Below are positions 1 to 64,000 of a stretch of DNA of 64,000 nt, in pieces. Both the position numbers and the translations under genes were made by a program. This DNA comes from Georgenia satyanarayanai. Its GTDB lineage: Bacteria; Actinomycetota; Actinomycetes; Actinomycetales; Actinomycetaceae. Numbering within the stretch: position 1 is the first letter of the stretch; each line of letters starts with the position of its first letter. The DNA is taken from assembly GCF_900116375.1 (NCBI RefSeq), contig NZ_UETB01000002.1, positions 124,001 through 188,000 of the forward strand. The letters are read 5' to 3'. Below the pieces are notes generated by a model that saw nothing but the letters and a program-made list of their open reading frames with translations, was not told where the DNA came from and searched no databases.

Positions 1-27
1 GAGAGGGGGCGGGAGGGGGAAGCCGGC

Positions 28-465
28 TCAGGTCTTCTCCCAGGGTTCGACGGGGCCGGGGACGGGGACGAAGAGGGGGTGGACCGCGACGTCGGTGACG
101 TCACGGACGAGGGCGTAGCGGTCCGGGCTGCGCTCGGCGAGCTTGGCGAGCAGGTGGGCCCACTCGTAGGCGACCTGCCCCTCGGTCACCGGCAGCGGGA
201 CGACGGCGTCGAGCGCCACGGGCCGGTCGATCCGGCTGCGGTCGAAGCGGTAGCCCCGCTCGTCGGCCTCGACGGCGAGCACGCCGAGGTAGGCGCAGAC
301 CGACGCGACCGGGTCCGCCGTCGCCCGGAAACGGACGAGCTGGCTGTGGTTGAGGTAGCCCTTGGTCCGCCCGGCGAGCACCGCCTGCGCCAGCAGCGTC
401 TCGCGCCAGCACGCGACCAGCCCCTGCCGGTCGAGGTACCGCGGATGGACCGACCAGACCCTCAT
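28..465 (-). CDS. Pyrimidine dimer DNA glycosylase / AP lyase (endonuclease V family)
   Basis: 145 aa. The N-terminus MRVWSVHPRYLDRQGLVACW and the following helix-rich region are typical of the Pyr_excise family, which excises UV-induced pyrimidine dimers and cleaves the abasic site. The ATG at 465 overlaps the stop of the upstream glycosyltransferase (ATGA), so it is the last gene of the carotenoid operon and is probably translationally coupled. Length is normal for the family. A UV-repair enzyme at the end of a pigment operon suggests a shared light-stress role, but that is inference from position. The open frame continues upstream of this ATG only as a shadow of the glycosyltransferase. 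Confidence 0.85.
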   Translation of the reverse strand: MRVWSVHPRYLDRQGLVACWRETLLAQAVLAGRTKGYLNHSQLVRFRATADPVASVCAYLGVLAVEADERGYRFDRSRIDRPVALDAVVPLPVTEGQVAYEWAHLLAKLAERSPDRYALVRDVTDVAVHPLFVPVPGPVEPWEKT

Positions 466-1208
466 GCCGTCCCGTCCTTGGCGGGCAGCCCGAGGCGCAC
501 CGCCCACCGGGTCCACGGCGGCGCCACCCGCCAGTTGACGGCCAGCGTGCGGAAGGCCCGCCGGAAGCGGCGCCGCAGCTGGGCCAGGCCCACGAGGCTG
601 CGCGCCGAGACGCCGACGACGATCGTCCGGTCCAGGCACACCCGGCGGCGCGGACCGAGCGCGAAGGCGAGGTCGAGGTCGTCGTGGAGCTCGGCGTCGT
701 CGTCGTGCACGGCGGCGCGCACGGCGAGCCAGCTGGAGCGGCGCACCGCCATGCTCGACCCCCACAGCGCGTGGTGGCCGAGCGCGAGGTAGCACAACCC
801 GTAGTAGGCGCCGAGGTAGACGGCGGAGACGAGCCGGCCGCCGCGGGGCAGCTCGTAGAAGCTCCCGACGCCGGTGACGGCGTCCCGGCGGGGGTCGGTC
901 ATCGCGGCGGTGACGCGCTCGAGCCAGTCGGGGCCGGGCAGGGAGTCGGCGTCGAGACGGGCGATGAGGTCCCCGCGTGCGGCGTCGTAGCCGGCGGCGG
1001 CGGCCATCGGGATCCCCGCCCGCGGCTCGGTGACGACGCGTGCGCCGTGCCGGCGGGCGACCTCCGCCGTCGCGTCGCGGGAGCCGTTGTCGACGACGAC
1101 CACCTCCAGCGGCGCGAGCGTCTGCCGCTCCAGGGCGTCCAGGCAGCGCTCGAGGGCCGGCGCGTCGTCCCGTGCCGGGATGACGACGCTCACGCTCAGC
1201 GGGCTCAC
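462..1208 (-). CDS. crtX: Family 2 glycosyltransferase, probable carotenoid glycosyltransferase CrtX
   Basis: About 248 aa. It is a GT-A fold enzyme: VVIPARDDAPALERCLDAL at the N-terminus, VVVDNGSRDAT, then a DxD-type motif LDADSLPGPDW near residue 90. It probably transfers a sugar to the terminal hydroxyls of the C50 carotenoid, since GT2 enzymes named CrtX sit in the Micrococcus luteus and Corynebacterium C50 clusters. Here it lies directly after the carotenoid genes. I chose the GTG at 1208 because it overlaps the upstream stop by 4 nt (GTGA). A GTG at 1217 would add three residues. The substrate is inferred from context only. Confidence 0.75.
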   Translation of the reverse strand: MSPLSVSVVIPARDDAPALERCLDALERQTLAPLEVVVVDNGSRDATAEVARRHGARVVTEPRAGIPMAAAAGYDAARGDLIARLDADSLPGPDWLERVTAAMTDPRRDAVTGVGSFYELPRGGRLVSAVYLGAYYGLCYLALGHHALWGSSMAVRRSSWLAVRAAVHDDDAELHDDLDLAFALGPRRRVCLDRTIVVGVSARSLVGLAQLRRRFRRAFRTLAVNWRVAPPWTRWAVRLGLPAKDGTA

Positions 1209-1798
1209 CGTGCCCACCGGGCCACGAGCAGCCCCGCGACGACCGAGCCCACCCCGCCGGCGGTGAGGTCACCGATCGTGTCGCCGTAGGCCACGTAGAC
1301 CGACTCGTCGACGTACGTGTACCCGGCCCACTCGGCGATCTCCCACAGCACGCCGAGCGTCACGCCCACGCTCGCCGTCGTGAGCGCGATGCCGGCGCGG
1401 CCGGCGCGGGTGGCGGGATCGGCGAGCAGCCCGCCGCGCAGGATGACGATGCCGAGGGTGGCGGCGATGAGTCCGTTGACGAACAGGTGCGCGGGCACGT
1501 CGACCCAGCGCACCGTCTCGTAGAGCCCGACGGCGCTGGCCCAGCCGGCGGCGACGAGCGCGGCCCCGAGCAGCGCCTGGAGGGTGGCGGGCAGGAGGAG
1601 CACCCGCGCGACGGTGACGCCGCCCAGCACGAGGAGGGCCACCGCCGCGGCGACGACGTCGACGGCGAGCGCCGCCGGGACGCTGAGGACGGCGAGGACC
1701 GCGACGGTCTGCGCCGCGACCCGCGCGGGACGCGGACCCGGGACGGTGAGGAGCACGCCGGCCGGCGTGGCGGGGCGGGGCTGGTGCTCGTCGGGCAT
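1205..1798 (-). CDS. Multi-pass membrane protein resembling DUF2238 in carotenoid operon
   Basis: 197 aa with about six hydrophobic segments. The second half has VLWEIAEWAGY, followed by a DTIGDLTAGGVGSVV stretch, which is the pattern seen in DUF2238/YjdF-like membrane proteins (a Trp-Glu-rich helix followed by GD...GD). The ATG at 1798 shares one base with the stop of crtEb (TGATG). Function is unknown. It is placed between the lycopene elongase and the glycosyltransferase, so a part in pigment modification, transport or membrane organisation is possible but not shown by the sequence. Confidence 0.65.
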   Translation of the reverse strand: MPDEHQPRPATPAGVLLTVPGPRPARVAAQTVAVLAVLSVPAALAVDVVAAAVALLVLGGVTVARVLLLPATLQALLGAALVAAGWASAVGLYETVRWVDVPAHLFVNGLIAATLGIVILRGGLLADPATRAGRAGIALTTASVGVTLGVLWEIAEWAGYTYVDESVYVAYGDTIGDLTAGGVGSVVAGLLVARWAR

Positions 1799-2676
1799 CA
1801 GCGGGTCCACGCGATGGCGATGAGCAGCTGGGTGATGAGGAACCCGGTGCCGAGGTTGAACCAGATGAACCGGCGCCAGCCGGCGTTGGCCTCCTCGCAG
1901 CGCTCGTCGGGCAGGGAGCGGAACGGCCAGATGGAGATGACGTACGGGACGACGAGCACGGCGGCCAGCGCGCCGGGCCACCCGGTCCCCAGCACCACCA
2001 CACCGGCCGCCGCGTACAGCGCGATGGCCAGGCGGGTGGTGCGGGCGGCGCCGAGCCAGGTCGCGACGGAGGCGATGCCTGCCTCCCGGTCCGCGGTGAC
2101 GTCCTGGACGGCCCCGAAGGCGTGGGACGCCATGCCCCACAGGAAGAACGCGACGAGTGCGGCGAGCGCGCCACCCACCGGGGAGCCGCCCGCGAGGACC
2201 AGCCCGAAGACCGCCGGGCTGACGAAGTGGGTGCTCGAGGTGAGCGAGTCGAGGACGGGCCGCTCCTTGAACCGCAGCACGGGGGCCGAGTAGGCGATGA
2301 CGGCGAGCACGCTCACGGTGAGCACCGCCGTCGAGGCCGCCGACCCGAGGAGGACGAGGGCGAGTACGAAGGGCAGGTTGCTCAGCACCGACGCCCAGAT
2401 GGTCGTGCGGTGCCAGCGGCGGTCGAGGACGATCCCCTCGATGCTGCCCTTGCGGGGGTTGCGGAGGTCGGACTCGTAGTCGAAGACGTCGTTGACCCCG
2501 TACATGAGGAGGTTGTACGGGATGAGGAAGTACAGCGTGCCGACGACGAGCGCGAGGTCCACGCCGCCGCCCGCCATGAGGTAGGCCGCCGCGAAGGGGT
2601 AGGCGGTGTTGATCCAGCTGACCGGCCGCGACGAGCCGAGGAGCTGACGCAGGGCGCCGGTGGAGGTGGCGGTCAT
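1798..2676 (-). CDS. crtEb: Lycopene elongase (UbiA-family prenyltransferase, CrtEb)
   Basis: 292 aa integral membrane prenyltransferase. The UbiA Asp-rich motif NDVFDYESD lies near residue 62 and a second Asp motif, DVTADREAGI, lies near residue 190. CrtEb adds two dimethylallyl units to lycopene (C40) and gives C50 flavuxanthin-type products. It overlaps crtYf upstream by 4 nt (ATGA), and crtYe/crtYf lie just upstream, which is the classic C50 order. The ATG at 2676 gives a normal family length. Whether the final pigment is decaprenoxanthin- or sarcinaxanthin-like cannot be read from the sequence. Confidence 0.9.
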   Translation of the reverse strand: MTATSTGALRQLLGSSRPVSWINTAYPFAAAYLMAGGGVDLALVVGTLYFLIPYNLLMYGVNDVFDYESDLRNPRKGSIEGIVLDRRWHRTTIWASVLSNLPFVLALVLLGSAASTAVLTVSVLAVIAYSAPVLRFKERPVLDSLTSSTHFVSPAVFGLVLAGGSPVGGALAALVAFFLWGMASHAFGAVQDVTADREAGIASVATWLGAARTTRLAIALYAAAGVVVLGTGWPGALAAVLVVPYVISIWPFRSLPDERCEEANAGWRRFIWFNLGTGFLITQLLIAIAWTR

Positions 2677-2993
2677 GCCCGCTCCTCCTCGGCCCGGTGG
2701 GGGCGCAGCAGCTCCCACAGCGCCGGGAGGAAGAGCACCGAGGCGAGCGGCCAGGCGAGGTCCTCCACGGGCGCGAGGAGGAGCCGGACGCCGGTGAGCT
2801 GGGACTCGTCGTAGCGGAACAGGTCGGCGGCGATCATCAGGCTGTCGAAGACGACCGTGAGCACACCGAGGGCGACGAGCGTGATCGCCGTCGCCGCCCA
2901 CCAGCGCCGGCCCAGCCGCCGCACCCGGGTGGCGACGACGGCGGTGGCGAGGACGGGCACGAGGAAGAGGCCCGCCAGCAGGAGGTAGCTCAC
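2673..2993 (-). CDS. crtYf: C50 carotenoid epsilon/gamma-cyclase subunit CrtYf
   Basis: 106 aa with three hydrophobic helices and a PVEDLAWPLASVLFLPALWE segment typical of the lycopene cyclase domain (CarR/CrtYc-like). It works as a heterodimer with CrtYe to cyclise the ends of the C50 chain. The GTG start at 2993 directly abuts the stop of crtYe, and the end overlaps crtEb by 4 nt. Small size is normal for the split cyclase found in Gram-positive bacteria. Confidence 0.88.
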   Translation of the reverse strand: MSYLLLAGLFLVPVLATAVVATRVRRLGRRWWAATAITLVALGVLTVVFDSLMIAADLFRYDESQLTGVRLLLAPVEDLAWPLASVLFLPALWELLRPHRAEEERA

Positions 2994-3335
2994 TCAGCCC
3001 ACCTCCGCCGTCCGTCGCCGGCGCGAGCGCAGGAGCAGGAGGACCAGGCCGTGGAGCACGAGGGTGAGGTAGCAGAGGAAGGTGACGAAGACGAGCTCCT
3101 CCAGGGGAAGCTCAGGGGCGAGCATGATCCCGGTCATCGCCTCGCTCTCCCCGCGGTGGTAGAAGCCGGAGACGATCGCGGCGACGTCCCACAGGAGGAA
3201 GAACGCGACGCCGACGGCGAGGACGAGGGCACCACGCCGGGCGTCGGCCCACAGGACGAGGCGGAAGCGGGCGTCGAGCAGGGCCATGCAGCCGAGCGGG
3301 ACGAGCAGCGCCGCGAGGTAGGCGAGAGCGATCAC
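2994..3335 (-). CDS. crtYe: C50 carotenoid epsilon/gamma-cyclase subunit CrtYe
   Basis: 113 aa with three hydrophobic helices and the conserved PLEELVFVTFLCYLT motif of the lycopene cyclase domain family (PxEE being the hallmark). It is the partner of CrtYf. The GTG at 3335 overlaps the crtI stop by 4 nt (GTGA). Longer in-frame starts upstream would lie inside crtI and are rejected. Confidence 0.88.
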   Translation of the reverse strand: MIALAYLAALLVPLGCMALLDARFRLVLWADARRGALVLAVGVAFFLLWDVAAIVSGFYHRGESEAMTGIMLAPELPLEELVFVTFLCYLTLVLHGLVLLLLRSRRRRTAEVG

Positions 3336-4918
3336 GAGTCCCACAGTGCCATCTCGGCGTGCACCCGGTCGCGCACGATCTCCGCGCTGATGAGGCACAT
3401 CGGCAGGCCGATGCCGGGGATGGTGCTCGCCCCGGCGTAGTACAGGCCGCTCACCGTCCGCGAGGCGTTGCCCGGCCGGAAGAAGGCGCTCTGCCGCAGC
3501 GTGTGGGCCGGCCCGAGCATGCCCCCGCGCCAGGAGTTGAGGTCCGCGGCGAAGTCGCCGGGTCCCACCGTCCGGCGCACCCGGATGCGCTCGCGCAGGT
3601 CCGGGATGCCGGTCCACGAGGCGAGCTGGTCGATGGCGGCGTCGGCGATCTCCTCGACGGCGCGGTCACCGCCGCCGTCGATCCCGCCGCGCCCGAGGGA
3701 GGGGTCGGCCGGGACCGGGACGAGGATGAAGACGTTCTCCGCACCCTCGGGCGCGACACCCGGGTCGGTGCGCGAGGGGGTGCACACGTAGGCGGAGGCC
3801 GGCCGCGGGACCCGGCCCTCGCGGATGTCGCGGAAGTTGCGGTCCCAGTCCTCGGTGAAGAGCAGGGTGTGGTGGGGCAGCTGGGGCAGGCGGCCGTCCA
3901 CCCCGAGGTAGACGAGCACGCCGCCGGGGCCGGGGTCCCGGCGCGCCCACCAGCGGGCGGGGCGCTCGCGCACGGCGGGCGGGAGCAGCTCGGTCTCCAC
4001 GTGGTGGAGGTCGGCCGCAGCGACGACGACGTCGGCCCGCAGGCGGCGCTCGATGCCGGCGGCGTCGCGGTAGCGGACCCCCGTCACGCGGGCCCGTGGG
4101 CGGCGCCTGCCCGTGGGGCCGGACTCCGTCGTCACGGCGGTGACGGTGGCGCCGGTGCGGACGGTGACGTCCTGCTGCTCGGCGAGCCCGGCGACGGCCT
4201 CGACGAGCCGGGTGAAGCCGCCCTGGGGGTACTGGACGCCGCCGGTGAGGTCGAGGGCGCTCATGAGGTGGTACATGCTCGGCGTGCGGTCGGGCGAGGA
4301 GCCGAGGAACACCGCGGGGTAGCCCAGGATCTGGCGCAGCCGGCGGTCGGTGAAGCTGGCGGCGACGTGCGCCTTGAGCGAGCGGCCCAGGAGTGGCAGC
4401 AGCCGGTGCACCCGGCGCATCACGTCCGGCACGGCCAGGTCCCGCCACGAGGTGAAGCTCGTGTAGAGGAAGTGGCGCAGCGCCATGTCGTAGGTCTCCT
4501 GCGCCGTGTCGAGGTACTGCGCCAGGCGGCGCCCGGCCCCCGGCTCGACCCGTTCGAACGCGGCAAGGTTCGCCTCGCGGTCCGGCAGCACGTCCAGCGC
4601 CTCGCTGTGCCCCTCGTAGAAGACCCGGTAGGCCGGGTCGAGGGTGACGAGGTCGAGCTGCTCGGCGCTGGAGCTGCCGAGCAGCCGGAAGAACCGGTCG
4701 AAGACCTCGGGCATGAGGTACCAGGACGGGCCGGTGTCGAAACGGAAGCCCTCCGCGCTCCAGCTGCCCGCGCGACCGCCCACCTCCTCGCGCTGCTCGA
4801 GGAGGTCGACGCGGAAGCCGTCGCGGGCCAGCAGCGCGGCCGTCGCCAGCCCGGAGATCCCGCCCCCGACGACGACGGCCGTGGGCGCGTCGGCCCGCGT
4901 CCCCGGCGCGGTGGTCAT
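3332..4918 (-). CDS. crtI: Phytoene desaturase CrtI
   Basis: 528 aa flavoprotein. The N-terminal FAD-binding motif VVGGGISGLATAALLARDGF is followed by the EEVGGRAGS loop, and the C-terminal GLYYAGASTIPGIGLPMCLI segment is the carotenoid-desaturase signature. It converts phytoene to lycopene by four desaturations, normally using FAD. The ATG at 4918 overlaps crtB by 4 nt. Length is typical. Confidence 0.93.
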   Translation of the reverse strand: MTTAPGTRADAPTAVVVGGGISGLATAALLARDGFRVDLLEQREEVGGRAGSWSAEGFRFDTGPSWYLMPEVFDRFFRLLGSSSAEQLDLVTLDPAYRVFYEGHSEALDVLPDREANLAAFERVEPGAGRRLAQYLDTAQETYDMALRHFLYTSFTSWRDLAVPDVMRRVHRLLPLLGRSLKAHVAASFTDRRLRQILGYPAVFLGSSPDRTPSMYHLMSALDLTGGVQYPQGGFTRLVEAVAGLAEQQDVTVRTGATVTAVTTESGPTGRRRPRARVTGVRYRDAAGIERRLRADVVVAAADLHHVETELLPPAVRERPARWWARRDPGPGGVLVYLGVDGRLPQLPHHTLLFTEDWDRNFRDIREGRVPRPASAYVCTPSRTDPGVAPEGAENVFILVPVPADPSLGRGGIDGGGDRAVEEIADAAIDQLASWTGIPDLRERIRVRRTVGPGDFAADLNSWRGGMLGPAHTLRQSAFFRPGNASRTVSGLYYAGASTIPGIGLPMCLISAEIVRDRVHAEMALWDS

Positions 4919-5784
4919 CGACGTCCTCCCGTGAGGGTCCCGCGCAGCACGATGCGGGCCTTGACCGGGTCGGGGACCCGCACACGCTCGGTCCGGATCT
5001 GCGCCGCGGGGGTCTCCCGCAGCCGCCGGGACAGCTCGCTGAACAGGCCGTGGGCCACGCGCACGGCCCGGCGGCTGCTCGCGGGCAGCTGGACCAGGGC
5101 CAGCTCCGCCGCGTCCAGGTCCGCGTCGATGTCGTCGAGGAGCGCGTCGCGGTGCGCGTCGCTGAAGGCCGCCGGGTCCAGGCCCGGGAAGTACGTGCGT
5201 CCCAGCGCGTCGTGGTCCTGGCCGAGGTCGCGCAGGAAGTTCACCTTCTGGAAGGCGGCGCCCAGGCGGCCGGCACCGGGGGCGAGGCGCTCGTAGGTGG
5301 CGTCGTCGCCGTCGACGAAGACACGCAGGCACATGAGTCCGACGACCTCCGCCGAGCCGTGGACGTACTCGGCCAGGCTCGCCTCGTCGTGCTCGTCGAC
5401 GGACAGGTCCGCTCGCATCGAGGCGAAGAACGGGGTGATGAGCTCGGGCCCGATGCCGTAGCGGCGGGCGGTGCGGGCGAAGGCGTGGACGACGAGGTTG
5501 GCGCTGCGACCGCTGGCCAGCGCCTGGCCGGTGTCCTCCTCGAGGGCGTCCAGCATGGCGCCGCGGTCGGCGGCGGACCAGGACTGGTCGGGGTCGTCGA
5601 CGATCTCGTCGGCCACCCGCACGAGCGCGTAGATGTTGCGCACGTGCTCGCGGTCGCCGGGAGCGAGCAGGCGGCACGCCCAGCCGAAGGACGTGGAGTA
5701 CGCGTCGATGACGACGGCGGCGCTGCGGCTGGCGACGTCGTCGTACCGGGAGGCCGCGGCCGGCCGGCGGGACGGACGGCTCAC
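4915..5784 (-). CDS. crtB: Phytoene synthase CrtB
   Basis: 289 aa. It condenses two geranylgeranyl diphosphates into phytoene. Both Mg-binding Asp-rich motifs are visible: RVADEIVDDP near residue 55 and NFLRDLGQDHDALGR near residue 180. The GTG at 5784 overlaps the crtE stop by 4 nt, so I prefer it to the upstream ATG at 5820, which lies inside crtE. It lies between crtE and crtI, as expected for a carotenoid operon. Confidence 0.92.
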   Translation of the reverse strand: MSRPSRRPAAASRYDDVASRSAAVVIDAYSTSFGWACRLLAPGDREHVRNIYALVRVADEIVDDPDQSWSAADRGAMLDALEEDTGQALASGRSANLVVHAFARTARRYGIGPELITPFFASMRADLSVDEHDEASLAEYVHGSAEVVGLMCLRVFVDGDDATYERLAPGAGRLGAAFQKVNFLRDLGQDHDALGRTYFPGLDPAAFSDAHRDALLDDIDADLDAAELALVQLPASSRRAVRVAHGLFSELSRRLRETPAAQIRTERVRVPDPVKARIVLRGTLTGGRR

Positions 5785-6827
5785 GCCGCCCTCGCGCCGC
5801 GGGAGACGGTTCGCGCCCACTCGTCCAGGAGCCGGGCCTCGGGCAGGTGCGCGACCGCCTCACGCGCCTCCCGGTCGAGGTCTGCGGCGAGGCCCTCGAC
5901 GTAGGCGCGCGCCCCGCACTCCTCCAGGAGCGTGCGCACCCGGGCGGCGTCGGCGTCGTCGATCACGCCGGAGACGAGGTAGGGGTGGATGTGGGCCCAG
6001 GCGGGCGTCGTCCGGGCGAAGGCGATGAGCGGGGTGCACTTGCCCTCGCGCAGGTCGGAGACCGTGCTCTTCCCGGTGGCCGACTCCTCCCCGAACATGC
6101 CGTCGAGGTCGTCGCGCAGCTGGTAGCCGATGCCGAGCAGGCGGGCGAACCGGGTGAGCGCGGACTCGTGCTCGGCGTCCGCCCCGCCGAGCACGGCGGC
6201 CAGCTGGAGCGGCAGCTCGAAGGAGTACACCGCCGTCTTCTGGTGCTCCATCGAGATGACGGCGGGGATGTCGGCCTCGCCGTCGAGGCTCAGGCGCACG
6301 TCGGTGAGCTCCCCGGCGGCGCTCAGGTGCAGGGCGCGGTCGAGGAGGTCGAGCATCCGCTCGACGGTGTCCGGGGGCGCACCACACAGCGCGATGCCGC
6401 GCACGGCACCGGCGAGGGCGAGGTCGCCCGCGAGGATGGCCGCGCTCTGCCCGTAGTGGGTGGCACGCTCGGCGTCGTGGCCGCGTTCGCGCGCGTCGGC
6501 GGCGAAGGTGCCGACGACGTTGGGCCGGCCGCGGCGGACCGTGTCGCCGTCGATGACGTCGTCGTGGACCACGAGCGCGGTGTGGAGCAGCTCGAGCGAG
6601 GCCCCCACCCGGGCGGCGACGTCCGTCTGCCGCCCGCCCAGGGCGAGGTAGACGCTGTGGAAGAGCATGGGCCGCAGGCGCTTGCCGCCCGCGGAGGCGT
6701 CCCGGAGCGCCGCCCACAGCTGCGTGTGCTCCGCGCCCACGAGGTGGCGGGTGCCGTCGGCGAAGAAGCCGGCGAGCGCGGCGTCCACCGGGGCGGTGTC
6801 CACCGTCTCGCGCGGTGGGGCGCTCAT
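5781..6827 (-). CDS. crtE: Geranylgeranyl diphosphate synthase CrtE
   Basis: 348 aa trans-prenyl synthase. The first Asp-rich motif is VHDDVIDGDTVRRGRP near residue 90, and the second is YQLRDDLDGMFG near residue 245. GGKRLRP is at the N-terminal side. It makes the C20 precursor consumed by CrtB, and GGPP is also the ligand of the Corynebacterium CrtR repressor. The ATG at 6827 overlaps idi by 4 nt (ATGA). Confidence 0.92.
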   Translation of the reverse strand: MSAPPRETVDTAPVDAALAGFFADGTRHLVGAEHTQLWAALRDASAGGKRLRPMLFHSVYLALGGRQTDVAARVGASLELLHTALVVHDDVIDGDTVRRGRPNVVGTFAADARERGHDAERATHYGQSAAILAGDLALAGAVRGIALCGAPPDTVERMLDLLDRALHLSAAGELTDVRLSLDGEADIPAVISMEHQKTAVYSFELPLQLAAVLGGADAEHESALTRFARLLGIGYQLRDDLDGMFGEESATGKSTVSDLREGKCTPLIAFARTTPAWAHIHPYLVSGVIDDADAARVRTLLEECGARAYVEGLAADLDREAREAVAHLPEARLLDEWARTVSRGARAA

Positions 6828-7378
6828 CCGGAGGCGCTCTCAGGCAGGTGACCGGCGGCCACGAGACGCTCGACCTGCTCGACCATCCACGGGCTCACGG
6901 CCCACGGCGCGATCTCGACCGTCTGCACGGCCTCGCGGGGGTCGACCCACCGGTGCTCGGCGACCTCCTCCGGGTTCGGCTCCGGCTCCTGGGTGGTCGT
7001 CGCGACGAAGACGGGGCAGATCTCGTTCTCCACGACGCCGGACGCGTCGACGGCGCGGTACCGGAAGTCCGGGACGGCGGGGCGCACGTCGGTGACCTCG
7101 AGGCCGAGCTCGTGGCGGGCGTGGCGGGTGATCGCCTCGGTGAGGTCCTCGCCCGGCCGCGGGTGCCCGCAGAAGGAGTTGGTCCACACCCCGGGCCACG
7201 TCTTCTTGCTCAGTGCCCGGCGGGTGAGCAGGAGGCGGCCGCTGGCGTCGGTGAGGTAGCAGGAGAAGGCGAGGTGGAGGGGGGTCTCCGTGGTGTGCAC
7301 GGTCGGCCGCGGGGCGGTGCCGATGGCCGTGCCGTCCTCCGCGAGCAGCGTCACGAGGTCGTCGGTCGAGGCGGTCAT
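6824..7378 (-). CDS. idi: Isopentenyl-diphosphate delta-isomerase type 1 (Idi)
   Basis: 184 aa Nudix-fold isomerase. The catalytic region SFCGHPRPGED holds the conserved Cys, and VENEICPVF holds the catalytic Glu. The metal-binding His of PLHLAFSCYL is also present. It balances IPP and DMAPP. That suits this operon, because both CrtE (allylic primer) and CrtEb (two added C5 units) need DMAPP. It overlaps the TspO-like gene upstream and crtE downstream by 4 nt each. Confidence 0.93.
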   Translation of the reverse strand: MTASTDDLVTLLAEDGTAIGTAPRPTVHTTETPLHLAFSCYLTDASGRLLLTRRALSKKTWPGVWTNSFCGHPRPGEDLTEAITRHARHELGLEVTDVRPAVPDFRYRAVDASGVVENEICPVFVATTTQEPEPNPEEVAEHRWVDPREAVQTVEIAPWAVSPWMVEQVERLVAAGHLPESASG

Positions 7379-8175
7379 GTGGCGGTCTCCTGTCTTCCCA
7401 CTCGAGTGTCCAGTCCCGTGCGCAGCCGCACGACGATCGTGACGACGGCGACGACGGCGGCCGCCGTCACCGCCGCGACAGCAGTGGTGGTGGACTCCGG
7501 CGCGCCGGAGGTGCGGGCCACGGCGATCCAGCCCAGTCCCCACACGATGGTGGCGGCGGGCGCGAGCCGTCCGCGGCCGACCAGGGCCAGCGCGACCCCG
7601 ACCACGGCGACGACGGCGAGCACGCCGACGGCCCACCACTCGGGGGCGCCGCCACCGGTGAAGCCGCTGTCGAGCAGCGCGGCGGCGGTGTTCGCGCAGG
7701 TCGCCACACTCACCCAGCCCAGGTAGAGGCCGAGGGTGCCGTCCGCGACCACCGCCTCCACCCGGCTGCGCGGCGGCACCGCGAGCAGCCGCTGGAAGGT
7801 CAGCGCGAGCACGCCCAGCAGGGCGACGATGACGACGACGCTCAGCCACACCTGGCCGGCCTGCACGGCAAGGATCCAGGCGGCGTTGAGCACGAGGGAG
7901 GCCACGACGAGCCAGGCGATCCGGCGTGGGTCGGTGCGGTCCCACCACTGCCACACCGTGTACAGGCCCAGGCCGCCGTAGATGACGCTCCACACGGAGA
8001 ACGCCGAGGAGGCGGGGGCCAGGTGCGTGGAGTCGGCGGCGAGCACGCCGCCGGCGGCCTCGGCGATGGGGGTGCCACCGAAGAGTCCGACCCCGACGAG
8101 CGAGCCGGCCACGCACACGACGTAGGCGACGGTGACCACGATGTGGCGCACGAGCGCCGACCGGTCCTCACTCAT
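7375..8175 (-). CDS. TspO/MBR-like (tryptophan-rich sensory) membrane protein
   Basis: 266 aa with seven or more hydrophobic segments. The core ASSAFSVWSVIYGGLGLYTVWQW and later LGLYLGWVSVATCANTAA fit the enlarged actinobacterial TspO-like family rather than the 160-aa canonical TspO. Known TspO proteins bind tetrapyrroles and act in light and oxidative responses. Here it is fused into the carotenoid operon by 4-nt overlaps on both sides. Precise function is unproven. Confidence 0.75.
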   Translation of the reverse strand: MSEDRSALVRHIVVTVAYVVCVAGSLVGVGLFGGTPIAEAAGGVLAADSTHLAPASSAFSVWSVIYGGLGLYTVWQWWDRTDPRRIAWLVVASLVLNAAWILAVQAGQVWLSVVVIVALLGVLALTFQRLLAVPPRSRVEAVVADGTLGLYLGWVSVATCANTAAALLDSGFTGGGAPEWWAVGVLAVVAVVGVALALVGRGRLAPAATIVWGLGWIAVARTSGAPESTTTAVAAVTAAAVVAVVTIVVRLRTGLDTRVGRQETAT

Positions 8176-10358
8176 GCGCTGCTCCCCACCGCCGTCGTGT
8201 CCTTCGCGGTCGCCGTCGAGTCGTCCTCGTCCTCGGGCACGCGCGCCTTCCAGGGCCACCATACGGTCCGGCCGATGTCGTGGACGAGCCCGGAGACGAG
8301 GAGGCTGCGGACGATGAAGGTGTCGATGAGGACGCCGACGGCGACGATGAAGGCGAGCTGGACGAGGAAGAGCAGCGGGATGACGACGAGCGCACCGAAG
8401 GTGGCGGCGAGCACGAGGCCGGCGGAGGTGATGACGCCGCCGGTCATCGTCAGGCCTCGGCGCACGCCGCTGCGGGTGCCGTGCTCCAGCGACTCCTCGC
8501 GCACGCGGGTCATGAGGAAGATGGAGTAGTCGATGCTCAGCGCCACGAGGAAGACGAAGCCGAAGAGCGGGACGGAGGCGTCGGCGCCCGGGAAGTCGAG
8601 GACGTGGTTGAAGAAGATCGCCGACAGTCCCAGCGTGGCCGCGAAGGACAGGACGTTGACGGCGAGGATGAGCAGCGGCGCGACGATCGCGCGCAGCAGG
8701 ATGACGAGCATGACGAAGATGACCGCGAGGACGAGCGGGACGATGGTGCGCAGGTCCTGCTCCGCCGTCTCCTGGGTGTCCAGGCGCTGGGCCGCCGCCC
8801 CACCGACGAGCGCGTCGGGGTCGACGTCGCGGACCGCCTGACGGACCTCGCCGGCCGCGACCGTGGCCTCCTGGCTCTCGGACGTCGCGGTGGTCGCGGC
8901 CTGGATCTCGACCCGTCCGTCGACGACGACGGGGGCGCCGTCGTCGTCGGCCACGACCTGTGCGCTCTCGACGCCCTCGACTCCCTCGACCGCCTCGACG
9001 GCGTCCTCGGCGGTGTCCTCGGCGGTGATGACGACGAGCGGCTGGACCTGGCCGGCGTCGAAGTGCTCGACGAGCACGTCCTGGCCCTCGACCGCCTCCG
9101 TCGGGTTGAGGAAGACCTCACCCTCGCCGGTGCCCTCGGCCTGCAGGGTCGGCAGGAAGGCGGCGAGCGCGAGGAGGGCGACGGCGGTCGTGCCCCAGAT
9201 GACGCGCGGGCGGCGACCGACCGCCGCGGCGATGCGGCCCCACAGGCGCGAGGAGTCCTCCGAGGCCGGCGCGGCGTCCGGGCGGTACTGCGGCTTGCGC
9301 GGCCAGAAGAGTGCGCGCGAGCGGTGGCCGGCGACGAGGAGCAGCGCCGGCAGGAGGGTGAGCGCGCCGAGGACGGCGGCGGCGATGCCGATCGAGCCGA
9401 CCGGCCCGAGGCTCGCGTTGGAGCCGAGGTCCGACAGGAGCAGGCACAGCAGGCCGGCGATGACGGTGCCGGCGGACGCGAGGACGGGCGGGACCGAGGC
9501 GCGCCACGCCCTGGCCATCGCCTGGCGGGGCTCGGCGTTGCGGGTGAGCTCCTCGCGGTAGCGGGCGACGAGGAGCAGGGAGTAGTCGGTGGCCGCGCCG
9601 ATGACGAGGATCGAGAGGATGCCCTGGCTCTGACCGTTGAGCAGGAGGGCGCCGCTGCCCGCGAGCGGCTTGATGACGAGGGCGGCGGCGCACAGGGAGA
9701 AGACCGCGGTGAGCAGCACGGTGAAGGGCAGCAGCGGGGAGCGGTAGACGACGACGAGGATGACGAGCACGACGACGAGCGCGACGAGGAGCAGGACACC
9801 GTCGATACCGCCGAACGCGGCACCGAGGTCCGCGACGAAGCCCGCGGGCCCGGTCACCCACGTGTCGAGGTCCGCGTCGACGAGCGTGTCGGCGGCCAGG
9901 GTGCGCAGCTCCGTGACGACGACGTTGCCCGTCCGCTCCCCCGTGTCCCCGACGTTCTCCTCGGCCTCGTCCCCGTTGATCGAGACGGGCAGGAGGAGGG
10001 CCTGGCCGTCCTCGGCGGGGACGACCGGGATCGGCCCCTCGAGGACGTCACCGAGCGTCCGGCCGTCCCCGAGCTCGAGCTCGGGCACCTGCTGGGCGAG
10101 CTCCTCCGCCGCCGCGAGCTGCTCGGGGGTGAGGTCGCCGCCGTCGGAGGGCGTCGCGACGAGCAGCGCCGGCAGCGGCTGGTCCCCCGCGAACTCCTCG
10201 GCGAGCTCGTCGGCGCGGGTGGACTCGGCGCTCGAGGGGAGGAAGGCCGCCTGGTCGTTGGTCTGCACCTCCGAGAGCGAGCCCTGCGCCATGCCGCCGA
10301 GCCCACCGACGGCGAGCCAGGCGAGGAGGACGAGAACGGTGAGGAGCGCGCGCAGCAC
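8172..10358 (-). CDS. MMPL-family RND exporter, first gene of the carotenoid operon
   Basis: About 728 aa with two similar halves, each with one helix, a large periplasm-side domain and a block of five helices. The second half ends in GFVFLVALSIDYSIFLMTRV, the MMPL pattern. An MMPL gene is also part of the Corynebacterium glutamicum crt operon beside divergent crtR, so the gene order is conserved. It may move isoprenoid or pigment molecules, which is inference. I chose the GTG at 10358, directly before the first helix. Upstream in-frame GTGs would place the operator inside the gene, so the start is uncertain by about 20 codons. Confidence 0.82.
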   Translation of the reverse strand: MLRALLTVLVLLAWLAVGGLGGMAQGSLSEVQTNDQAAFLPSSAESTRADELAEEFAGDQPLPALLVATPSDGGDLTPEQLAAAEELAQQVPELELGDGRTLGDVLEGPIPVVPAEDGQALLLPVSINGDEAEENVGDTGERTGNVVVTELRTLAADTLVDADLDTWVTGPAGFVADLGAAFGGIDGVLLLVALVVVLVILVVVYRSPLLPFTVLLTAVFSLCAAALVIKPLAGSGALLLNGQSQGILSILVIGAATDYSLLLVARYREELTRNAEPRQAMARAWRASVPPVLASAGTVIAGLLCLLLSDLGSNASLGPVGSIGIAAAVLGALTLLPALLLVAGHRSRALFWPRKPQYRPDAAPASEDSSRLWGRIAAAVGRRPRVIWGTTAVALLALAAFLPTLQAEGTGEGEVFLNPTEAVEGQDVLVEHFDAGQVQPLVVITAEDTAEDAVEAVEGVEGVESAQVVADDDGAPVVVDGRVEIQAATTATSESQEATVAAGEVRQAVRDVDPDALVGGAAAQRLDTQETAEQDLRTIVPLVLAVIFVMLVILLRAIVAPLLILAVNVLSFAATLGLSAIFFNHVLDFPGADASVPLFGFVFLVALSIDYSIFLMTRVREESLEHGTRSGVRRGLTMTGGVITSAGLVLAATFGALVVIPLLFLVQLAFIVAVGVLIDTFIVRSLLVSGLVHDIGRTVWWPWKARVPEDEDDSTATAKDTTAVGSSA

Positions 10359-10416
10359 CGCGCCACGACGACCGTCGGACCTACGGTGACTGGGGGCCTG
10401 CCGCCCACCCTTAACA

Positions 10417-10430
10417 CTAAGCACGCTTAG
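10417..10430. promoter_or_regulatory. Palindromic operator between MMPL/crt operon and crtR
   Basis: CTAAGC-AC-GCTTAG is a perfect 6-bp inverted repeat with a 2-bp centre, preceded by TTAACA. It is the only clear palindrome in the gap between the divergent MMPL gene and the MarR gene, so it is the likely MarR (CrtR-like) site for repression of the operon and autoregulation. Confidence 0.6.
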
Positions 10431-10479
10431 CAATATGATCGAGCAGCCCCAGGCGCGCAACCCGAGACGGAAGGACGCC

Positions 10480-10992
10480 GTGACCGACCGAGAGCCGGAC
10501 CGCTCACCCGGAGTGCAGGAGGAGCCGACGCGCAGCGACGGGGCCGCGTTCCCGCCGCCGGAGACGTGGCCCACGGGCCGGCTGCTGTCCGCGGCCGCCC
10601 GTCGCGTCGAGCGCGCGTGGGACGCCTACCTCGGCCAGTGGGGCCTGAGCCACGCGTCGGTGCCGGTGCTCGTGGTCCTCGCGCGCGGCTCGCTGTCCCA
10701 GCGCGAGATCGCCGCTCAGATGCACGTCACCGAGCAGACCATCGGCCGGGTCCTGCGCGGCCTGCAGGCCAGTGGCCACATCACCCGCGCACCGCACCCG
10801 GAGGACCGCCGACGGCACGTCGTCACCCTGACGCCGTCGGGGCGCGACGCGCTCTCGGCGCTGGACCGGACGCAGTCGGTGGAAGCGCTCATCGGCAGCT
10901 CGCTGACCGCCTCGGAGACCACCCAGCTGCGCGTCCTGCTCCTCCGGATGCTCACCGACCTGCCCTCGGGGGAGGACCCGGACGGGGCATGA
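10480..10992 (+). CDS. crtR: MarR-family regulator of the carotenoid operon (CrtR-like)
   Basis: 170 aa winged-helix protein. LAVGG-side helices are followed by SQREIAAQMHVTEQTIGRVL (recognition helix) and HPEDRRRHVVTLTPSGRDAL (the wing, with the MarR DxRR pattern). Divergent position before MMPL and crt genes matches Corynebacterium crtR, a GGPP-responsive repressor. I prefer the GTG at 10480 because GGAAGGA lies just upstream. The in-frame ATG at 10435 would abut the operator. Symbol assigned by synteny. Confidence 0.75.
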   Translation: MTDREPDRSPGVQEEPTRSDGAAFPPPETWPTGRLLSAAARRVERAWDAYLGQWGLSHASVPVLVVLARGSLSQREIAAQMHVTEQTIGRVLRGLQASGHITRAPHPEDRRRHVVTLTPSGRDALSALDRTQSVEALIGSSLTASETTQLRVLLLRMLTDLPSGEDPDGA

Positions 10993-11017
10993 GCACGGAG
11001 CGCCTACGATCGGCGTG

Positions 11018-12004
11018 ATGCACACCACGCCGAACCCGCCGATCTACTCCCTGGGACCCGGCGGCGAGCCGCTCTACCGCGGCCGCCCCGTCTCCGGGCT
11101 GCTCGACCGGCACCTCGAGTCCGTGTGGGGACTGCTGGTCGACGGCGAGGAGTCCCCCGCGCTGCCACCGGCGGAGCCCTTCCCCCTGCCCGTGCGCACC
11201 GGAGACACCCGGGTGGACGTCCAGAGCGCCATCGCCCAGCTCGCGCCGGTGTGGGGCTTCCGCCCCCTGCTCGACATCAGCCCCGCGCGCGCCCGCGAGG
11301 ACCTCGCCCGCGCGTCCGTCCTCGCCCTGTCCTTCGTCGCCCAGTCGGCACGCGGGCCGGACCTGGCGATGGTCCCGCAGCGGGAGGTCGAGCAGGGCCG
11401 TTCGGTGGCCGAGCGCTTCCTCATCCGGTGGAGCGGGCACGCCCAGGCCGACCACGCCCGGGCGCTGGACGCGCTGTGGACGATCGTCGCGGAGGACGGC
11501 CCCGACTCCCCCTCGACCCGGATCGCTGCGACAGCCGCGGGCACGGGCGCGGACGTCGGCGCCTGCCTCGCGGGCGCGGTCGCGGGAGTCAGTGGTCCTC
11601 TGGAGGCCGGTGCCGCCGCGCGCGCTCGCCGGGTGGCGGTCCGCGTCCACGATGGCGTGGCACCGACGACGGCGGTCGCGGACGCCCTGCGCGAGCAGGC
11701 GTTGGTGCCCGGTCTGGGCGCGCGGCACGAGGACCCACGGGCGGCCATGCTGCGGGAGGTGTGCCGCCAGCTCGACGTGCGTCTCTTCACCGCCGGGCTC
11801 GCCATCGAGGCGGCCGGGCGCGAGCTCATCGCCGAGACCACCGGACGTCCCGCCACGGCCGACGTCAACTTCTGGGGCGCCCTCCTGCTCGACCACGTCG
11901 GCTTCGAGGCCCGGCTCTTCAACGCCCTCATCATCTGTGGCCGCACCGCCGGCTGGTCCGCCCACATCCTCGAGGCCCAGCGCTCCCTCCACCCCGCCCC
12001 CTGA
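11018..12004 (+). CDS. Degenerate citrate-synthase-2 (CitA)-like protein, catalytic residues missing
   Basis: 328 aa. The body clearly follows mycobacterial CitA: LLVDGEESPALPPAEPFPLP, VDVQSAIAQLAPVWGF, SFVAQSARG, and CGRTAGWSAHILE at the end. The catalytic sites are altered. GPLHGGA is GPLEAGA (193-199, His to Glu at 196), the GHRVY His loop is shortened to GLGARHEDPRA (232-242), and the acidic residue of NVEFW/NVDFY is Asn at 284. The C-terminal about 40 residues of the family are absent. Citrate synthase activity is therefore doubtful. A leaderless start is likely: TACGAT at 11005-11010, then ATG at 11018 (GTG at 11015 is an alternative). The citA-serC neighbourhood is known from other actinobacteria. 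Confidence 0.8.
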   Translation: MHTTPNPPIYSLGPGGEPLYRGRPVSGLLDRHLESVWGLLVDGEESPALPPAEPFPLPVRTGDTRVDVQSAIAQLAPVWGFRPLLDISPARAREDLARASVLALSFVAQSARGPDLAMVPQREVEQGRSVAERFLIRWSGHAQADHARALDALWTIVAEDGPDSPSTRIAATAAGTGADVGACLAGAVAGVSGPLEAGAAARARRVAVRVHDGVAPTTAVADALREQALVPGLGARHEDPRAAMLREVCRQLDVRLFTAGLAIEAAGRELIAETTGRPATADVNFWGALLLDHVGFEARLFNALIICGRTAGWSAHILEAQRSLHPAP

Positions 12005-12146
12005 CCCCCGGAGAATCCGCGCACGTGGTGAGTCGAGCGCTGCAGCAAGCGCTTGCCTGGCGTCCTCGAAGTCACCAACTGCGAAGGTGGACGACGACGA
12101 TGGACGACGGGGGCGGTGACGGGCCGCGCGATGGGAGGATCTGGCC

Positions 12147-13256
12147 ATGACGATCCAGATCCCCGCCGAGCTCCTGCCCGCGGACGGCCGCTTCGGCTGC
12201 GGCCCGAGCAAGGTCCGCCCCTCGCACGTCGCGGCGCTCGCCGCCGTCGGTGAGACGCTCCTCGGCACCTCCCACCGGCAGGCGCCGGTGCGCTCGCTCG
12301 TGGGCCGGGTCCGCGAGGGTGTGGCCGACCTGCTCGGGGCGCCAGACGGCTACGAGGTGATCCTTGGCAACGGTGGGTCGACCGCCTTCTGGGACGCCGC
12401 GAGCCTCGGCCTGGTCCGTGAGCGCGCCGCCCACGCCGCCTTCGGAGAGTTCGGGCAGAAGTTCGCGGCGGTCACCCGCCGTGCCCCCTTCCTCGCCGAC
12501 CCGCACGTCGAGACCGCCGAGCCCGGCGCGCTCGCCACCCTCGGCCCGGTCGACGGCGTGGACCTGTACGCGTGGCCGCAGAACGAGACCTCCACCGGCG
12601 TCCTCGCCCCGGTGGAGCGGGTGCCCGACTACGGCGCCCTCGTCTGCGTCGATGCCACCTCCGCAGCGGGCGGGGTGCCCGTCGACCTGGACCAGACCGA
12701 CGTGTACTACTTCGCCCCCCAGAAGAGCTTCGGCTCCGACGGCGGGCTCTGGTTCGCCGTCATGTCGCCCGCGGCGCTGGCCCGGGTGGAGGAGGTCGCG
12801 GCGAGCGGCCGCTGGGTGCCGGAGTTCCTGTCCCTGCCCGCCGCGGTGGAGAACTCCCGCAAGGACCAGACGCTCAACACCCCGGCGATCGCCACGCTCG
12901 TCCTCATGGCCGAGCAGCTGGACTGGATGCGCGACCAGGGCGGGCTGCAGTGGGCAGCCGGACGCAGCGCACGCTCGGCCGAGATCGTCTACGGCTGGGC
13001 GGCCGAGCGGGACTGGGCCACCCCCTTCGTCACGGTGCCCGAGCACCGCTCCCCCGTCGTCGGCACGATCGACCTCGCCGAGCAGATCGACGCCGCGAAG
13101 GTCGCCTCGGTGCTGCGGGAGAACGGCGTCGTCGACGTCGAGCCGTACCGCAAGCTCGGTCGCAACCAGCTGCGCGTGGGCATGTTCCCCGCCGTCGACC
13201 CCGACGACGTGCGCGCCCTGACCGCGTGCGTCGACCACGTCGTCGCCGCCCTCTGA
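12147..13256 (+). CDS. serC: Phosphoserine aminotransferase SerC
   Basis: 369 aa PLP enzyme of the actinobacterial SerC type. It converts 3-phosphohydroxypyruvate and glutamate to phosphoserine in serine (and possibly PLP) synthesis. RFGCGPSKVRPSHVAAL is the family N-terminus, LGNGGSTAFWDAASLGL is the cofactor phosphate loop, and the PLP lysine is in YYFAPQKSFGSDGG near residue 193. The ATG at 12147 has a GGGAGGA ribosome-binding site. It follows the CitA-like gene after 142 bp, which holds a weak match (16/21) to the intergenic repeat at 27499. Confidence 0.92.
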   Translation: MTIQIPAELLPADGRFGCGPSKVRPSHVAALAAVGETLLGTSHRQAPVRSLVGRVREGVADLLGAPDGYEVILGNGGSTAFWDAASLGLVRERAAHAAFGEFGQKFAAVTRRAPFLADPHVETAEPGALATLGPVDGVDLYAWPQNETSTGVLAPVERVPDYGALVCVDATSAAGGVPVDLDQTDVYYFAPQKSFGSDGGLWFAVMSPAALARVEEVAASGRWVPEFLSLPAAVENSRKDQTLNTPAIATLVLMAEQLDWMRDQGGLQWAAGRSARSAEIVYGWAAERDWATPFVTVPEHRSPVVGTIDLAEQIDAAKVASVLRENGVVDVEPYRKLGRNQLRVGMFPAVDPDDVRALTACVDHVVAAL

Positions 13257-13343
13257 CCCTCCCTCGCCCGCTCCTTCGGCCACCTGGGCTCCGCCATCCC
13301 TTCGTCAGATGAATTGCGCAACATGGGTGTAACGAAAGTCGGC

Positions 13344-13362
13344 TAAGGTAAGGCTCACCTCA
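13344..13362. promoter_or_regulatory. DtxR/IdeR-type iron box upstream of heme oxygenase
   Basis: TAAGGTAAGGCTCACCTCA is a close match to the 19-bp DtxR consensus. It lies 26 bp before the hmuO start, so iron-replete repression of heme oxygenase is expected. Confidence 0.75.
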
Positions 13363-13387
13363 CCGCGCGACATCGAAGGAGCCCTCC

Positions 13388-14041
13388 ATGAGCGCGCCGT
13401 CCCTCGTCACCGACTCCCTCTCCGCGCAGCTGCGGGAGCGCACGCGCGCCGCCCACGAGCGCGCCGAGTCGGTCCCCTTCATCACCGACCTCATGCACGG
13501 GCGCCTCGACCGGGGCGCCTACGCCGACCTCGCTGCCCAGCAGTACGGCATCTACGTCGCTCTCGAGGCGGCCGGTGCCGAGCTCGTCGGCGCACCGCGC
13601 GGCTCCAACCTCGTCTTCGCCGACCTCACCCGTACCCCCTCCATCGAGGCCGACCTCGCCTACCTGTACGGCGGGCACTGGCGCGAGCGCATCGACGTGC
13701 TCCCCGCGGCGCGCGCGTACGCCGAGCGCATCGCGCAGGTCGCCGGAGACCTGCCGCGCTACGCCGCACACGCCTACACCCGCTACCTCGGTGACCTGTC
13801 GGGCGGCCAGGCCATCAAGCGGCTCGTCCAGCGCCACTACGGGCTGGGTGAGGAGGGCGTGGCGTTCTACACCTTCACCGGGATCGCCAAGCCCAAGGTC
13901 TTCAAGGACGAGTACCGCGAGCAGCTCGACGCCCTCGCGCTCAGCCCGCTGGAGATCGAGACGGCCGTGGACGAGTCGAACGTCGCCTTCGAGCTGAGCA
14001 CGGCCCTCTTCGCCGCCCTCGGCGGCCGGCACTCCGCCTAG
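13388..14041 (+). CDS. hmuO: Heme oxygenase (biliverdin-producing)
   Basis: 217 aa. The proximal heme-ligand His lies in TRAAHERAES near residue 22, and the distal helix motif RYLGDLSGGQAIKRL is near residue 135. It opens the heme ring with oxygen and electrons to free iron, CO and biliverdin in the cytoplasm. GAAGGAG precedes the ATG. It has its own DtxR box and lies beside the heme-uptake locus, so it completes the use of imported heme as an iron source. A hairpin at 14060 ends the gene. Confidence 0.93.
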   Translation: MSAPSLVTDSLSAQLRERTRAAHERAESVPFITDLMHGRLDRGAYADLAAQQYGIYVALEAAGAELVGAPRGSNLVFADLTRTPSIEADLAYLYGGHWRERIDVLPAARAYAERIAQVAGDLPRYAAHAYTRYLGDLSGGQAIKRLVQRHYGLGEEGVAFYTFTGIAKPKVFKDEYREQLDALALSPLEIETAVDESNVAFELSTALFAALGGRHSA

Positions 14042-14059
14042 CCTCCGACCCCACGGCAG

Positions 14060-14087
14060 AGCCCCGCGTGGATGACCACGCGGGGCT
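14060..14087. terminator. Terminator hairpin after hmuO
   Basis: A 12-bp perfect stem, AGCCCCGCGTGG / CCACGCGGGGCT, with ATGA loop lies 18 bp after the heme oxygenase stop. There is no long T tract, as is common in high-GC actinobacteria. Confidence 0.7.
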
Positions 14088-14110
14088 CGGTCGTGCTCGG
14101 CTCCGAGCGA

Positions 14111-14136
14111 CGGGGCCGCACCCGGGTGCGGCCCCG
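14111..14136. terminator. Palindromic terminator at the 3' end of the HtaA-like gene
   Basis: A fully symmetrical 26-bp palindrome (CGGGGCCGCAC then CCGG then GTGCGGCCCCG) lies 5 bp from the end of the minus-strand surface protein, in a convergent gap. It is probably its terminator and may act in both directions. Confidence 0.7.
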
Positions 14137-14141
14137 TCGGG

Positions 14142-17100
14142 TCAGGCGCGCTGCCTGCGGGTGGCGAGCACGAGGCCGGTGAGCACGACGGCGGCGGCCA
14201 GGGCCGTCAGGGCCGCCGCTTCCGCGCCGGTCCGGGCGAGGTTGTCGCCACGGGGACCACCGGCGGTGGTGCCGGGGCCTGCGCCGTCGTCGTCGGTGTC
14301 CGTGCCGGCACCGGCGGCCACGACCGTGAAGGTCGTGTCGGCCACCGACTCGCCGTCGGTCACGAGGTCGACGCGGTGCGTACCGAGGGCGAGGTCCGCG
14401 GGGGCCGTCCAGGTGAGCTCGACCGTGCCGTCCTCCCCGACGACGCCCTCGGCGACGTCGAGCTCGCGGAGGTCGAGCTCGCCCTCCGAGACCGGGACGC
14501 TGAAGGTCAGCGGGTCGAGCGCGTCGCCGGCCTCGTAGAAGTCGGCGAAGGCCGGGACACCCTCGGCCGTCAGCCGCGCGGGCACGTCCGTGCCGACGAG
14601 CCGACCACCGCTCACCGCGACGCCGTCGAGATCCAGCTGGGCGAGGCGCACCCGCGGGTAGTCGACCACGCCGTCACCCTCGAGCGCGCGGCTGGTGACG
14701 TCCGCGACGAGGTAGCCCTCGCCGCCCTCGATGACGACCGACGGGTCGGTGATCGTCATCTGGAGCTGGGACGTGCCGCCGATCTCGTGCCCGGCGAAGG
14801 TCACCTGGCCGCCGAAGTGGGCGGTGCCGTCGGTCGCGTCCCCGTTGCCCCGGCCGTCACCGAAGGCGTAGCCGCTCCCGGTCTCGGCGGCCGGTGCCGT
14901 GACGGTCACCGAGCCGTGGGCGATGGGGCCGGTGATGTAGGACCGGAAGGACTCCTTGACCCCCCACTCGAGGCTGCCGGGGGCTCCGGCGGCGTCGACG
15001 ACGGCGCCCACGCGGGTGCCGGGCTCGAGGCCGCTGCCCGAGATCCGGGCGGTCGCGCCCTGGACCACCGGGTCCGGCTCGACGACGACACCCCCTTGTG
15101 CGGGCTCCTCCGGTTCGCCCGGCTGGTCGGGACCGGGCTGCTCCCCCGGCTCGGGGGCCAGGACGGTGAGCTGCTCCGCGGCGAGGACGGCACCCGCCGA
15201 GTCACGCAGCACGACGGCATAGCCACCCACCGGGAAGTCGTTCGGGACGTACCACCCGGCCTCGAGGACGCCGTCCTCACCGACCTCGACGACCCCGATC
15301 TCGGTCGGCTCGGCCGTGCTGAGCGAGAGTGCCGCCCGCACGGCACCGCCGACCTCGACGGCGGCGCTCACGGGGTCGAGCACCTCGCCGGCCGGGTAGA
15401 AGCCCCCGAACGCGGGGACCCCCGCGGCTGTCAGCGTCGCTGCGGCCCCGTCCGCGGCGACCGTGCTGCCCTCGACGGAGAAGGCGTCCGGGTCGAGGGT
15501 CGCGAGGACGACGTCGGCGTGCTCGACGAGCTCACCCGTGCTCGACGTACCGGCGAACTCGCGCGAGGTCGCGTCGGCGAGCAGGACCGCCGAGTCCGGG
15601 GTGACCTGGACGCGAAGGTTCTCGAGCAGGACGTCGAGGGCGGGAACGCCGTCGATCTCGTGGCCCTGGAACCCGACGCTGCCGTCGAAGCTCACGAGCG
15701 CGGTCCCGGCCGCCGCGTCCTGCGCGGCGAGGGCGGCGGGGAAGCGGAACGTCTCGTCGTCGTTCTCGGTGACGCCGCCGCCCGTGGTGACCTCCCCGTC
15801 GGCGACGGGGCTGGAGACGTAGGAACGGAAGGACTCCTTGACGCCCCAGTCGAGGTGGCCGGCGGCCGGCACGGTGCTCGGCGCGAGCTGGACCGTCACG
15901 TCGCCCGCGGGCAGGTTGGCGCCGGCGATGCCGAGGTTCTCACCGAGGCGGACGGGGTCGGGGGTGGCGCTGACGGACGGCGCGTCCGGCTGCGGCTGCG
16001 GCTCGACCGCACCGGCGACGAAGGTGACCGGGACGAAGACGTCCTGGCTGCGGTCGGCGCGGTGGTCGACGGGCGTGGCATCCGCCAGCTGGGCGGAGCT
16101 GAAGGTGGCCAGGTAGCACCGGACCTCGCTGCAGTCGTCGCCGGTACCGGTGACCCAGCCGTGGACGGTGACCTCGTGGCTGAAGCTGCCGAGCGCGTCC
16201 GTGCTGACCGTCTCGTGCTGCAGCCAGCCCTCGGGCCACCCGAACTCCGCGTTCTTCGTCTCGTCGGGGGTGAACGCGACGGAGATCATGCGGTTCGGTG
16301 CGTAGCCCGTGCCCTCGACCGTGACGACCGTCCCCACGGTGATGTCCTCGGTGGGCGTCACCTCGAGGGTCGGAGTCCGCTCCGCGACGACGTCGAGGGG
16401 CACGGAGAGCTCCTGCGCGGGGTTCTTGGCACCGCCGGCGGCGTAGGTGTAGACGCCGAAGGCGCCCGAGTCGGGCCAGCCGGCGTCCGGCTCGGTGACC
16501 GTGAGCTCGGCGGTGAAGGAGCCGTCCTCGGCGATGTCGACCCACTGGCGGCGGATCGCGCCCTGGTAGTTCGCCGGCACCTGGTCGAGCACGTCCTCGG
16601 CCAGCGCCCAGCGCTGGTCACCGACGACGCGCGCGGAGGTCGGCGCGTCCAGCGACGGCTGCCACTGCTCGGCGAACTTCCCGAGGACCACGTACGTGCC
16701 CTGCGGCAGGTCCGCCGGGATGGGGACGCCGCGCCCACCGACGTTCCCGGCGGGGTCGAACCCGGTCCCCTTGACGACGACGGTGTCTCCCTCGACCAGC
16801 TGGGAGTCGGCGACGGGCGTGCCGGCGGCCGTGAGGACCTCGAGCTGCGGCTCGGGGATGAAGTTGAGCGGGACGCTGAGCTCCTGGTCGGCGTTCTTCA
16901 CACCGCCGGCGCCGTAGGTGTACACACCGAAGGTGCCGTCCTCGGGCCAGGCCTTGCCCAGGCCGCCCAGGGTCAGCTCGGCAGTGAACGAGCCGTCCTC
17001 GGCGATGTCGACCCACTGGCTGCGGATCGCTCCCTGGTAGTTCGCAGGCACCTGGTCGAGCACGCCCTCGGCGAGCGCCCACTTCTGGGCTCCGACCACG

Positions 17101-18827
17101 CGGTTGGTGCTCGGCGCGTCCTGCGAGGGGCGCCACTCGTCGGCGAAGCTGCCGAAGACGACGTAGGCGCCCTGCGGCAGGGTGCTCGGGATCGGCACAC
17201 CGCGCCCGCCGACGTTGCCGGCCGGGTCGAAGCCCGTGCCCTTGACGACGACGGCGTCCCCGTAGGTCAGCTCGGTCTCGCCGACGGGGGTGACGCCGTC
17301 GCCGGCGAACACCTCGATCGCCGGCTCCCACTCCACCGGCTGCTCCGGCTCGGTGGGCTCCTCGACGACGGTGAGCGGCACCGCGAGCTCCTGGTCGGGG
17401 TTGACCGCGCCACCGGCCGGGTAGGTGTAGACACCGAAGGTGCCGTCCTCCGGCCAGTCCACGGCCTCGCCCTGCCGGGTGGTGGACTCCTTGATCGTCA
17501 GCGTGGCCGTGAACGAGCCGTCCGTGCCCATGACGACCCGCTGGGACGTGAGAGCACCCTGGATGCCGTCCGAGAGACCGTCGAACACCTCATCGGTCAG
17601 TGCCCAGCGCTGGTCACCGATGACGCGAGCCGAGCTCGCGACGCCCTGCGAGGGCTGCCACTGGTCCGCGAAGCTGCCGAAGACCACGTACACGCCCTGC
17701 GGGGCGTCCTGCGGGAGCGGGGGGTGGGCCCCCGGGACGTTGGCCGCCGGGTCGAAGCCCCTGCCTCGGACGACGACCGTGTCCCCGTACGTCAGCTCCG
17801 CGTCACCGACCGGGGTGACGCCGTCGGCGGCGAGGACCTCGACCGCCGGCTCCCACTCGACCGGCTCCTCGGGCTCCCCCGGTGCCGCGGCGACGGTGAG
17901 GGTGGCGGTGTCGGTGACGGCGTCCGGCTCGGTGCCGTTGCTGAAGACGGCGCGCACCTGGGTGCCGTCCTGCTCCGCGGTGACGGCGGGAAGAGTGAGG
18001 TCGGTGGTGGTCGCGTCCGCGACGTCCTGCCACTCGGCGTCCGCGCCGGCGCGGGTCTGCCACTGGACGGTGGGCTCCGGCGCGCCGGTCGCGGCCGCGC
18101 TGAAGACGGCGTCCTCGCCGGCCTCCACCGAGACGTCCTGCGGCTGCACCGTCACCCGCGGGGCCACGGTGGCGGGCTCGAGCTCCACGCTGAAGCTCAG
18201 CGGGTCCAGAGCGGTGCCCGCGGGGTAGAAGTTGCCGAACGCGGGCGCGCCCGCCTCCGTCATCGTCACGGCGGCACCGGACACCGACGCCGTGGTGCCC
18301 GAGACGGTGAGCGGGGCGGCACTGAGGTCGATGGCGCCGAGCTCGACGTCCGCGTACTCGACGAGCTCGCCGCGCGTGCTCGTGTCGATGAACTCCCGAG
18401 ACGTGACGTCGGCGAGGAGCGCGCCCTCGTCGCCGTCGATGACGACCTGCACGTCGGAGAGGTGGATCTCCAGGACCGGCCCCTCGCCCATGTCGTGGCC
18501 GGCGAAGGACACCCCACCGGCGAGGTCGACCTGTGCCGACGTCCCCTCGACGGTGCCGCTCTCCGCGACGAGGGCGAGACGACCGTCGGTGAGCTGCTCG
18601 GCCGGCGCGACGGGCGTCACCGCGCCGTGGGCGATGGGGGAGGTGAGGTATCGACGGAAGGACTCCTTCACGCCCCACTGGGCGCTGCCGGACTCGACGG
18701 TCGCGGCGGGCTCGGCGGCGAGCGCCGTCGTGCCGGTGCCGACGACGACGGCGCCGGCGGCGAGCGCCGTCGTCGTGGCGACGGCGAGGGTGCGGCGCGC
18801 GCGGGCGCGCCAGGTCGTGGTGCTCAT
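14142..18827 (-). CDS. Giant cell-wall heme-binding protein with three HtaA domains and LAxTG anchor
   Basis: 1561 aa. A signal peptide (about 1-38) is followed by HtaA domain 1 (about 48-215), an Ig-like domain, three tandem repeats of about 160 residues (near 321, 495 and 657, each with VVVKGTGFDP or similar and GTFGVYTY), a neocarzinostatin-like domain (about 820-945), HtaA 2 (about 990-1150), HtaA 3 (about 1285-1425), a last Ig-like domain, the sorting signal LARTG near 1527, one membrane helix and an RRQRA tail. Each HtaA unit keeps the GVKESFRxY Tyr and a GH(D/E) His, the heme-ligand pair known from Corynebacterium HtaA. It should capture host or environmental heme and pass it to HmuT. 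It lies 11 bp after the small surface gene, in one operon under the DtxR box. Confidence 0.88.
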   Translation of the reverse strand: MSTTTWRARARRTLAVATTTALAAGAVVVGTGTTALAAEPAATVESGSAQWGVKESFRRYLTSPIAHGAVTPVAPAEQLTDGRLALVAESGTVEGTSAQVDLAGGVSFAGHDMGEGPVLEIHLSDVQVVIDGDEGALLADVTSREFIDTSTRGELVEYADVELGAIDLSAAPLTVSGTTASVSGAAVTMTEAGAPAFGNFYPAGTALDPLSFSVELEPATVAPRVTVQPQDVSVEAGEDAVFSAAATGAPEPTVQWQTRAGADAEWQDVADATTTDLTLPAVTAEQDGTQVRAVFSNGTEPDAVTDTATLTVAAAPGEPEEPVEWEPAVEVLAADGVTPVGDAELTYGDTVVVRGRGFDPAANVPGAHPPLPQDAPQGVYVVFGSFADQWQPSQGVASSARVIGDQRWALTDEVFDGLSDGIQGALTSQRVVMGTDGSFTATLTIKESTTRQGEAVDWPEDGTFGVYTYPAGGAVNPDQELAVPLTVVEEPTEPEQPVEWEPAIEVFAGDGVTPVGETELTYGDAVVVKGTGFDPAGNVGGRGVPIPSTLPQGAYVVFGSFADEWRPSQDAPSTNRVVGAQKWALAEGVLDQVPANYQGAIRSQWVDIAEDGSFTAELTLGGLGKAWPEDGTFGVYTYGAGGVKNADQELSVPLNFIPEPQLEVLTAAGTPVADSQLVEGDTVVVKGTGFDPAGNVGGRGVPIPADLPQGTYVVLGKFAEQWQPSLDAPTSARVVGDQRWALAEDVLDQVPANYQGAIRRQWVDIAEDGSFTAELTVTEPDAGWPDSGAFGVYTYAAGGAKNPAQELSVPLDVVAERTPTLEVTPTEDITVGTVVTVEGTGYAPNRMISVAFTPDETKNAEFGWPEGWLQHETVSTDALGSFSHEVTVHGWVTGTGDDCSEVRCYLATFSSAQLADATPVDHRADRSQDVFVPVTFVAGAVEPQPQPDAPSVSATPDPVRLGENLGIAGANLPAGDVTVQLAPSTVPAAGHLDWGVKESFRSYVSSPVADGEVTTGGGVTENDDETFRFPAALAAQDAAAGTALVSFDGSVGFQGHEIDGVPALDVLLENLRVQVTPDSAVLLADATSREFAGTSSTGELVEHADVVLATLDPDAFSVEGSTVAADGAAATLTAAGVPAFGGFYPAGEVLDPVSAAVEVGGAVRAALSLSTAEPTEIGVVEVGEDGVLEAGWYVPNDFPVGGYAVVLRDSAGAVLAAEQLTVLAPEPGEQPGPDQPGEPEEPAQGGVVVEPDPVVQGATARISGSGLEPGTRVGAVVDAAGAPGSLEWGVKESFRSYITGPIAHGSVTVTAPAAETGSGYAFGDGRGNGDATDGTAHFGGQVTFAGHEIGGTSQLQMTITDPSVVIEGGEGYLVADVTSRALEGDGVVDYPRVRLAQLDLDGVAVSGGRLVGTDVPARLTAEGVPAFADFYEAGDALDPLTFSVPVSEGELDLRELDVAEGVVGEDGTVELTWTAPADLALGTHRVDLVTDGESVADTTFTVVAAGAGTDTDDDGAGPGTTAGGPRGDNLARTGAEAAALTALAAAVVLTGLVLATRRQRA

Positions 18828-18838
18828 CGGGGTCCTGT

Positions 18839-19612
18839 CTAGGCGGAGTGACGACGGCGGAGGCGGAGTGCCGCGACACCCGCGGCGAGGAGGAGCGCGG
18901 CGGCGCCGGCGATCACGCCGACCGTGACGCCGGTGGTGGCGAGCGAGCCGTCGGAGTCCGCCTCGGTGGCGGCGGCGCCACCCGAGCCCGAGCCCGAGGC
19001 GTTCCCGGTGGTTGCGGCGTCGGCGCCCGTGGCGGGGCCGCCCGTGGCGAAGGTCACCGGGACACGGACGTCGGCCGAGCGGTCACCACCACGGGTGTGG
19101 TCGGCCCGTGTGCCGATGACGCACCCGTTGGGGGCGACGGCCGGGTCGAGGCAGTCGGTGAAGGAGTCCGCGGCGGACACGGAGAGGGTCACGGAGAAGG
19201 AACCGCGACCCCCGGACCCGGTGAACGGCTGGGCAAGCCCCTCGCCGTACGCGGGCGGGTTGGAGGAGATCCACGCCGAGGCGCCGCCGGCGCCCTCCAT
19301 GTCCACGCCTCCGAGGCACGGCCCGGGCTGCTGACCGGCGCCGTTGTCGACGCAGAGCGCGACGTAGATGCCCTTGGAGGTGTCGAAGCCGGAGCCGCTC
19401 ACGCTCACCTGCTGGCCGCTGGGGTCCAGACCGCTCGAGGGCTGGACGGTCACCTGCTGACCGTCGGGGCCGCTGGCGGTGCCGGCGGCGGCCGGCGCGG
19501 CGACGAACAGGGCGCCCACGAGGGCGCTCCCGGCCGTCGTGACGGCGAGCAGACGGCCGCGGGCGCGGCCGCCGATCTGGCCCTGGCCAGCACGTTCAGG
19601 TGTCCGTGACAT
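18839..19612 (-). CDS. Secreted neocarzinostatin-like surface protein with LAxTG anchor, heme locus
   Basis: 257 aa. A Sec signal peptide ends near AAPAAAG, followed by one Ig-like domain of the neocarzinostatin family (VTVQPSSGLDPSGQQVSVSG, with two Cys pairs C..GPC and DC..NGC), a Gly/Ser linker, LATTG sorting motif, a membrane helix and RLRRRHSA. Class E sortases use LAxTG. AGGAGAG precedes the ATG. It is first gene of the minus-strand operon directly behind the DtxR box, so it is probably part of heme capture. Unlike HtaB/HtaC it has no HtaA domain, so its own ligand is unknown. Confidence 0.75.
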   Translation of the reverse strand: MSRTPERAGQGQIGGRARGRLLAVTTAGSALVGALFVAAPAAAGTASGPDGQQVTVQPSSGLDPSGQQVSVSGSGFDTSKGIYVALCVDNGAGQQPGPCLGGVDMEGAGGASAWISSNPPAYGEGLAQPFTGSGGRGSFSVTLSVSAADSFTDCLDPAVAPNGCVIGTRADHTRGGDRSADVRVPVTFATGGPATGADAATTGNASGSGSGGAAATEADSDGSLATTGVTVGVIAGAAALLLAAGVAALRLRRRHSA

Positions 19613-19631
19613 CTCTCTCCTCGTGGCACAC

Positions 19632-19650
19632 TTAGGTTAGGCAACCCTAA
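19632..19650. promoter_or_regulatory. DtxR/IdeR box in the divergent heme-uptake promoter
   Basis: TTAGGTTAGGCAACCCTAA fits the 19-bp DtxR consensus almost perfectly and is nearly palindromic. It lies 20 bp before the minus-strand surface gene and 87 bp before hmuT, so it can control both directions. Confidence 0.85.
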
Positions 19651-19736
19651 CGAGCGATTACGCTACGGGTGCGTCACGTAAATTGTCCACCACCGCTTCA
19701 CCGCATCCGTGCCACAAGCCCTTCACGAGGAACCAC

Positions 19737-20888
19737 ATGACTCGCCTTCCCGCGCGCCTCGCGCTCGCCGTTGCCGCCACCGCACTGGCCTTGACGGCCT
19801 GCGGGGCGCAGCCGACCGGGGAGACGCCCGTGGCGGAGGTCACAGCTCCGGCGGTGAGCGAAGCGCCCGCCGGCGAGCCCGTGGTGGCCTGTGGGGACCC
19901 GGTCGAGGGTTTCGCCGTCACCCACGACCACGACGGCGAGCCGCTGCCCGAGCGCACCGGCAGCGGTGACGCAGACCTGCTCACCGCGCCGACCAGCGCC
20001 GTCGTGGCCGACGACACCATCGACCCGGTGACCACTGGCGTCCCGCCGCAGCTGCCGGTCACGGTCGAGTCCTGCGACGGGGCCGTCGTCGAGGTCACCG
20101 ACACCAGTCGGGTCCTCGCCCTCGACCTCTACGGCACGCTCGCCGAGATCGTCTTCTCCCTCGGGCTGGGGGACAGCGTCGTCGGGCGCGACACCTCGAC
20201 CGGCTTCCCCGAGGCCGCGGACCTGCCCGTGGTCACGCCGGGGGCGCACGACCTCAACGCCGAGGCCATCCTCGCGCTCGACCCGAGCGTCGTCCTCACC
20301 GACAGGACCATCGGCCCCACCGACGTCCAGCTCCAGCTGCGTGACGCCGGCATCCCGGTGATCTTCTTCGACGACACCCGCTCGATGGACACGATCCCCA
20401 CCCACATCCGCGCCGTCGCCGGCGCCCTCGGCGTCCCGGACGCCGGTGAGGAGCTCGTCGAGCGCACCCAGCAGGAGATCACCGCCGCGCTCGACGACGC
20501 CCCGACGGGCGCCCGGTCCCCCGCCGTCGCCTTCCTCTACCTGCGCGGCGGCATGGTCCAGCTCCTCGGCGGGCCGGGCTCCGGCGCCGACTCCCTCATC
20601 CGCGCGATCGGTGCCCGCGACGTCGGCACCGAGGCGGGCCTGGAGCGGCCCTTCACCCAGATCAGCGCCGAGACGATGATCGGTGTCCAGCCCGACGTCC
20701 TCCTCCTCATGAGCGCCGGCCTCGAGTCCGTGGGCGGCGCCGAGGGCCTCACGCTCGTCCCCGGCCTGGCGCAGACCGAGGCCGTGGCCGACGGCCGGGT
20801 CGTCGACATGGACGACACCGTCCTCCTCAGCTTCGGACCGCGCACCGGCCGGGTCGTCACCGCCCTGGCCGAGGCGGTCTACGAGTGA
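19737..20888 (+). CDS. hmuT: Heme ABC transporter substrate-binding lipoprotein HmuT
   Basis: 383 aa. The lipobox LALTACGAQ gives a lipid-anchored Cys near residue 21. The fold is class III (FecB/TroA-like): VEVTDTSRVLALDLYGTLAEIVFSLGL, then VVGRDTSTGFPEAADLP, and LLMSAGLESVGG later. HmuT proteins bind heme from HtaA-type proteins. The ATG at 19737 has a GAGGA site. The track start at 19683 is rejected because it would precede the signal peptide. It overlaps hmuU by 4 nt. Confidence 0.9.
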   Translation: MTRLPARLALAVAATALALTACGAQPTGETPVAEVTAPAVSEAPAGEPVVACGDPVEGFAVTHDHDGEPLPERTGSGDADLLTAPTSAVVADDTIDPVTTGVPPQLPVTVESCDGAVVEVTDTSRVLALDLYGTLAEIVFSLGLGDSVVGRDTSTGFPEAADLPVVTPGAHDLNAEAILALDPSVVLTDRTIGPTDVQLQLRDAGIPVIFFDDTRSMDTIPTHIRAVAGALGVPDAGEELVERTQQEITAALDDAPTGARSPAVAFLYLRGGMVQLLGGPGSGADSLIRAIGARDVGTEAGLERPFTQISAETMIGVQPDVLLLMSAGLESVGGAEGLTLVPGLAQTEAVADGRVVDMDDTVLLSFGPRTGRVVTALAEAVYE

Positions 20889-22015
20889 GCGCGGCCGTCG
20901 CCGCCCCCGCGGCCCCCACCGCGCCCGTCGGCCGCGGCCGCGGCTGGTGGCTCCTCACCGGGACCGCGCTCGCGCTCGTCGCCGTGTGCGTCGTCGCCGC
21001 GGGTGCGGGGCAGCTCGCCATCCCCCCGGGCGAGGTCGCCGGCTCGGTCCTCCACCGCCTCGACGGCGCCCTCGAGTGGCTCCTCGGCGGCATCGGCCTC
21101 CACGTCGACCTCCCGCTCGACTCCGTCACCGGCCCGCGCCACCCGCAGGGCGACGCCGCGCTGTGGCAGGTGCGCTTCCCCCGCATCGCGCTCGCCGTGG
21201 CCGTCGGGGCGGCGCTCGCGGTGGCCGGTGCCCTCATGCAGGGCGTGTTCGGCAACCCGCTGGCCGAGCCCGCCATCATCGGTGTCTCCCCCGGCGCGGC
21301 CGTCGGTGCGAGCCTCGCGATCGTCACCGGGCTGGACGTCCTCGGGACGTGGACGGTGCCGCTCGCGGCCTTCCTGGCCGCGCTCGTCACCACGCTCCTC
21401 GTCTACGGCCTGTCCCGCTCGGGCGGGCGCACCGAGGCCCTCACCCTCATCCTCACCGGTGTTGCCGTCACGGCGATCGCCTCGGCGGTCGTCGCGTTCA
21501 ACACCTTCATCGCCAGCCCCACCGCCCGCGAGCAGATCGTCTTCTGGCAGCTCGGCAGCCTGGGCGGTGCCCGGTGGCAGGCGGTCGCCGTCGTCACGCC
21601 CTTCGTCGTCGTCGGGATCGTCGTCGCGCTCCTCCTCGCACGCCGGCTCGACCTCCTCGCGCTCGGGGACCGCTCGGCCCGGCACCTCGGCGTCAACGTG
21701 GAGCGGCTGCGGGTCGTGGCGATCGTCGTCATCGCGCTCCTCGTCGGCGCGGGCGTCGCCTTCGCCGGCGTCATCGCCTTCGTCGGGCTCGTCGTCCCGC
21801 ACCTCGTACGGCTCGTCGCCGGGCCGGGCCACCGTCTGCTGCTGCCGGCCAGCGCGATCGGCGGCGCGCTGCTCCTCACGGTGGCGGACCTCGTCGCGCG
21901 CACCGCCATCCCCTTCGCCGACCTGCCGCTCGGCATGCTCACCTCGGTCGTCGGCGGACCGTTCTTCCTGTGGCTCATGCGCCGCATGCGCAGCACCCAG
22001 GGAGGGTGGGCATGA
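20885..22015 (+). CDS. hmuU: Heme ABC transporter permease HmuU (FecCD family)
   Basis: 376 aa with about ten transmembrane helices. The FecCD signature GVFGNPLAEPAIIGVSPGAA is near residue 120, and the C-terminal GVIAFVGLVVPHLVRL is the coupling region for the ATPase. The GTG start overlaps the hmuT stop and the gene overlaps hmuV, giving translational coupling through the three-gene transporter. Confidence 0.92.
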   Translation: MSAAVAAPAAPTAPVGRGRGWWLLTGTALALVAVCVVAAGAGQLAIPPGEVAGSVLHRLDGALEWLLGGIGLHVDLPLDSVTGPRHPQGDAALWQVRFPRIALAVAVGAALAVAGALMQGVFGNPLAEPAIIGVSPGAAVGASLAIVTGLDVLGTWTVPLAAFLAALVTTLLVYGLSRSGGRTEALTLILTGVAVTAIASAVVAFNTFIASPTAREQIVFWQLGSLGGARWQAVAVVTPFVVVGIVVALLLARRLDLLALGDRSARHLGVNVERLRVVAIVVIALLVGAGVAFAGVIAFVGLVVPHLVRLVAGPGHRLLLPASAIGGALLLTVADLVARTAIPFADLPLGMLTSVVGGPFFLWLMRRMRSTQGGWA

Positions 22016-22827
22016 GGCTCCTCCCGCGCCGTCCGCGCCTGCCCCAGCCGCTCGAGCGGGGCGAGGTCGCCCTCGCCGTCGACGGCGCCCGCGTCGCCCT
22101 CGGCGGCGCCACCATCCTCGACGACGTGAGCCTGAGCGTCCGCGCCGGCGAGGTCGTGGCCCTCGTCGGCCCCAACGGGGCCGGCAAGTCCACGCTGCTG
22201 GGGGTCCTCAGCGGCGACGTCGCGGCCGGCGGCACCGTCACGCTCGCGGGCCGCCCCCTCGACCGGTGGACGACGACGGAGGCCGCCATGCGCCGCGCCG
22301 TCCTCGTCCAGCGCGGCACACTCTCCTTCCCCTTCACCTGCCGGCAGGTGGTGGAGATGGGCCGCGCCCCGTGGTCGCGCACCCCCCGCGAGGACGACGA
22401 CGCCGCCACCGTCGCCCACGCGATGGGGCTGACCGAGACGACGGCGCTGGCCCACCGCACCTTCAGCTCCCTGTCCGGCGGTGAGCAGGCCCGGGTCTCC
22501 CTGGCCCGCGTCCTCGCCCAGTCCGCCGGCGTCGTCCTCCTCGACGAGCCGACCGCCGCCCTCGACCTCCACCACCAGGAGCTCGTCCTTCGCCTGGCGA
22601 GGGACCGTGCGGCGGCGGGTGACGCCGTCGTCGTCGTCCTCCACGACCTCAACCTGGCCGCGGGGTACGCGGACCGCGTGGCCGTGCTCGACCGCGGCCG
22701 GGTGGCCGCGGTCGGCGCTCCGGGTGAGGTGCTGCAGCCGGAGCTGCTGTCCAGCGTCTACCAGCACGCCGTCGAGGTCCTGCCCCACCCCCGCACGGCC
22801 GCGCCGATCATCCTCGCCCGGCGCTAG
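22012..22827 (+). CDS. hmuV: Heme ABC transporter ATPase HmuV
   Basis: 271 aa ATPase. Walker [11 protein letters not shown]-loop region VLVQRGTLSFPFTCRQVVEM, signature LSGGEQARV, Walker B VVLLDEPTAALD and the His switch VVVLHDLNLA are all present. It powers heme import through HmuU. The stop TAG overlaps the stop of the convergent signal peptidase (shared CTAG), so no terminator separates the two genes. Confidence 0.93.
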   Translation: MRLLPRRPRLPQPLERGEVALAVDGARVALGGATILDDVSLSVRAGEVVALVGPNGAGKSTLLGVLSGDVAAGGTVTLAGRPLDRWTTTEAAMRRAVLVQRGTLSFPFTCRQVVEMGRAPWSRTPREDDDAATVAHAMGLTETTALAHRTFSSLSGGEQARVSLARVLAQSAGVVLLDEPTAALDLHHQELVLRLARDRAAAGDAVVVVLHDLNLAAGYADRVAVLDRGRVAAVGAPGEVLQPELLSSVYQHAVEVLPHPRTAAPIILARR

Positions 22828-23744
22828 GCCCGCTGCGCGGCGACGAGCTCGCGCCCGGTCGCGTCGGCGAGCCGGTCGAGCTCGGCGAGGACCTCGCGGG
22901 CCATGGCGGCGTCCGCGGCGCGGCACGTGGCAGCCACCTCGGCGAGCTTGTCGGCGCCGAGCATCGACGCCGTGCCACCCAGGCTGAGGGAGGCGTCGCG
23001 CAGCTCGGGGGCCTCACCGGCTGTGACGGCCTCGTGGAGACGGGCGACGCGGGTGGGGAGCATGTCGACGAAGCGCTCGACCATCCCGACGGCGGCCTCG
23101 TGGCCGACCTCGTCCTCCAGGCGGGTGAGGCGCTCACGGTCGACGACGGGGCCGAGGACGGCGTCCTCGTCGGTGCGGCGCTCGCGCCCGGCGCGCACCA
23201 CCTGGAGGGCGGCGTAGGCGAAGAGTGCGGCGGCGATGACGGCCGTGCCGATCGCCTTGGTGTGGGCGGACAGCGCGGTGGCGAGGTAGCCGGCGGCGGG
23301 CACCCAGTAGCGGACCTCGCCGCGCAGCTGCGTCTCGGTGACCTCCCACGGGTCGACGACGTCGTTCGCGTCGCCCTGGGTGGTGAAGGTCGGGCCCGCC
23401 GGGGTCTCGGCGCGCGCGACGATGCGGTGGGTGACGAGGGTGGGGTCGTCGGGGTAGGGCATGACGGTGACGACGTCCCCCACCTCGAGCGACTCGACGT
23501 CGGCGACCGGGGAGATGACGACCTGGCTGCCGGTCGGGATGGTCGGCTCCATGGAGCCGCTGAGGACGGTGAGCGGTGCCCACCCCAGCAGCCGGGGGAC
23601 CAGGATGAGCGCCCCGAGCAGGGCGAGGAGCGCGACGAGCAGCACGCCGGGCAGCACCCGGGTGACGAGCGTGAGCACGACGCCGGGACGGCGGGGGGCT
23701 GGCTCGACACGGTGCCGGGCGGGAGTGGCGGTGGCGGTGCTCAT
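22824..23744 (-). CDS. SipW-like signal peptidase I fused to a degenerate Hpt domain
   Basis: 306 aa. Helix about 22-48, then an ER/SipW-type signal peptidase domain with Ser64 (SGSMEPTIP) and His106 (LVTHRIV) in place of the bacterial Lys, and GDANDVVDPW. A second helix is at about 164-183. The tail at about 205-300 follows the histidine-phosphotransfer (Hpt) fold: a MLPTRVARLHEAV helix, then SLGGTASMLGADKLAEVA. The usual HxLKG is Leu253-Ser-Leu-Gly-Gly, so the phosphoacceptor His is missing. By topology the Hpt part is cytoplasmic. AGGAG precedes the ATG at 23744. It lies 52 bp after its likely substrate gene. Confidence 0.82.
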   Translation of the reverse strand: MSTATATPARHRVEPAPRRPGVVLTLVTRVLPGVLLVALLALLGALILVPRLLGWAPLTVLSGSMEPTIPTGSQVVISPVADVESLEVGDVVTVMPYPDDPTLVTHRIVARAETPAGPTFTTQGDANDVVDPWEVTETQLRGEVRYWVPAAGYLATALSAHTKAIGTAVIAAALFAYAALQVVRAGRERRTDEDAVLGPVVDRERLTRLEDEVGHEAAVGMVERFVDMLPTRVARLHEAVTAGEAPELRDASLSLGGTASMLGADKLAEVAATCRAADAAMAREVLAELDRLADATGRELVAAQRA

Positions 23745-23796
23745 CGAGGTCTCCTGGTCGCTGGTGGGGCGGGGCGGTGCGGGTGGTGGAGCCGGG

Positions 23797-24378
23797 TCAC
23801 TCGCCGGTGACGCGCGCCTGGGTGAGGGTGATGTCCAGGCCACCGAGCGTGACGCTCTGGCCCTGGCCAATGAGTCCGGCGGTGCTCTCGTCGAAGGAGA
23901 CGGTGACGGCGACGTCGAGGTCCTGCTTCTCGTCCTCAGCGACGACGGTGGTCGAGCTGCCCTCGACGGGCTGGCCGTTGAGGCTCATGGTGGCGTTCGC
24001 GTCGAGCTGGGCGAGCAGCTCGGCATCGCCGGTGAGGCCCGTGAGGTTGTGGGCGACGGTGCCGCGCAGAAGGTCGCCGCGGGCGTCGACGGTCATCGTC
24101 TCGCGGTAGGTCAGGGCATCGCCCGGGACGACGAGGTAGCTGCCGTCCGCGACGGCGGCCGTGACGTCGGCGCCGACGACGTTGGTCCAGCGGCCCTCAC
24201 CGGCGGCGAGGTCGAGGACACCGGAGGTGATCGCGGTGTCGGTCGCGGCGGCCTCGGAGTCGGACCACTCGGCGAAGGTCGCGCCGCCCGCGCCGAGCAG
24301 GACGACACCGGCGGCGGTGGCCGCGACGGCCTTCCACGTGGTGGAGGCGAGGCGGGAGGTGGTGGTGCTGCGGGCCAT
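23797..24378 (-). CDS. Alternate-type signal peptide protein, likely SipW-type peptidase substrate
   Basis: 193 aa. The N-terminus has a Arg/Lys stretch, a hydrophobic helix (VAATAAGVVLLGAGGATFA) and the EWSDSEAA motif that defines actinobacterial alternate-type signal peptides, as in TasA/CalY-like secreted beta-rich proteins. The rest is polar and beta-rich with no enzyme motif. It is translated from an ATG with GGAAGGA and is followed by the dedicated signal peptidase. A secreted surface or matrix protein is the best guess. Confidence 0.75.
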   Translation of the reverse strand: MARSTTTSRLASTTWKAVAATAAGVVLLGAGGATFAEWSDSEAAATDTAITSGVLDLAAGEGRWTNVVGADVTAAVADGSYLVVPGDALTYRETMTVDARGDLLRGTVAHNLTGLTGDAELLAQLDANATMSLNGQPVEGSSTTVVAEDEKQDLDVAVTVSFDESTAGLIGQGQSVTLGGLDITLTQARVTGE

Positions 24379-24568
24379 GGTGGCGTCCTTCCGGTCTGGG
24401 GGCCGGGTTGTCCGGCGCTGCAGCCACTGTCTGCCGGTGACCTCAACGGGTCCTTGCGCTCACCTCCTGGTCACCTCAGGACTCCCTCAAGATCTCCCAC
24501 CGGGGCCAGACACCGTGCGTCCACCGTCCCGACACGTGGATGTCGGTCCCGTCTGCTTCGATGTGCCC

Positions 24569-26611
24569 ATGGTCACAGTCCGACAGTCCCGCCTCGCCCG
24601 CGCGTGCGCCCTCGGTGCCGCAGCCGCCCTCGCGGTGTCGGCCCTCGCCGTGCCCGCGAGCGCCGCCACCGACGACTTCCGCGTCCAGCCCTACCTCCAG
24701 AACCCCACGCCGGGCTCGATGCTCGTCACCTGGTTCTCCTGGGAGGAGGAGCCCGGGGAGCTCCTGCTGCCCGGCCGCGAGGCGGTCACCTCCACGCCCC
24801 AGCTCCAGGAGCACCTCGACTGGACCGACAACAACCGGCAGCAGGCGGTCGACAACCCGGAGTGGGGTGAGTGGTTCCGTGAGGGCCGCAGCTACCGCCA
24901 CCAGGTGCTCGTCGAGGACCTCGAGGCGGGAACGGAGTACGAGTACACGGTGCGGCAGGGGGACTCGGAGGTCCGCAGCACCCTGACCACGGCCCCCACC
25001 CGCGAGGACTGGGACCACATCCGCTTCACGGCGATGTCGGACTCGGAGACCGAGCCCGCGGGGCGGGTGACCCACCGGGAGTGGGTTCCCGGCGCCGTCG
25101 CCGAGGGCGGCGAGCGCCCCTCGGCCACCGACTCGCGGTGGGCGCAGACCTTCGGTGCCGAGGACCGCCAAGGGGAACGGATCCTGCGCTACGCGCTCAC
25201 CGAGGACGAGGGCTTCGCCTACAACATGGGCATCGTCGCCGAGCGCGACCCCGACCTCATGCTCTTCGCCGGCGACCTCGTCCAGGGCGGCGGCTTCCAG
25301 CCCGCCTGGGACGAGTGGTTCCGCCACCTCAGCGGGGACGTCGGCCAGACCGCCCAGAGCCGGCCGGTCGTCACCGCGCTGGGCAACTGGGAGCCCTACG
25401 GCGCCTCCGACGGCGGGTACACCATCCCGGCCGTCATCGACGGCCGGGCGTCCTACCGGAGCTACTTCACGCCGCCCGCCAACGGCACCCCCGAGCACCA
25501 GAGCAACTACCACCGCCTCGACTACGGCCCGCTCACCGTGCTCACCCTCGACTCCACCAAGGGGCTGCCGGACGACCACCGGGACAACTACCCCGAGGAG
25601 GAGCGCCTGACCGGCCAGGAGTTCACCGGGCCCGGCACCGACACGCAGTCGAGCTACACCTCCACCGCCTACGAGGCCGGCGGCGGCACGGACCTGTCGC
25701 CCTACAACCCCGGCGAGGTGCAGTGGGACTGGGCGCAGGAACAGCTCGCGGACGCGCGCGAGCGTGGCCAGGTGGTCGTCATCCAGTTCCACCACGCCCC
25801 GTACTCCTCCGGTGAGCACGGACTGCCGATGAACCACGAGGAGTCCTCGGGGCAGGGCGGCACGCCCATGCGGGTCTACAGCGAGATGTTCGAGGAGTAC
25901 GGGGTCGCCGCCGTGATCTCGGGCCACTCGGAGATGTTCGAGCGCTCCTGGGTGGACGTCGACGGTGACGGCCAGGGGATCCACTACTACGACGTCGGCG
26001 TCGCCGGGGACGGGCTGCGCGGTGAGCGGCACGAGAACGGCAACCTGCTGTCCGAGCCGCTGCTCGGCTACAACCCCTACCGGGTCTGGTCCGCCGACCA
26101 GTCCGAGCCGGAGGTCTGGGACGGTGAGCGGCTCGTCGACGGCGGCAAGCACTACGGGCACCTCGAGGTCAACCTCGAGCGCAGCGCGGAGCCGGGCGTC
26201 GCGGCGACGATGACCCTCACCCCCGTCTACTCCTTCCCGCTGCTCGACGAGGACCTGTCGGTGCTCGGGACGGAACGGCGCACCTACGACGACGAGGTCG
26301 TCCTCACCCTCGGGGAGGACGGGACTGTCGTGACCGACGAGCCCGAGCCCGAGCCCACACCGGACCCGACCGAGGAGCCGACGCCCACGCCCACGCCGAC
26401 CCCCGAGCCCTCCGTGTCGCCCACCGCTCCGCCGGAGGGTGACGGCACGGGCGGCGCGGGCGACGAGGAGACCCCCCGGCCCAGCCCGTCCGCCGCTCCG
26501 GGCCCCGGTCGCCTGCCGAGCACGGGAGCGCCGGTGGGCGTCGCGGTGCTCGCGGCTCTCGCCCTCCTCGGTTCCGGCCTGGCCCTGCGGCGGTACCGGG
26601 CAAAGGCCTGA
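24569..26611 (+). CDS. LPxTG-anchored metallophosphoesterase (purple acid phosphatase-like)
   Basis: 680 aa. A signal peptide (about 1-33) precedes a fibronectin-like N-domain of the purple acid phosphatase type (RVQPYLQNPTPGSMLVTWFS) and a calcineurin-like domain: AMSDSET, LFAGDLVQGGG, ALGNWEP, QFHHAPYSSG and SGHSEMFER supply the metal-site order. GNHE is GNWE here, and the first motif reads DSE rather than DxH, so metal binding may differ. A Pro/Glu/Thr-rich spacer is followed by LPSTG near residue 650, a helix and RRYRAKA. It may hydrolyse phosphoesters outside the cell. The start looks leaderless (TTCGAT, 6 nt, ATG). Confidence 0.82.
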   Translation: MVTVRQSRLARACALGAAAALAVSALAVPASAATDDFRVQPYLQNPTPGSMLVTWFSWEEEPGELLLPGREAVTSTPQLQEHLDWTDNNRQQAVDNPEWGEWFREGRSYRHQVLVEDLEAGTEYEYTVRQGDSEVRSTLTTAPTREDWDHIRFTAMSDSETEPAGRVTHREWVPGAVAEGGERPSATDSRWAQTFGAEDRQGERILRYALTEDEGFAYNMGIVAERDPDLMLFAGDLVQGGGFQPAWDEWFRHLSGDVGQTAQSRPVVTALGNWEPYGASDGGYTIPAVIDGRASYRSYFTPPANGTPEHQSNYHRLDYGPLTVLTLDSTKGLPDDHRDNYPEEERLTGQEFTGPGTDTQSSYTSTAYEAGGGTDLSPYNPGEVQWDWAQEQLADARERGQVVVIQFHHAPYSSGEHGLPMNHEESSGQGGTPMRVYSEMFEEYGVAAVISGHSEMFERSWVDVDGDGQGIHYYDVGVAGDGLRGERHENGNLLSEPLLGYNPYRVWSADQSEPEVWDGERLVDGGKHYGHLEVNLERSAEPGVAATMTLTPVYSFPLLDEDLSVLGTERRTYDDEVVLTLGEDGTVVTDEPEPEPTPDPTEEPTPTPTPTPEPSVSPTAPPEGDGTGGAGDEETPRPSPSAAPGPGRLPSTGAPVGVAVLAALALLGSGLALRRYRAKA

Positions 26612-26618
26612 CACGGGG

Positions 26619-26641
26619 TGCCGCCGCGTCGCGCGGCGGCA
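26619..26641 (+). terminator. Hairpin after the wall-anchored phosphoesterase
   Basis: A 10-bp stem TGCCGCCGCG / CGCGGCGGCA with a TCG loop lies 7 bp past the stop codon. It is followed at once by TACCCT (26643-26648), a possible -10 for pdxK. Confidence 0.55.
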
Positions 26642-26682
26642 TACCCTGGGTCGGTCCTTTTCCTCACGTACGGGAGCAGAAC

Positions 26683-27483
26683 GTGACCCAGCTCGCCCTC
26701 GTCATCGCCGGATCCGAGGCCACCGGCGGTGCAGGTATCCAGGCCGACATCCGGACCTACCAGCAGCTCGGCGTCTACGGGGTCGGGACGATCACCTGCA
26801 TCGTCTCCTTCGACCCGAAGAACGACTGGGCTCACCGCTTCGTGCCCGTCGACCCCGCGGTGATCGCCGACCAGATCGAGGCCGCCACCGCCACCCACGA
26901 CCTCGACGTCGTCAAGATCGGGATGCTCGGCACCCCGGCGACGATCAAGGTCGTCTCCGAGGCGCTGCGCGCCCAGCCGTGGCGCCACGTCGTCCTGGAC
27001 CCGGTGCTCATCTGCAAGGGCCAGGAGCCCGGCGCCGCCCTCGACACCGACACCGCGCTGCGTGAGCAGGTGCTCCCGCTGGCCACCGTCGTCACCCCGA
27101 ACATGTTCGAGGCGCGCACGCTGTCCGGCATGGACGAGATCGCCGCGGTCGACGACCTCGTCGAGGCCGCACGCCGGATCCACGCCCTCGGGCCGCGGTA
27201 CGTGCTCGCCAAGGGCGGCGTCGAGCTGCCCGGGGACGACGCCGTCGACGTCCTCTTCGACGGCGAGGAGGTGACGATCCTGTCGGAGCCGAAGGTCGGC
27301 CAGGAGCGTGTCTCCGGCGCCGGCTGCACCCTCGCCGCCGCGACCGCCGCGGAGCTGGCGAAGGGCGCGAGCGTCCCTGACGCCGTCCGCACCGCCAAGG
27401 CCCTGGTCACGGCGGGCATCCACGCCCGCGTCAGCGCCAAGACCCCGTTCGACAGTGTCTGGCAGGGCGCCTACCAGTCCTGA
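26683..27483 (+). CDS. pdxK: Pyridoxine/pyridoxal kinase of the ThiD-like Gram-positive type
   Basis: 266 aa ribokinase-fold enzyme. LVIAGSEATGGAGIQADIRT is the substrate and phosphate-binding N-terminus, VVTPNMFEARTLSG is the middle motif, and ERVSGAGCTLAAATAAELAKG is the anion-hole/catalytic region. In this subfamily the Asp of GAGD is Cys, as in Gram-positive PdxK. Phosphorylation of B6 vitamers is more likely than HMP kinase (ThiD), but the two cannot be separated with certainty. A GTG start has GGGAG before it. Confidence 0.8.
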   Translation: MTQLALVIAGSEATGGAGIQADIRTYQQLGVYGVGTITCIVSFDPKNDWAHRFVPVDPAVIADQIEAATATHDLDVVKIGMLGTPATIKVVSEALRAQPWRHVVLDPVLICKGQEPGAALDTDTALREQVLPLATVVTPNMFEARTLSGMDEIAAVDDLVEAARRIHALGPRYVLAKGGVELPGDDAVDVLFDGEEVTILSEPKVGQERVSGAGCTLAAATAAELAKGASVPDAVRTAKALVTAGIHARVSAKTPFDSVWQGAYQS

Positions 27484-27490
27484 CCTCACC

Positions 27491-27579
27491 CGCCCCCCAA
27501 CGTCGCGAGTGGTGACGTCGACGACGGCGCACGCGCGTTCGATGTCGGAAGGCCCACCAGTTGCGGAGTGTGGGGGGCG
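27491..27579. repeat. Imperfect inverted repeat filling the pdxK/MFS convergent gap (AACGTCGCRAGTGGT family)
   Basis: Outer arms CGCCCCCCA (27491-27499) and TGGGGGGCG (27571-27579) pair perfectly. Inner arms AACGTCGCGAGTGGTG and CACCAGTTGCGGAGTG pair imperfectly. The element fills almost exactly the space between two convergent stop codons, so it may end both transcripts. The 15-bp core at 27499-27513 recurs at 46550-46564 with one difference. Confidence 0.6.
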
Positions 27580-27582
27580 CGG

Positions 27583-28917
27583 TCAGGCGAGGCCGGTGGC
27601 GTTCTGGGCGTCCTGGGCACCGAGCCGGGCCTTGGCCTCCTCGCGGGAGCGGGCACGCTCGGAGGGGCCGACCATCCGCAGGTGCGGACGGTGGCGCAGC
27701 CGGTAGTGCACCTCCACGTCCCAGTGCCGCTTGGCCCACACCGCTGCGGCCATCGACACGGCGATCGCCGAGATCGCCCCGACGCCGATCGCCCACCGGG
27801 CGCTGAAGGTCTCGGCGACCCAGCCGACGATGGGCGCGCCGATCGGGGTCGTGCCGAGGAAGACCATCATGTACAGGCTCATGACCCGCCCCCGCATGGC
27901 CGGGTCGGTCGACATCTGCACGGTGGCGTTGGCCGCCGTCATCATCGTGAGGGAGGCGAAGCCCACCGGGATGGTCATGAGCGCGTACAGCTCGTAGGTC
28001 GGCATGATGGCCATGAGCCCGGAAGCGACACCGAAGGCGAACGCGGCGCCGAGCACGAGACGCACGCGGGGCCGCTTGCGGCGCGCCGCGAGCAGCGCCC
28101 CGCCCAGCGAGCCGATCGCCAGGATGGAGCCGAGCACGCCGTACTCGCCGGCACCCTTGCCGAAGACCTCCCGGGCCATGACGGCGCTGGTGAGCTGGAA
28201 GTTGAGTCCCAGCGCTCCCACGACCCCGACGACGACCATGATCGTCACGATGTCGCTGCGTCCCCGCACGTAGCGCAGCCCCTCGCGGATCTGTCCCCTG
28301 CCGCGTGAGGTGTGCGGCATCTCGTTGAGCTCGTCGCGCCGCATGAGCGTGAGCGACAAGATCGTCGCGGCGAAGCTCAGCGCGTTGATGATGAAGATCC
28401 ACCCCGGGCCGACGACGGCGATGAGCAGGCCCGAGATGCCCGGGCCGATGAGGCGGGCGGCGTTGAAGGACGCGGAGTTGAGGCCCACCGCGTTGGGCAG
28501 GCTGGCCGGCGGCACCATCTCGGCGACGAAGGTCTGGCGCACCGGGTTGTCCAGGGCCGTGACGATGCCGAGGAGCAGCGCGAAGACGTAGACGTGCCAC
28601 AGCTCCGCGTGGCCGCTGAGCACGAGCACACCGAGGCCGGCGGCGAGCACACCGAGCGCCGTCTGGGTGCCGATGAGGAGCTGTCGCCGCGGGAGCCGGT
28701 CGGCGAGCAGGCCGCCGAAGGGGCTGAGCAGGAGCATCGGCAGGAACTGCAGGCCGGTGACGATGCCGACGGCCAGGCCGGAGTCGTTCGACAGCACGGT
28801 GAGCACGAGCCAGTCCTGCGCCACGCGCTGCATCCAGGTGCCGACGTTCGCGACGAGGGCACCGGCGAACCACAGCCGGTAGTTGAAGAACTTGAGCGAG
28901 TCGAAGGTGGACCTCAT
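27583..28917 (-). CDS. MFS drug/siderophore-type exporter (EntS-like)
   Basis: 444 aa with 12 predicted helices. FNYRLWFAGALVANVGTWMQRVAQDWLVL at the N-terminus and LADRLPRRQLLIGTQ between helices 2 and 3 are typical of the MFS_3/EntS group. It overlaps the MarR gene upstream by 4 nt (ATGA), so it is probably controlled by that regulator and exports a toxic small molecule. A 35-residue charged tail follows the last helix. Substrate unknown. Confidence 0.82.
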   Translation of the reverse strand: MRSTFDSLKFFNYRLWFAGALVANVGTWMQRVAQDWLVLTVLSNDSGLAVGIVTGLQFLPMLLLSPFGGLLADRLPRRQLLIGTQTALGVLAAGLGVLVLSGHAELWHVYVFALLLGIVTALDNPVRQTFVAEMVPPASLPNAVGLNSASFNAARLIGPGISGLLIAVVGPGWIFIINALSFAATILSLTLMRRDELNEMPHTSRGRGQIREGLRYVRGRSDIVTIMVVVGVVGALGLNFQLTSAVMAREVFGKGAGEYGVLGSILAIGSLGGALLAARRKRPRVRLVLGAAFAFGVASGLMAIMPTYELYALMTIPVGFASLTMMTAANATVQMSTDPAMRGRVMSLYMMVFLGTTPIGAPIVGWVAETFSARWAIGVGAISAIAVSMAAAVWAKRHWDVEVHYRLRHRPHLRMVGPSERARSREEAKARLGAQDAQNATGLA

Positions 28918-29375
28918 ACGTCGGCCACCTGCCGCAGGATCGCGACGGCCTCCTCCACGGTGGCGCGCTCCTCGGGCGTGAGGTGGCGCAGCATCTCCTC
29001 CATCCACTCCGTGCGGCGGCGGCGGGTCTCGTCGACGACGGCGACACCGTCCTCGGTGAGCTCGATGTGCACCTGCCGCCCGTCGGTGGGGTGGGCGCTG
29101 CGCGCGACGAGCCCGGCGCTCTCCAGCGCCGCGATGGTGCGCGTCATGGTGGGTGGCTGCACGCCGTCGCGCTCGGCGAGGGCACGCGGGGTCGAGGGTC
29201 CGTGGTGGGTCAGGCCGGCGAGCACGCAGTACTGGGCCTCGCTCAGCTCCCCCACGACGGCGGCGGAACGGATCTTGCGGGACAGTCGCAGGACCGTCAC
29301 GCGCAGCTCCGTGGCGAGGTCGGGGTGCTGGCGGGTGCGGCTCGCCGTCGTCGTCGAGGGCGAGGTGTCTGGCAT
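28914..29375 (-). CDS. MarR-family transcriptional regulator of adjacent MFS exporter
   Basis: 153 aa. It has the MarR core: LSEAQYCVLAGLTHHGPSTPRALAERDGVQPPTMTRTIAALESAGLV as the helix-turn-helix, and SAHPTDGRQVHIELTEDG as the wing. It is first in a two-gene unit with the MFS exporter, translationally coupled. The upstream region has a weak inverted sequence around 29393-29408, which could be its operator, but I would not rely on it. Confidence 0.85.
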   Translation of the reverse strand: MPDTSPSTTTASRTRQHPDLATELRVTVLRLSRKIRSAAVVGELSEAQYCVLAGLTHHGPSTPRALAERDGVQPPTMTRTIAALESAGLVARSAHPTDGRQVHIELTEDGVAVVDETRRRRTEWMEEMLRHLTPEERATVEEAVAILRQVADV

Positions 29376-29554
29376 GTGTCCGATTCTAGATCGTTAGTTG
29401 TGCGAACGAAACAGAAGCGTCGGTGAGGTCGCCCACGCCGTCGTTCTCACCTGCCAAGACACCGGCGACGACGACGCCCGGCACGCGGACACGCGGCGCT
29501 CGGGGCGGCCCTGGTGCGAGCATGGGAGCGCCCGTCCACGACCCGGAGGTACCC

Positions 29555-30766
29555 GTGCGTTCCAGCGCCGACCGCATTCTCACCACCCACGCCGGCAGCC
29601 TGCCGCGCACGCCCGAGCTTCTCGAGGCCAACGCCGCCCGGCAGGCGGGCCAGGGCCCGGACGACTTCGCCGAGCTCCTCAGCGGCGAGGTGACCGGGCT
29701 GGTCGAGCGACAGCTGACCGCCGGCGTGGACGTCGTGGGCGACGGCGAGTACGGCAAGGCGATGAGCTCGCCGGTCGACTACGGCGCGTGGTGGTCCTAC
29801 TCCTTCCAGCGCACCGGCGGCCTGGAGATCGTCGACGACGCCTCGTGGGCCACGGCCGACGTCCGGTCCGCGCCCGGTGACACCCGCCTCACCGGCTTCC
29901 TCCACCGCCGCGACCGGGCGCTGTTCGCCGAGGCGTACGCGGACCCGACGTCGGGGATCTTCACCGGAGACCCGAAGGCCAGCCCCTTCCCCTCCTGCAC
30001 CGGACCGCTCAGCTACACCGGCCAGGACGCGATCGCCGCGGACATCGCCAACCTCACGGCAGCGCTGGAGCGCACGGGCGCCGAGGAAGGGTTCATCACC
30101 GCCCTGTCCCCCGGCAGCGCCTCCCGGATCACCAACCGCTACTACGCGAGCGAGGAGGAGTTCGTCTACGCGTGGGCCGACGTCCTGCGCGAGGAGTACC
30201 GCGCGATCATCGACGCCGGGCTCGTCCTCCAGATCGACGACCCCTCCATCGCGGAGAACTTCGACCAGATCACCCCGGAGCCCAGCGTCGAGGACTACGT
30301 CGCCTTCACCCGGCTACGCGTGGAGGCGCTCAACTACGCGCTGCGCGACCTGCCCGAGGACCGCATCCGCTTCCACCTGTGCTGGGGCAGCTGGCACGGC
30401 CCGCACACCACCGACATCGCCATGGCCGACATCGTCAGCACCATGCTCGACATCAACGCGGGCGCCTACTCCTTCGAGGCGGGCAACGTGCGCCACGAGC
30501 ACGAGTGGACGGTGTGGCAGGACGTCGAGCTGCCCGAGGGCAAGCTCATCCTGCCGGGCGTCGTGTCCCACGCGACGAACGTCGTCGAGCACCCCGAGCT
30601 GGTGGCCGACCGGATCGAGCGCTTCGCCGCCGGGGTGGGCCGCGAGCGCGTCATCGCGTCCACGGACTGCGGCCTGGGCGGCCGCATCCACCCGCAGATC
30701 GCCTGGGCCAAGCTCGAGACGCTCGCCGCGGGTGCCGAGATCGCCACCCGCCGCCTCTGGGGCTGA
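29555..30766 (+). CDS. Cobalamin-independent methionine synthase-like (MetE C-terminal family) protein
   Basis: 403 aa. It has the MetE catalytic-domain fold alone: RILTTHAGSLPRTPELLE at the N-terminus, FHLCWGSWHGPH, FEAGNVRHEHE and STDCGLGG. These supply the His/Cys, Glu and Cys zinc ligands. It lacks the N-terminal MetE half, as in COG0620 paralogs, so it may transfer a methyl or alkyl group to or from a thiol rather than make methionine. The GTG at 29555 has GGAGG 5 nt upstream. Single gene. It ends in a convergent gap with hairpins. Confidence 0.8.
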   Translation: MRSSADRILTTHAGSLPRTPELLEANAARQAGQGPDDFAELLSGEVTGLVERQLTAGVDVVGDGEYGKAMSSPVDYGAWWSYSFQRTGGLEIVDDASWATADVRSAPGDTRLTGFLHRRDRALFAEAYADPTSGIFTGDPKASPFPSCTGPLSYTGQDAIAADIANLTAALERTGAEEGFITALSPGSASRITNRYYASEEEFVYAWADVLREEYRAIIDAGLVLQIDDPSIAENFDQITPEPSVEDYVAFTRLRVEALNYALRDLPEDRIRFHLCWGSWHGPHTTDIAMADIVSTMLDINAGAYSFEAGNVRHEHEWTVWQDVELPEGKLILPGVVSHATNVVEHPELVADRIERFAAGVGRERVIASTDCGLGGRIHPQIAWAKLETLAAGAEIATRRLWG

Positions 30767-30812
30767 GGCCGGCCCCTCCCCGCGGCCACCCTCGCACCCT
30801 GCGCCCGCTGGT

Positions 30813-30846
30813 CCACCATGCGCCCGGTCTATCGGCGGCATGGTGG
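30813..30846. repeat. Imperfect hairpin in the convergent gap after the MetE-like gene
   Basis: CCACCATGC and GCATGGTGG form a 9-bp stem around an imperfect centre. The sequence is related to the stronger hairpin at 30963 (both have a CCACC(A/G)TG(C) arm and a CCCGGT centre). Confidence 0.5.
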
Positions 30847-30962
30847 CACCGGCGGGCGCATGGTCATGAGGAGCGCTCTCCGAGCGCCGGGCCGGCTCCG
30901 GACATGTGCCACAGGCGACCAGGCGCGCCGGATGCTCCCCACACGCACTGCGCGCCCCTCGC

Positions 30963-30998
30963 GCCACCGTGCTCCCGGTAGACCGGGAGCACGGTGGC
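30963..30998. terminator. 16-bp perfect hairpin, convergent MetE-like / NCS2 gap
   Basis: GCCACCGTGCTCCCGG pairs perfectly with CCGGGAGCACGGTGGC around a TAGA loop. Further partial pairing extends outward to the GCGCC/GGCGC ends. It lies 44 bp from the NCS2 permease stop. Probably a bidirectional terminator and a member of a repeat family with 30813. Confidence 0.65.
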
Positions 30999-31041
30999 AC
31001 CGAGAGGCGCAGGGTGGAGAGGTGGAGGAGGAAGGGACGGC

Positions 31042-32505
31042 TCAGACGCTGAGGACCTGCTGGATGGGCCCGAGGGCGAAGTAGACGACGAAGAGCGCCG
31101 CCACCACCCACATGAGCCAGTGGACCTTGCGGGCCCCGCCCTTGCGCGCCGCGGCGAGGACGACGTAGGCGACGAAGCCGGCGCCGATGCCCACGGTGAT
31201 GGAGTAGGCGAAGGGCATGAGGACGATGGTGAGGAAGGCCGGGATGGCGATCGCCATGTCCCGCCAGCTGATCTCGGTGACCTGCTGCATCATGAGGAAG
31301 CCGACGATGACGAGCGCCGGGGTCGCCGCCTCGTAGGGGACGAACTCGGCGAGCGGCGCGAGGAAGACGGCGAGCAGGAACGCGACGCCGGTGACGACCG
31401 AGGCCAGACCGGTGCGCGCGCCGTCGCCCACGCCCGCAGCGGACTCGATGAAGCTCGTGTTGGAGGAGACGCCCGCGGCGCCACCGGCGACGGCGGCCAC
31501 CGAGTCGACCACGAGGATCTGCCGGGTGCTGGGCGGGTTGCCGTTCTCGTCGAGCAGGTCGGCCTCGGCGCCGATGGCGACCATCGTGCCCATCGTGTCG
31601 AAGAAGTCGGCGAGCAGGATCGAGAAGATGAGGAGCAGCGCGGCGACGACACCGATCTTGCCGAAGGCGCCGAAGAGGGAGAACTGGCCGAGCGTGCCGA
31701 AGTCCGGCGCCGCGACGACCGAGCCCTCGATCGCGGGAACCGTCAGCCCCCAGCCGCCCGCGGCCCCCTCCGCCTGCGTCCCGACGTGCGCGACGGCCTC
31801 GATGATGCCGGCCAGCACGGTGGCGGCGACGATCCCGATGAGCATCGCGCCGCGCACGCCCCGCGCCATGAGGACGATGATGAGGAAGAGGCCGACGACG
31901 AAGACGACCGCGGGCCAGCCCACGAGCGAGCCGTCGACGCCGAGCTGCAGCGGCGTGCCGCCGGGCCGGACGATGCCGGCGTTGACGAGGCCGACGAGCG
32001 CGATGAACAGGCCGATGCCGACCGAGATCGCGACCTTGAGCTGCTGCGGCACGGCCCGGAAGACGGCCTCGCGCAGCCCGGTGAGGACGAGCACGAGGAT
32101 GAGGATGCCCTCGAGGACGATGAGCCCCATCGCGTCGGCCCACGTCATCCCCGGCATGCCGACGACGGTGTAGGCGAGGAGGGCGTTGATCCCGAGGCCC
32201 GCCGCCACGGCGAGGGGGAACTTCGCCACCGAGCCCATGAGGATCGACATGAGGCCCGCGACGAGGGCGGTGCCCGCGGCGACCGCGGCGAAGTTCGGTT
32301 CGTCGGTGCCGCCGCCGAGGTAGGCGCCGGTGGAGTCCGGTGTGGAGAGGATGAGGGGGTTGAGGACGAGGATGTAGGACATCGCGAAGAAGGTGACGAT
32401 GCCTCCCCGGATCTCCTGGCCGATGGTCGATCCGCGCTCGGAGATGCGGAAGTATCGGTCGATCCAGCTGGGGTTCTGCGTGCGCGCCGGCGCCGGTGTG
32501 GACAT
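31042..32505 (-). CDS. NCS2 (AzgA-like) nucleobase permease
   Basis: 487 aa with 12-14 helices. IRGGIVTFFAMSYILVLNP near the N-terminus, AGLGINALLAYTVVG and ILLADFFDTMGTMVAIGAEA are the signatures of the AzgA adenine/guanine/hypoxanthine group. Proton-driven purine uptake is likely. I chose the ATG at 32505. An in-frame ATG at 32514 would add three residues. It is divergent from the DUF2530 gene, a pairing known in other actinobacteria. Confidence 0.87.
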   Translation of the reverse strand: MSTPAPARTQNPSWIDRYFRISERGSTIGQEIRGGIVTFFAMSYILVLNPLILSTPDSTGAYLGGGTDEPNFAAVAAGTALVAGLMSILMGSVAKFPLAVAAGLGINALLAYTVVGMPGMTWADAMGLIVLEGILILVLVLTGLREAVFRAVPQQLKVAISVGIGLFIALVGLVNAGIVRPGGTPLQLGVDGSLVGWPAVVFVVGLFLIIVLMARGVRGAMLIGIVAATVLAGIIEAVAHVGTQAEGAAGGWGLTVPAIEGSVVAAPDFGTLGQFSLFGAFGKIGVVAALLLIFSILLADFFDTMGTMVAIGAEADLLDENGNPPSTRQILVVDSVAAVAGGAAGVSSNTSFIESAAGVGDGARTGLASVVTGVAFLLAVFLAPLAEFVPYEAATPALVIVGFLMMQQVTEISWRDMAIAIPAFLTIVLMPFAYSITVGIGAGFVAYVVLAAARKGGARKVHWLMWVVAALFVVYFALGPIQQVLSV

Positions 32506-32631
32506 GGGCCGCATGGTGCCAGAACCGCGCCGCCGGCCGTCGTGCGTGCTCACTCCGCAGGCGACGACGGCGGACCGCTCGGCGGCTGCCCGGCGCCCGT
32601 CCGCGGCCGTCCGGTCCCCTACCATCGAGCC

Positions 32632-32871
32632 ATGCGCATCCCGGAGACCCGCTCGCAGGACCTGCCGCCGATGCGCGTCAACACGGTGACGATGTTCCTC
32701 GCCGGCACGATCGCGTGGGCGGTCGGGCTCGTCGTCGTGCTCGTCCTCGAGGCGACCGGCCGCCACCTCGACGGCGTGGTGGCCATCTGCCTCACCGGCA
32801 TCGCCGTGGGCCTCCTCGGCATGCTCTGGGGCGTGGCCCAGCAGCGCCGCGCCGCCCGCCGCGGGCGGTAG
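32632..32871 (+). CDS. Small two-helix DUF2530 membrane protein
   Basis: 79 aa. MRIPETRSQDLPPMRVNT followed by two hydrophobic helices and a basic tail ([10 protein letters not shown]) is the DUF2530 family. Function is unknown. The start is probably leaderless: TACCAT (32620-32625), six bases, then ATG. Divergent from the purine permease. Confidence 0.82.
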   Translation: MRIPETRSQDLPPMRVNTVTMFLAGTIAWAVGLVVVLVLEATGRHLDGVVAICLTGIAVGLLGMLWGVAQQRRAARRGR

Positions 32872-32883
32872 CGCCGCCCGCGG

Positions 32884-33885
32884 CTACGGGGCGGGGGCGG
32901 TGCTCCCGCGCTCGACGAGCCGGGTGGGCAGGCGCACGTGGGCACGGGCGGTGTCGTCGCCGGCGATGAGGCGCACGAGCAGCCCGACGGCCTCGGCACC
33001 CATCTGCTGGATGGGCTGGGCCACGGTCGTGAGGGGCGGCGTGGCGGCGACGGCCTCGGGGACGTCGTCGAAGCCGACGACGGACAGGTCCTCCGGCACC
33101 CGCAGCCCGACGTCGCGGGCGGCGTCGATGGTCGCGATCGCCATGAGGTCGTTGGCCGCGAAGACGGCGGTGGGACGGTCGGCCAGGCCGAGGAGCTCGT
33201 GCGCGGGCTGGTCGGCGCTCTCGCGCCGGTAGCCACCGACGCGAACGAGCCGTGGGTCGACCGGCAGCCCGGCTGCCGCCATCGCGCTGCGGAAGCCCTC
33301 CTCGCGCAGCCGCGAGCTCTCCAGGTCGGTGCGGCCGCCGAGGAAAGCGATGCGGCGGTGGCCGAGGGCGATGAGGTGCTCGGTGGCGAGGACGGCACCG
33401 GCGTCGTTGTCCGCGTCGACGGTCGCGATACCGGCGGGGCCCTCGTGCGGGTCGATCGCGACGACGGGCACGTCATCACGCACCTCGACGACGGTCGGGG
33501 TGACGATGACGGCGCCGTCGATGAGGGTGCCGCTCAGCCGGGACAGCGAGCGTCGCTCCCAGCCGACGTCGCTTCCCGCGTGGGCGGTGCCGGAGTAGGC
33601 CAGCACGTCGTAGCCCGTGGCCGCGACGGCGGCCGAGACACCCTTGAGGATCTCGGCACTGAAGGGCTCGAACTCGGCGACGAGGATCCCGATGACGTTG
33701 GTGCGGCGGCTTCGCAGGCTGCGCGCCACCAGCGAGGACTCGTACCCGAGCCGGGAGATGACCTCCTGCACCCGCTCGCTCGTCGCGGCGGCGACGCCGT
33801 ACCGGCCGTTGATGACCTTGGACACGGTCGCGACAGAGACGCCGGCACTGCGCGCCACGTCCGTGATGGTCACCCGTTCGCTCAC
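32884..33885 (-). CDS. LacI-family repressor of the sugar uptake/GH3 locus
   Basis: 333 aa. The HTH VTITDVARSAGVSVATVSKVINGRYGVAAATSERV is at the N-terminus with the hinge following, then a periplasmic-binding-type sensor domain. It starts with GTG at 33885, 26 bp from a perfect 14-bp palindrome placed between it and the divergent ABC transporter. It should repress the importer and GH3 gene until the cognate oligosaccharide is present. The sugar is not identifiable from sequence. Confidence 0.9.
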   Translation of the reverse strand: MSERVTITDVARSAGVSVATVSKVINGRYGVAAATSERVQEVISRLGYESSLVARSLRSRRTNVIGILVAEFEPFSAEILKGVSAAVAATGYDVLAYSGTAHAGSDVGWERRSLSRLSGTLIDGAVIVTPTVVEVRDDVPVVAIDPHEGPAGIATVDADNDAGAVLATEHLIALGHRRIAFLGGRTDLESSRLREEGFRSAMAAAGLPVDPRLVRVGGYRRESADQPAHELLGLADRPTAVFAANDLMAIATIDAARDVGLRVPEDLSVVGFDDVPEAVAATPPLTTVAQPIQQMGAEAVGLLVRLIAGDDTARAHVRLPTRLVERGSTAPAP

Positions 33886-33910
33886 CCTGGAGACTCTACC
33901 GCTACTAAAA

Positions 33911-33924
33911 CGTTATCGATAACG
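33911..33924. promoter_or_regulatory. LacI-type operator
   Basis: CGTTATCGATAACG is a perfect palindrome with the CG-centred symmetry of LacI/GalR sites. It lies immediately before TTGACA (33926-33931), the best -35 of the ABC operon, so bound repressor would block the plus-strand promoter and could autoregulate the repressor. Confidence 0.85.
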
Positions 33925-33925
33925 A

Positions 33926-33955
33926 TTGACACGCCCGCCGCGCCCCTGCCACGCT
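33926..33955 (+). promoter_or_regulatory. Promoter of the sugar ABC operon
   Basis: TTGACA at 33926-33931 and a weak -10 CACGCT at 33950-33955 with an 18-bp spacer. The LacI operator abuts the -35. Confidence 0.5.
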
Positions 33956-33993
33956 GGCGCCACCCTGTCGACGACGACTGAAGGATTCTCCAC

Positions 33994-35295
33994 ATGCTTC
34001 ACAGACGAGTAGTCAGCATGACCGCGCTTGGCCTCAGCGCCGCGCTCCTCCTCGCCGCCTGTGGCGAGAGCGAGGACCCCGATGCCACCGGGAACGGCGG
34101 CGACGGCGACTCGGTCACCCTCACGTGGTGGCACAACTCCAACAACGAGCCCGGTGTCAGCGTCTACGAGCAGGTTGCCGCGGACTTCGAGGAGGACAAC
34201 CCCGGGGTCACGATCGAGATCACCCCCCTCGCGCACGAGGACATGCTCACCCGCCTCGACGCCGCCTTCCAGACCGGGGACACGCCCGACGTCTACATGG
34301 AACGCGGCGGCGGCGAGCTGGCCTCGCACGTCGAGGCCGGCCTGACCAAGGACCTCACCGACGTCGCCGCGGACACGATCGACAAGCTCGGCTCGTCGGT
34401 CGACGGCTGGACCAACGACGACCGCGTCTACGCCCTGCCCTTCTCGGTCGGCGTCGTCGGCTTCTGGTACAACAAGGACCTCTTCGAGCAGGCCGGGATC
34501 ACCGAGCCGCCCGCGACGATGGAGGAGTTCGACGCCGCCGTCGACGCTCTCAAGGGTGCCGGCATCGAGCCGATCTCCGTGGGCGCCGGTGACAAGTGGC
34601 CCGCCGCGCACTACTGGTACTACTTCGCGCTGCGCGAGTGCAGCCAGGACGTGCTGACCGACGCGGTCACCTCCCTCGACTTCTCCGACCCGTGCTTCGT
34701 CGCGGCCGGCGAGGACCTCGAGGAGCTCGTGGCCACGGAGCCCTTCAACACCGGCTTCCTCGCCACCCCGGCCCAGACCGGCCCGACCTCCGCGTCCGGC
34801 CTGCTCGCGACCGAGCAGGTCGCGATGGAGCTCGCCGGCCACTGGGAGCCCGGCGTCATGCAGGGCCTCACCGAGGACAACGAGGGCCTGGGCGACAAGA
34901 CCGGCTGGTTCCCCTTCCCCGCCGTCGAGGGCGGTCAGGGCGACCCGGAGGCCGCCCTGGGCGGCGGTGACGCGTGGGCGTGCTCGAACGACGCGCCCGA
35001 CGCCTGCGTCGACTTCATCACCTACCTGCTCAGCGACGAGGTCCAGCAGACCTTCGCCGAGAACGACATGGGCCTGCCGACCAACCCGGCCGCGATCGAC
35101 TCCGTGTCCGACCCGGCGCTGGCCGACCTCCTCGCCTTCCGCGACGAGGCCCCCTTCGTCCAGCTCTACTTCGACACCGCCTTCGGGGAGAACGTCGGTG
35201 GCGCGATGAACGACGAGATCGCTCTCGTCTTCGCCGGCCAGTCCTCCGCGCAGGGCATCGTCGACGCCATCCAGGCCGCGGCAGACCTGGGATGA
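33994..35295 (+). CDS. Sugar ABC transporter substrate-binding lipoprotein
   Basis: 433 aa family 1 extracellular binding protein. The lipobox LLLAACGES places the lipidated Cys near residue 23. VTLTWWHNSNNEPG, TPDVYMERGGGEL and GVVGFWYNKDLFEQAGI are typical of the MalE/CebE/XynE group. It captures an oligosaccharide at the membrane. GAAGGA precedes the ATG. It overlaps the first permease by 4 nt. Linkage to a GH3 enzyme suggests a beta-linked disaccharide such as cellobiose or xylobiose, which is inference. Confidence 0.9.
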   Translation: MLHRRVVSMTALGLSAALLLAACGESEDPDATGNGGDGDSVTLTWWHNSNNEPGVSVYEQVAADFEEDNPGVTIEITPLAHEDMLTRLDAAFQTGDTPDVYMERGGGELASHVEAGLTKDLTDVAADTIDKLGSSVDGWTNDDRVYALPFSVGVVGFWYNKDLFEQAGITEPPATMEEFDAAVDALKGAGIEPISVGAGDKWPAAHYWYYFALRECSQDVLTDAVTSLDFSDPCFVAAGEDLEELVATEPFNTGFLATPAQTGPTSASGLLATEQVAMELAGHWEPGVMQGLTEDNEGLGDKTGWFPFPAVEGGQGDPEAALGGGDAWACSNDAPDACVDFITYLLSDEVQQTFAENDMGLPTNPAAIDSVSDPALADLLAFRDEAPFVQLYFDTAFGENVGGAMNDEIALVFAGQSSAQGIVDAIQAAADLG

Positions 35296-36329
35296 GTGAC
35301 GTGGCAGACGACGTGACCCGACCGGGTGCCGCCGCTGCCACGCTGCCGGAGCCCCGTCCCGCCGGCCGTGCCCCCGCACGGCCGGCGGGACGGCCGGACG
35401 GGCGCGGCCCGTCCCGCCTCTCCGGCCGGTGGCGCAAGCGCCTGGAGATCGCCTTCTTCGTCGGACCGGCACTGGCGCTGTTCGCGCTGTTCGTCGTCGT
35501 GCCCGTCGCCCAGGCGGTGCGCTACTCGGCATTCAGCTGGAACGGCCTGGGACCGCTCGACGACTTCGTGGGCCTGGCGAACTACACCCGCGCACTGCAG
35601 GACCAGATCTTCACCGACGCGGTCATGCACAACCTCACGATCGTCGTCCTGTCGATCCTCATCCAGCTGCCCCTGGGGCTGGGTGTCGCGCTCCTGCTCA
35701 ACCGCGAGATGTGGGGCCGCTCCTTCCTGCGGGTGGTCATCTTCGTCCCCTACGTCCTGGCGGAGGTCGTCGCCGGCGTCGTGTGGTTCATGCTGCTGCA
35801 GCCGAACGGACCGGTGGACGCCGCTCTCGAGGCCGTGGGGCTCGGCAGCGCCGTCCAGGTGTGGCTCGGGGACCCGGAGGTCGCCCTCTACACCGTCATG
35901 GTCGTCCTCACCTGGAAGTACCTCGGCCTGGCCGTCATCCTCTTCCTCGCCGGTCTGCAGGGCGTCCCGCCCGAGCTCTACGAGGCCGCCCAGATCGACG
36001 GCGCCTCGTGGTGGCAGGTGCAGCGGCGCATCACCGTCCCCCTCCTCGGACCGACCATCCGCACCTGGGGGTTCCTCTCGATGATCGGCTCGCTCCAGCT
36101 CTTCGACATGGTGTGGATCCTCACCAAGGGCGGGCCGGCGAACTCGACGATCACGATGGCGATCTACCTCATCAACCAGGGAACCAACCGGAGCCTGTAC
36201 GGCTACGCCTCGGCGGTCGCCGTCCTCCTCTTCGTCATCTCCCTCGTCCTCGCGCTCACCTACCAGCGCCTCATCCTGCGGCGCGACACCGACGTGCCCC
36301 GTCCCAGCCGGAAGAAGGTGACCCGATGA
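35292..36329 (+). CDS. Sugar ABC transporter permease 1 (MsmF/MalF type)
   Basis: 345 aa with six helices after a 50-residue Pro/Arg-rich cytoplasmic N-terminus. The coupling motif EAAQIDGASWWQVQRRITVPLLGP is near residue 235. It pairs with the next gene to form the channel. It overlaps both neighbours by 4 nt. No ATPase gene is in the operon, so a shared MsmK/MsiK-type ATPase elsewhere is expected. Confidence 0.9.
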   Translation: MSDVADDVTRPGAAAATLPEPRPAGRAPARPAGRPDGRGPSRLSGRWRKRLEIAFFVGPALALFALFVVVPVAQAVRYSAFSWNGLGPLDDFVGLANYTRALQDQIFTDAVMHNLTIVVLSILIQLPLGLGVALLLNREMWGRSFLRVVIFVPYVLAEVVAGVVWFMLLQPNGPVDAALEAVGLGSAVQVWLGDPEVALYTVMVVLTWKYLGLAVILFLAGLQGVPPELYEAAQIDGASWWQVQRRITVPLLGPTIRTWGFLSMIGSLQLFDMVWILTKGGPANSTITMAIYLINQGTNRSLYGYASAVAVLLFVISLVLALTYQRLILRRDTDVPRPSRKKVTR

Positions 36330-37219
36330 CCGCCGTGGTCCCCGTCTCCCCGCCGGAGGAGACCACCGAGGCCGAGCCCGGGCGTCGCCGACGCGGCAAC
36401 GCGTTCGCCGGCGGCAACCCGCTCGTCTACGCGATCGCGCTCGTCGTCGTCGCCGCCACGCTCGCCCCCGTTGTCTACGCCGTCCTCGGCGGGTTCCGGA
36501 GCAACGCGCAGCTCGCGGCCGACCCGGTGAGCCTGCCCGACCCGTGGGTGCTGACCAACTACACGAACGTCGTCACGTCCTCGAGCTTCTGGCGCTTCGC
36601 CCTCAACTCCACGATCGTCTCGCTCATCACGACGGCGGTCGTCGCCGTGTTCGGGATCATGGCGGCCTACCCGCTGGCCCGGTACACCTTCAAGGGCCGC
36701 GAGGCGCTCTTCCTCGTGTTCGTGCTGGGCCTGCTCTTCCCGCTGACGGTCGCGATCATCCCGCTCTTCCTCATGGTGCGGGACCTGGGTCTGACCAACA
36801 GCGTGTGGGGCGTGGCGCTGCCGCAGGCGGCCTTCGCGCTGCCGATGACCGTCGTCATCCTGCGGCCCTTCCTCATGGCGCTGCCCAAGGAGCTGGAGGA
36901 GGCCGCGCTGCTCGACGGCGCCAGCCGCATCGGCTTCTTCTGGCGCATCCTGCTGCCGCTGTCCGGCCCCGGCATGGTGACCGTCGGCGTCCTCGCGTTC
37001 GTCGCGTCCTGGAACGCCTACCTGCTGCCGCTCCTCGTCCTCAACGACCCCGCGGCACAGACCCTGCCGCTCGGTGTGGCGAGCTTCTCCACCGAGCACG
37101 CGCAGGACACCGCCGGTGTCCTCGCCTTCACCTCCCTGGCGATGATCCCCGCCCTCGTCTTCTTCCTCGCGGCGGAGAAGCGGATCGTCAACGGCCTCCA
37201 GGGCGCCGTCAAGGGCTGA
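36326..37219 (+). CDS. Sugar ABC transporter permease 2 (MsmG/MalG type)
   Basis: 297 aa with six helices. The EAA loop EEAALLDGASRIGFFWRILLPL is near residue 190, and a MalG-type C-terminus VNGLQGAVKG ends the protein. It forms a heterodimer with permease 1. The gene ends 51 bp before the GH3 start, so all four genes are probably one transcript. Confidence 0.9.
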   Translation: MTAVVPVSPPEETTEAEPGRRRRGNAFAGGNPLVYAIALVVVAATLAPVVYAVLGGFRSNAQLAADPVSLPDPWVLTNYTNVVTSSSFWRFALNSTIVSLITTAVVAVFGIMAAYPLARYTFKGREALFLVFVLGLLFPLTVAIIPLFLMVRDLGLTNSVWGVALPQAAFALPMTVVILRPFLMALPKELEEAALLDGASRIGFFWRILLPLSGPGMVTVGVLAFVASWNAYLLPLLVLNDPAAQTLPLGVASFSTEHAQDTAGVLAFTSLAMIPALVFFLAAEKRIVNGLQGAVKG

Positions 37220-37270
37220 GGCCGGCACCACCCCGTCCCGGCCGAGCCGGGCCCGATCGAAGGACCACCT

Positions 37271-39592
37271 GTGACTGACACCGTCCCCGCCCAGCCGGAC
37301 ACCCTGGCTCCCGGCGCCCACCAGGAGCCCGCGAGCGCCCGCGTGCGCGAGCTCCTCGCCTCGATGACCCTCGAGGAGAAGCTCGCGCAGATCGTCGGCC
37401 TGTGGGTGGGCGCCGGCGCGGACGGCGAGGTCGTGGCCCCGCTCCAGGACGCGATGCTCGACGAGGCTCCCCGCTTCACCGAGTTCGCCCGCCACGGGCT
37501 CGGCCACCTCACGCGGGTCTTCGGCACCCACCCGGTGGAGCCGTCCGTCGGTCGCCGCGCCCTGCTGGAGTCCCAGCGCTGGCTGGTGGAGAACACCCGC
37601 CTCGGCATCCCCGCCATCGCGCACGAGGAGTGCCTCACCGGTGTGGCCGCCTGGCGGGCGGCGACCTTCCCGACGCCGCTGGCGTGGGGCGCGGCCTTCG
37701 ACCCCGCGCTCGTGGAGGAGATGGCGGCCGCGATCGGTGAGTCGATGGTGGCCCTCGGGGTGCACCAGGGCCTGTCGCCGGTGCTCGACGTCGTGCGCGA
37801 CGCGCGCTGGGGTCGGGTCGAGGAGTGCATCGGTGAGGACCCCTACCTCGTCGGCACCGTGGGCACCGCCTACGTGCGCGGGCTGCAGAGCACCGGCATC
37901 CACGCCACCCTCAAGCACCTCGTCGGCTACTCCGCCTCCCGCGCCGGACGCAACCTCGCCCCGGTCCACGCCGGGCCCCGCGAGATCGCCGACGTCCTCC
38001 TGCCCCCCTTCGAGATGGCGGTGCGCGACGGCGGCGCCCGCTCGGTCATGCACGCCTACACGGAGATCGACGGCGTGCCCGTCGCCGCCGACCCGGAGAT
38101 CCTCACCGGTCTTCTCCGTGAGCAGTGGGGCTTCGACGGGACCGTCGTCGCCGACTACTTCGGCGTCGCCTTCCTCCACCTCCTGCACGGGGTGGCGGCC
38201 AACCCGGGTCACGCGGCCCAGCTGGCCCTCGCCGCCGGGATCGACGTCGAGCTGCCCACCGGCAACGCCTACCTCGCGCCGCTGCGGGAACGCATCGAGG
38301 ACGGCCGCACGCCCGTCGAGCTCGTCGACCGGGCGGTGCTGCGCGTGCTGCGCCAGAAGGAGGAGCTCGGCCTTCTCGACGCGGACTTCTCCGCCGACGC
38401 CCCCGCGGACGACATCGACCTCGACCCGCCGCACCACCGCGCCCTCGCGCAGCGGCTCGCCGAGGAGTCGGTCGTGCTCCTGAGCAACGACGGCACCCTC
38501 CCGCTTGCCTCCCCGGCACGCGTCGCCGTCGTCGGCCCGAACGCGCACCGGGTGCCGGCCCTCTTCGGCTGCTACTCCTTCGTCAACCACGTCATCCCGC
38601 AGCACCCCGGCACGGAGGACGGCATCCCCGCCCCCACCGTCCTCGAGGCGCTGCGCACCGAGGGCGTCGAGGCGGCCTACGCCGCCGGGTGCGCCGTGGA
38701 CGACGACGACCGCTCGGGCATCGCCGAGGCGGTGGCGCTGGCCGCGGAGGCGGAGGTCGCCGTCGTCGTCGTCGGGGACCAGTCCGGGCTCTTCGGGCGC
38801 GGGACCGTCGGGGAGGGCTGCGACCGCGACGACCTCGAGCTGCCCGGTGTGCAGCGTGAGCTCGTCGAGGCGGTGCTCGCCACGGGCACCCCGGTGGTGC
38901 TCGTCCTGCTCACCGGCCGCCCCTACGTCATCGACTGGGCGCTGGAGCGGTGTGCCGCCGTCGTCCAGAGCTTCTTCCCGGGCGAGGCGGGCGGCGCCGC
39001 GCTGGCCGGCGTCCTCACCGGTCGGGTCAACCCCTCCGGCCGTCTCCCGGTGAGCATGCCGCGGTCGGCCGGCTCCCAGCCCTACTCCTACCTGCACCCG
39101 GCGCTCACCGGCCCGTCCTCGACGACGAACCTCGACCCCACCCCGGCCCTCCCCTTCGGCCACGGGCTCGGGTACACGACCTTCACCAGGTCGGGGCTGG
39201 AGGTGGCGTCGCCCGAGGTGGCGACCGACGGCAGCGTCGAGGTGTCCGTGCGGGTGCGCAACACCGGCGAGCGAGCGGGGACCGACGTGGTCCAGCTGTA
39301 CGGCCGCGACGTCGTCGGCACCGTGACCCGCCCGGTCGCCCAGCTCCTCGGCTACTGCCGCGTCGACCTCGAGCCCGGCGAGGAGGCCACCGTGCACCTC
39401 ACCGTCCCGACGACGCGCCTCGCCTTCAGCGACCGCCGCATGGTGCGGGTCGTGGAGCCGGGGACCGTCGAGCTGTGGGTCGGGCCGAGCTGCGCGGAGC
39501 GGGAGACGGAGTCCTCCGTCGAGCTCGTCGGCGGGGTCCACGAGGTCCGTCCGCAGGACCCGCGCCTCACCCGCACCGAGATCACCCGGTAA
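37271..39592 (+). CDS. Glycoside hydrolase family 3 (beta-glucosidase/beta-xylosidase)
   Basis: 773 aa. The GH3 (alpha/beta)8 domain carries the nucleophile Asp295 in FDGTVVADYFGV. A GH3_C sandwich domain follows (VGPNAHRVPALFGCYSF, GDQSGLFGRGTVGEGCDRDDL), then a fibronectin III-like domain. There is no signal peptide, so it works in the cytoplasm on imported oligosaccharides. GAAGGA precedes a GTG start. It is last in the LacI-controlled operon. Beta-glucosidase versus beta-xylosidase cannot be decided from sequence. Confidence 0.9.
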   Translation: MTDTVPAQPDTLAPGAHQEPASARVRELLASMTLEEKLAQIVGLWVGAGADGEVVAPLQDAMLDEAPRFTEFARHGLGHLTRVFGTHPVEPSVGRRALLESQRWLVENTRLGIPAIAHEECLTGVAAWRAATFPTPLAWGAAFDPALVEEMAAAIGESMVALGVHQGLSPVLDVVRDARWGRVEECIGEDPYLVGTVGTAYVRGLQSTGIHATLKHLVGYSASRAGRNLAPVHAGPREIADVLLPPFEMAVRDGGARSVMHAYTEIDGVPVAADPEILTGLLREQWGFDGTVVADYFGVAFLHLLHGVAANPGHAAQLALAAGIDVELPTGNAYLAPLRERIEDGRTPVELVDRAVLRVLRQKEELGLLDADFSADAPADDIDLDPPHHRALAQRLAEESVVLLSNDGTLPLASPARVAVVGPNAHRVPALFGCYSFVNHVIPQHPGTEDGIPAPTVLEALRTEGVEAAYAAGCAVDDDDRSGIAEAVALAAEAEVAVVVVGDQSGLFGRGTVGEGCDRDDLELPGVQRELVEAVLATGTPVVLVLLTGRPYVIDWALERCAAVVQSFFPGEAGGAALAGVLTGRVNPSGRLPVSMPRSAGSQPYSYLHPALTGPSSTTNLDPTPALPFGHGLGYTTFTRSGLEVASPEVATDGSVEVSVRVRNTGERAGTDVVQLYGRDVVGTVTRPVAQLLGYCRVDLEPGEEATVHLTVPTTRLAFSDRRMVRVVEPGTVELWVGPSCAERETESSVELVGGVHEVRPQDPRLTRTEITR

Positions 39593-39616
39593 CCCGCCTC
39601 CGGCGACCCACCCCGT

Positions 39617-39701
39617 CGCCGAGAGCTGAGTTGTTACTCCCCCAGCGCCCCGCTGCCCGCCACGGGGCGGGGCCCGGCGAGTAACAACTCAGCTCTCGGC
39701 G
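39617..39701. repeat. Locus A: 23-bp inverted pair of the GAGTTGTTAC repeat in a convergent gap
   Basis: A forward copy (39617-39637) and a reverse copy (39681-39701) pair perfectly over 23 bp including flanking bases (39617-39639 with 39679-39701). The loop itself contains a GC hairpin. Both arms carry the same change from the consensus (GAGAGCT instead of GAGCGCT), so pairing is kept. It sits between the convergent GH3 and MFS genes and could end both transcripts. Confidence 0.85.
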
Positions 39702-39769
39702 CGGGTAGGGGTGACGCGGGTGGGGTGACGTGGGTAGCGGGCCTGGGATGCGGTGGGGGCCGGGCCGGG

Positions 39770-41017
39770 CTACAGGAGGCCGGCGCGGCGGCGGGTGGTC
39801 CGGGTGGCGTGGACCGACCAGCGCGGGACCCACCGGGCCAGCGCGGCGGTCGCGAGCCCGCCACCGCCCGCCATCACCCAGATGCCGGCGGCCAGGGAGC
39901 CGATCGCCGCACCACCGGAGACGACGAGCGGGCCCAGCGCTGCCCCGCCGTCCTGGAAGACACGCCAGATCCCGAGGAACTGGGCGCGCTCCCCGGGCGG
40001 GGCGGTGTCCGCCCCGAGCGTCATGAGGATGCCCGAGCTCATCCCGTTGCCCAGGCCGAGCAGCACGGCCACCGCGACGACGGGACCGAGGGTCGTCGTC
40101 AGCGGCAGCAGGGCCATCGCCACGCCCATGGTGAGCATGGCGGGCACCCCGATCCACAGCCGGCCGAAGGAGTCCATGACCTTGCCCGCCGGGTAGAAGA
40201 GCAGCATGTCGGCGGCGCCGGCGATGCCGAAGACGACGCTCGTGACGGCGGGGTCCAGGCCGAGGTGCTCGGTCCACAGCGGCAGCACCGTCTGGCGGGC
40301 CCCGCGCACCGCACCGACGAGGAGCACCGCCACCCCCAGGGTGGCGAAGACCTGGCGGTGCTCGACGAGGACCGAGCGCATCGACCGCCGCGGCGGTGCG
40401 TCCCGTCGCGGTCGCGCACCCGCGCCGTCGGCCCTCTCGGGGCGCACCGCCGCGATGACGGCGGTGGCGACGAGCGTGGTGCCCAGCGCCAGCCAGTAGC
40501 CGGCGCGCACGTCGGCGCCGTGGATGACGGCCGCCCCCGCGAAGGGCCCGATGAACAGCCCGATGCGGTGCACACCGGCGAGCGTCGACAGCACGCGGGC
40601 GCGCCGCAGCGGCGGGGTGATCTCGGTGAGGTAGGCGTGCCGGGCGAGGTTGAACACGGCGTTGGCCGCGCCGATGACGAGGACGCTGACGGCGAGGAGC
40701 GCGAGGTTCGGCGCGAGCGCCAGACCGACGAAGCCGACGGCGGCGACCAGACCCGCGAGCAGCATGGCGCCACGGTCACCGAGCCGGGCGGACAGCGCCC
40801 CGGCGGGCACGTCCGCGAGCAGCTGGCCGATCGGCAGGAGGGCAGCCATGAAGCCGGCGACGGCGAGCGAGGCGTCCAGCCCCGTCGCGGTGAGCGGGAC
40901 GATCGGCAGCATCGCGCCGATGCCGATCTCGAAGACCAGGGAGGGCACGAACGCGCCCAGCACCACGGGACGCAGGGGGAACATGGGCTCCCCGCGCCCG
41001 GCCGCGCGTGCGGTCAC
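39770..41017 (-). CDS. MFS transporter (multidrug-efflux-like)
   Basis: 415 aa with 12 helices. LADVPAGALSARLGDRGAMLLAG is the loop 2-3 motif, and LTEITPPLRRARVLSTLAGVHRIGLFIGP is the segment of helices 4-5. The GTG start overlaps the DUF3027 stop by 4 nt, so translation is coupled. An ATG 33 bases further in (MFPLRP) is an alternative. Substrate unknown. Confidence 0.82.
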   Translation of the reverse strand: MTARAAGRGEPMFPLRPVVLGAFVPSLVFEIGIGAMLPIVPLTATGLDASLAVAGFMAALLPIGQLLADVPAGALSARLGDRGAMLLAGLVAAVGFVGLALAPNLALLAVSVLVIGAANAVFNLARHAYLTEITPPLRRARVLSTLAGVHRIGLFIGPFAGAAVIHGADVRAGYWLALGTTLVATAVIAAVRPERADGAGARPRRDAPPRRSMRSVLVEHRQVFATLGVAVLLVGAVRGARQTVLPLWTEHLGLDPAVTSVVFGIAGAADMLLFYPAGKVMDSFGRLWIGVPAMLTMGVAMALLPLTTTLGPVVAVAVLLGLGNGMSSGILMTLGADTAPPGERAQFLGIWRVFQDGGAALGPLVVSGGAAIGSLAAGIWVMAGGGGLATAALARWVPRWSVHATRTTRRRAGLL

Positions 41018-41856
41018 GAGGCGTCGGGCGTGGTCCCCGTCTGCGGCTCACCGGCCGGCGGGTCGTGCGGCTGCGCGACGGAGACGACGTCGAGCTGGAG
41101 CTCGTCGATGACCGGCGCGGTCGGGTTCCAGTCGCTGGGCCGGTGGCGCTCGCCCGTCTCGGAGTGGGAGCCGCAGCCGTGGTCGAGGCTGACGACGCCG
41201 CCGTCGTCGGGGGACCACTCGTTGGCGCACACCCCGAAGACCTGGCGCAGGGAGCCGGCCAGGGGGAGGAAGAAGGCGCAGGTGGAGCACGGGGCCGCGG
41301 CGGCGCGGGCGCCCTTGGAGGTGGGGCCGTGCTCCCCCTCGTACCAGCGGGTCGCGGCCCGGCTGCGGCCCTCGGCCGACAGCACCCGCTCCCGGCCCAG
41401 GCCCACCTCGTAGGCGAGCTCGGGACCGAGGACGTCGGCGTCGATGCCGGTGGCCTCGTACGCGGCGTCCAGCCGTTCGTCGTCGCCGATGTAGGGCAGC
41501 TCGTCGGTGGGGCCGACGTCGCTGGGCTGCAGCCGCTGCGACCACGGCACCCAGCCGGGCGCGAGCACAGCCTGCGAGCCGGGCAGGTGGTTGACCTCCA
41601 CGACCGTGGCCCGGCGAGCGCGCGGCGGCCGCGACAGCGTCACCGCCCAGTACCAGCCGTGGTAGCCGGGCAGCAGGGAGGCGAAGACGTGGGTGAGGAG
41701 GCGGGAGTCCTCGACGACGTAGCCCGCGTGCTCACCGACCTGCGCCTCACCGACGTCGGCGACGACGGCGTCGCGAGCGAGGTCGACGGCCCCGGCCAGC
41801 ACCGCCTCCTTGGCGGGCGGGGCGGTGCGGGGCACGAGCACAGCGGGTCCAGTCAC
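41014..41856 (-). CDS. DUF3027 family protein
   Basis: 280 aa, soluble. The family core TLSRPPRARRATVVEVNHLPG and WVPWSQRLQPSDVGP is clear. A C-terminal Cys cluster (CSTCAFF, VCANEWSPDDG, HGCGSHSE) looks like a zinc site. Function is unknown. The family is restricted to actinobacteria and often lies beside cspA-like genes, as here (23 bp). Start is a probable leaderless GTG: TAGGAT, six bases, GTG on the minus strand. Confidence 0.85.
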   Translation of the reverse strand: MTGPAVLVPRTAPPAKEAVLAGAVDLARDAVVADVGEAQVGEHAGYVVEDSRLLTHVFASLLPGYHGWYWAVTLSRPPRARRATVVEVNHLPGSQAVLAPGWVPWSQRLQPSDVGPTDELPYIGDDERLDAAYEATGIDADVLGPELAYEVGLGRERVLSAEGRSRAATRWYEGEHGPTSKGARAAAAPCSTCAFFLPLAGSLRQVFGVCANEWSPDDGGVVSLDHGCGSHSETGERHRPSDWNPTAPVIDELQLDVVSVAQPHDPPAGEPQTGTTPDAS

Positions 41857-41879
41857 GACTTGATCCTAGTTGCCGTGGC

Positions 41880-42263
41880 TCAGGCGTCGAACTGGTCCGC
41901 GAGGACGCGCAGCACCTGGGCGAGCTTCGCGCCACGCCCCTTCTCGGGGTACCGGCCGCGGCGCAGCTCTCCGGAGGCACGGTCGAGCTCACGGATGAGG
42001 TCCTCGACGATCGGCACCATGTCCTCGGCCGGGCGGCGGTGCGCCTTGGCGACCGAGGGTGGCGGGTCGAGCAGACGCACCGAGAGCGCGGAGGGTCCCT
42101 TGCGGCCGTCGGCGAGACCGAAGTCCACCTTGGTGCCGGGCTTGGGGTTCGGGTTGTCCGCCGGCAGCGCCGAGGCGTGGAGGAAGACCTGGGTGCCGTC
42201 GTCGGCGGTGATGAAGCCGAAACCACGGTCGGCGTCGAACCACTTGACCTTGCCGGTGGGCAT
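41880..42263 (-). CDS. Cold-shock domain protein with C-terminal extension
   Basis: 127 aa. The cold-shock domain TGKVKWFDADRGFGFITADDGTQVFLHASAL carries the RNP1 (GFGFI) and RNP2 (VFLH) nucleic-acid-binding motifs. A 60-residue helical tail, AEDMVPIVEDLIRELDRASGELRRG, is typical of the longer actinobacterial form. It binds single-stranded nucleic acid as an RNA chaperone. Divergent from the SseB-domain gene, with TATACC (42395-42400) as a possible -10 for that gene. Confidence 0.9.
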   Translation of the reverse strand: MPTGKVKWFDADRGFGFITADDGTQVFLHASALPADNPNPKPGTKVDFGLADGRKGPSALSVRLLDPPPSVAKAHRRPAEDMVPIVEDLIRELDRASGELRRGRYPEKGRGAKLAQVLRVLADQFDA

Positions 42264-42453
42264 GGGACCTCTCTGGGCGGTGCAGGGGGCGGAGGAGGCG
42301 GCACGGTGCCGCCGGGAGGAACCACCAGTTTACCGGCCCCCGCGCCCCCGCAGGGCCCGATCCACGTCCGGCGATCGCCGGGGCGCCACCGGGCTATACC
42401 GTGGAGGACGGGGCCGGGAGGTCCCGGCGCACCGAGCGAGCGAAGGGCGAGAG

Positions 42454-44292
42454 ATGAGCCAGCAGTCCCCGGACCCGGTCCAGCAGGAGGTCCTCAGCGT
42501 GCTGGCCCGCTGGATGGTCGACAGCTTCCCCGCGGAGCCCGGCTGGGACGAGCTGCACATGCAGCTGCGACCGCTGCGCGACGTCGTGTCCTTCCGGGTC
42601 GTCGAGGTCCGCGGCGAGGAGCGCACCGCCCGCCTCGGCCGCCTCACCGCCGACCAGCCGCCCTACACCCTGGCCCGACGACTGCAGGACCTCAACGCCC
42701 AGCCCGAGCAGGGCACGTGGATCGAGGCCGCGCTCACCCTGAGCGCCACCGGCTGGCCCGAGCCCACCTTCACCGTGACCGGGCGCTTCAACCGCGACGG
42801 CGAGCCCTCCCCCTGGCGGGAGGGCGACGAGCCCCTCGACGCGACGGACCTCGTCCACCACCTCACCCGCTACCCGCGCCGCGCCGACGCCGTGCCCGGC
42901 TGGATGGCTCAGCGGATCACCGACGCCGGCCTCGCCGTCCCCGGGCCGGGCGGCGCGGAGGGGACGACGGCCGGTGCGGGCGCCGCCGTCGCCGAGGAGG
43001 AGGGGGCGGCGGTCGCGAGCATCGCCGAGCCCGGGGGCCGTCCGCGCCCCGAGGTCCTCGACATCGTCGTCGACCGTGACGGCCCGGTGCTCGCCGACGG
43101 CACCCGACCCGGACGGCGGCGCCTCCGCCTGGGCGGCTCGCTGCGGCTCCTCGACGTGCTGGAGACCGTGGGCGTCCCCCTCACCTTCATCGACGACCGC
43201 GGCACGTGGATCGTGCGCCTGGGCGAGTCGCGCGACGCGGGTCAGGTCCTCGCCGTCGTCGAGCAGGGTCAGGGCGCCCCGACCGGAGCGGTCCCCGACG
43301 CCCGCGTCCACCTCCTCACCGAGGCGCAGCCCGCCGACCTCCTCGACGAGGACGGGCGCCTGCTCCTCTACTACTGCTCGGTGCCCGGGGAGCTGGAGGT
43401 CGTCCTCGACAGCGCCCGGCTCGGGGAGGTCGTCCCCCCGCCGGCACCGGCCACGCCCCCGGACAACGCGCTCGTGCGCACCGCCGTCGCCGAGTTCGCC
43501 GCCGACCCCGGCCCCCGGCGCATGCTCCACGTGCTGCGCCAGGCCCTCGGCGGGAAGCTCGTCGTGGACGCGACCGGGTCGGAGCTGCCCGCGCCGGGCA
43601 CCCCGGCTCCCGAGCTGCGTCTCACCACGCTGACGGCGCCGGACGGCAGCCGTGCCCTCGCGGCGTTCACGAGCAACGCGGCCCTCGCGGAGTTCCGCGG
43701 CAAGGCCGCCCCGACCGACGAGCGGGTCACCGGCATCGCGCAGTCCGGCGTGGCGCTGCTCGAGACGTTCCGCAAGGCCGAGGAGCTGGGCTGGTTCCTC
43801 ATCGACCCGAACGGCCCCTCCTGCGCGATCGGCCGCAAGGAGGTCGAGCTCGCCCTCGCCGCCCCGAGCGCGAGCGCCGTCAAGGACCTCCTCGCCGGCC
43901 CGCACACCGCCCAGGAGCTCGTCACCGCGCTGGGTGAGCCGGGGACCCAGCTGTTCATCGCCCACACCGAGACCGACGGGCGCGCCGGGCCCGTCCTCGT
44001 GCGCGACCGCACCGACGGCAAGCCCGTGCTCCTCGCGTTCACCTCCCCCGTCGAGGTGGCCGCCTACAACCCCGACTTCGGCGCCCGCCGGCTCCCGGCC
44101 GGGGCGCTGCTCCAGCTCGTCGTGGCCAACCGCGCCAAGGCGCTCGTGGTCAACCCGTCCGGTCCCCAGGGCGTGCTCCCCCTCGCCCAGGTGTGGCACG
44201 CGCTCGGCAACCCCGACCTCCCGCCGGCCCCCGCCGGCACCGCCGACGACGGCGGGACCGGCACAGGCGAGAGCGAGGGCACCACCCCGTGA
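42454..44292 (+). CDS. YezG-like plus SseB-domain protein, upstream of XPB helicase pair
   Basis: 612 aa, soluble. The N-terminal 110 residues (LARWMVDSFPAEPGWDELHMQL) resemble the YezG/DUF600 immunity fold. The middle has an LDVLETVGVP.. TWIVRLG binding-like region. The C-terminal half (VRTAVAEFAADPGPRRMLHVLRQAL, LVLAFTS-type repeats, PDFGARRLPAGALLQLV) contains two or more SseB domains. Function is not established. It overlaps the helicase-associated gene by 4 nt, so it is expressed with it. GAAGGGCGAG lies before the ATG. Confidence 0.68.
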   Translation: MSQQSPDPVQQEVLSVLARWMVDSFPAEPGWDELHMQLRPLRDVVSFRVVEVRGEERTARLGRLTADQPPYTLARRLQDLNAQPEQGTWIEAALTLSATGWPEPTFTVTGRFNRDGEPSPWREGDEPLDATDLVHHLTRYPRRADAVPGWMAQRITDAGLAVPGPGGAEGTTAGAGAAVAEEEGAAVASIAEPGGRPRPEVLDIVVDRDGPVLADGTRPGRRRLRLGGSLRLLDVLETVGVPLTFIDDRGTWIVRLGESRDAGQVLAVVEQGQGAPTGAVPDARVHLLTEAQPADLLDEDGRLLLYYCSVPGELEVVLDSARLGEVVPPPAPATPPDNALVRTAVAEFAADPGPRRMLHVLRQALGGKLVVDATGSELPAPGTPAPELRLTTLTAPDGSRALAAFTSNAALAEFRGKAAPTDERVTGIAQSGVALLETFRKAEELGWFLIDPNGPSCAIGRKEVELALAAPSASAVKDLLAGPHTAQELVTALGEPGTQLFIAHTETDGRAGPVLVRDRTDGKPVLLAFTSPVEVAAYNPDFGARRLPAGALLQLVVANRAKALVVNPSGPQGVLPLAQVWHALGNPDLPPAPAGTADDGGTGTGESEGTTP

Positions 44293-46538
44293 CCACCGGC
44301 GGGACGGCCCGGCTGGCCGACGTCGTCACCGAGCTCGCCCGGCGGCAGGACACGGACGTCGTCGCGCTCCTGCGCGACCGCCCCGACCTGCCCGTGCCGC
44401 CGCCCACGACGCTCACCGCCCTGGCCGCGCGCGCCTGCTCCCGGCCCTCGGTCGAGCGGGTGCTCGCGGGTCTGGACCAGCACGTCCTCGAGGTCGCCGA
44501 GTCGGTGTGCGCGCTCGGTGGGCTGGGACCGGTGGACGCGGCGGCCGTGCGGGCCGCCACGGGTGCCGAGGACCGGGCCGCGGCGGCGAGCGTCGACGAG
44601 GCCTACGCGCGTCTGGAGCGTCTGCTGCTCGTCGTCGGCGGCCTGCCCGTCCTCGCGCTGCACGAGGCCCTCGGCCCCTACCCGGCACGGCTCGGGCCGC
44701 CGCTCGCGGCGCTCGACACGGTGCACACGCCCGTGACGACGCCCGAGGCGCTCACCGCCGTGCTCACCGACGCCCCTCCCGCCGCCCACCGGGTGCTCGA
44801 CGCGCTCGTCACCGGCACGCCCGTCGGCGTGACGAGCGGCGAGCCGGCCGGCGCCACGCGCTGGCTCCTCGACCACGGCGTCCTCCAGCGGCTCGGCGCC
44901 ACCCAGGTGGTACTGCCGCTGGAGACCGGGCTGGCCGCGCGGGCCGGGCGCACCCACCCCGAGCCCCACCCGCACCCGCCGCAGGTCGAAGCACCCACCC
45001 GGCCGGCCGCCGTCGTCGCCGCCGAGTCCACGCGTGCCGCCGAGGAGCTGGTCCGGCTCGTGGGTGTGGTCGTCCGGCAGTGGACGCAGGAGCCCGCGCC
45101 CGCGCTGCGCAGCGGCGGTCTGGGGGTGCGAGAGCTCCGCCGGCTCGCCGGTGACCTCGCCACCACCCCGGAGCAGGCGGCGGAGATCGTCGAGATCGCC
45201 GCGATGGCGGGCCTCGTCGGGCCCGACGACGACGGCGAGCGCCCGGTCCTCGGGCCCGCCGCCCCCGCAGCGGACTGGGCCGAGGACGAGCTCGCCGACC
45301 GGTGGGTGGCGCTCGCCGAGGGCTGGCTGGCCTCCACGCGCATGCCGTGGCTCGTGGGCACCCGCGACGACCGCGGCACGCTGCGTGCGGCGCTCGGCCC
45401 GGGCCTGGAGCGGGGCTGGGCGGCGCGGCTGCGCCGTCGGGTGCTGTCCGTGCTCGCCTCCCTGCCCGCCGGGACGGCACCGGCCCCCACCGACGTCCAC
45501 GCCGTGCTGCGCTGGCAGGCGCCGCGCGCGACGCCGCCCGAGGCGAGCGTCGCGGCCGTCCTCGCCGAGACCGAGCTGCTCGGGCTCACCGGCGCGGGGG
45601 CGCTCGGCTCGGCGGGCCGTGCCCTGGCCGCCGGGGCGGAGCCGGCCGAGGTCGCGGCCGCCCTGGCCCACGACCTGCCCGAGCCGGTGGGCGAGATCCT
45701 CGTCCAGGGTGACCTCACCGCCGTCGTGCCCGGACGCCCCACGCGTGAGCTCGCCGAGCTGCTCGACCAGGTGGCCGACGTCGAGAGCCGCGGTGCGGCC
45801 CTCACGGTGCGCTTCACCGCCGAGTCGGTGCGACGGGCGCTGGACGCGGGCACGGAGGCGCCGGACCTGCTCGAGCGGCTGGCCGCGGTCTCGCGGACCC
45901 CGCTGCCGCAGGCGCTGGAGTACCTCGTGGGGGACACCGCCCGGCGGCACGGGCGGCTGCGCGTGGGCGGTGCGGGCAGCTACCTGCGCACGCCCGACGA
46001 GCCCACCACCCGAGCCCTCCTCGCCGACCCGCGGCTGGCCACCCTCGGCCTGCGGGAGATCGCACCGACGGCGCTCGTCAGCCGCGCCCTGCCCGGGGAG
46101 CTGCTCGAGACCCTGCGCCGCACCGGGGCCGCCCCGGTGCTCGAGGGGCCCGGTGGCGCGGCGGTGACCGGGCGGACCGAGGCCCGGCGCGGTGTCCGCA
46201 CGGCACCGCGCGTGCGGCGGGCCGGTGAGGTCCAGGTGCAGGGTCCCGACGACGTCGCCCTCGAACGGCTCGTGGGTCGGATGCGCTCCGGTCAGGAGCG
46301 CGCCGACCAGCGCGACGACCTCCCGGCGACCGACCCGGTCCACACCGTCGCGGCCCTCCGGGAGGCCGCGAGCAGCGGCAGCACGGTCCGCGTCGTCCTC
46401 ATCGGCGCGAGCGGGAAGCCGGAGCGCAGACGCGTGCGCCCGGTGAGCGTGGAGGGCGGGCGCGTCCGGATGATCGACCTCGACCGCGAGTCCGAGCTCG
46501 TCGTCGCCATCCACCGCATCAGCGCCGTCTCCGACTGA
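44289..46538 (+). CDS. Helicase-associated domain protein (Helicase_C_3), partner of XPB
   Basis: 749 aa. The C-terminal part (VQGDLTAVVPGRPTRELAELLDQVADVESRGAALTVRF) is the Helicase_C_3/XPB-Ssl2-type domain, and the N-terminal 500 residues are Ala/Leu-rich helices. No ATPase motifs are present. In mycobacteria the same protein type (Rv0862c) precedes the XPB helicase, so it is probably its partner in DNA repair. A GTG start overlaps the SseB gene stop (GTGA). Confidence 0.78.
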   Translation: MTTGGTARLADVVTELARRQDTDVVALLRDRPDLPVPPPTTLTALAARACSRPSVERVLAGLDQHVLEVAESVCALGGLGPVDAAAVRAATGAEDRAAAASVDEAYARLERLLLVVGGLPVLALHEALGPYPARLGPPLAALDTVHTPVTTPEALTAVLTDAPPAAHRVLDALVTGTPVGVTSGEPAGATRWLLDHGVLQRLGATQVVLPLETGLAARAGRTHPEPHPHPPQVEAPTRPAAVVAAESTRAAEELVRLVGVVVRQWTQEPAPALRSGGLGVRELRRLAGDLATTPEQAAEIVEIAAMAGLVGPDDDGERPVLGPAAPAADWAEDELADRWVALAEGWLASTRMPWLVGTRDDRGTLRAALGPGLERGWAARLRRRVLSVLASLPAGTAPAPTDVHAVLRWQAPRATPPEASVAAVLAETELLGLTGAGALGSAGRALAAGAEPAEVAAALAHDLPEPVGEILVQGDLTAVVPGRPTRELAELLDQVADVESRGAALTVRFTAESVRRALDAGTEAPDLLERLAAVSRTPLPQALEYLVGDTARRHGRLRVGGAGSYLRTPDEPTTRALLADPRLATLGLREIAPTALVSRALPGELLETLRRTGAAPVLEGPGGAAVTGRTEARRGVRTAPRVRRAGEVQVQGPDDVALERLVGRMRSGQERADQRDDLPATDPVHTVAALREAASSGSTVRVVLIGASGKPERRRVRPVSVEGGRVRMIDLDRESELVVAIHRISAVSD

Positions 46539-46549
46539 CCCCCCCCCTC

Positions 46550-46564
46550 AACGTCGCAAGTGGT
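46550..46564. repeat. Second copy of the AACGTCGCRAGTGGT intergenic motif
   Basis: AACGTCGCAAGTGGT differs by one base from 27499-27513, and both copies follow a C-rich run just after a stop codon. In this gap a later CACCACCTGGCC may be a decayed partner arm. Confidence 0.5.
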
Positions 46565-46654
46565 AGGTCCGGTGACGCTCTCGGGCGCCATAACGTCGGT
46601 CAACTCACCACCTGGCCGGGTGACGGGAGGCGACGGCCGCGGGACAATTGTCGG

Positions 46655-48316
46655 ATGCCTGATGGCCCGCTCATCGTCCAGTCCGACAAGACCCTGCTCC
46701 TCGAGGTCGACCATCCCCGTTCCCGGGACGCCCGCCGCGCGATCGCCCCCTTCGCCGAGCTCGAGCGCGCCCCGGAGCACATCCACACCTACCGGCTCAC
46801 GCCGCTGGGGCTGTGGAACGCGCGCGCCGCGGGGCATGACGCCGAGCAGGTGGTGAGCGCGCTCATCGACTTCTCGCGCTACCCCGTGCCGCACTCCCTG
46901 CTCGTCGACGTCGCCGAGACGATGGACCGCTACGGGCGCCTGCGTCTCGTCGCTCACCCGGCCCACGGGCTGGTCCTGGAGAGCACGGACGACGCCGTGC
47001 TCGAGGAGGTGCTGCGGTCCAGGAAGATGGCCGGTCTCGTCGGTGAGCGGCTCGACCCGAGCACCGTCGTCGTCCACGCGAGCGAGCGCGGCCAGGTCAA
47101 GCAGGTGCTCGTCAAGCTCGGCTGGCCGGCGGAGGACCTCGCCGGGTACGTCGACGGCGAGGCGCACCCGATCGCCCTCGAACAGGACGGGTGGGCGCTG
47201 CGGCCCTACCAGGAGGAGGCCGTGGACACCTTCTGGCACGGCGGCTCCGGCGTCGTCGTCCTCCCCTGCGGGGCGGGCAAGACCCTCGTCGGCGCAGGTG
47301 CGATGGCCCGATCGGCGACGACGACGCTCATCCTCGTCACCAACACCGTCTCGGCCCGCCAGTGGCGCGACGAGCTGCTGCGCCGCACCACCCTCACCGA
47401 GGACGAGATCGGGGAGTACTCCGGGGCACGCAAGGAGGTGCGGCCGGTGACGATCGCGACCTATCAGGTGCTGACGACGAAGCGGAAGGGCCTCTACCCG
47501 CACCTCGAGCTGCTCGACGCCCGCGACTGGGGCCTCATCCTCTACGACGAGGTCCACCTGCTCCCGGCGCCGATCTTCCGCATGACGGCGGACCTCCAGG
47601 CCCGCCGCCGGCTCGGGCTCACCGCCACGCTCGTGCGCGAGGACGGCCGGGAGGACGAGGTCTTCTCGCTCATCGGCCCCAAGCGCTACGACGCGCCGTG
47701 GAAGGACATCGAGGCGCAGGGCTACATCGCGCCGGCCGAGTGCACCGAGGTGCGGCTCACCCTGCCCGACAGCGAGCGGATGGTCTACGCGACCGCCGAG
47801 GCGGAGGACCGCTACCGGCTGGCGGCCACCGCCGGCGGCAAGGAGCGGGTCGTGGAGGACATCGTGCGCCGGCACCCCGGGGAGCAGGTGCTCGTGATCG
47901 GGCAGTACCTCGACCAGCTCGAGGACCTGTCCGCACGCCTGGACGCCCCCGTCATCACCGGCGCGACGAGCGTCAACCAGCGCGAGCAGCTGTTCGCGCA
48001 GTTCCGCGCCGGTGAGCTGCCGGTGCTCGTCGTCTCCAAGGTCGCGAACTTCTCCATCGACCTGCCCGAGGCCTCGGTCGCGGTGCAGGTGTCCGGGTCC
48101 TTCGGCTCCCGGCAGGAGGAGGCGCAGCGGCTGGGGCGCCTGCTGCGGCCCAAGGCCGACGGCAAGACGGCGCACTTCTACACCGTCGTCACGCGCGACA
48201 CCGTCGACCAGGAGTTCGCCGCGCACCGGCAGCGGTTCCTCGCCGAGCAGGGCTACTCCTACCGGATCGTCGACGCCGAGGACCTCACCGACACCGCGCT
48301 GCCCGCCGACAGCTGA
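46655..48316 (+). CDS. xpb: XPB-family DNA repair helicase (bacterial Ercc3)
   Basis: 553 aa SF2 helicase. Walker A LPCGAGKT near residue 208, DEVH box (LILYDEVHLLP), motif III LGLTATLVREDGRED containing the XPB-specific RED motif, motif V SKVANFSIDLPEA and motif VI QEEAQRLGRLLRP. It unwinds or translocates on damaged DNA. The N-terminal 170 residues hold the damage-recognition-like domain. The start is probably leaderless (GACAAT, six bases, ATG at 46655). It follows its partner gene by 116 bp. Confidence 0.92.
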   Translation: MPDGPLIVQSDKTLLLEVDHPRSRDARRAIAPFAELERAPEHIHTYRLTPLGLWNARAAGHDAEQVVSALIDFSRYPVPHSLLVDVAETMDRYGRLRLVAHPAHGLVLESTDDAVLEEVLRSRKMAGLVGERLDPSTVVVHASERGQVKQVLVKLGWPAEDLAGYVDGEAHPIALEQDGWALRPYQEEAVDTFWHGGSGVVVLPCGAGKTLVGAGAMARSATTTLILVTNTVSARQWRDELLRRTTLTEDEIGEYSGARKEVRPVTIATYQVLTTKRKGLYPHLELLDARDWGLILYDEVHLLPAPIFRMTADLQARRRLGLTATLVREDGREDEVFSLIGPKRYDAPWKDIEAQGYIAPAECTEVRLTLPDSERMVYATAEAEDRYRLAATAGGKERVVEDIVRRHPGEQVLVIGQYLDQLEDLSARLDAPVITGATSVNQREQLFAQFRAGELPVLVVSKVANFSIDLPEASVAVQVSGSFGSRQEEAQRLGRLLRPKADGKTAHFYTVVTRDTVDQEFAAHRQRFLAEQGYSYRIVDAEDLTDTALPADS

Positions 48317-48327
48317 CCCACCCCCTT

Positions 48328-48646
48328 CGCCGAGCGCTGAGTTGTTACGCCCGCCCACCAGCCGAGGCGAGTCATCCCCCATCCGCCGAGCGCTGAGTTG
48401 TTACGACACACCGCCAGCAGAGTCACTCCCCCATTCCGCCGAGCGCTGAGTTGTTACGACCGCCGCGGGACCACGAAGCGCCCCATCCACTCGGTCGCGA
48501 GATGGGCGCCCGAGGGAATTGGGCCCTGAGTAACAACTCAGCGCTCGGCGATAGAGAGGCCGTAACAACTCAGCGCTCGGCGACGGAGAGGCCGTAACAA
48601 CTCAGCGCTCGGCGACGGAGAGGCCGTAACAACTCAGCGCTCGGCG
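48328..48646. repeat. Locus B: seven copies of the repeat as a 3-forward / 4-reverse inverted array
   Basis: The 358-bp convergent gap between the XPB gene and the oxidoreductase holds forward copies at 48328, 48384 and 48437 (periods 56 and 53) and reverse copies at 48530, 48562, 48594 and 48626 (period exactly 32). Each copy is 21 bp. Spacers within an array are near-identical (for example GAYRGAGAGGC in the reverse set). A central imperfect hairpin (GCGCCCCATC ... GATGGGCGC) separates the two halves. No coding sequence is seen in this gap. Confidence 0.92.
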
Positions 48647-48674
48647 ATAGAGGGGGCGGGGCGACCGGGGGCGG

Positions 48675-49652
48675 TCAGGTGTAGGCGAGTTGGGTGATGC
48701 GCTCGAGGGTGGCGGCGGTGCGGCGGGAGAGGGCGGCGTCGTCCGGGTCGGTCGTACCGGTACGCACCCGCTCGGCGAAGCGCGCGACCTCCGTGCCGTA
48801 CTGGTCCCCTTCGACCTCGACGACGGCGGGCGCGGCCCCGTCGCGCTCGACGACGATCCGCGCGACACCTCCCCGCTGGTCCGCCCGGAACACGTCCGGC
48901 AGGTGGATGGCGCCCGCGCTGCCGATGAGCCTCGCCTCCGCGCGGAAGGCCGCGTCGAAGGAGCAGTGGAGGTTCGCCGTCACCGCCCCGTACCGCGCGG
49001 CGACCGACACCCGGGTGGCCGCCCCGCCCGGCTCCTCGACCGTCGCGACCACGCCGAGGTCGTCCGGCTCGGCGCCGGTGAGCCAACCGAGGAGGTCCAC
49101 CGGGTAGCAGCCGATGTCGTTGTGGGCGCCGCCGCCCAGGTCGCGGCGCAACCGGATGTCGAGCGGCTCGGTGCGCGCCTGGACGAAGTGGAAGGAGGAC
49201 TCGACGGTGACGAGCTCACCGATCTCGCCTGCCTCGAGCATCTCGCGCACCCGCTGCAGCTGCGGGTGGTAGCGGTACATGAAGGCCTCGGCGACCTGCA
49301 CGCCCGCCCGCCGGGCGGCCCCCTCGACGGCGTCGAGCTCGGCCACGCCCTGGACGATGGGCTTCTCGCACAGCACGTGCTTGCCGGCCTCGACGGCCGC
49401 GATCGTCCACCGCGCGTGCTCGGTGTTGGGCAGCGGGACGTAGACGGCGTCGACGTCCGGGTCGGCGAGGAGCTCCTCGTGGCTGCCGTAGTGGCGCTCG
49501 ATCCCCAGCCGCTCGGCGTAGTCCTGCGCCCGGCCGCTGGCCGAGCTCACCGCCACGACCTCACCGGCACCGGCCCGCCGGATGGCGGGGATGACCGCCT
49601 TCTCCGCGATCCGTGCCGCACCGAGCACGCCCCACCGCACCACGTCCACCAT
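48675..49652 (-). CDS. Gfo/Idh/MocA-family NAD(P)-dependent oxidoreductase
   Basis: 325 aa. The Rossmann motif WGVLGAARIAEKAVIPAI is at the N-terminus, the EKP motif (VLCEKPIVQGV) is near residue 95, and the catalytic His region LGGGAHNDIGCYPVDLL is near residue 175. It oxidises or reduces a sugar or cyclitol-like substrate, which is unknown. GGAGGAG precedes the ATG. Single gene, bounded downstream by repeat locus B. Confidence 0.88.
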   Translation of the reverse strand: MVDVVRWGVLGAARIAEKAVIPAIRRAGAGEVVAVSSASGRAQDYAERLGIERHYGSHEELLADPDVDAVYVPLPNTEHARWTIAAVEAGKHVLCEKPIVQGVAELDAVEGAARRAGVQVAEAFMYRYHPQLQRVREMLEAGEIGELVTVESSFHFVQARTEPLDIRLRRDLGGGAHNDIGCYPVDLLGWLTGAEPDDLGVVATVEEPGGAATRVSVAARYGAVTANLHCSFDAAFRAEARLIGSAGAIHLPDVFRADQRGGVARIVVERDGAAPAVVEVEGDQYGTEVARFAERVRTGTTDPDDAALSRRTAATLERITQLAYT

Positions 49653-49757
49653 CGAGCTCCTCCTCCAGTCACGGGCTGCGGTCAGGCTAGCGCGACGCAC
49701 CGACCCACCCGCTCGACCGACGTCGTCCTCCTCCGACCCGGCATGATGGGGGCCGAC

Positions 49758-50663
49758 ATGACGACGACGGGAGGCCAGGTGGACGAGGAGCGCGTGAGCG
49801 CCGAGCTCGTCGCCGTCATCACGGCGGTCCAGAACGACGTCCCGCTGGTCCTCACGACCGCCGACGGCCGGCTGCTGCCCTCCGGCCCGCTCGAGCCCGG
49901 CGGCGGGTCCATGCAGGCCGGCATGCGCTCGTGGGTCACCCGCCAGACCGGGTACGAGCTCGGCTACGTCGAGCAGCTCTACACCTTCACCGACCGCAGC
50001 CGCGGGCCGGGCTCCGTCCTCGCGATCTCCTACCTCGGCCTCACCACCGTCTCCGCGGTCACCCCGGGCTGGCGCAGCTGGCTCGAGTACTTCCCCTGGG
50101 AGGACCAGCGGGTGGGCGACGGCGTGATCGGGGAGGTCCTCGCCCCCGCCCTGGAGCGGTGGGCCACGACGACGGCGGACGACAAGCTGGCCCAGCGGCG
50201 CCGCCTCCGCGCGGCCGTGACCTTCGGCCTCGAGGACCACCCGTGGCTGCCCGAGCTGGCCCTCCAGCGCTACGAGCTCCTCTACGAGGCCGGCCTCGTG
50301 CCCGAGGCGGACGGCGGCGCCGGCGCGCCGGGCCTGCCGATGCAGCGCGACCACCGCCGGATCCTCGCCACGGGCATCAGCCGCCTGCGCGCCAAGATCC
50401 AGTACCGGCCGGTCGTCTTCGAGATGCTGCCGGAGAGCTTCACGCTCGGCCGGCTGCAGACGACGGTCGAGGCGGTGGCCGGGCAGCCGCTGCACAAGCA
50501 GAACTTCCGCCGGCTCGTCGAGCAGCAGGAACTCGTCGAGGAGACCGGTGAGGTGGACACGTCCACCGGTGGTCGCCCGGCCAAGCTCGTCCGCTTCCGC
50601 CGCGCCGTCCTGGACGAGCGTGAGGCCGTGGGGACCAAGCTCCCGATCGCCCGGCCCAGGTGA
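49758..50663 (+). CDS. NrtR-like regulator: Nudix-derived domain plus winged helix
   Basis: 301 aa. The first about 200 residues have a Nudix fold without a clear Nudix box (VPLVLTTADGRLLPSGPLEPG ... LAISYLGLTTV). The C-terminus, QYRPVVFEMLPESFTLGRLQTTVEAVAG then NFRRLVEQQELVEETGE, is the NrtR winged helix. NrtR proteins sense ADP-ribose and control NAD metabolism. No NAD genes are nearby, so the target is elsewhere. The ATG at 49758 is preferred. An ATG at 49743 is also possible. Confidence 0.75.
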   Translation: MTTTGGQVDEERVSAELVAVITAVQNDVPLVLTTADGRLLPSGPLEPGGGSMQAGMRSWVTRQTGYELGYVEQLYTFTDRSRGPGSVLAISYLGLTTVSAVTPGWRSWLEYFPWEDQRVGDGVIGEVLAPALERWATTTADDKLAQRRRLRAAVTFGLEDHPWLPELALQRYELLYEAGLVPEADGGAGAPGLPMQRDHRRILATGISRLRAKIQYRPVVFEMLPESFTLGRLQTTVEAVAGQPLHKQNFRRLVEQQELVEETGEVDTSTGGRPAKLVRFRRAVLDEREAVGTKLPIARPR

Positions 50664-50703
50664 GGACATTGCGCTGCGCCGACGGTGCAGCGAAGATCGC
50701 AGG

Positions 50704-52731
50704 GTGAGCCAGACCTCCTCCCGGCGCCTGCGCGCCGCCCTCGTCGCGCCCCTCCTCGTCCTCCTCGGCCTCGTCGCCGGGCCGGCGGCCGCCGAGCCGC
50801 CGCTCTACCTCGAGGAGCGGGTCACCGACAACGCCGGTGTGCTCGGTGGCGAGGCCGGGGAGGTTGAGGACGCCGTCGCCGAGCTGCAGCAGGACACGGG
50901 CATCTCCCTCTTCGTCGTCTTCGTCGACGAGTTCGACGGGATGAGCGCCGACAGCTGGGCGCAGGAGACCTTCGAGACCTCGACCATGGGCAGCGACGAC
51001 TCCTTGCTCGCCGTCGCCGTCGATGACCGCGCCTACTTCCTGGGCGGGGGCACCGCGGTGGTGTCGGAGGAGGGCTACGCCCAGATCCGCTCCCAGCTGG
51101 TCGAGCCCGAGCTCGGCCAGGACAACTGGGCCGGTGCGGCCGTGGCGGCCGCCGAGGGACTGCGTGACTGGCAGGACGGCGGCGAGGTCGGTGACACGGG
51201 CGGCAGCAGCGGCGGTGGGATCGGCTTCGGCACGATCTTCCTCATCGGTCTGCTCGTCATCGCGGCCATCGCGCTCTTCTCCTGGGTGCGCGGCCGTGGC
51301 AAGCGGGACGGGGCCCCGCGCGGTCCGCGCGGCCAGGAGCTGCCGGCCGACCACCCGCTGCGCCTGCCCACCGAGGAGCTCAACAAGCGGGCCGGCTCGG
51401 CGCTCGTCGCCGTCGACGACGCGATCCGGTCCTCGGAGGAGGAGCTCGGCTTCGCCCGCGCCCAGTTCGGGCTGCAGGCCACCGACCCCTTCAGCAACGC
51501 GCTCGCCGAGGCCAGGACGAAGGCCGCGCGGGCCTTCCACGTGCGCCAGCTCCTCGACGACGACCAGCCCGAGACCGAGCCCCAGGCCCGCACGATGATG
51601 GCCGAGATCCTCACCCTCTGCGACGACGTCGCCACCACCCTCCAGGAGCAGGCGGAACACTTCGCCGAGCTGCGCGACATGCAGTCCCGGGCGCCGCAAG
51701 TGCTCGGGGAGATGGAGATCCGCGCCGGGGAGGTCGAGGGCCGCCTGCCCACCGCGCGCGTCGTCCTCGACGGGCTCGCCGCCCGTTACCCCGCCTCCGC
51801 GCTCACCTCGATCTCGCAGAACCCGCAGCAGGCCACCGGCCTGCTCGAGGGGGCGCGGGAGGCCATCGCCGAGGGGCGCCGCCACGTCGACGCCGGTGAC
51901 CGGGCGGCCGCTGTCGCCGCCGCCTACACCGCCCAGGAGGCGATCGGGCAGGCCGCCTCCCTCCTCGACGCCGTCGACCGCGCCGGCGACGACCTCGCCC
52001 AGGCCGGCCAGCGCCTGGACGCCGCCCTCGCGTCCATCGGCTCCGACATCCAGGACGCCGCCCGTCTCGCGCCCGACGACGGCGTCGTCGCGCCCCGCGT
52101 GGCGGAGGCCCGCGCCGCGATCGAGCAGGGCAACCAGGCCCGGCAGGGCGGGGACCCGCTCGCCGCCCTCGAGCGGCTCACCGCCGCCGAGGACGCGCTC
52201 GACGCCGCACTGGCGCCATCCCGGCAGCTGGACGAGCGCCGCGAGCGCGCCCGCACCCAGCTCGCCCACCGCCTCGACGCCGTCAACGCCCGCATCGGAG
52301 CGGTCTCCGACTTCGTCCGCACCCGCCGCGGCGCCGTCGGCAGCGAGGCCCGGACGCGGCTGTCCGAGGCCACCCGGCTCGCCGAGCAGGCCGCCGACCT
52401 CGCCGACAGCGACCCCGAGCGCGCCCTCGCCCTCGTCCAGCAGGCCGAGCAGCGCATCGCGGCCGCCCAGCAGCTCGCCGAGCGGGACATCAACTCCTTC
52501 GGCGGGTTCGGTGGGGGCTTCGGCGGTGGCTACGGCGGGCAGCGAGGCGGCGTCGACGTCGGCTCCCTCATCCTCGGCGGCATCCTCCTCGGCGGCGGCA
52601 ACAGGCACAGCGGCTGGGGCGGCGGCGGCTTCGGCGGGGGCGGAGGCTTCGGCGGTGGGGGCGGCTTCGGCGGAGGTGGGGGCGGCTTCGGCGGAGGCGG
52701 CGGCTTCGGCGGAGGCGGCGGCCGCTTCTGA
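50704..52731 (+). CDS. TPM-domain (YgcG-like) membrane protein with coiled coil and Gly-rich tail
   Basis: 675 aa. Signal peptide (about 1-30), a TPM domain (about 35-150: VTDNAGVLGGEAGEVEDAVAEL, GSDDSLLAVAVDDRAYFL), one transmembrane helix (about 175-197), long Ala/Glu-rich coiled coils (about 220-600) and a tail of repeated FGGGG units. TPM proteins may act in membrane or photosystem quality control. It is followed after 65 bp by pspA, a link known in actinobacteria, so envelope stress is a likely context. Start is a GTG with GAAGAT six bases before it, probably leaderless. Confidence 0.82.
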   Translation: MSQTSSRRLRAALVAPLLVLLGLVAGPAAAEPPLYLEERVTDNAGVLGGEAGEVEDAVAELQQDTGISLFVVFVDEFDGMSADSWAQETFETSTMGSDDSLLAVAVDDRAYFLGGGTAVVSEEGYAQIRSQLVEPELGQDNWAGAAVAAAEGLRDWQDGGEVGDTGGSSGGGIGFGTIFLIGLLVIAAIALFSWVRGRGKRDGAPRGPRGQELPADHPLRLPTEELNKRAGSALVAVDDAIRSSEEELGFARAQFGLQATDPFSNALAEARTKAARAFHVRQLLDDDQPETEPQARTMMAEILTLCDDVATTLQEQAEHFAELRDMQSRAPQVLGEMEIRAGEVEGRLPTARVVLDGLAARYPASALTSISQNPQQATGLLEGAREAIAEGRRHVDAGDRAAAVAAAYTAQEAIGQAASLLDAVDRAGDDLAQAGQRLDAALASIGSDIQDAARLAPDDGVVAPRVAEARAAIEQGNQARQGGDPLAALERLTAAEDALDAALAPSRQLDERRERARTQLAHRLDAVNARIGAVSDFVRTRRGAVGSEARTRLSEATRLAEQAADLADSDPERALALVQQAEQRIAAAQQLAERDINSFGGFGGGFGGGYGGQRGGVDVGSLILGGILLGGGNRHSGWGGGGFGGGGGFGGGGGFGGGGGGFGGGGGFGGGGGRF

Positions 52732-52796
52732 ACGCGCGCCCGGCACGGCAGGCTTTTGCAAGAATCCATCAGGACCACACGACGAAGGGCAGCACC

Positions 52797-53534
52797 ATGA
52801 CCGAGAAGCAGAGCATCCTGGGGCGCATCGCCCAGCTGACGCGGGCGAACATCAACGCGCTCATCGACCGCGCTGAGGACCCGCAGAAGATGCTCGACCA
52901 GCTCGTGCGCGACTTCACGAACTCCATCGTCGAGGCCGAGGAGGCGGTGGCCGTGACGATCGGCAACCTGCGCCTCGCCGAGCAGGACCACGCTGCCGAC
53001 CTCGAGGAGGCCCGCGACTGGGGCAACAAGGCCCTCGCCGCGTCGAACAAGGCCGACGAGATGCGGACCGCCGGCAACGCCGCCGAGGCCCAGCGCTTCG
53101 ACGACCTCGCCAAGATCGCCATCACCAAGCAGATCGCCGCCGAGCAGGAGGCCCGTGACGCCGAGCCGATGATCGCCTCGCAGAACGAGGTGGTCGACAA
53201 GCTCAAGACCGGCCTCACCCAGATGCGCGGCAAGCTCGAGGAGCTGAAGTCCAAGCGCGACCAGCTCGTCGCCCGCGCCAAGACCGCCGAGGCCCAGGGC
53301 AAGGTGCAGAGCGCCATCTCCTCGATCAACGTCCTGGACCCCACGACGGAGATCTCCCGCTTCGAGGAGCAGGTCCGCAAGGAGGAGGCGCGCGTCGCCG
53401 GCCACGCCGAGCTCAACGCCGGCTCCCTCGAGTCGCAGTTCGCCGAGCTCGAGGACTACGGCACCAAGAGCGAGGTCGAGCTGCGCCTCGCCGCCCTCAA
53501 GCAGGGCAGGACGACGGGCCAGATCGAGGCCTGA
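52797..53534 (+). CDS. pspA: PspA/IM30 family envelope-stress protein
   Basis: 245 aa, almost entirely coiled coil. LGRIAQLTRANINALIDRAEDPQKMLDQLVRD is the family N-terminus with its amphipathic helix. ESCRT-III-like PspA oligomers protect damaged membranes. GAAGGGCAG precedes the ATG. Placed after the TPM gene and closed by a strong terminator. Confidence 0.9.
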   Translation: MTEKQSILGRIAQLTRANINALIDRAEDPQKMLDQLVRDFTNSIVEAEEAVAVTIGNLRLAEQDHAADLEEARDWGNKALAASNKADEMRTAGNAAEAQRFDDLAKIAITKQIAAEQEARDAEPMIASQNEVVDKLKTGLTQMRGKLEELKSKRDQLVARAKTAEAQGKVQSAISSINVLDPTTEISRFEEQVRKEEARVAGHAELNAGSLESQFAELEDYGTKSEVELRLAALKQGRTTGQIEA

Positions 53535-53557
53535 CGCACCGGCCGCACCACCGCGTA

Positions 53558-53600
53558 GGGGCCCGGGTCCGTGACGGACCCGGGCCCCCACGTCCGTTTT
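53558..53600 (+). terminator. Strong terminator after pspA
   Basis: GGGGCCCGGGTCC pairs with GGACCCGGGCCCC around a GTGAC loop, and TTTT follows at 53597. It is the most typical intrinsic terminator in the window. Confidence 0.85.
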
Positions 53601-53658
53601 CGGCCGTGACGCGGCCCGGCAGCCGCCGTCGTCGTCCACTCGTCGCTAAGGTGACCCC

Positions 53659-54225
53659 ATGCCCGACGCGCCGCGCACGTACCTGCTCATCGACGGTGAG
53701 AACATCGACGCCACCCTGGGGATGAGCGTCCTCGGCCGGCGCCCGGCGCCCGAGGAGCGCCCGCGCTGGGACCGCATCCTCGACTTCGCCCACGCCGCCT
53801 TCGACCAGCCGGCCAAGGGCCTGTTCTTCCTCAACGCGAGCTCGGGGCAGATGCCGATGAGCTTCGTCCAGGCGCTGCTCGCCATGAGCTTCCACCCGAT
53901 CCCGCTGTCCGGCCTCTCCTCGGAGAAGGTCGTCGACATCGGTATCCAGCGCACCCTCGAGGCGATCGCGGACCTGCCCGAGGGCGACATCCTCCTCGCC
54001 AGCCACGACGGCGACTTCCTCCCCCAGGTGGAGCGGCTCGTCGACGCCGGCCGCCAGGTGGGCGTCATCTGCTTCCGCGAGTTCGTCAACCACCAGCTCA
54101 CCGAGCTCACCGCACGCGGCCTGCGGATCTTCGACCTCGAGGACGACCTCGGCGCCTTTCAGACGCCGCTGCCCCGCGTGCGGATCATCCCGCTGGGGAG
54201 CTTCGACCCGAGCCGCTACCTCTGA
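53659..54225 (+). CDS. NYN-domain (LabA/DUF88-type) PIN-like nuclease
   Basis: 188 aa. The acidic residues of the NYN fold are visible: YLLIDGENIDATLG at the start, EKVVDIGIQRTLEAI in the middle and ILLASHDGDFLPQVERL near residue 115. These fit a metal-dependent RNase. Leaderless start likely: TAAGGT (53647-53652), six bases, ATG. The amidohydrolase starts 2 bp after its stop, so the two are co-transcribed, though no functional link is evident. Confidence 0.85.
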   Translation: MPDAPRTYLLIDGENIDATLGMSVLGRRPAPEERPRWDRILDFAHAAFDQPAKGLFFLNASSGQMPMSFVQALLAMSFHPIPLSGLSSEKVVDIGIQRTLEAIADLPEGDILLASHDGDFLPQVERLVDAGRQVGVICFREFVNHQLTELTARGLRIFDLEDDLGAFQTPLPRVRIIPLGSFDPSRYL

Positions 54226-54227
54226 CC

Positions 54228-55721
54228 GTGAGGAGCCTGCTCGTGCGGCGGGCGCGGCTCGTGCCGGTCGCCTCCCGCCGCGGCGCCTCCTCCCCGGGCA
54301 GCGCCGTCGTCGACGTGCGCGTCGTGGACGGGCGTGTGGTCGAGGTCGGGCCGGACCTCGCGCCCGGGGGTGAGGAGCTCGACGCGGACGGCCGGTGGCT
54401 CGCGCCCGGGCTGTGGGACCAGCACGTCCACAGCAGCCAGTGGGCACGGTCCTTCACCCGGATCGACCTCACGACGGCGCGCAGCGCGGCCGAGGCCGTC
54501 GAGACGGTGCGTGCGGCCGTCGCCGCCCGACCGCCCTCCCCGGGTGCGCTCGTCGAGGGCTACGGCTTCCGTGACGCGCTGTGGCCCGACCTGCCGACGA
54601 CGACGGCGCTGGACCGGGCGGCACCGGGTGTGCCGGTGGTCCTCGTCTCGGGTGACGTCCACTGCGGGTGGCTGAGCAGCGCGGCGATGCGCCAGCTCGG
54701 GCTGACCCCGCGTGACGGGCTCATCCGCGAGCACGAGTGGTTCGACGTCCTCGCCGCCATCGGCCGGCTGCCGCAGTCCGGTGACGGTGGGCTGCGCGCG
54801 GCGATGGAGGCGGCGGCGGGACGCGGGGTCGTCGGCGTCGTCGACATGGAGTTCGCGGCCAACCACCGCGTGTGGCCCGAGCGGGTGGCGGCGGGCCTCG
54901 ACTCGCTGCGGGTCCGCACGGGCGTCTACGTCGACGACCTCGACGACGTCCTCGCCACCGGCCTGCGCACCGGCGACCCGCTGCCCGGCGGCCCGGGCCT
55001 GCTCACCATGGGCCCCCTCAAGGTCATCTCCGACGGCGCGCTCAACACCCGCACCGCCTTCTGCCACGAGCCCTACACCGCCGTCGGCGCCGACGCCGGG
55101 ACCGACGCGGGGCACGGGGAGCAGACGGTCCCGGCACGCGAGCTGCGCGAGCTCATGGCGCGCGCCTCCGGGGCGGGTCTCAGCACGGCGGTCCACGCGA
55201 TCGGCGACGCAGCCGTGACGATCGTCCTGGACGCCTACGAGGCGACGGGCGCCCGCGGGACCGTCGAGCACGCCCAGCTGGTCGCCGCGGCCGACGTGCC
55301 GCGATTCGCGTCCCTCGGGGTGGCCGCCAGCGTGCAGCCGGCGCACCTGCTCGACGACCGCGACCTCGTCGAGGCCGCCTGGCCCGGACGCGCGAAGCGG
55401 ACCTTCCCGCTGCGCGACCTGCTCGACGCCGCCGCGGAGCTGCGCTTCGGCTCCGACGCCCCCGTCGCGCCGCTCGACCCGTGGCTCGCCATGGCCGCCG
55501 CCGTCACCCGCACGGCCGACGAGCGCCCGGCGTGGACCCCCGCCCAGTGCCTCACGCCCGCCGAGGCGCTGGCCGCGAGCACCGACGGCTGGGGCACCGT
55601 GGCCCCCGGCCACCCCGGCGACCTCGTCCTCCTCGACGCCGACCCCCTGACGACCGACCTGCGTACCGTCCCCGTCGCCGCCACCCTCCTCGCCGGCCGC
55701 CTCACCCACGACGCCCGCTGA
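54228..55721 (+). CDS. Amidohydrolase family 3 (YtcJ-like) metal-dependent hydrolase
   Basis: 497 aa. The metal-binding HxH is in LWDQHVHSSQWARS near residue 68, a His is in STAVHAIGDAAV and the late Asp in LRFGSDAPVAPLDPW. The N- and C-terminal beta-sandwich parts (LAPGLWD, GDLVLLDADPLT) complete the fold. It hydrolyses a C-N bond of an unknown amide or cyclic substrate. GTG start. It ends in repeat locus C. Confidence 0.85.
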   Translation: MRSLLVRRARLVPVASRRGASSPGSAVVDVRVVDGRVVEVGPDLAPGGEELDADGRWLAPGLWDQHVHSSQWARSFTRIDLTTARSAAEAVETVRAAVAARPPSPGALVEGYGFRDALWPDLPTTTALDRAAPGVPVVLVSGDVHCGWLSSAAMRQLGLTPRDGLIREHEWFDVLAAIGRLPQSGDGGLRAAMEAAAGRGVVGVVDMEFAANHRVWPERVAAGLDSLRVRTGVYVDDLDDVLATGLRTGDPLPGGPGLLTMGPLKVISDGALNTRTAFCHEPYTAVGADAGTDAGHGEQTVPARELRELMARASGAGLSTAVHAIGDAAVTIVLDAYEATGARGTVEHAQLVAAADVPRFASLGVAASVQPAHLLDDRDLVEAAWPGRAKRTFPLRDLLDAAAELRFGSDAPVAPLDPWLAMAAAVTRTADERPAWTPAQCLTPAEALAASTDGWGTVAPGHPGDLVLLDADPLTTDLRTVPVAATLLAGRLTHDAR

Positions 55722-55740
55722 CCCCCGGCGCCCTCCCTCT

Positions 55741-55965
55741 CGCGAGCGCTGAGCTGTTCCTCCCGCCCCCCTCGCGCCCTCCCCTCACCCGCCGAGCGCT
55801 GAGTTGTTACTCCTCCGCCCCCACGTGCCCGACCCCTCACCCGCCGAGCGCTGACTTGTTACTCCTCCGCCCCCACGTGCCCGCCCCCTCACCCGCCGAG
55901 CGCTGACTTGTTACTCCTCCGCCCCCACGTTCCTCCCCCTCACCCGCCGAGCGCTGAGTTGTTAC
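55741..55965 (+). repeat. Locus C: four forward copies (plus one decayed) of the repeat, about 52-bp period
   Basis: The 371-bp gap between the amidohydrolase and DUF559 gene 1 holds forward copies at 55790, 55842, 55894 and 55945 (periods 52, 52, 51) and a decayed copy at 55741-55760. The second and third copies read GACTTG instead of GAGTTG. The spacers are near-identical, so the array grew by tandem duplication of a 52-bp unit. The rest of the gap (55966-56092) holds the DUF559 promoter and nothing else I can name. Confidence 0.9.
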
Positions 55966-56092
55966 TCCTTGAACCACTCCGCGGGGACGACGTGTCGGGA
56001 GCAGTGCTCCACAGTTCGCGCCTCACGCCCGAAGTCCCCGCGTCCTCACAGACGGCGGAGACCGGTTCGACGGTTGCTGCCACCGTTCACCG

Positions 56093-57025
56093 ATGGACGT
56101 CATCTCTGAACCATTCACCTACGAACACGCCCGACGACACGGCCTGACGGCCAACGACCTCGTCGAGCGCTGCCGTGCAGGGGAGCTCGTGCGCCCACAT
56201 CGCGGCGTCTACCTGCCAGCTCACCTGGTCGACGACCTCGATGCTCGCGTGGTCGCCGTCGGCCTTCTTCTTCCCCGGGGCGCTGCGGTCGCCCGCGAGT
56301 CTGCGGCCTGGATGCTCGGCCTCGACGTCCGCCCGCCCGAGCGGTGGCGGAGCGCCCCCAAGCTCGAGTGCCTCGTGCCCCTCGACGGGATACGGCCTCG
56401 CCACCCCGGCGTCAACGCCTTCATCAGCGCGCTGCCCCCGGACGACATCGTCGTCATCAACGGCATCGCCTGTACCACGGCGACTCGGACAGGCCTGGAC
56501 CTCGCTCGCTGGCGTCCTCGCTTCATCGGGCTCGGCGCGGTCGATGCGCTGGCCCATGCCGGACTGACGACCGTCACTGAGCTCGCCGAGGCGGCGGGCC
56601 GCTTGGCTGGTCACCGCTTCATCCGGCGGGCACGTGAGGTCATCGACCTGTGCGAACCCGCAACGGAGTCAGTCCCTGAGTCGTGGTGCCGCCTGCGCCT
56701 CATCGAGGCCGGCCTCCCCCGACCAGCCGTCCAGGTCAGTCTTCGGGACGCGGACGGCAGGGAGGTCTATCGACTCGACATGGGGATCCTCGAGGCACTC
56801 GTTGGCATCGAGTACGACGGCGCCGAGCACCACCTCCGGACAGTAGCCGACCGCGAGCGCGACGAGGCGCGCAGAAAGGACATACGCAGACGCTGGCGTT
56901 GGCGCGTCCTCCCCGCCACCGCGGCGGACATCCTCGGACGCTCTCCCCAGCTCGAGGGCGCTGTCATGGAGCTGCTCGGCATCTCGATCGACTTCCGCCG
57001 CCAGGACTGGGGTCTGCAGGCGTAA
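56093..57025 (+). CDS. wHTH (AbiEi-like) plus DUF559 Vsr-like endonuclease, repeat-bracketed
   Basis: 310 aa. The N-terminal 45 residues form a winged helix of the type IV antitoxin AbiEi sort (FTYEHARRHGLTANDLVERC ... VRPHRGVYLPA). The middle (50-185) is unassigned. The C-terminal 190-290 is a DUF559 PD-(D/E)xK-type nuclease fold: ESVPESWCR (Glu192/196), Asp229 in YRLDM, and the IEYDGAEHH strand (Glu240, Asp242). Target unknown. It is bracketed by forward repeat copies on the left (locus C) and reverse copies on the right (locus D), and its TAA stop is formed by bases of the first locus D copy. GC is slightly lower than its neighbours, with more relaxed codon use. Confidence 0.8.
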   Translation: MDVISEPFTYEHARRHGLTANDLVERCRAGELVRPHRGVYLPAHLVDDLDARVVAVGLLLPRGAAVARESAAWMLGLDVRPPERWRSAPKLECLVPLDGIRPRHPGVNAFISALPPDDIVVINGIACTTATRTGLDLARWRPRFIGLGAVDALAHAGLTTVTELAEAAGRLAGHRFIRRAREVIDLCEPATESVPESWCRLRLIEAGLPRPAVQVSLRDADGREVYRLDMGILEALVGIEYDGAEHHLRTVADRERDEARRKDIRRRWRWRVLPATAADILGRSPQLEGAVMELLGISIDFRRQDWGLQA

Positions 57026-57108
57026 CAACTCAGCGCTCGGCGGGATGGGGAGGCATAACAACTCAGCGCTCGGCGAGATGGGGAGGCGTAACAACTCAGC
57101 GCTCGGCG
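57022..57108 (-). repeat. Locus D: three reverse copies of the repeat at exact 33-bp period
   Basis: Copies start at 57022, 57055 (ATAAC variant) and 57088. Each is followed by a near-identical 12-bp spacer (GGATGGGGAGGC). The first copy contains the stop codon of DUF559 gene 1. Orientation is opposite to locus C, so the gene lies inside a large inverted repeat of arrays. Confidence 0.92.
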
Positions 57109-57130
57109 GGATGGGGGTGTTCATGGGGCT

Positions 57131-57150
57131 TTCAGGAAAGTTCCAGGGAA
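57131..57150 (+). promoter_or_regulatory. Tandem direct repeat upstream of the response regulator
   Basis: TTCAGGAAAG directly followed by TTCCAGGGAA gives two copies of a TTC(C)AGG(G)AA unit, about one helical turn apart. OmpR-type regulators bind such tandem sites. It lies 19 bp before the probable leaderless start, so autoregulation is likely. Confidence 0.5.
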
Positions 57151-57168
57151 GGGCGGCAGACTTGGGGC

Positions 57169-57882
57169 ATGACCGGGGACCAGGCGCGCCTGCTCGTCGT
57201 CGACGACGAGCCGAACATCCGTGAGCTCCTCACGACGTCGCTGCGCTTCGCGGGCTTCGAGGTCGTCGCCGCCGCGGACGGCAACGAGGCGATCCACCTC
57301 GCGGTGGAGGCCGAGCCGGACCTCATCGTCCTGGACGTCATGCTCCCCGACATGGACGGCTTCACCGTCACCCGCCGCCTGCGCGAGCGTGGACACCACA
57401 CCCCGGTCCTCTTCCTCACCGCCCGCGACGACATGTCCGACAAGGTCACCGGCCTCACCGTGGGCGGTGACGACTACGTGACCAAGCCCTTCAGCCTCGA
57501 GGAGGTCGTCGCCCGCATCCGGGCGATCCTGCGGCGCACCCAGCAGCAGGAGCCGGACGAGGGCGTGCTGCGCTACGCCGACCTCGAGCTCGACGAGGAC
57601 GCCCACGAGGTACGCCGCGCCGGGCACGTCATCGAGCTGTCCCCCACCGAGTTCAAGCTCCTGCGCTACCTCATGGTCAACGCCGGCCGGGTGCTGTCGA
57701 AGGCGCAGATCCTCGACCACGTGTGGGAGTACGACTGGGGCGGCGACGGCGCGATCGTCGAGTCCTACATCTCCTACCTGCGCCGCAAGGTCGACGGCCG
57801 CGGCACCGACGGCGAGAAGCCGGTCCCCCTCATCCACACCCGCCGCGGCGTCGGGTACATGCTCCGCGAGCCCACCGGATGA
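57169..57882 (+). CDS. OmpR-family response regulator
   Basis: 237 aa. Receiver domain with phospho-acceptor Asp56 ([13 protein letters not shown]) and Lys106 ([10 protein letters not shown]), then a winged-helix Trans_reg_C domain ([31 protein letters not shown]). It overlaps the histidine kinase by 4 nt. The ATG at 57169 is probably leaderless (CAGACT, six bases). The signal is unknown. Direct repeats at 57131 may be its own site. Confidence 0.92.
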
Positions 57883-59315
57883 CCCTGCACGAGCGCCTGA
57901 GCGCGGTCCCGATCCGCGGCCGGCTCGTGCTCATCGTCGTCGTCGTGCTCGGGCTGGGACTCACCGTCGCGGGCGCGACCACCGGCACGCTGCTGCGCGC
58001 CTACCTCCTCGAGCAGACAGATGAGCAGATCGCGACGGCGGCACGGAACGTCAACATCGACACCCTCGAGCAGCTTGCCGCGAACCCGGACGCCGGATCC
58101 GTCATGCCGTCCGACTACTTCCTCAGCCTGGGCTTCCCCGGCGCCACGCCGGTCACCATCGTCGCCGAGTGGACCCTGCCCCGTTTCGGCAGGCCCGAGC
58201 TCCCCGACACGGTGTCGACCCTCGGGGAGGCCTACACCGTGCGCAGCGACGAGCCCGGCCAGCGGTGGCGCGCCGTCACCTACGGCGTCCAGGACGCCCC
58301 TGCCGGCACGACCCTCACCGTCGCCCTCCCGCTCGAGGGTGCCGACGAGACCGCCTACCAGGTGGCGCGGACGATCGTCGTCTCGGGCGTGCTCATCATC
58401 CTGCTCGGGGCCGCGCTCAGCTGGTTCGCCGTCGAGCGGGCCCTGCGCCCGCTGCGGCAGATCGAGCAGACCGCCGGCGCCATCGCGGCCGGGGACCTCT
58501 CCCAGCGGGTGCCCGCGACCGACCCGCACACGGAGGTCGGGCGCCTGTCGCACTCGCTCAACACGATGCTCGCGCAGATCGAGCAGGCCTTCGCCGCCCA
58601 GGCCGCCTCCGAGAGCCGGATGCGGCGCTTCGTCTCCGACGCCAGCCACGAGCTGCGCACCCCGCTCGCCACCGTCCGCGGCTACGGCGAGCTCTACCGG
58701 ATGGGTGCCATCCCCGAGGCCGAGCTGCCCGCCGCGATGGCCCGCATCGAGGGTGAGGCTCGCCGCATGGGCGGGCTCGTCACCGACCTCCTCCAGCTCG
58801 CCCGCCTCGACGAGGGCCGCCGCCTCGCCCGCGAGCCCGTCGACCTCGCCGTCCTCGCCCACGACGCCGTCGCCGACCTGCGCGCCCTCGATCCCGGGCG
58901 CACCGCGACGCTCGTCCCGCTGGCGGACGGCATCCCCAGCCCGGACGCGATGGTCGTCCTCGGCGACGAGAACGCCCTGCGCCAGGTGCTGTCCAACCTC
59001 ACCGGCAACGTCGTGCGGCACACCCCGGCCGGCACGTCCGTGGAGGTGGCGGCCGGGCGCCAGGGCGGCGACGTCGTCGTCGAGGTCCGCGACCACGGTC
59101 CGGGCATCTCGCCCGAGCACGCCGAGCGCGTCTTCGAGCGCTTCTACCGCCTCGACGACTCCCGGGCCCGCTCCTCCGGCGGCTCGGGCCTCGGCCTGGC
59201 GATCGTCTCGGCCCTCGTCGCCGCGCACGGCGGCACCGCGCGGGTGCTGCCCACCCCCGGGGGCGGCACGACCGTCCGCATCACCCTCCCGGCAGCCGAC
59301 ACGATCCCGTCCTGA
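57879..59315 (+). CDS. Sensor histidine kinase, partner of the response regulator
   Basis: 478 aa. Helix about 15-38, an extracytoplasmic sensor region (about 40-160), helix about 163-184, HAMP (about 185-240), dimerisation domain with His257 ([11 protein letters not shown]) and HATPase_c with [26 protein letters not shown] and GSGLGLAIV. Coupled to the regulator by an ATGA overlap. Ligand unknown. Confidence 0.92.
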
Positions 59316-59330
59316 CGGGTCGCCTGACAG

Positions 59331-59428
59331 ATCCCGCCACAAACGGTCCTGGCATCAGCGCGACACGCCGACGACACGCCGTGGTGAGCTCGTTCCTGCG
59401 GGCGTTCGGTCCGCCTTTGTGGCGGGAT
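59331..59428. repeat. 98-bp element with 13-bp terminal inverted repeats, left of DUF559 gene 2
   Basis: ATCCCGCCACAAA (59331-59343) and TTTGTGGCGGGAT (59416-59428) are perfect inverted repeats around 72 bp. The element at 60427-60523 has related ends and almost the same length but a different interior. The gap 59316-59557 holds no gene. Confidence 0.85.
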
Positions 59429-59557
59429 TCGGAAGTCGGCGCCGGGCCCTGGACCGGACCGTGGGTCGCCCGTCCACAGTGAGCACCCATGTCGACGCCA
59501 CCCACAGTCCGCCGCTCGCCCCCGACCTGTCGTCGGCGCCAGACCGACCATTCCCCC

Positions 59558-60411
59558 ATGGACGTCGTCACCAGGCTTCTGGAACTGGGCGGCGTCGCGC
59601 GCCGCTCAGAGCTGGTCGGCTCGGCAGCAGACCGACGCGCGCTCGCGGAGGCTGTGGCCCTCGAGACGCTGCGTGACCTCGGAGGTGGCTGGGTCGCCGC
59701 CGTGGACGCCGATGCGGCCGTCGTTGCCGCCCGCCGGTTCAACGGCACCATCACCTGTGTCAGCGCGGCACCCTTCTACGCGCTGCAGCAGCTCAGAGTT
59801 CCCGAGCGCGTCCACATGGCCGTTCCGCGCGCCAGAGGCGCGCGTCCAGTCCCTCTCCGCCGCGCGGTCGTCGTGCACCGCGAGACGAGCTGGACCCGCC
59901 CGTCCGGCCGTGTTCCGCCCGTAGCACCACTGGTCGAGGTCCTCGCCCGGGTCCTACGCTGCTGCCCGGAGGACGAGGCCGTCACCGTGGTCGACTCCGC
60001 GCTGAACCGCGGACTGATCACCGTGGAGGAGATCGACCGCAGTCTGGAGGGCCCGGCAGTCTCCGGGCACGGACGGCGCTCCACCGCTGTGACGGTCGCA
60101 GCCGCTCGGCGATCGAGACGCTGGCGCGGCTCGCCCTGCGTGCCGCGGGGTACAGCGTCGAGGCAGGTGTCCCGATCCGGGGCGTCGGCGAGGTCGACCT
60201 GGTCGTGGCCGGGAAGGTGGTCGTCGAGTGTGACGGGTTCAGCTACCACTCGGGCCGGCACGAGTACCGGGAGGATCGCCGCCGCGACCGAGCTCTCGCC
60301 GCACTGGGCTACGTCACCCTGCGGTTCACCTGGGAGGACATCATGAATGATCCGGGGGTGGTCGTCGCTGCCGTCAGGGCCGTCCTCGAGCGGAGGCAAT
60401 CGGCACGCTAG
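59558..60411 (+). pseudogene. wHTH plus DUF559 Vsr-like endonuclease, broken by a frameshift
   Basis: The start MDVVTRLLELGGVARRSELV encodes an AbiEi-like winged helix. The frame stays open and homologous to about 60085. The nuclease part continues one frame back: from DGRSRSAIETLARLALRAAG through IRGVGEVDLVVAGKVVVECD and GFSYHSGRHEY to the stop at 60411, with the Asp/Glu-x-Asp core of DUF559. One lost base between about 60060 and 60095 explains the break. I see no slippery heptamer. Start is probably leaderless (GACCAT, six bases, ATG). It is bracketed by the 98-bp elements. It could also be an assembly error. Confidence 0.78.
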
Positions 60412-60426
60412 AGACGGGCCGCGCGG

Positions 60427-60523
60427 ATCGCGCCACAACCACGGCCGGACGGGCCGTGGATCGCCGGCATCACGCGAAGCCTCGCGCTCGCTCACTGCCT
60501 GATGAGTCCCTTTGTGGCGCGAT
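60427..60523. repeat. 97-bp element with 12-bp terminal inverted repeats, right of DUF559 gene 2
   Basis: ATCGCGCCACAA (60427-60438) and TTGTGGCGCGAT (60512-60523) pair perfectly. Compared with 59331-59428 the same position in both arms changed from C/G to G/C, so pairing is kept. An internal hairpin CCACGGCC / GGCCGTGG lies at the left. It fills the gap between the DUF559 pseudogene and modC stop codons (convergent). Confidence 0.85.
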
Positions 60524-60538
60524 TCGCGAACCGAGTGG

Positions 60539-61609
60539 CTAGGCGTCGTAGATCTCCACCTCGGCCGCCTTGACGACGAGGACGACGTCGTCGCCCACCC
60601 CGACCCGCAGGACGCTGAGGGACGCCGGGGTCACGTCCGCAGCCAGGCGGGTGCCCGACGCCGTCTCCCCGCGCACCCGGACGAGGGCTCCCTGCTGCTC
60701 CAGACCCGTCACCCGCACCGGCAGCACGTTGCGTGGGCTGCCGCCCGGGGCGGTCCGGTGGACAGCCACCGCGCGCGGGGAGAACGCGGCGGCGGCGCGC
60801 CCGGTCCTCGCCGCCGGCTGCGCGCTCGCGAGCCCGTGGACGACCTCGTCGCCGGCGCGCACAGCGTCCGCCGCCACCCGCTCACCGAGGAGCAGGTTGA
60901 CCCCCGCGAGCCGCGCGCCGAAGCCGGACCGCGGCCGGCCGAGCACCTCCGCCGTCGTCCCCTGCTCGACGACACGGCCGGCCTCGAGCACGACGACGTC
61001 GTCGGCGAGGGCGAGGACGTCGAGCAGGTCGTGGGTGACGACGACGGCGGCCCGTCCGGAGCCGCGCAGCGCCGCGCGCAGGACCTGGCGCAGCTGGGCC
61101 GCGGCGTCGACGTCGAGGGCGGAGAGGGGCTCGTCGAGCAGCAGGAGGTGCGGGTCCGGTGCGAGCGCCCGGGCGAGGGCCACACGCTGCGCCTGCCCGC
61201 CGGAGAGCCGGTGCACCCGCCGCTCGGCGAGCGCCTCCGCGCCCACCTCCGCCAGCCGGGTCCGTGCCACCTCGTCGGCCGCGCGACGTGCCACTCCGCG
61301 GGCCCGGGGCCCGAAGGCGACGTTGGCGAGGACGTCGAGGTGGGGCAGGAGGAGCGGCTCCTGCGCGAGGAGCGAGATCCGGCGGCCGTGCGGCGGCACC
61401 CAGGCCCCCTCCCCCGCCACCCGCCGCCCGGCGACGTGGACCTCGCCGTCGGCCGGCCGCACCGTGCCCGCCGCGAGCCCGAGCACCGTGGACTTGCCCG
61501 CGCCGTTGGGCCCGAGCAGCGCGAGGACCCGGCCCGCCGGGACGGTGAGCTCGATCTCCACGTCCCGCTCCGGGACGGCCGCGCGGACGCTGAGCGCCGG
61601 CGCGCTCAC
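60539..61609 (-). CDS. modC: Molybdate ABC transporter ATPase ModC
   Basis: 356 aa. Walker [10 protein letters not shown], signature [15 protein letters not shown], Walker [13 protein letters not shown], His switch [10 protein letters not shown], and a C-terminal TOBE/Mop domain ([19 protein letters not shown]). GTG start overlaps modB by 4 nt. Powers molybdate or tungstate import. Last gene of the mod operon. Confidence 0.93.
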
Positions 61610-62439
61610 GAGGCCGCCCCACCGCGCCGCGGGCGCTGGGTGAGCAGGACGATGCCCGCCGCGACGACGACGAGCACGAGCGAGAGGGCTATCGCGGCGT
61701 CGGGGTCGGTCTCGCGCTGGAGGTAGATCTCCAGCGGCAGGGTCCGGGTGACACCCTGGAGGGAGCCGGCGAAGGTGAGCGTGGCGCCGAACTCCCCGAG
61801 GCAGCGGGCAAAGGCCAGCGCCGTCCCCGAGCCGAGGGCGGGCATGAGCAGCGGGATCGTCACGCGGCGCAGCACGGTCGTCGGTCGGGCGCCGAGGGTG
61901 GCGGCCACGACCTCGTGCCGACGCCCGGCCGTCCGCGCGGCGCCCTCGACGGCGATGACGAGGAAGGGCAGGGCGACGAAGGCCTGGGCGAGCACGACCG
62001 CCGTCGTCGAGAACGCGATGTCGATGCCGAGCACCTCGAGGCACTGCCCGAGCAGGCCGCGGCGGCCGAAGGTGGTGAGCAGCGCGAGGCCGGACACCAC
62101 CGGCGGCAGGACGAGCGGCAGGAGGACGACGGTGCGTACCACCCGGGCACCGGGCAGGCGTGACCAGGCGAGCACGAGGGCGAGCGGCACCCCGAGCACG
62201 ACGGCGAGGAGGGTGGCGGCGGCCGAGGTCCGCAGGCTGAGACCGAGCGCCGCGAGGGAGGCCTCGGAGGTGAGGAGCTCGGGCAGCTGCCCCCACGGCA
62301 CGCGCAGCACCAGGCCGAGCACCGGCAGGGCGATGAGCAGGACGCCGACGGCGGCGGGCACGAGGGCCCAGCGCGGCAGGCCGCCGGTGAGGTCACCCGG
62401 CACCCGGCGGACGGAGGGCCGGTCCCGCGTGACGGTCAT
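61606..62439 (-). CDS. modB: Molybdate ABC transporter permease ModB
   Basis: 277 aa with six helices. The EAA-type loop [24 protein letters not shown] is followed by [25 protein letters not shown], the ModB/CysT hallmark. Overlaps modA and modC by 4 nt each. Confidence 0.93.
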
Positions 62440-63200
62440 GGCGCGAGGAACCCGGCCTCGTCGAGCACCTGCTGGGCCTCCCGGCCGAGGAGGAGGTCGA
62501 CCCAGGCAGCGGCCAGCTCCGGGTCGGCGGCGTCGGCGGTGACGGCCACCGGGTACCGGTTGAGCACCTCTCCAGCCCGGGCGACGGGGACCGCCTCGAC
62601 GGCGTTCCCCGCGGCGGCTGCGTCGGTCCGGTAGACGAGCCCGGCGTCCGCCTCCCCGCTCGTCACCTTGCCGAGCACGTCCGTCACGCTGCCCTCCTCG
62701 CTCACCGGTGCGAGCGAGACGCCGTGCAGGCCGGCCAGCGTGGCGGTGGCGGCGCCGCAGGGCACCTGCGGCGCGCAGACGACGAGGGCGACGTCCTCGA
62801 GGCTTCCGTCCAACCCGGTCACGTCGGCCGGGTTTCCGCTCGGGACGACGAGCGTGAGCACGTTGCGCGCGAAGATCTCCGGCTCCTCGGCGACGGTCCC
62901 CGACGCGACGGCCCGTGCCATCGTTGTCTCGTCCGCGGTGGCGAGCACGTCCGCGGGAACACCGGCGTCGAGCTGCGCGACGAGGTCGGAGGAGCCCGCG
63001 AAGGAGAAGGCCACCTCGGCGCCGGGGTGCTGCTCGGTGAAGACCTCGGCGAGGTCCTCGAACACGCCGTGGAGGGATGCCGCGGCGAGGACGGTGAGGC
63101 GCTCGTCCGGCGCTGCGGCGCTCCCCGCGTCCGCCCCTCCACAGGCGCCCAGGCCCAGCGCGACGACGACGGCGGCGGCGAGGCCCCGTCCGCGGGTCAC
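62436..63200 (-). CDS. modA: Molybdate-binding lipoprotein ModA
   Basis: 254 aa. Lipobox LGLGACGGA near residue 20, then [20 protein letters not shown] and [16 protein letters not shown], the oxyanion-binding loops of ModA. It delivers molybdate to ModB. The GTG at 63200 overlaps the regulator stop by 4 nt. Confidence 0.92.
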
Positions 63201-63607
63201 CGGTTCTCCCGGGGTGCTTCCACGATGACGGTCGTGGCCTTGACGACGGCGGAGGCGAGCGATCCGGGCTCGAGTCCGAGCTCCTCGACCGCCTCGGCGC
63301 TCATGAGGGACACCACCCGGAAGGGCCCGCACTGGAGGTCGACCTGCGCCATGACACCGTCGGCCCGGACCCTGGTGACGAGCCCGGTGAAGCGGTTGCG
63401 AGCGGAGCTGGTCACCCCGCCGACGTCCGGCAGCTGGCGTCGTTCGGCGAGCTCCTGGGCGTAGCGGGCCAGCTCGGCGCCGTCGACGACCTTGCGCCCG
63501 GCATCGTCGGTGCCGGCGGCGAGGTGTCCGTCCTCGACCCACCGGCGCACCGTGTCGTCACTGACGCCGAGCAGCGAGGCGGCGGAACCGATCCGATACT
63601 GCGGCAT
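63197..63607 (-). CDS. MerR-type HTH plus Mop/TOBE molybdate-responsive regulator
   Basis: 136 aa. [24 protein letters not shown] is a MerR/excisionase-like DNA-binding helix, and residues about 68-134 ([24 protein letters not shown]) form a single Mop domain that binds molybdate. It heads the mod operon and is likely its sensor-regulator. The ATG at 63607 fits a leaderless start (TATGCT, seven bases). An ATG at 63619 is possible. Confidence 0.85.
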
Positions 63608-63667
63608 GTTTGCGAGCATACCGCCGCATCTGCGACTGCAAGCCACCACACGTTCCAGCCTGTCTCC

Positions 63668-63826
63668 GTAACAACTCAGCGCTCGGCGGAAGGGGGCGGG
63701 GGTAACAACTCAGCGCTCGGCGGAAGGGGGCGGGGGTAACAACTCAGCGCTCGGCGAAAGGGGGGGGGGGGGGGGGGGGGGGGGCGGAGGGGCTGCCGCC
63801 CTCTGCGCCGAGCGCTGAGTTTTTAC
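63668..63826. repeat. Locus E: three reverse and one forward repeat copy around a G-tract
   Basis: Reverse copies at 63668, 63702 and 63736 (period exactly 34, near-identical spacers GAAGGGGGCGGGG) and one forward copy at 63806-63826 with a G to T change (GAGTTTTTAC). The G-tract at 63760-63784 lies between the two orientations. The locus separates the mod regulator promoter from the 3' end of the next gene. Confidence 0.9.
63760..63784. repeat. 25-nt uninterrupted G tract
   Basis: 25 consecutive G on the plus strand, interrupted at 63785 by C. It lies inside repeat locus E, between reverse and forward copies. Length in the read data should be treated as uncertain, as such tracts slip in vivo and in sequencing. 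Confidence 0.9.
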
Positions 63827-63830
63827 TGGC

Positions 63831-64000
63831 TCAGAGCTCGGTGCTCGTGGGGCTGCTGCGGCGCTTGCGGTCCTGCGGGGTGCCCACGGGCTCCCAGCCA
63901 CGGCCCGGCTCGCGCGTGCCGCGGGCCACGGAGCCACGCGAGCGGTACACCACGAGCGGCCGGGTCGAGTACCCGACGGGTGCGGAGAAGGCGTGGACGA
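63831..64000 (-). CDS. C-terminal fragment of an unidentified gene, cut by the window edge
   Basis: 56 complete codons of the C-terminus are present, ending in a TGA (63831-63833). The visible sequence has FSAPVGYSTRPLVVYRSRG, then GRGWEPVGTPQDRKRRSS. Third codon positions are almost all G or C, so it is a real coding frame. I do not recognise the family. The gene continues beyond position 64000. Its end abuts repeat locus E. Confidence 0.6.
   Translation of the reverse strand, partial: VHAFSAPVGYSTRPLVVYRSRGSVARGTREPGRGWEPVGTPQDRKRRSSPTSTEL

Follow-up and report, generated by a model that had tools for sequence, protein, structure and literature searches.

A dispersed repeat word and the predicted winged-helix nuclease genes that it frames suggest an unrecognised counterpart of REP/RAYT systems in actinobacteria

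In a number of actinobacteria, genes encoding an AbiEi-like winged-helix protein with a predicted nuclease domain are situated between inward-facing arrays of a repeat of about 20 bp, hereafter called the word. Different subtypes of the gene go with different words, a specificity that, judging from comparisons of the words and proteins, appears well supported. The arrangement suggests an unrecognised counterpart of the REP/RAYT systems in these bacteria. It is described here from the window, meaning the whole analysed stretch of 64 kb of Georgenia satyanarayanai DNA, and from the genomes of its relatives.

The word GAGCGCTGASTTGTTA occurs in the window in 21 copies (≤2 mismatches), while all 100 dinucleotide shuffles of the window gave 0. 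The copies are spread over loci A, B, C, D and E, which are given below together with the two genes discussed.

39621..39697, no strand assigned: locus A, one convergent pair of the variant GAGAGCTGAGTTGTTA, between convergent genes
48332..48642, no strand assigned: locus B, three forward then four reverse copies (word search)
55744..55964, plus strand: locus C, five forward copies (16-mer starts 55744, 55794, 55846, 55898 and 55949; 50-52 bp apart)
56093..57025, plus strand: gene 1, encoding a 310-aa AbiEi-type winged-helix protein with a predicted C-terminal REase_MTES_1575/Vsr-like nuclease domain (ORF, Pfam, PADLOC, structure model)
57023..57104, minus strand: locus D, three reverse copies (starts 57023, 57056 and 57089; 33-bp period)
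59558..60411, plus strand: gene 2, a second wHTH-DUF559 gene, frameshifted (DUF559 match in the downstream frame, E 7.9e-10; start read by eye)
63669..63825, no strand assigned: locus E, three reverse copies and one forward copy (word search)

Gene 1 lies between the five forward copies of locus C, each preceded by a C-rich leader and the one at 55744 having two mismatches to the word, and the three reverse copies of locus D. The first-pass annotation had described a large inverted-repeat frame around a single gene, and the word search and the ORF list agree with it, loci C and D flanking a lone ORF. It had also remarked that the gene takes its stop codon from a repeat; indeed, the first locus D copy begins with the TAA at 57023-57025. 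The overlap is nothing special to gene 1 because two further predicted genes of the source genome (L045 and L081; distance -3) also terminate within a copy, and we regard it as incidental. Gene 2 has a different flanking word of its own, TTTGTGGCGSGAT, at 59330 (minus), 59416 (plus) and 60511 (plus) in the region 59310-60545. An attC-like look of TAACAACTC was dropped from consideration because the array periods of 33-52 bp are too short for cassettes.

The source genome (G000; 3.9 Mb) contains 142 copies of GAGCGCTGASTTGTTA, 72 forward and 70 reverse (≤1 mismatch), and the reversed control gave 0. Within 31 stretches of this genome, 144 copies were intergenic and 9 were in predicted coding sequence (≤3 mismatches). 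With gaps classified by our own codon-score gene predictions, 14 of the 31 convergent gaps of at least 30 bp contained copies, as did 20 of the 104 tandem and 3 of the 45 divergent ones, and 18 of the 20 tandem-gap clusters were closer to the 3′ end of the upstream gene. An M23 peptidase-like gene of the same genome (named by reading; L089:4959-5803) is also placed between forward and reverse copies.

The gene 1 product matched the Pfam family AbiEi_4 above the cutoff (E 7.2e-7), and both AbiEi_1 and REase_MTES_1575 below it. Pfam and PADLOC taken together relate its N-terminal part to AbiEi antitoxins and its C terminus, weakly, to REase_MTES_1575/DUF559. The AlphaFold model (pLDDT 90.2, pTM 0.88; residues 245-248 with pLDDT <50) matched AbiEi (PDB 6y8q) in Foldseek with E 7.7e-7, and its nuclease domain matched 3r3p, the catalytic domain of I-Bth0305I, with a probability of 0.99, a weak E of 0.04 and a TM of 0.62 to the target. 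A profile search against PDB sequences gave nothing at E 1, and an NCBIfam search of the protein gave no match. These predictions depict an AbiEi-like DNA-binding part joined to a nuclease domain resembling that of the homing endonuclease I-Bth0305I. All 23 aligned proteins share E196, D229, E240, D242, H247, D257 and R261, and these acidic, histidine and arginine residues may be catalytic. Of the initial reading of the protein as a winged helix plus a nuclease, the winged helix is found to be of the AbiEi type and the nuclease domain is matched weakly, while the label 'DUF559' is a loose one, with no DUF559 hit in the Pfam scan of gene 1 and PF04480 matching 3 of the 23 aligned homologous proteins.

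We examined the framing of homologous genes by a blind flank test, an alignment of the 650 bp preceding each gene with the reverse complement of the 650 bp that follow. The homologue set consisted of 35 loci, 7 in the genus and 28 in other genera; gene 1 of the congener G002, which is split over two contigs, was left out of both this test and the word reading, L068 and (for too little flank) L205 were left out of this test, and six order-level and seven phylum-level matches listed without a locus were left out of the homologue tests. With a threshold of 40, chosen after the scores were known, the inverted flanks scored at least 40 at 29 of the 35 loci and below 40 at six, and the direct-orientation control reached it at 0 of 35. 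Scores of at least 40 were obtained for one or more loci in all 13 of the other genera. In contrast, only 5 of 395 other genes scored this high. The link between gene and repeat, drawn in the first-pass annotation from one locus, thus holds in 13 further genera by this test when it is generalised to each subtype's own word.

The control genes that did score were themselves informative. Six of 235 control genes in five congeners reached 40; three of them were wHTH-DUF559 genes, namely gene 1, the second gene of G002 and a previously unnoticed gene of G004 (C13:97782-98618), and three were not, namely SerC-like and DDAH-like genes in G003 (named by reading) and a transposase-like gene in G002. 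In direct orientation, 7 of these 235 genes scored at least 40. Among 163 control genes in other genera, two reached 40, both being the prephenate-dehydrogenase-like gene, in two species of the genus g22. All five control matches have dispersed copies of the word of the genome concerned on either side and are the same phenomenon rather than noise; from the two g22 matches it follows that the word framing the nuclease gene is dispersed in both g22 genomes. The g22 gene (named by reading; L186:4544-5659 and L187:14067-15143) stands between arrays of each genome's own word. The G002 transposase-like gene (also named by reading; L128:10376-11623, C27) stands between two outward-facing copies of a 25-bp stretch holding the D1 word (see below).

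Among 12 distant paralogues in the genus (33-36% identity), 5 reached 40 in inverted and 4 in direct orientation. The distant wHTH-DUF559 paralogues L034, L072, L062, L066 and L067 have inverted flanking arms, about 70-95 bp long in three of them. Outside the order, a score of 40 was reached by 8 of 25 loci with inverted flanks and by 12 of 25 with direct ones, so that framing by inward arrays no longer holds as a rule and the pattern changes form. Among these loci (L192-L219), homologues of family f22 reach at least 5 matches in some genomes (five candidates scored), and the f22 flanking words often start with CGCCGAG and have mixed orientation.

An automatic 8-mer word finder was swamped by coding GC skew and was replaced by flank alignment and then by words read by eye, which could be obtained at 33 of the 35 loci (L134 and L153 having no readable word). 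At these 33 loci, 150 copies faced inward and 2 outward, counts that are biased by the reading by eye, and both flanks were hit at 28. Word similarity rose with protein identity (Mantel Spearman 0.473); none of 2000 permutations, which leave host relatedness in, was as high (maximum 0.237). Words of the same genome (G000, G042, G306 and G051) have 11-13 of 20 bases in common, and counterpart words of different genomes have 15 of 20 (G042/G306, twice) or 19 of 20 (G002/G004).

Four words were counted across genomes. The D1 word, GAGCGCTGASTTGTT, was present in 112 copies in G000, 91 in G002 and 7 in G004, and in none of the other 56 of 59 genomes. The D2 word, GASAGCCGGATTCC, was present in 125 copies in G004, 83 in G002, 9 in G001 and 1 each in G003 and G336, with 0 in the other 36 of 41 genomes. 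Two words from other families, taken from gene flanks before counting, behaved similarly: GTGATCATGCACG had 85 copies in G039 and 99 in G057 (0-4 in the other 39 of 41), and CGAGGTGGTTCTGC had 114 in G284 (0-1 in the other 40 of 41). These 41 genomes were a selected set, 31 with a homologue and 10 without, and the reversed-pattern controls for the four words gave 0, or at most 1 for CGAGGTGGTTCTGC. In these surveys of 41-59 genomes, 83-125 copies were observed only where the gene framed by that word was present. A genome rich in the motif and lacking the gene had been named at the outset as evidence against the link; there was none among the four words counted, yet the 7 D1 copies of G004 and the 9 D2 copies of G001 occur without the cognate gene.

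The first-pass annotation had looked for the same 21-bp motif near homologues; this proved correct for the G000 and G002 orthologues only, other gene subtypes carrying other words. A single universal motif is ruled out, as the word is absent from 56 of 59 relatives and congeners carry others. The exact motif was not found in G001, G003 or G005 (the last 57% complete), in which other words occur, and k-mer counts gave the D2 word in G004 and AGCCGACTTCCG in G003. G002 holds D1 and D2 with both genes, and G000 holds two genes with two words. Ruania rhizosphaerae, the only organism outside Georgenia/Oceanitalea among the matches listed in a search for word pairs, has an inverted pair GAGCGCTGAGTTGTTC...GAACAACTCAGCGCTC (L095:1102-1154).

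The unit is present at the gene 1 site in some congeners and absent in others. Judging by reading, the genes next to gene 1 encode an amidohydrolase-like protein and a response regulator. These two genes directly adjoin each other in G001, G003 and G004, where 30, 191 and 30 bp, respectively, separate the matched flanks, and this orthologous site holds neither gene 1 nor words. The common junction of G001 and G004 may be a secondary deletion, and gain of the unit at the site therefore rests on G003. No target-site duplication or clean insertion boundary was found at the orthologous gaps, which are too diverged for exact boundaries. At this site, G002 carries an orthologue of gene 1 (96% over residues 1-230 and 93% over the remainder). 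Copies of the word frame it on either side, and it is split across two contig ends near residue 230 (L055 C10 and L065 C27), so that there is an insertion or an assembly break within the gene.

By their neighbouring genes, the eight closest genes in the genus occupy five different sites, and a word array adjoins all eight. Arrays stand on both sides of gene 1 and the second gene in both G000 and G002, and of the genes of G004 and G003; the gene of G001 has the downstream array adjacent and the upstream array one gene away, and for the gene of G005 (57% complete) an array was found on one side only. The gap of locus B is occupied by D1 arrays in G000, by copies of GAGGAATCCGGCTGTCGGCGG in both G004 and G002, and by a short inverted pair in G001. 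Five loci from three families (L171, L172, L175, L180 and L183) have the gene in the interval from valS to clpX; at four of them it adjoins both of these genes, in G057 there is one extra gene on either side, and the words differ. Most simply, the word would have changed at these loci while the gene stayed put, and because the five keep this position, the wHTH-nuclease gene may be mostly vertical.

The inverted pairs have preferred spacings. In G000, the forward-to-reverse gaps were 3-6 bp (9 pairs) or 12-15 bp (9 pairs), with none of 7-11 bp, and the spacers differ except at three loci that each have a duplicated pair. G039 had gaps of 21-25 bp (10), 33-34 bp (9), 45, 54 and 55 bp, and its spacers of equal length average 35-48% identity in their middles; G057 had gaps of 22-24 bp (8) and 33 bp (1). 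Among the periods scanned, computed from partial position lists, 10.5 bp was the best in G039 only; those elsewhere were 9.5 (G000), 11 (G057), 6 and 13 (G002) and 15 bp (G004), the pairs of G002 and G004 clustering at one spacing and being uninformative on period. According to PMC7319586, the inverted repeats bound by AbiEi and Rv2827c are 23 bp long and spaced by 3 and 13 bp, which is the same step as that between the G000 gaps. Equal spacing combined with unrelated spacer sequence argues against simple descent and favours a dimer on duplex DNA, to which the preferred spacings, differing by one helical turn in the clearest genomes, also point.

Our preferred reading, which we hold to be probable though well short of certain, is that the gene product is a sequence-specific nuclease that recognises its word of about 20 bp as a dimer, and that words spread by cutting and repair. 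An inverted word pair would be bound by two AbiEi-type winged helices on the same face of the duplex. The gene together with the inward arrays of its word would make up the full unit, and the short inverted pairs dispersed intergenically, mostly behind the 3′ ends of genes, would be small gene-less derivatives of it, comparable to MITEs beside a transposon or to REPINs beside a RAYT. Words would be nicked or cut by the nuclease, repair would copy and homogenise them genome-wide, and as the DNA-binding part drifts, the genome's word would drift along. Observed are the coupling of gene and word, the dispersal of words together with their cognate gene, the favoured pair spacings, the invariant nuclease-type residues and the presence or absence of the unit at an orthologous site; binding of the word by this protein, cutting, and spread through cutting and repair are inferred. 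Against this mechanism, a cutting enzyme would need restraint with about 140 genomic sites, and native genes and a transposase-like gene also sit between word copies. The shared valS-clpX position, the missing target-site duplication, the six loci below 40, the one-sided or displaced arrays of G005 and G001, the different pattern outside the order, the best periods other than 10.5 bp and the weak nuclease-fold match count against it as well.

The main rival, which we think unlikely, is a role in regulation or termination: the protein would be an AbiEi-like regulator with the framing arrays as its operators, the dispersed pairs would be binding sites at gene ends, acting as transcription blocks or terminators, the nuclease domain would have some other function, and the words would be spread by ordinary duplication and kept by selection. 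The positions of the G000 copies (14/31 convergent, 20/104 tandem and 3/45 divergent gaps, with 18/20 tandem clusters near the upstream 3′ end) suit such a role, as does the autoregulation of AbiEi-family proteins through inverted repeats, described in PMC7319586; the pair spacing, for its part, speaks for binding only. However, inward-facing arrays are also present downstream of the gene, the nuclease-type residues are invariant in the 23 aligned proteins, and the dominant word differs among congeners, an outcome that selection on terminators alone would hardly yield.

A role in defence or addiction, with the nuclease attacking DNA by its word content (foreign DNA, or daughters losing the gene) and the chromosomal words serving as decoys or self-marks, seems to us improbable. 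The nuclease domain and the homology of AbiEi to a phage-defence antitoxin (PADLOC AbiEi models) accord with it, but the frame contains no second gene, and congeners without the unit still have the downstream gene. We give very little credence to the view that unrelated machinery spreads the words and that wHTH-nuclease genes merely land in repeat-rich gaps. It would account for the other genes between copies, that is, the 5 of 395 controls and the M23 peptidase-like gene, whereas different gene subtypes have different words both across genomes and within one genome, the homologue loci reach 29 of 35, and Y1, the transposase type surveyed, is missing from the six congeners.

Comparison with known systems sets our preferred reading, a dimeric nuclease with words spread by cutting and repair, in context. 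Like AbiEi, the antitoxin of the type IV toxin-antitoxin system AbiE, the protein has a winged-helix N terminus and an AbiEi C-terminal domain; unlike in AbiE, gene 1 has an added nuclease domain, the putative repeats are dispersed genome-wide, and no partner gene lies inside the frame. In AbiE, the cognate toxin AbiEii (DUF1814) is encoded in the same operon; the gene that follows gene 1 reads as a response regulator and also occurs in congeners lacking the unit. The predicted nuclease domain is like that of I-Bth0305I, whose class we take to be EDxHD/Vsr-like homing endonucleases, though the match to 3r3p has E 0.04 and residues 245-248 are of low confidence. Homing enzymes interrupt their target, whereas gene 1 is flanked by arrays of its supposed target that remain intact, and about 100 copies occur elsewhere. 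MITEs are gene-less relatives of a full transposon, and the short dispersed inverted pairs similarly resemble gene-less versions of the framed unit; unlike with MITEs, the unit has no transposase of known type, and no target-site duplication was found at the diverged orthologous gaps. DNA uptake sequences, words that promote the uptake of DNA, were considered as well, on account of the species dialects and the inverted pairs at gene ends.

The closest analogue in behaviour is REPIN-RAYT. According to PMC3116915 and PMC8049555, REP/REPIN repeats are dispersed intergenically, often as inverted pairs, a genome can carry several flavours, each next to its own gene, and RAYTs are single-copy and largely vertical. 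The present system is like it in having a dedicated nuclease gene beside an intergenically dispersed repeat, and several flavours per genome with their own genes. The protein is unrelated to RAYT, having an AbiEi winged helix and a Vsr/EDxHD-like nuclease and no Y1 domain, and the DNA form recognised seems different, since the pair spacings suggest a dimer on duplex DNA and not a single-strand hairpin. At E 0.001, none of the six congeners, one of which is 57% complete, gave a match to the Y1 transposase domain (PF01797), and 5 of 14 control genomes did; a RAYT was rejected on the basis of these six. The first-pass annotation's analogy to RAYT and REP, with a Vsr-like nuclease in place of Y1, survives these tests: a repeat-flanked nuclease gene, several flavours and no Y1 in these congeners.

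In the open-access literature (preprints excluded), we found no paper tying DUF559/AbiEi nucleases to dispersed repeats. To our knowledge, the only dedicated enzymes for REP-type dispersed repeats are the RAYT transposases. No part of the system shares homology with REPIN-RAYT, the one system of like behaviour that we know of, and we would give even chances that it is a repeat-nuclease class independent of RAYT, in which an AbiEi winged helix fused to a homing-type nuclease would maintain and rewrite duplex words of about 20 bp by cut-and-copy, the lineage dialects tracking the DNA-binding part. If so, a second, unrelated enzyme family would mean that nuclease-repeat partnerships evolved more than once, the dispersed intergenic repeats of several actinobacterial lineages would be explained, and wHTH-DUF559 genes, now named as unknown or antitoxin-like, would acquire a testable role. 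The pairs of protein and word offer a natural series for reading how a winged helix encodes DNA specificity, in a system whose nearest counterpart in behaviour is REPIN-RAYT.
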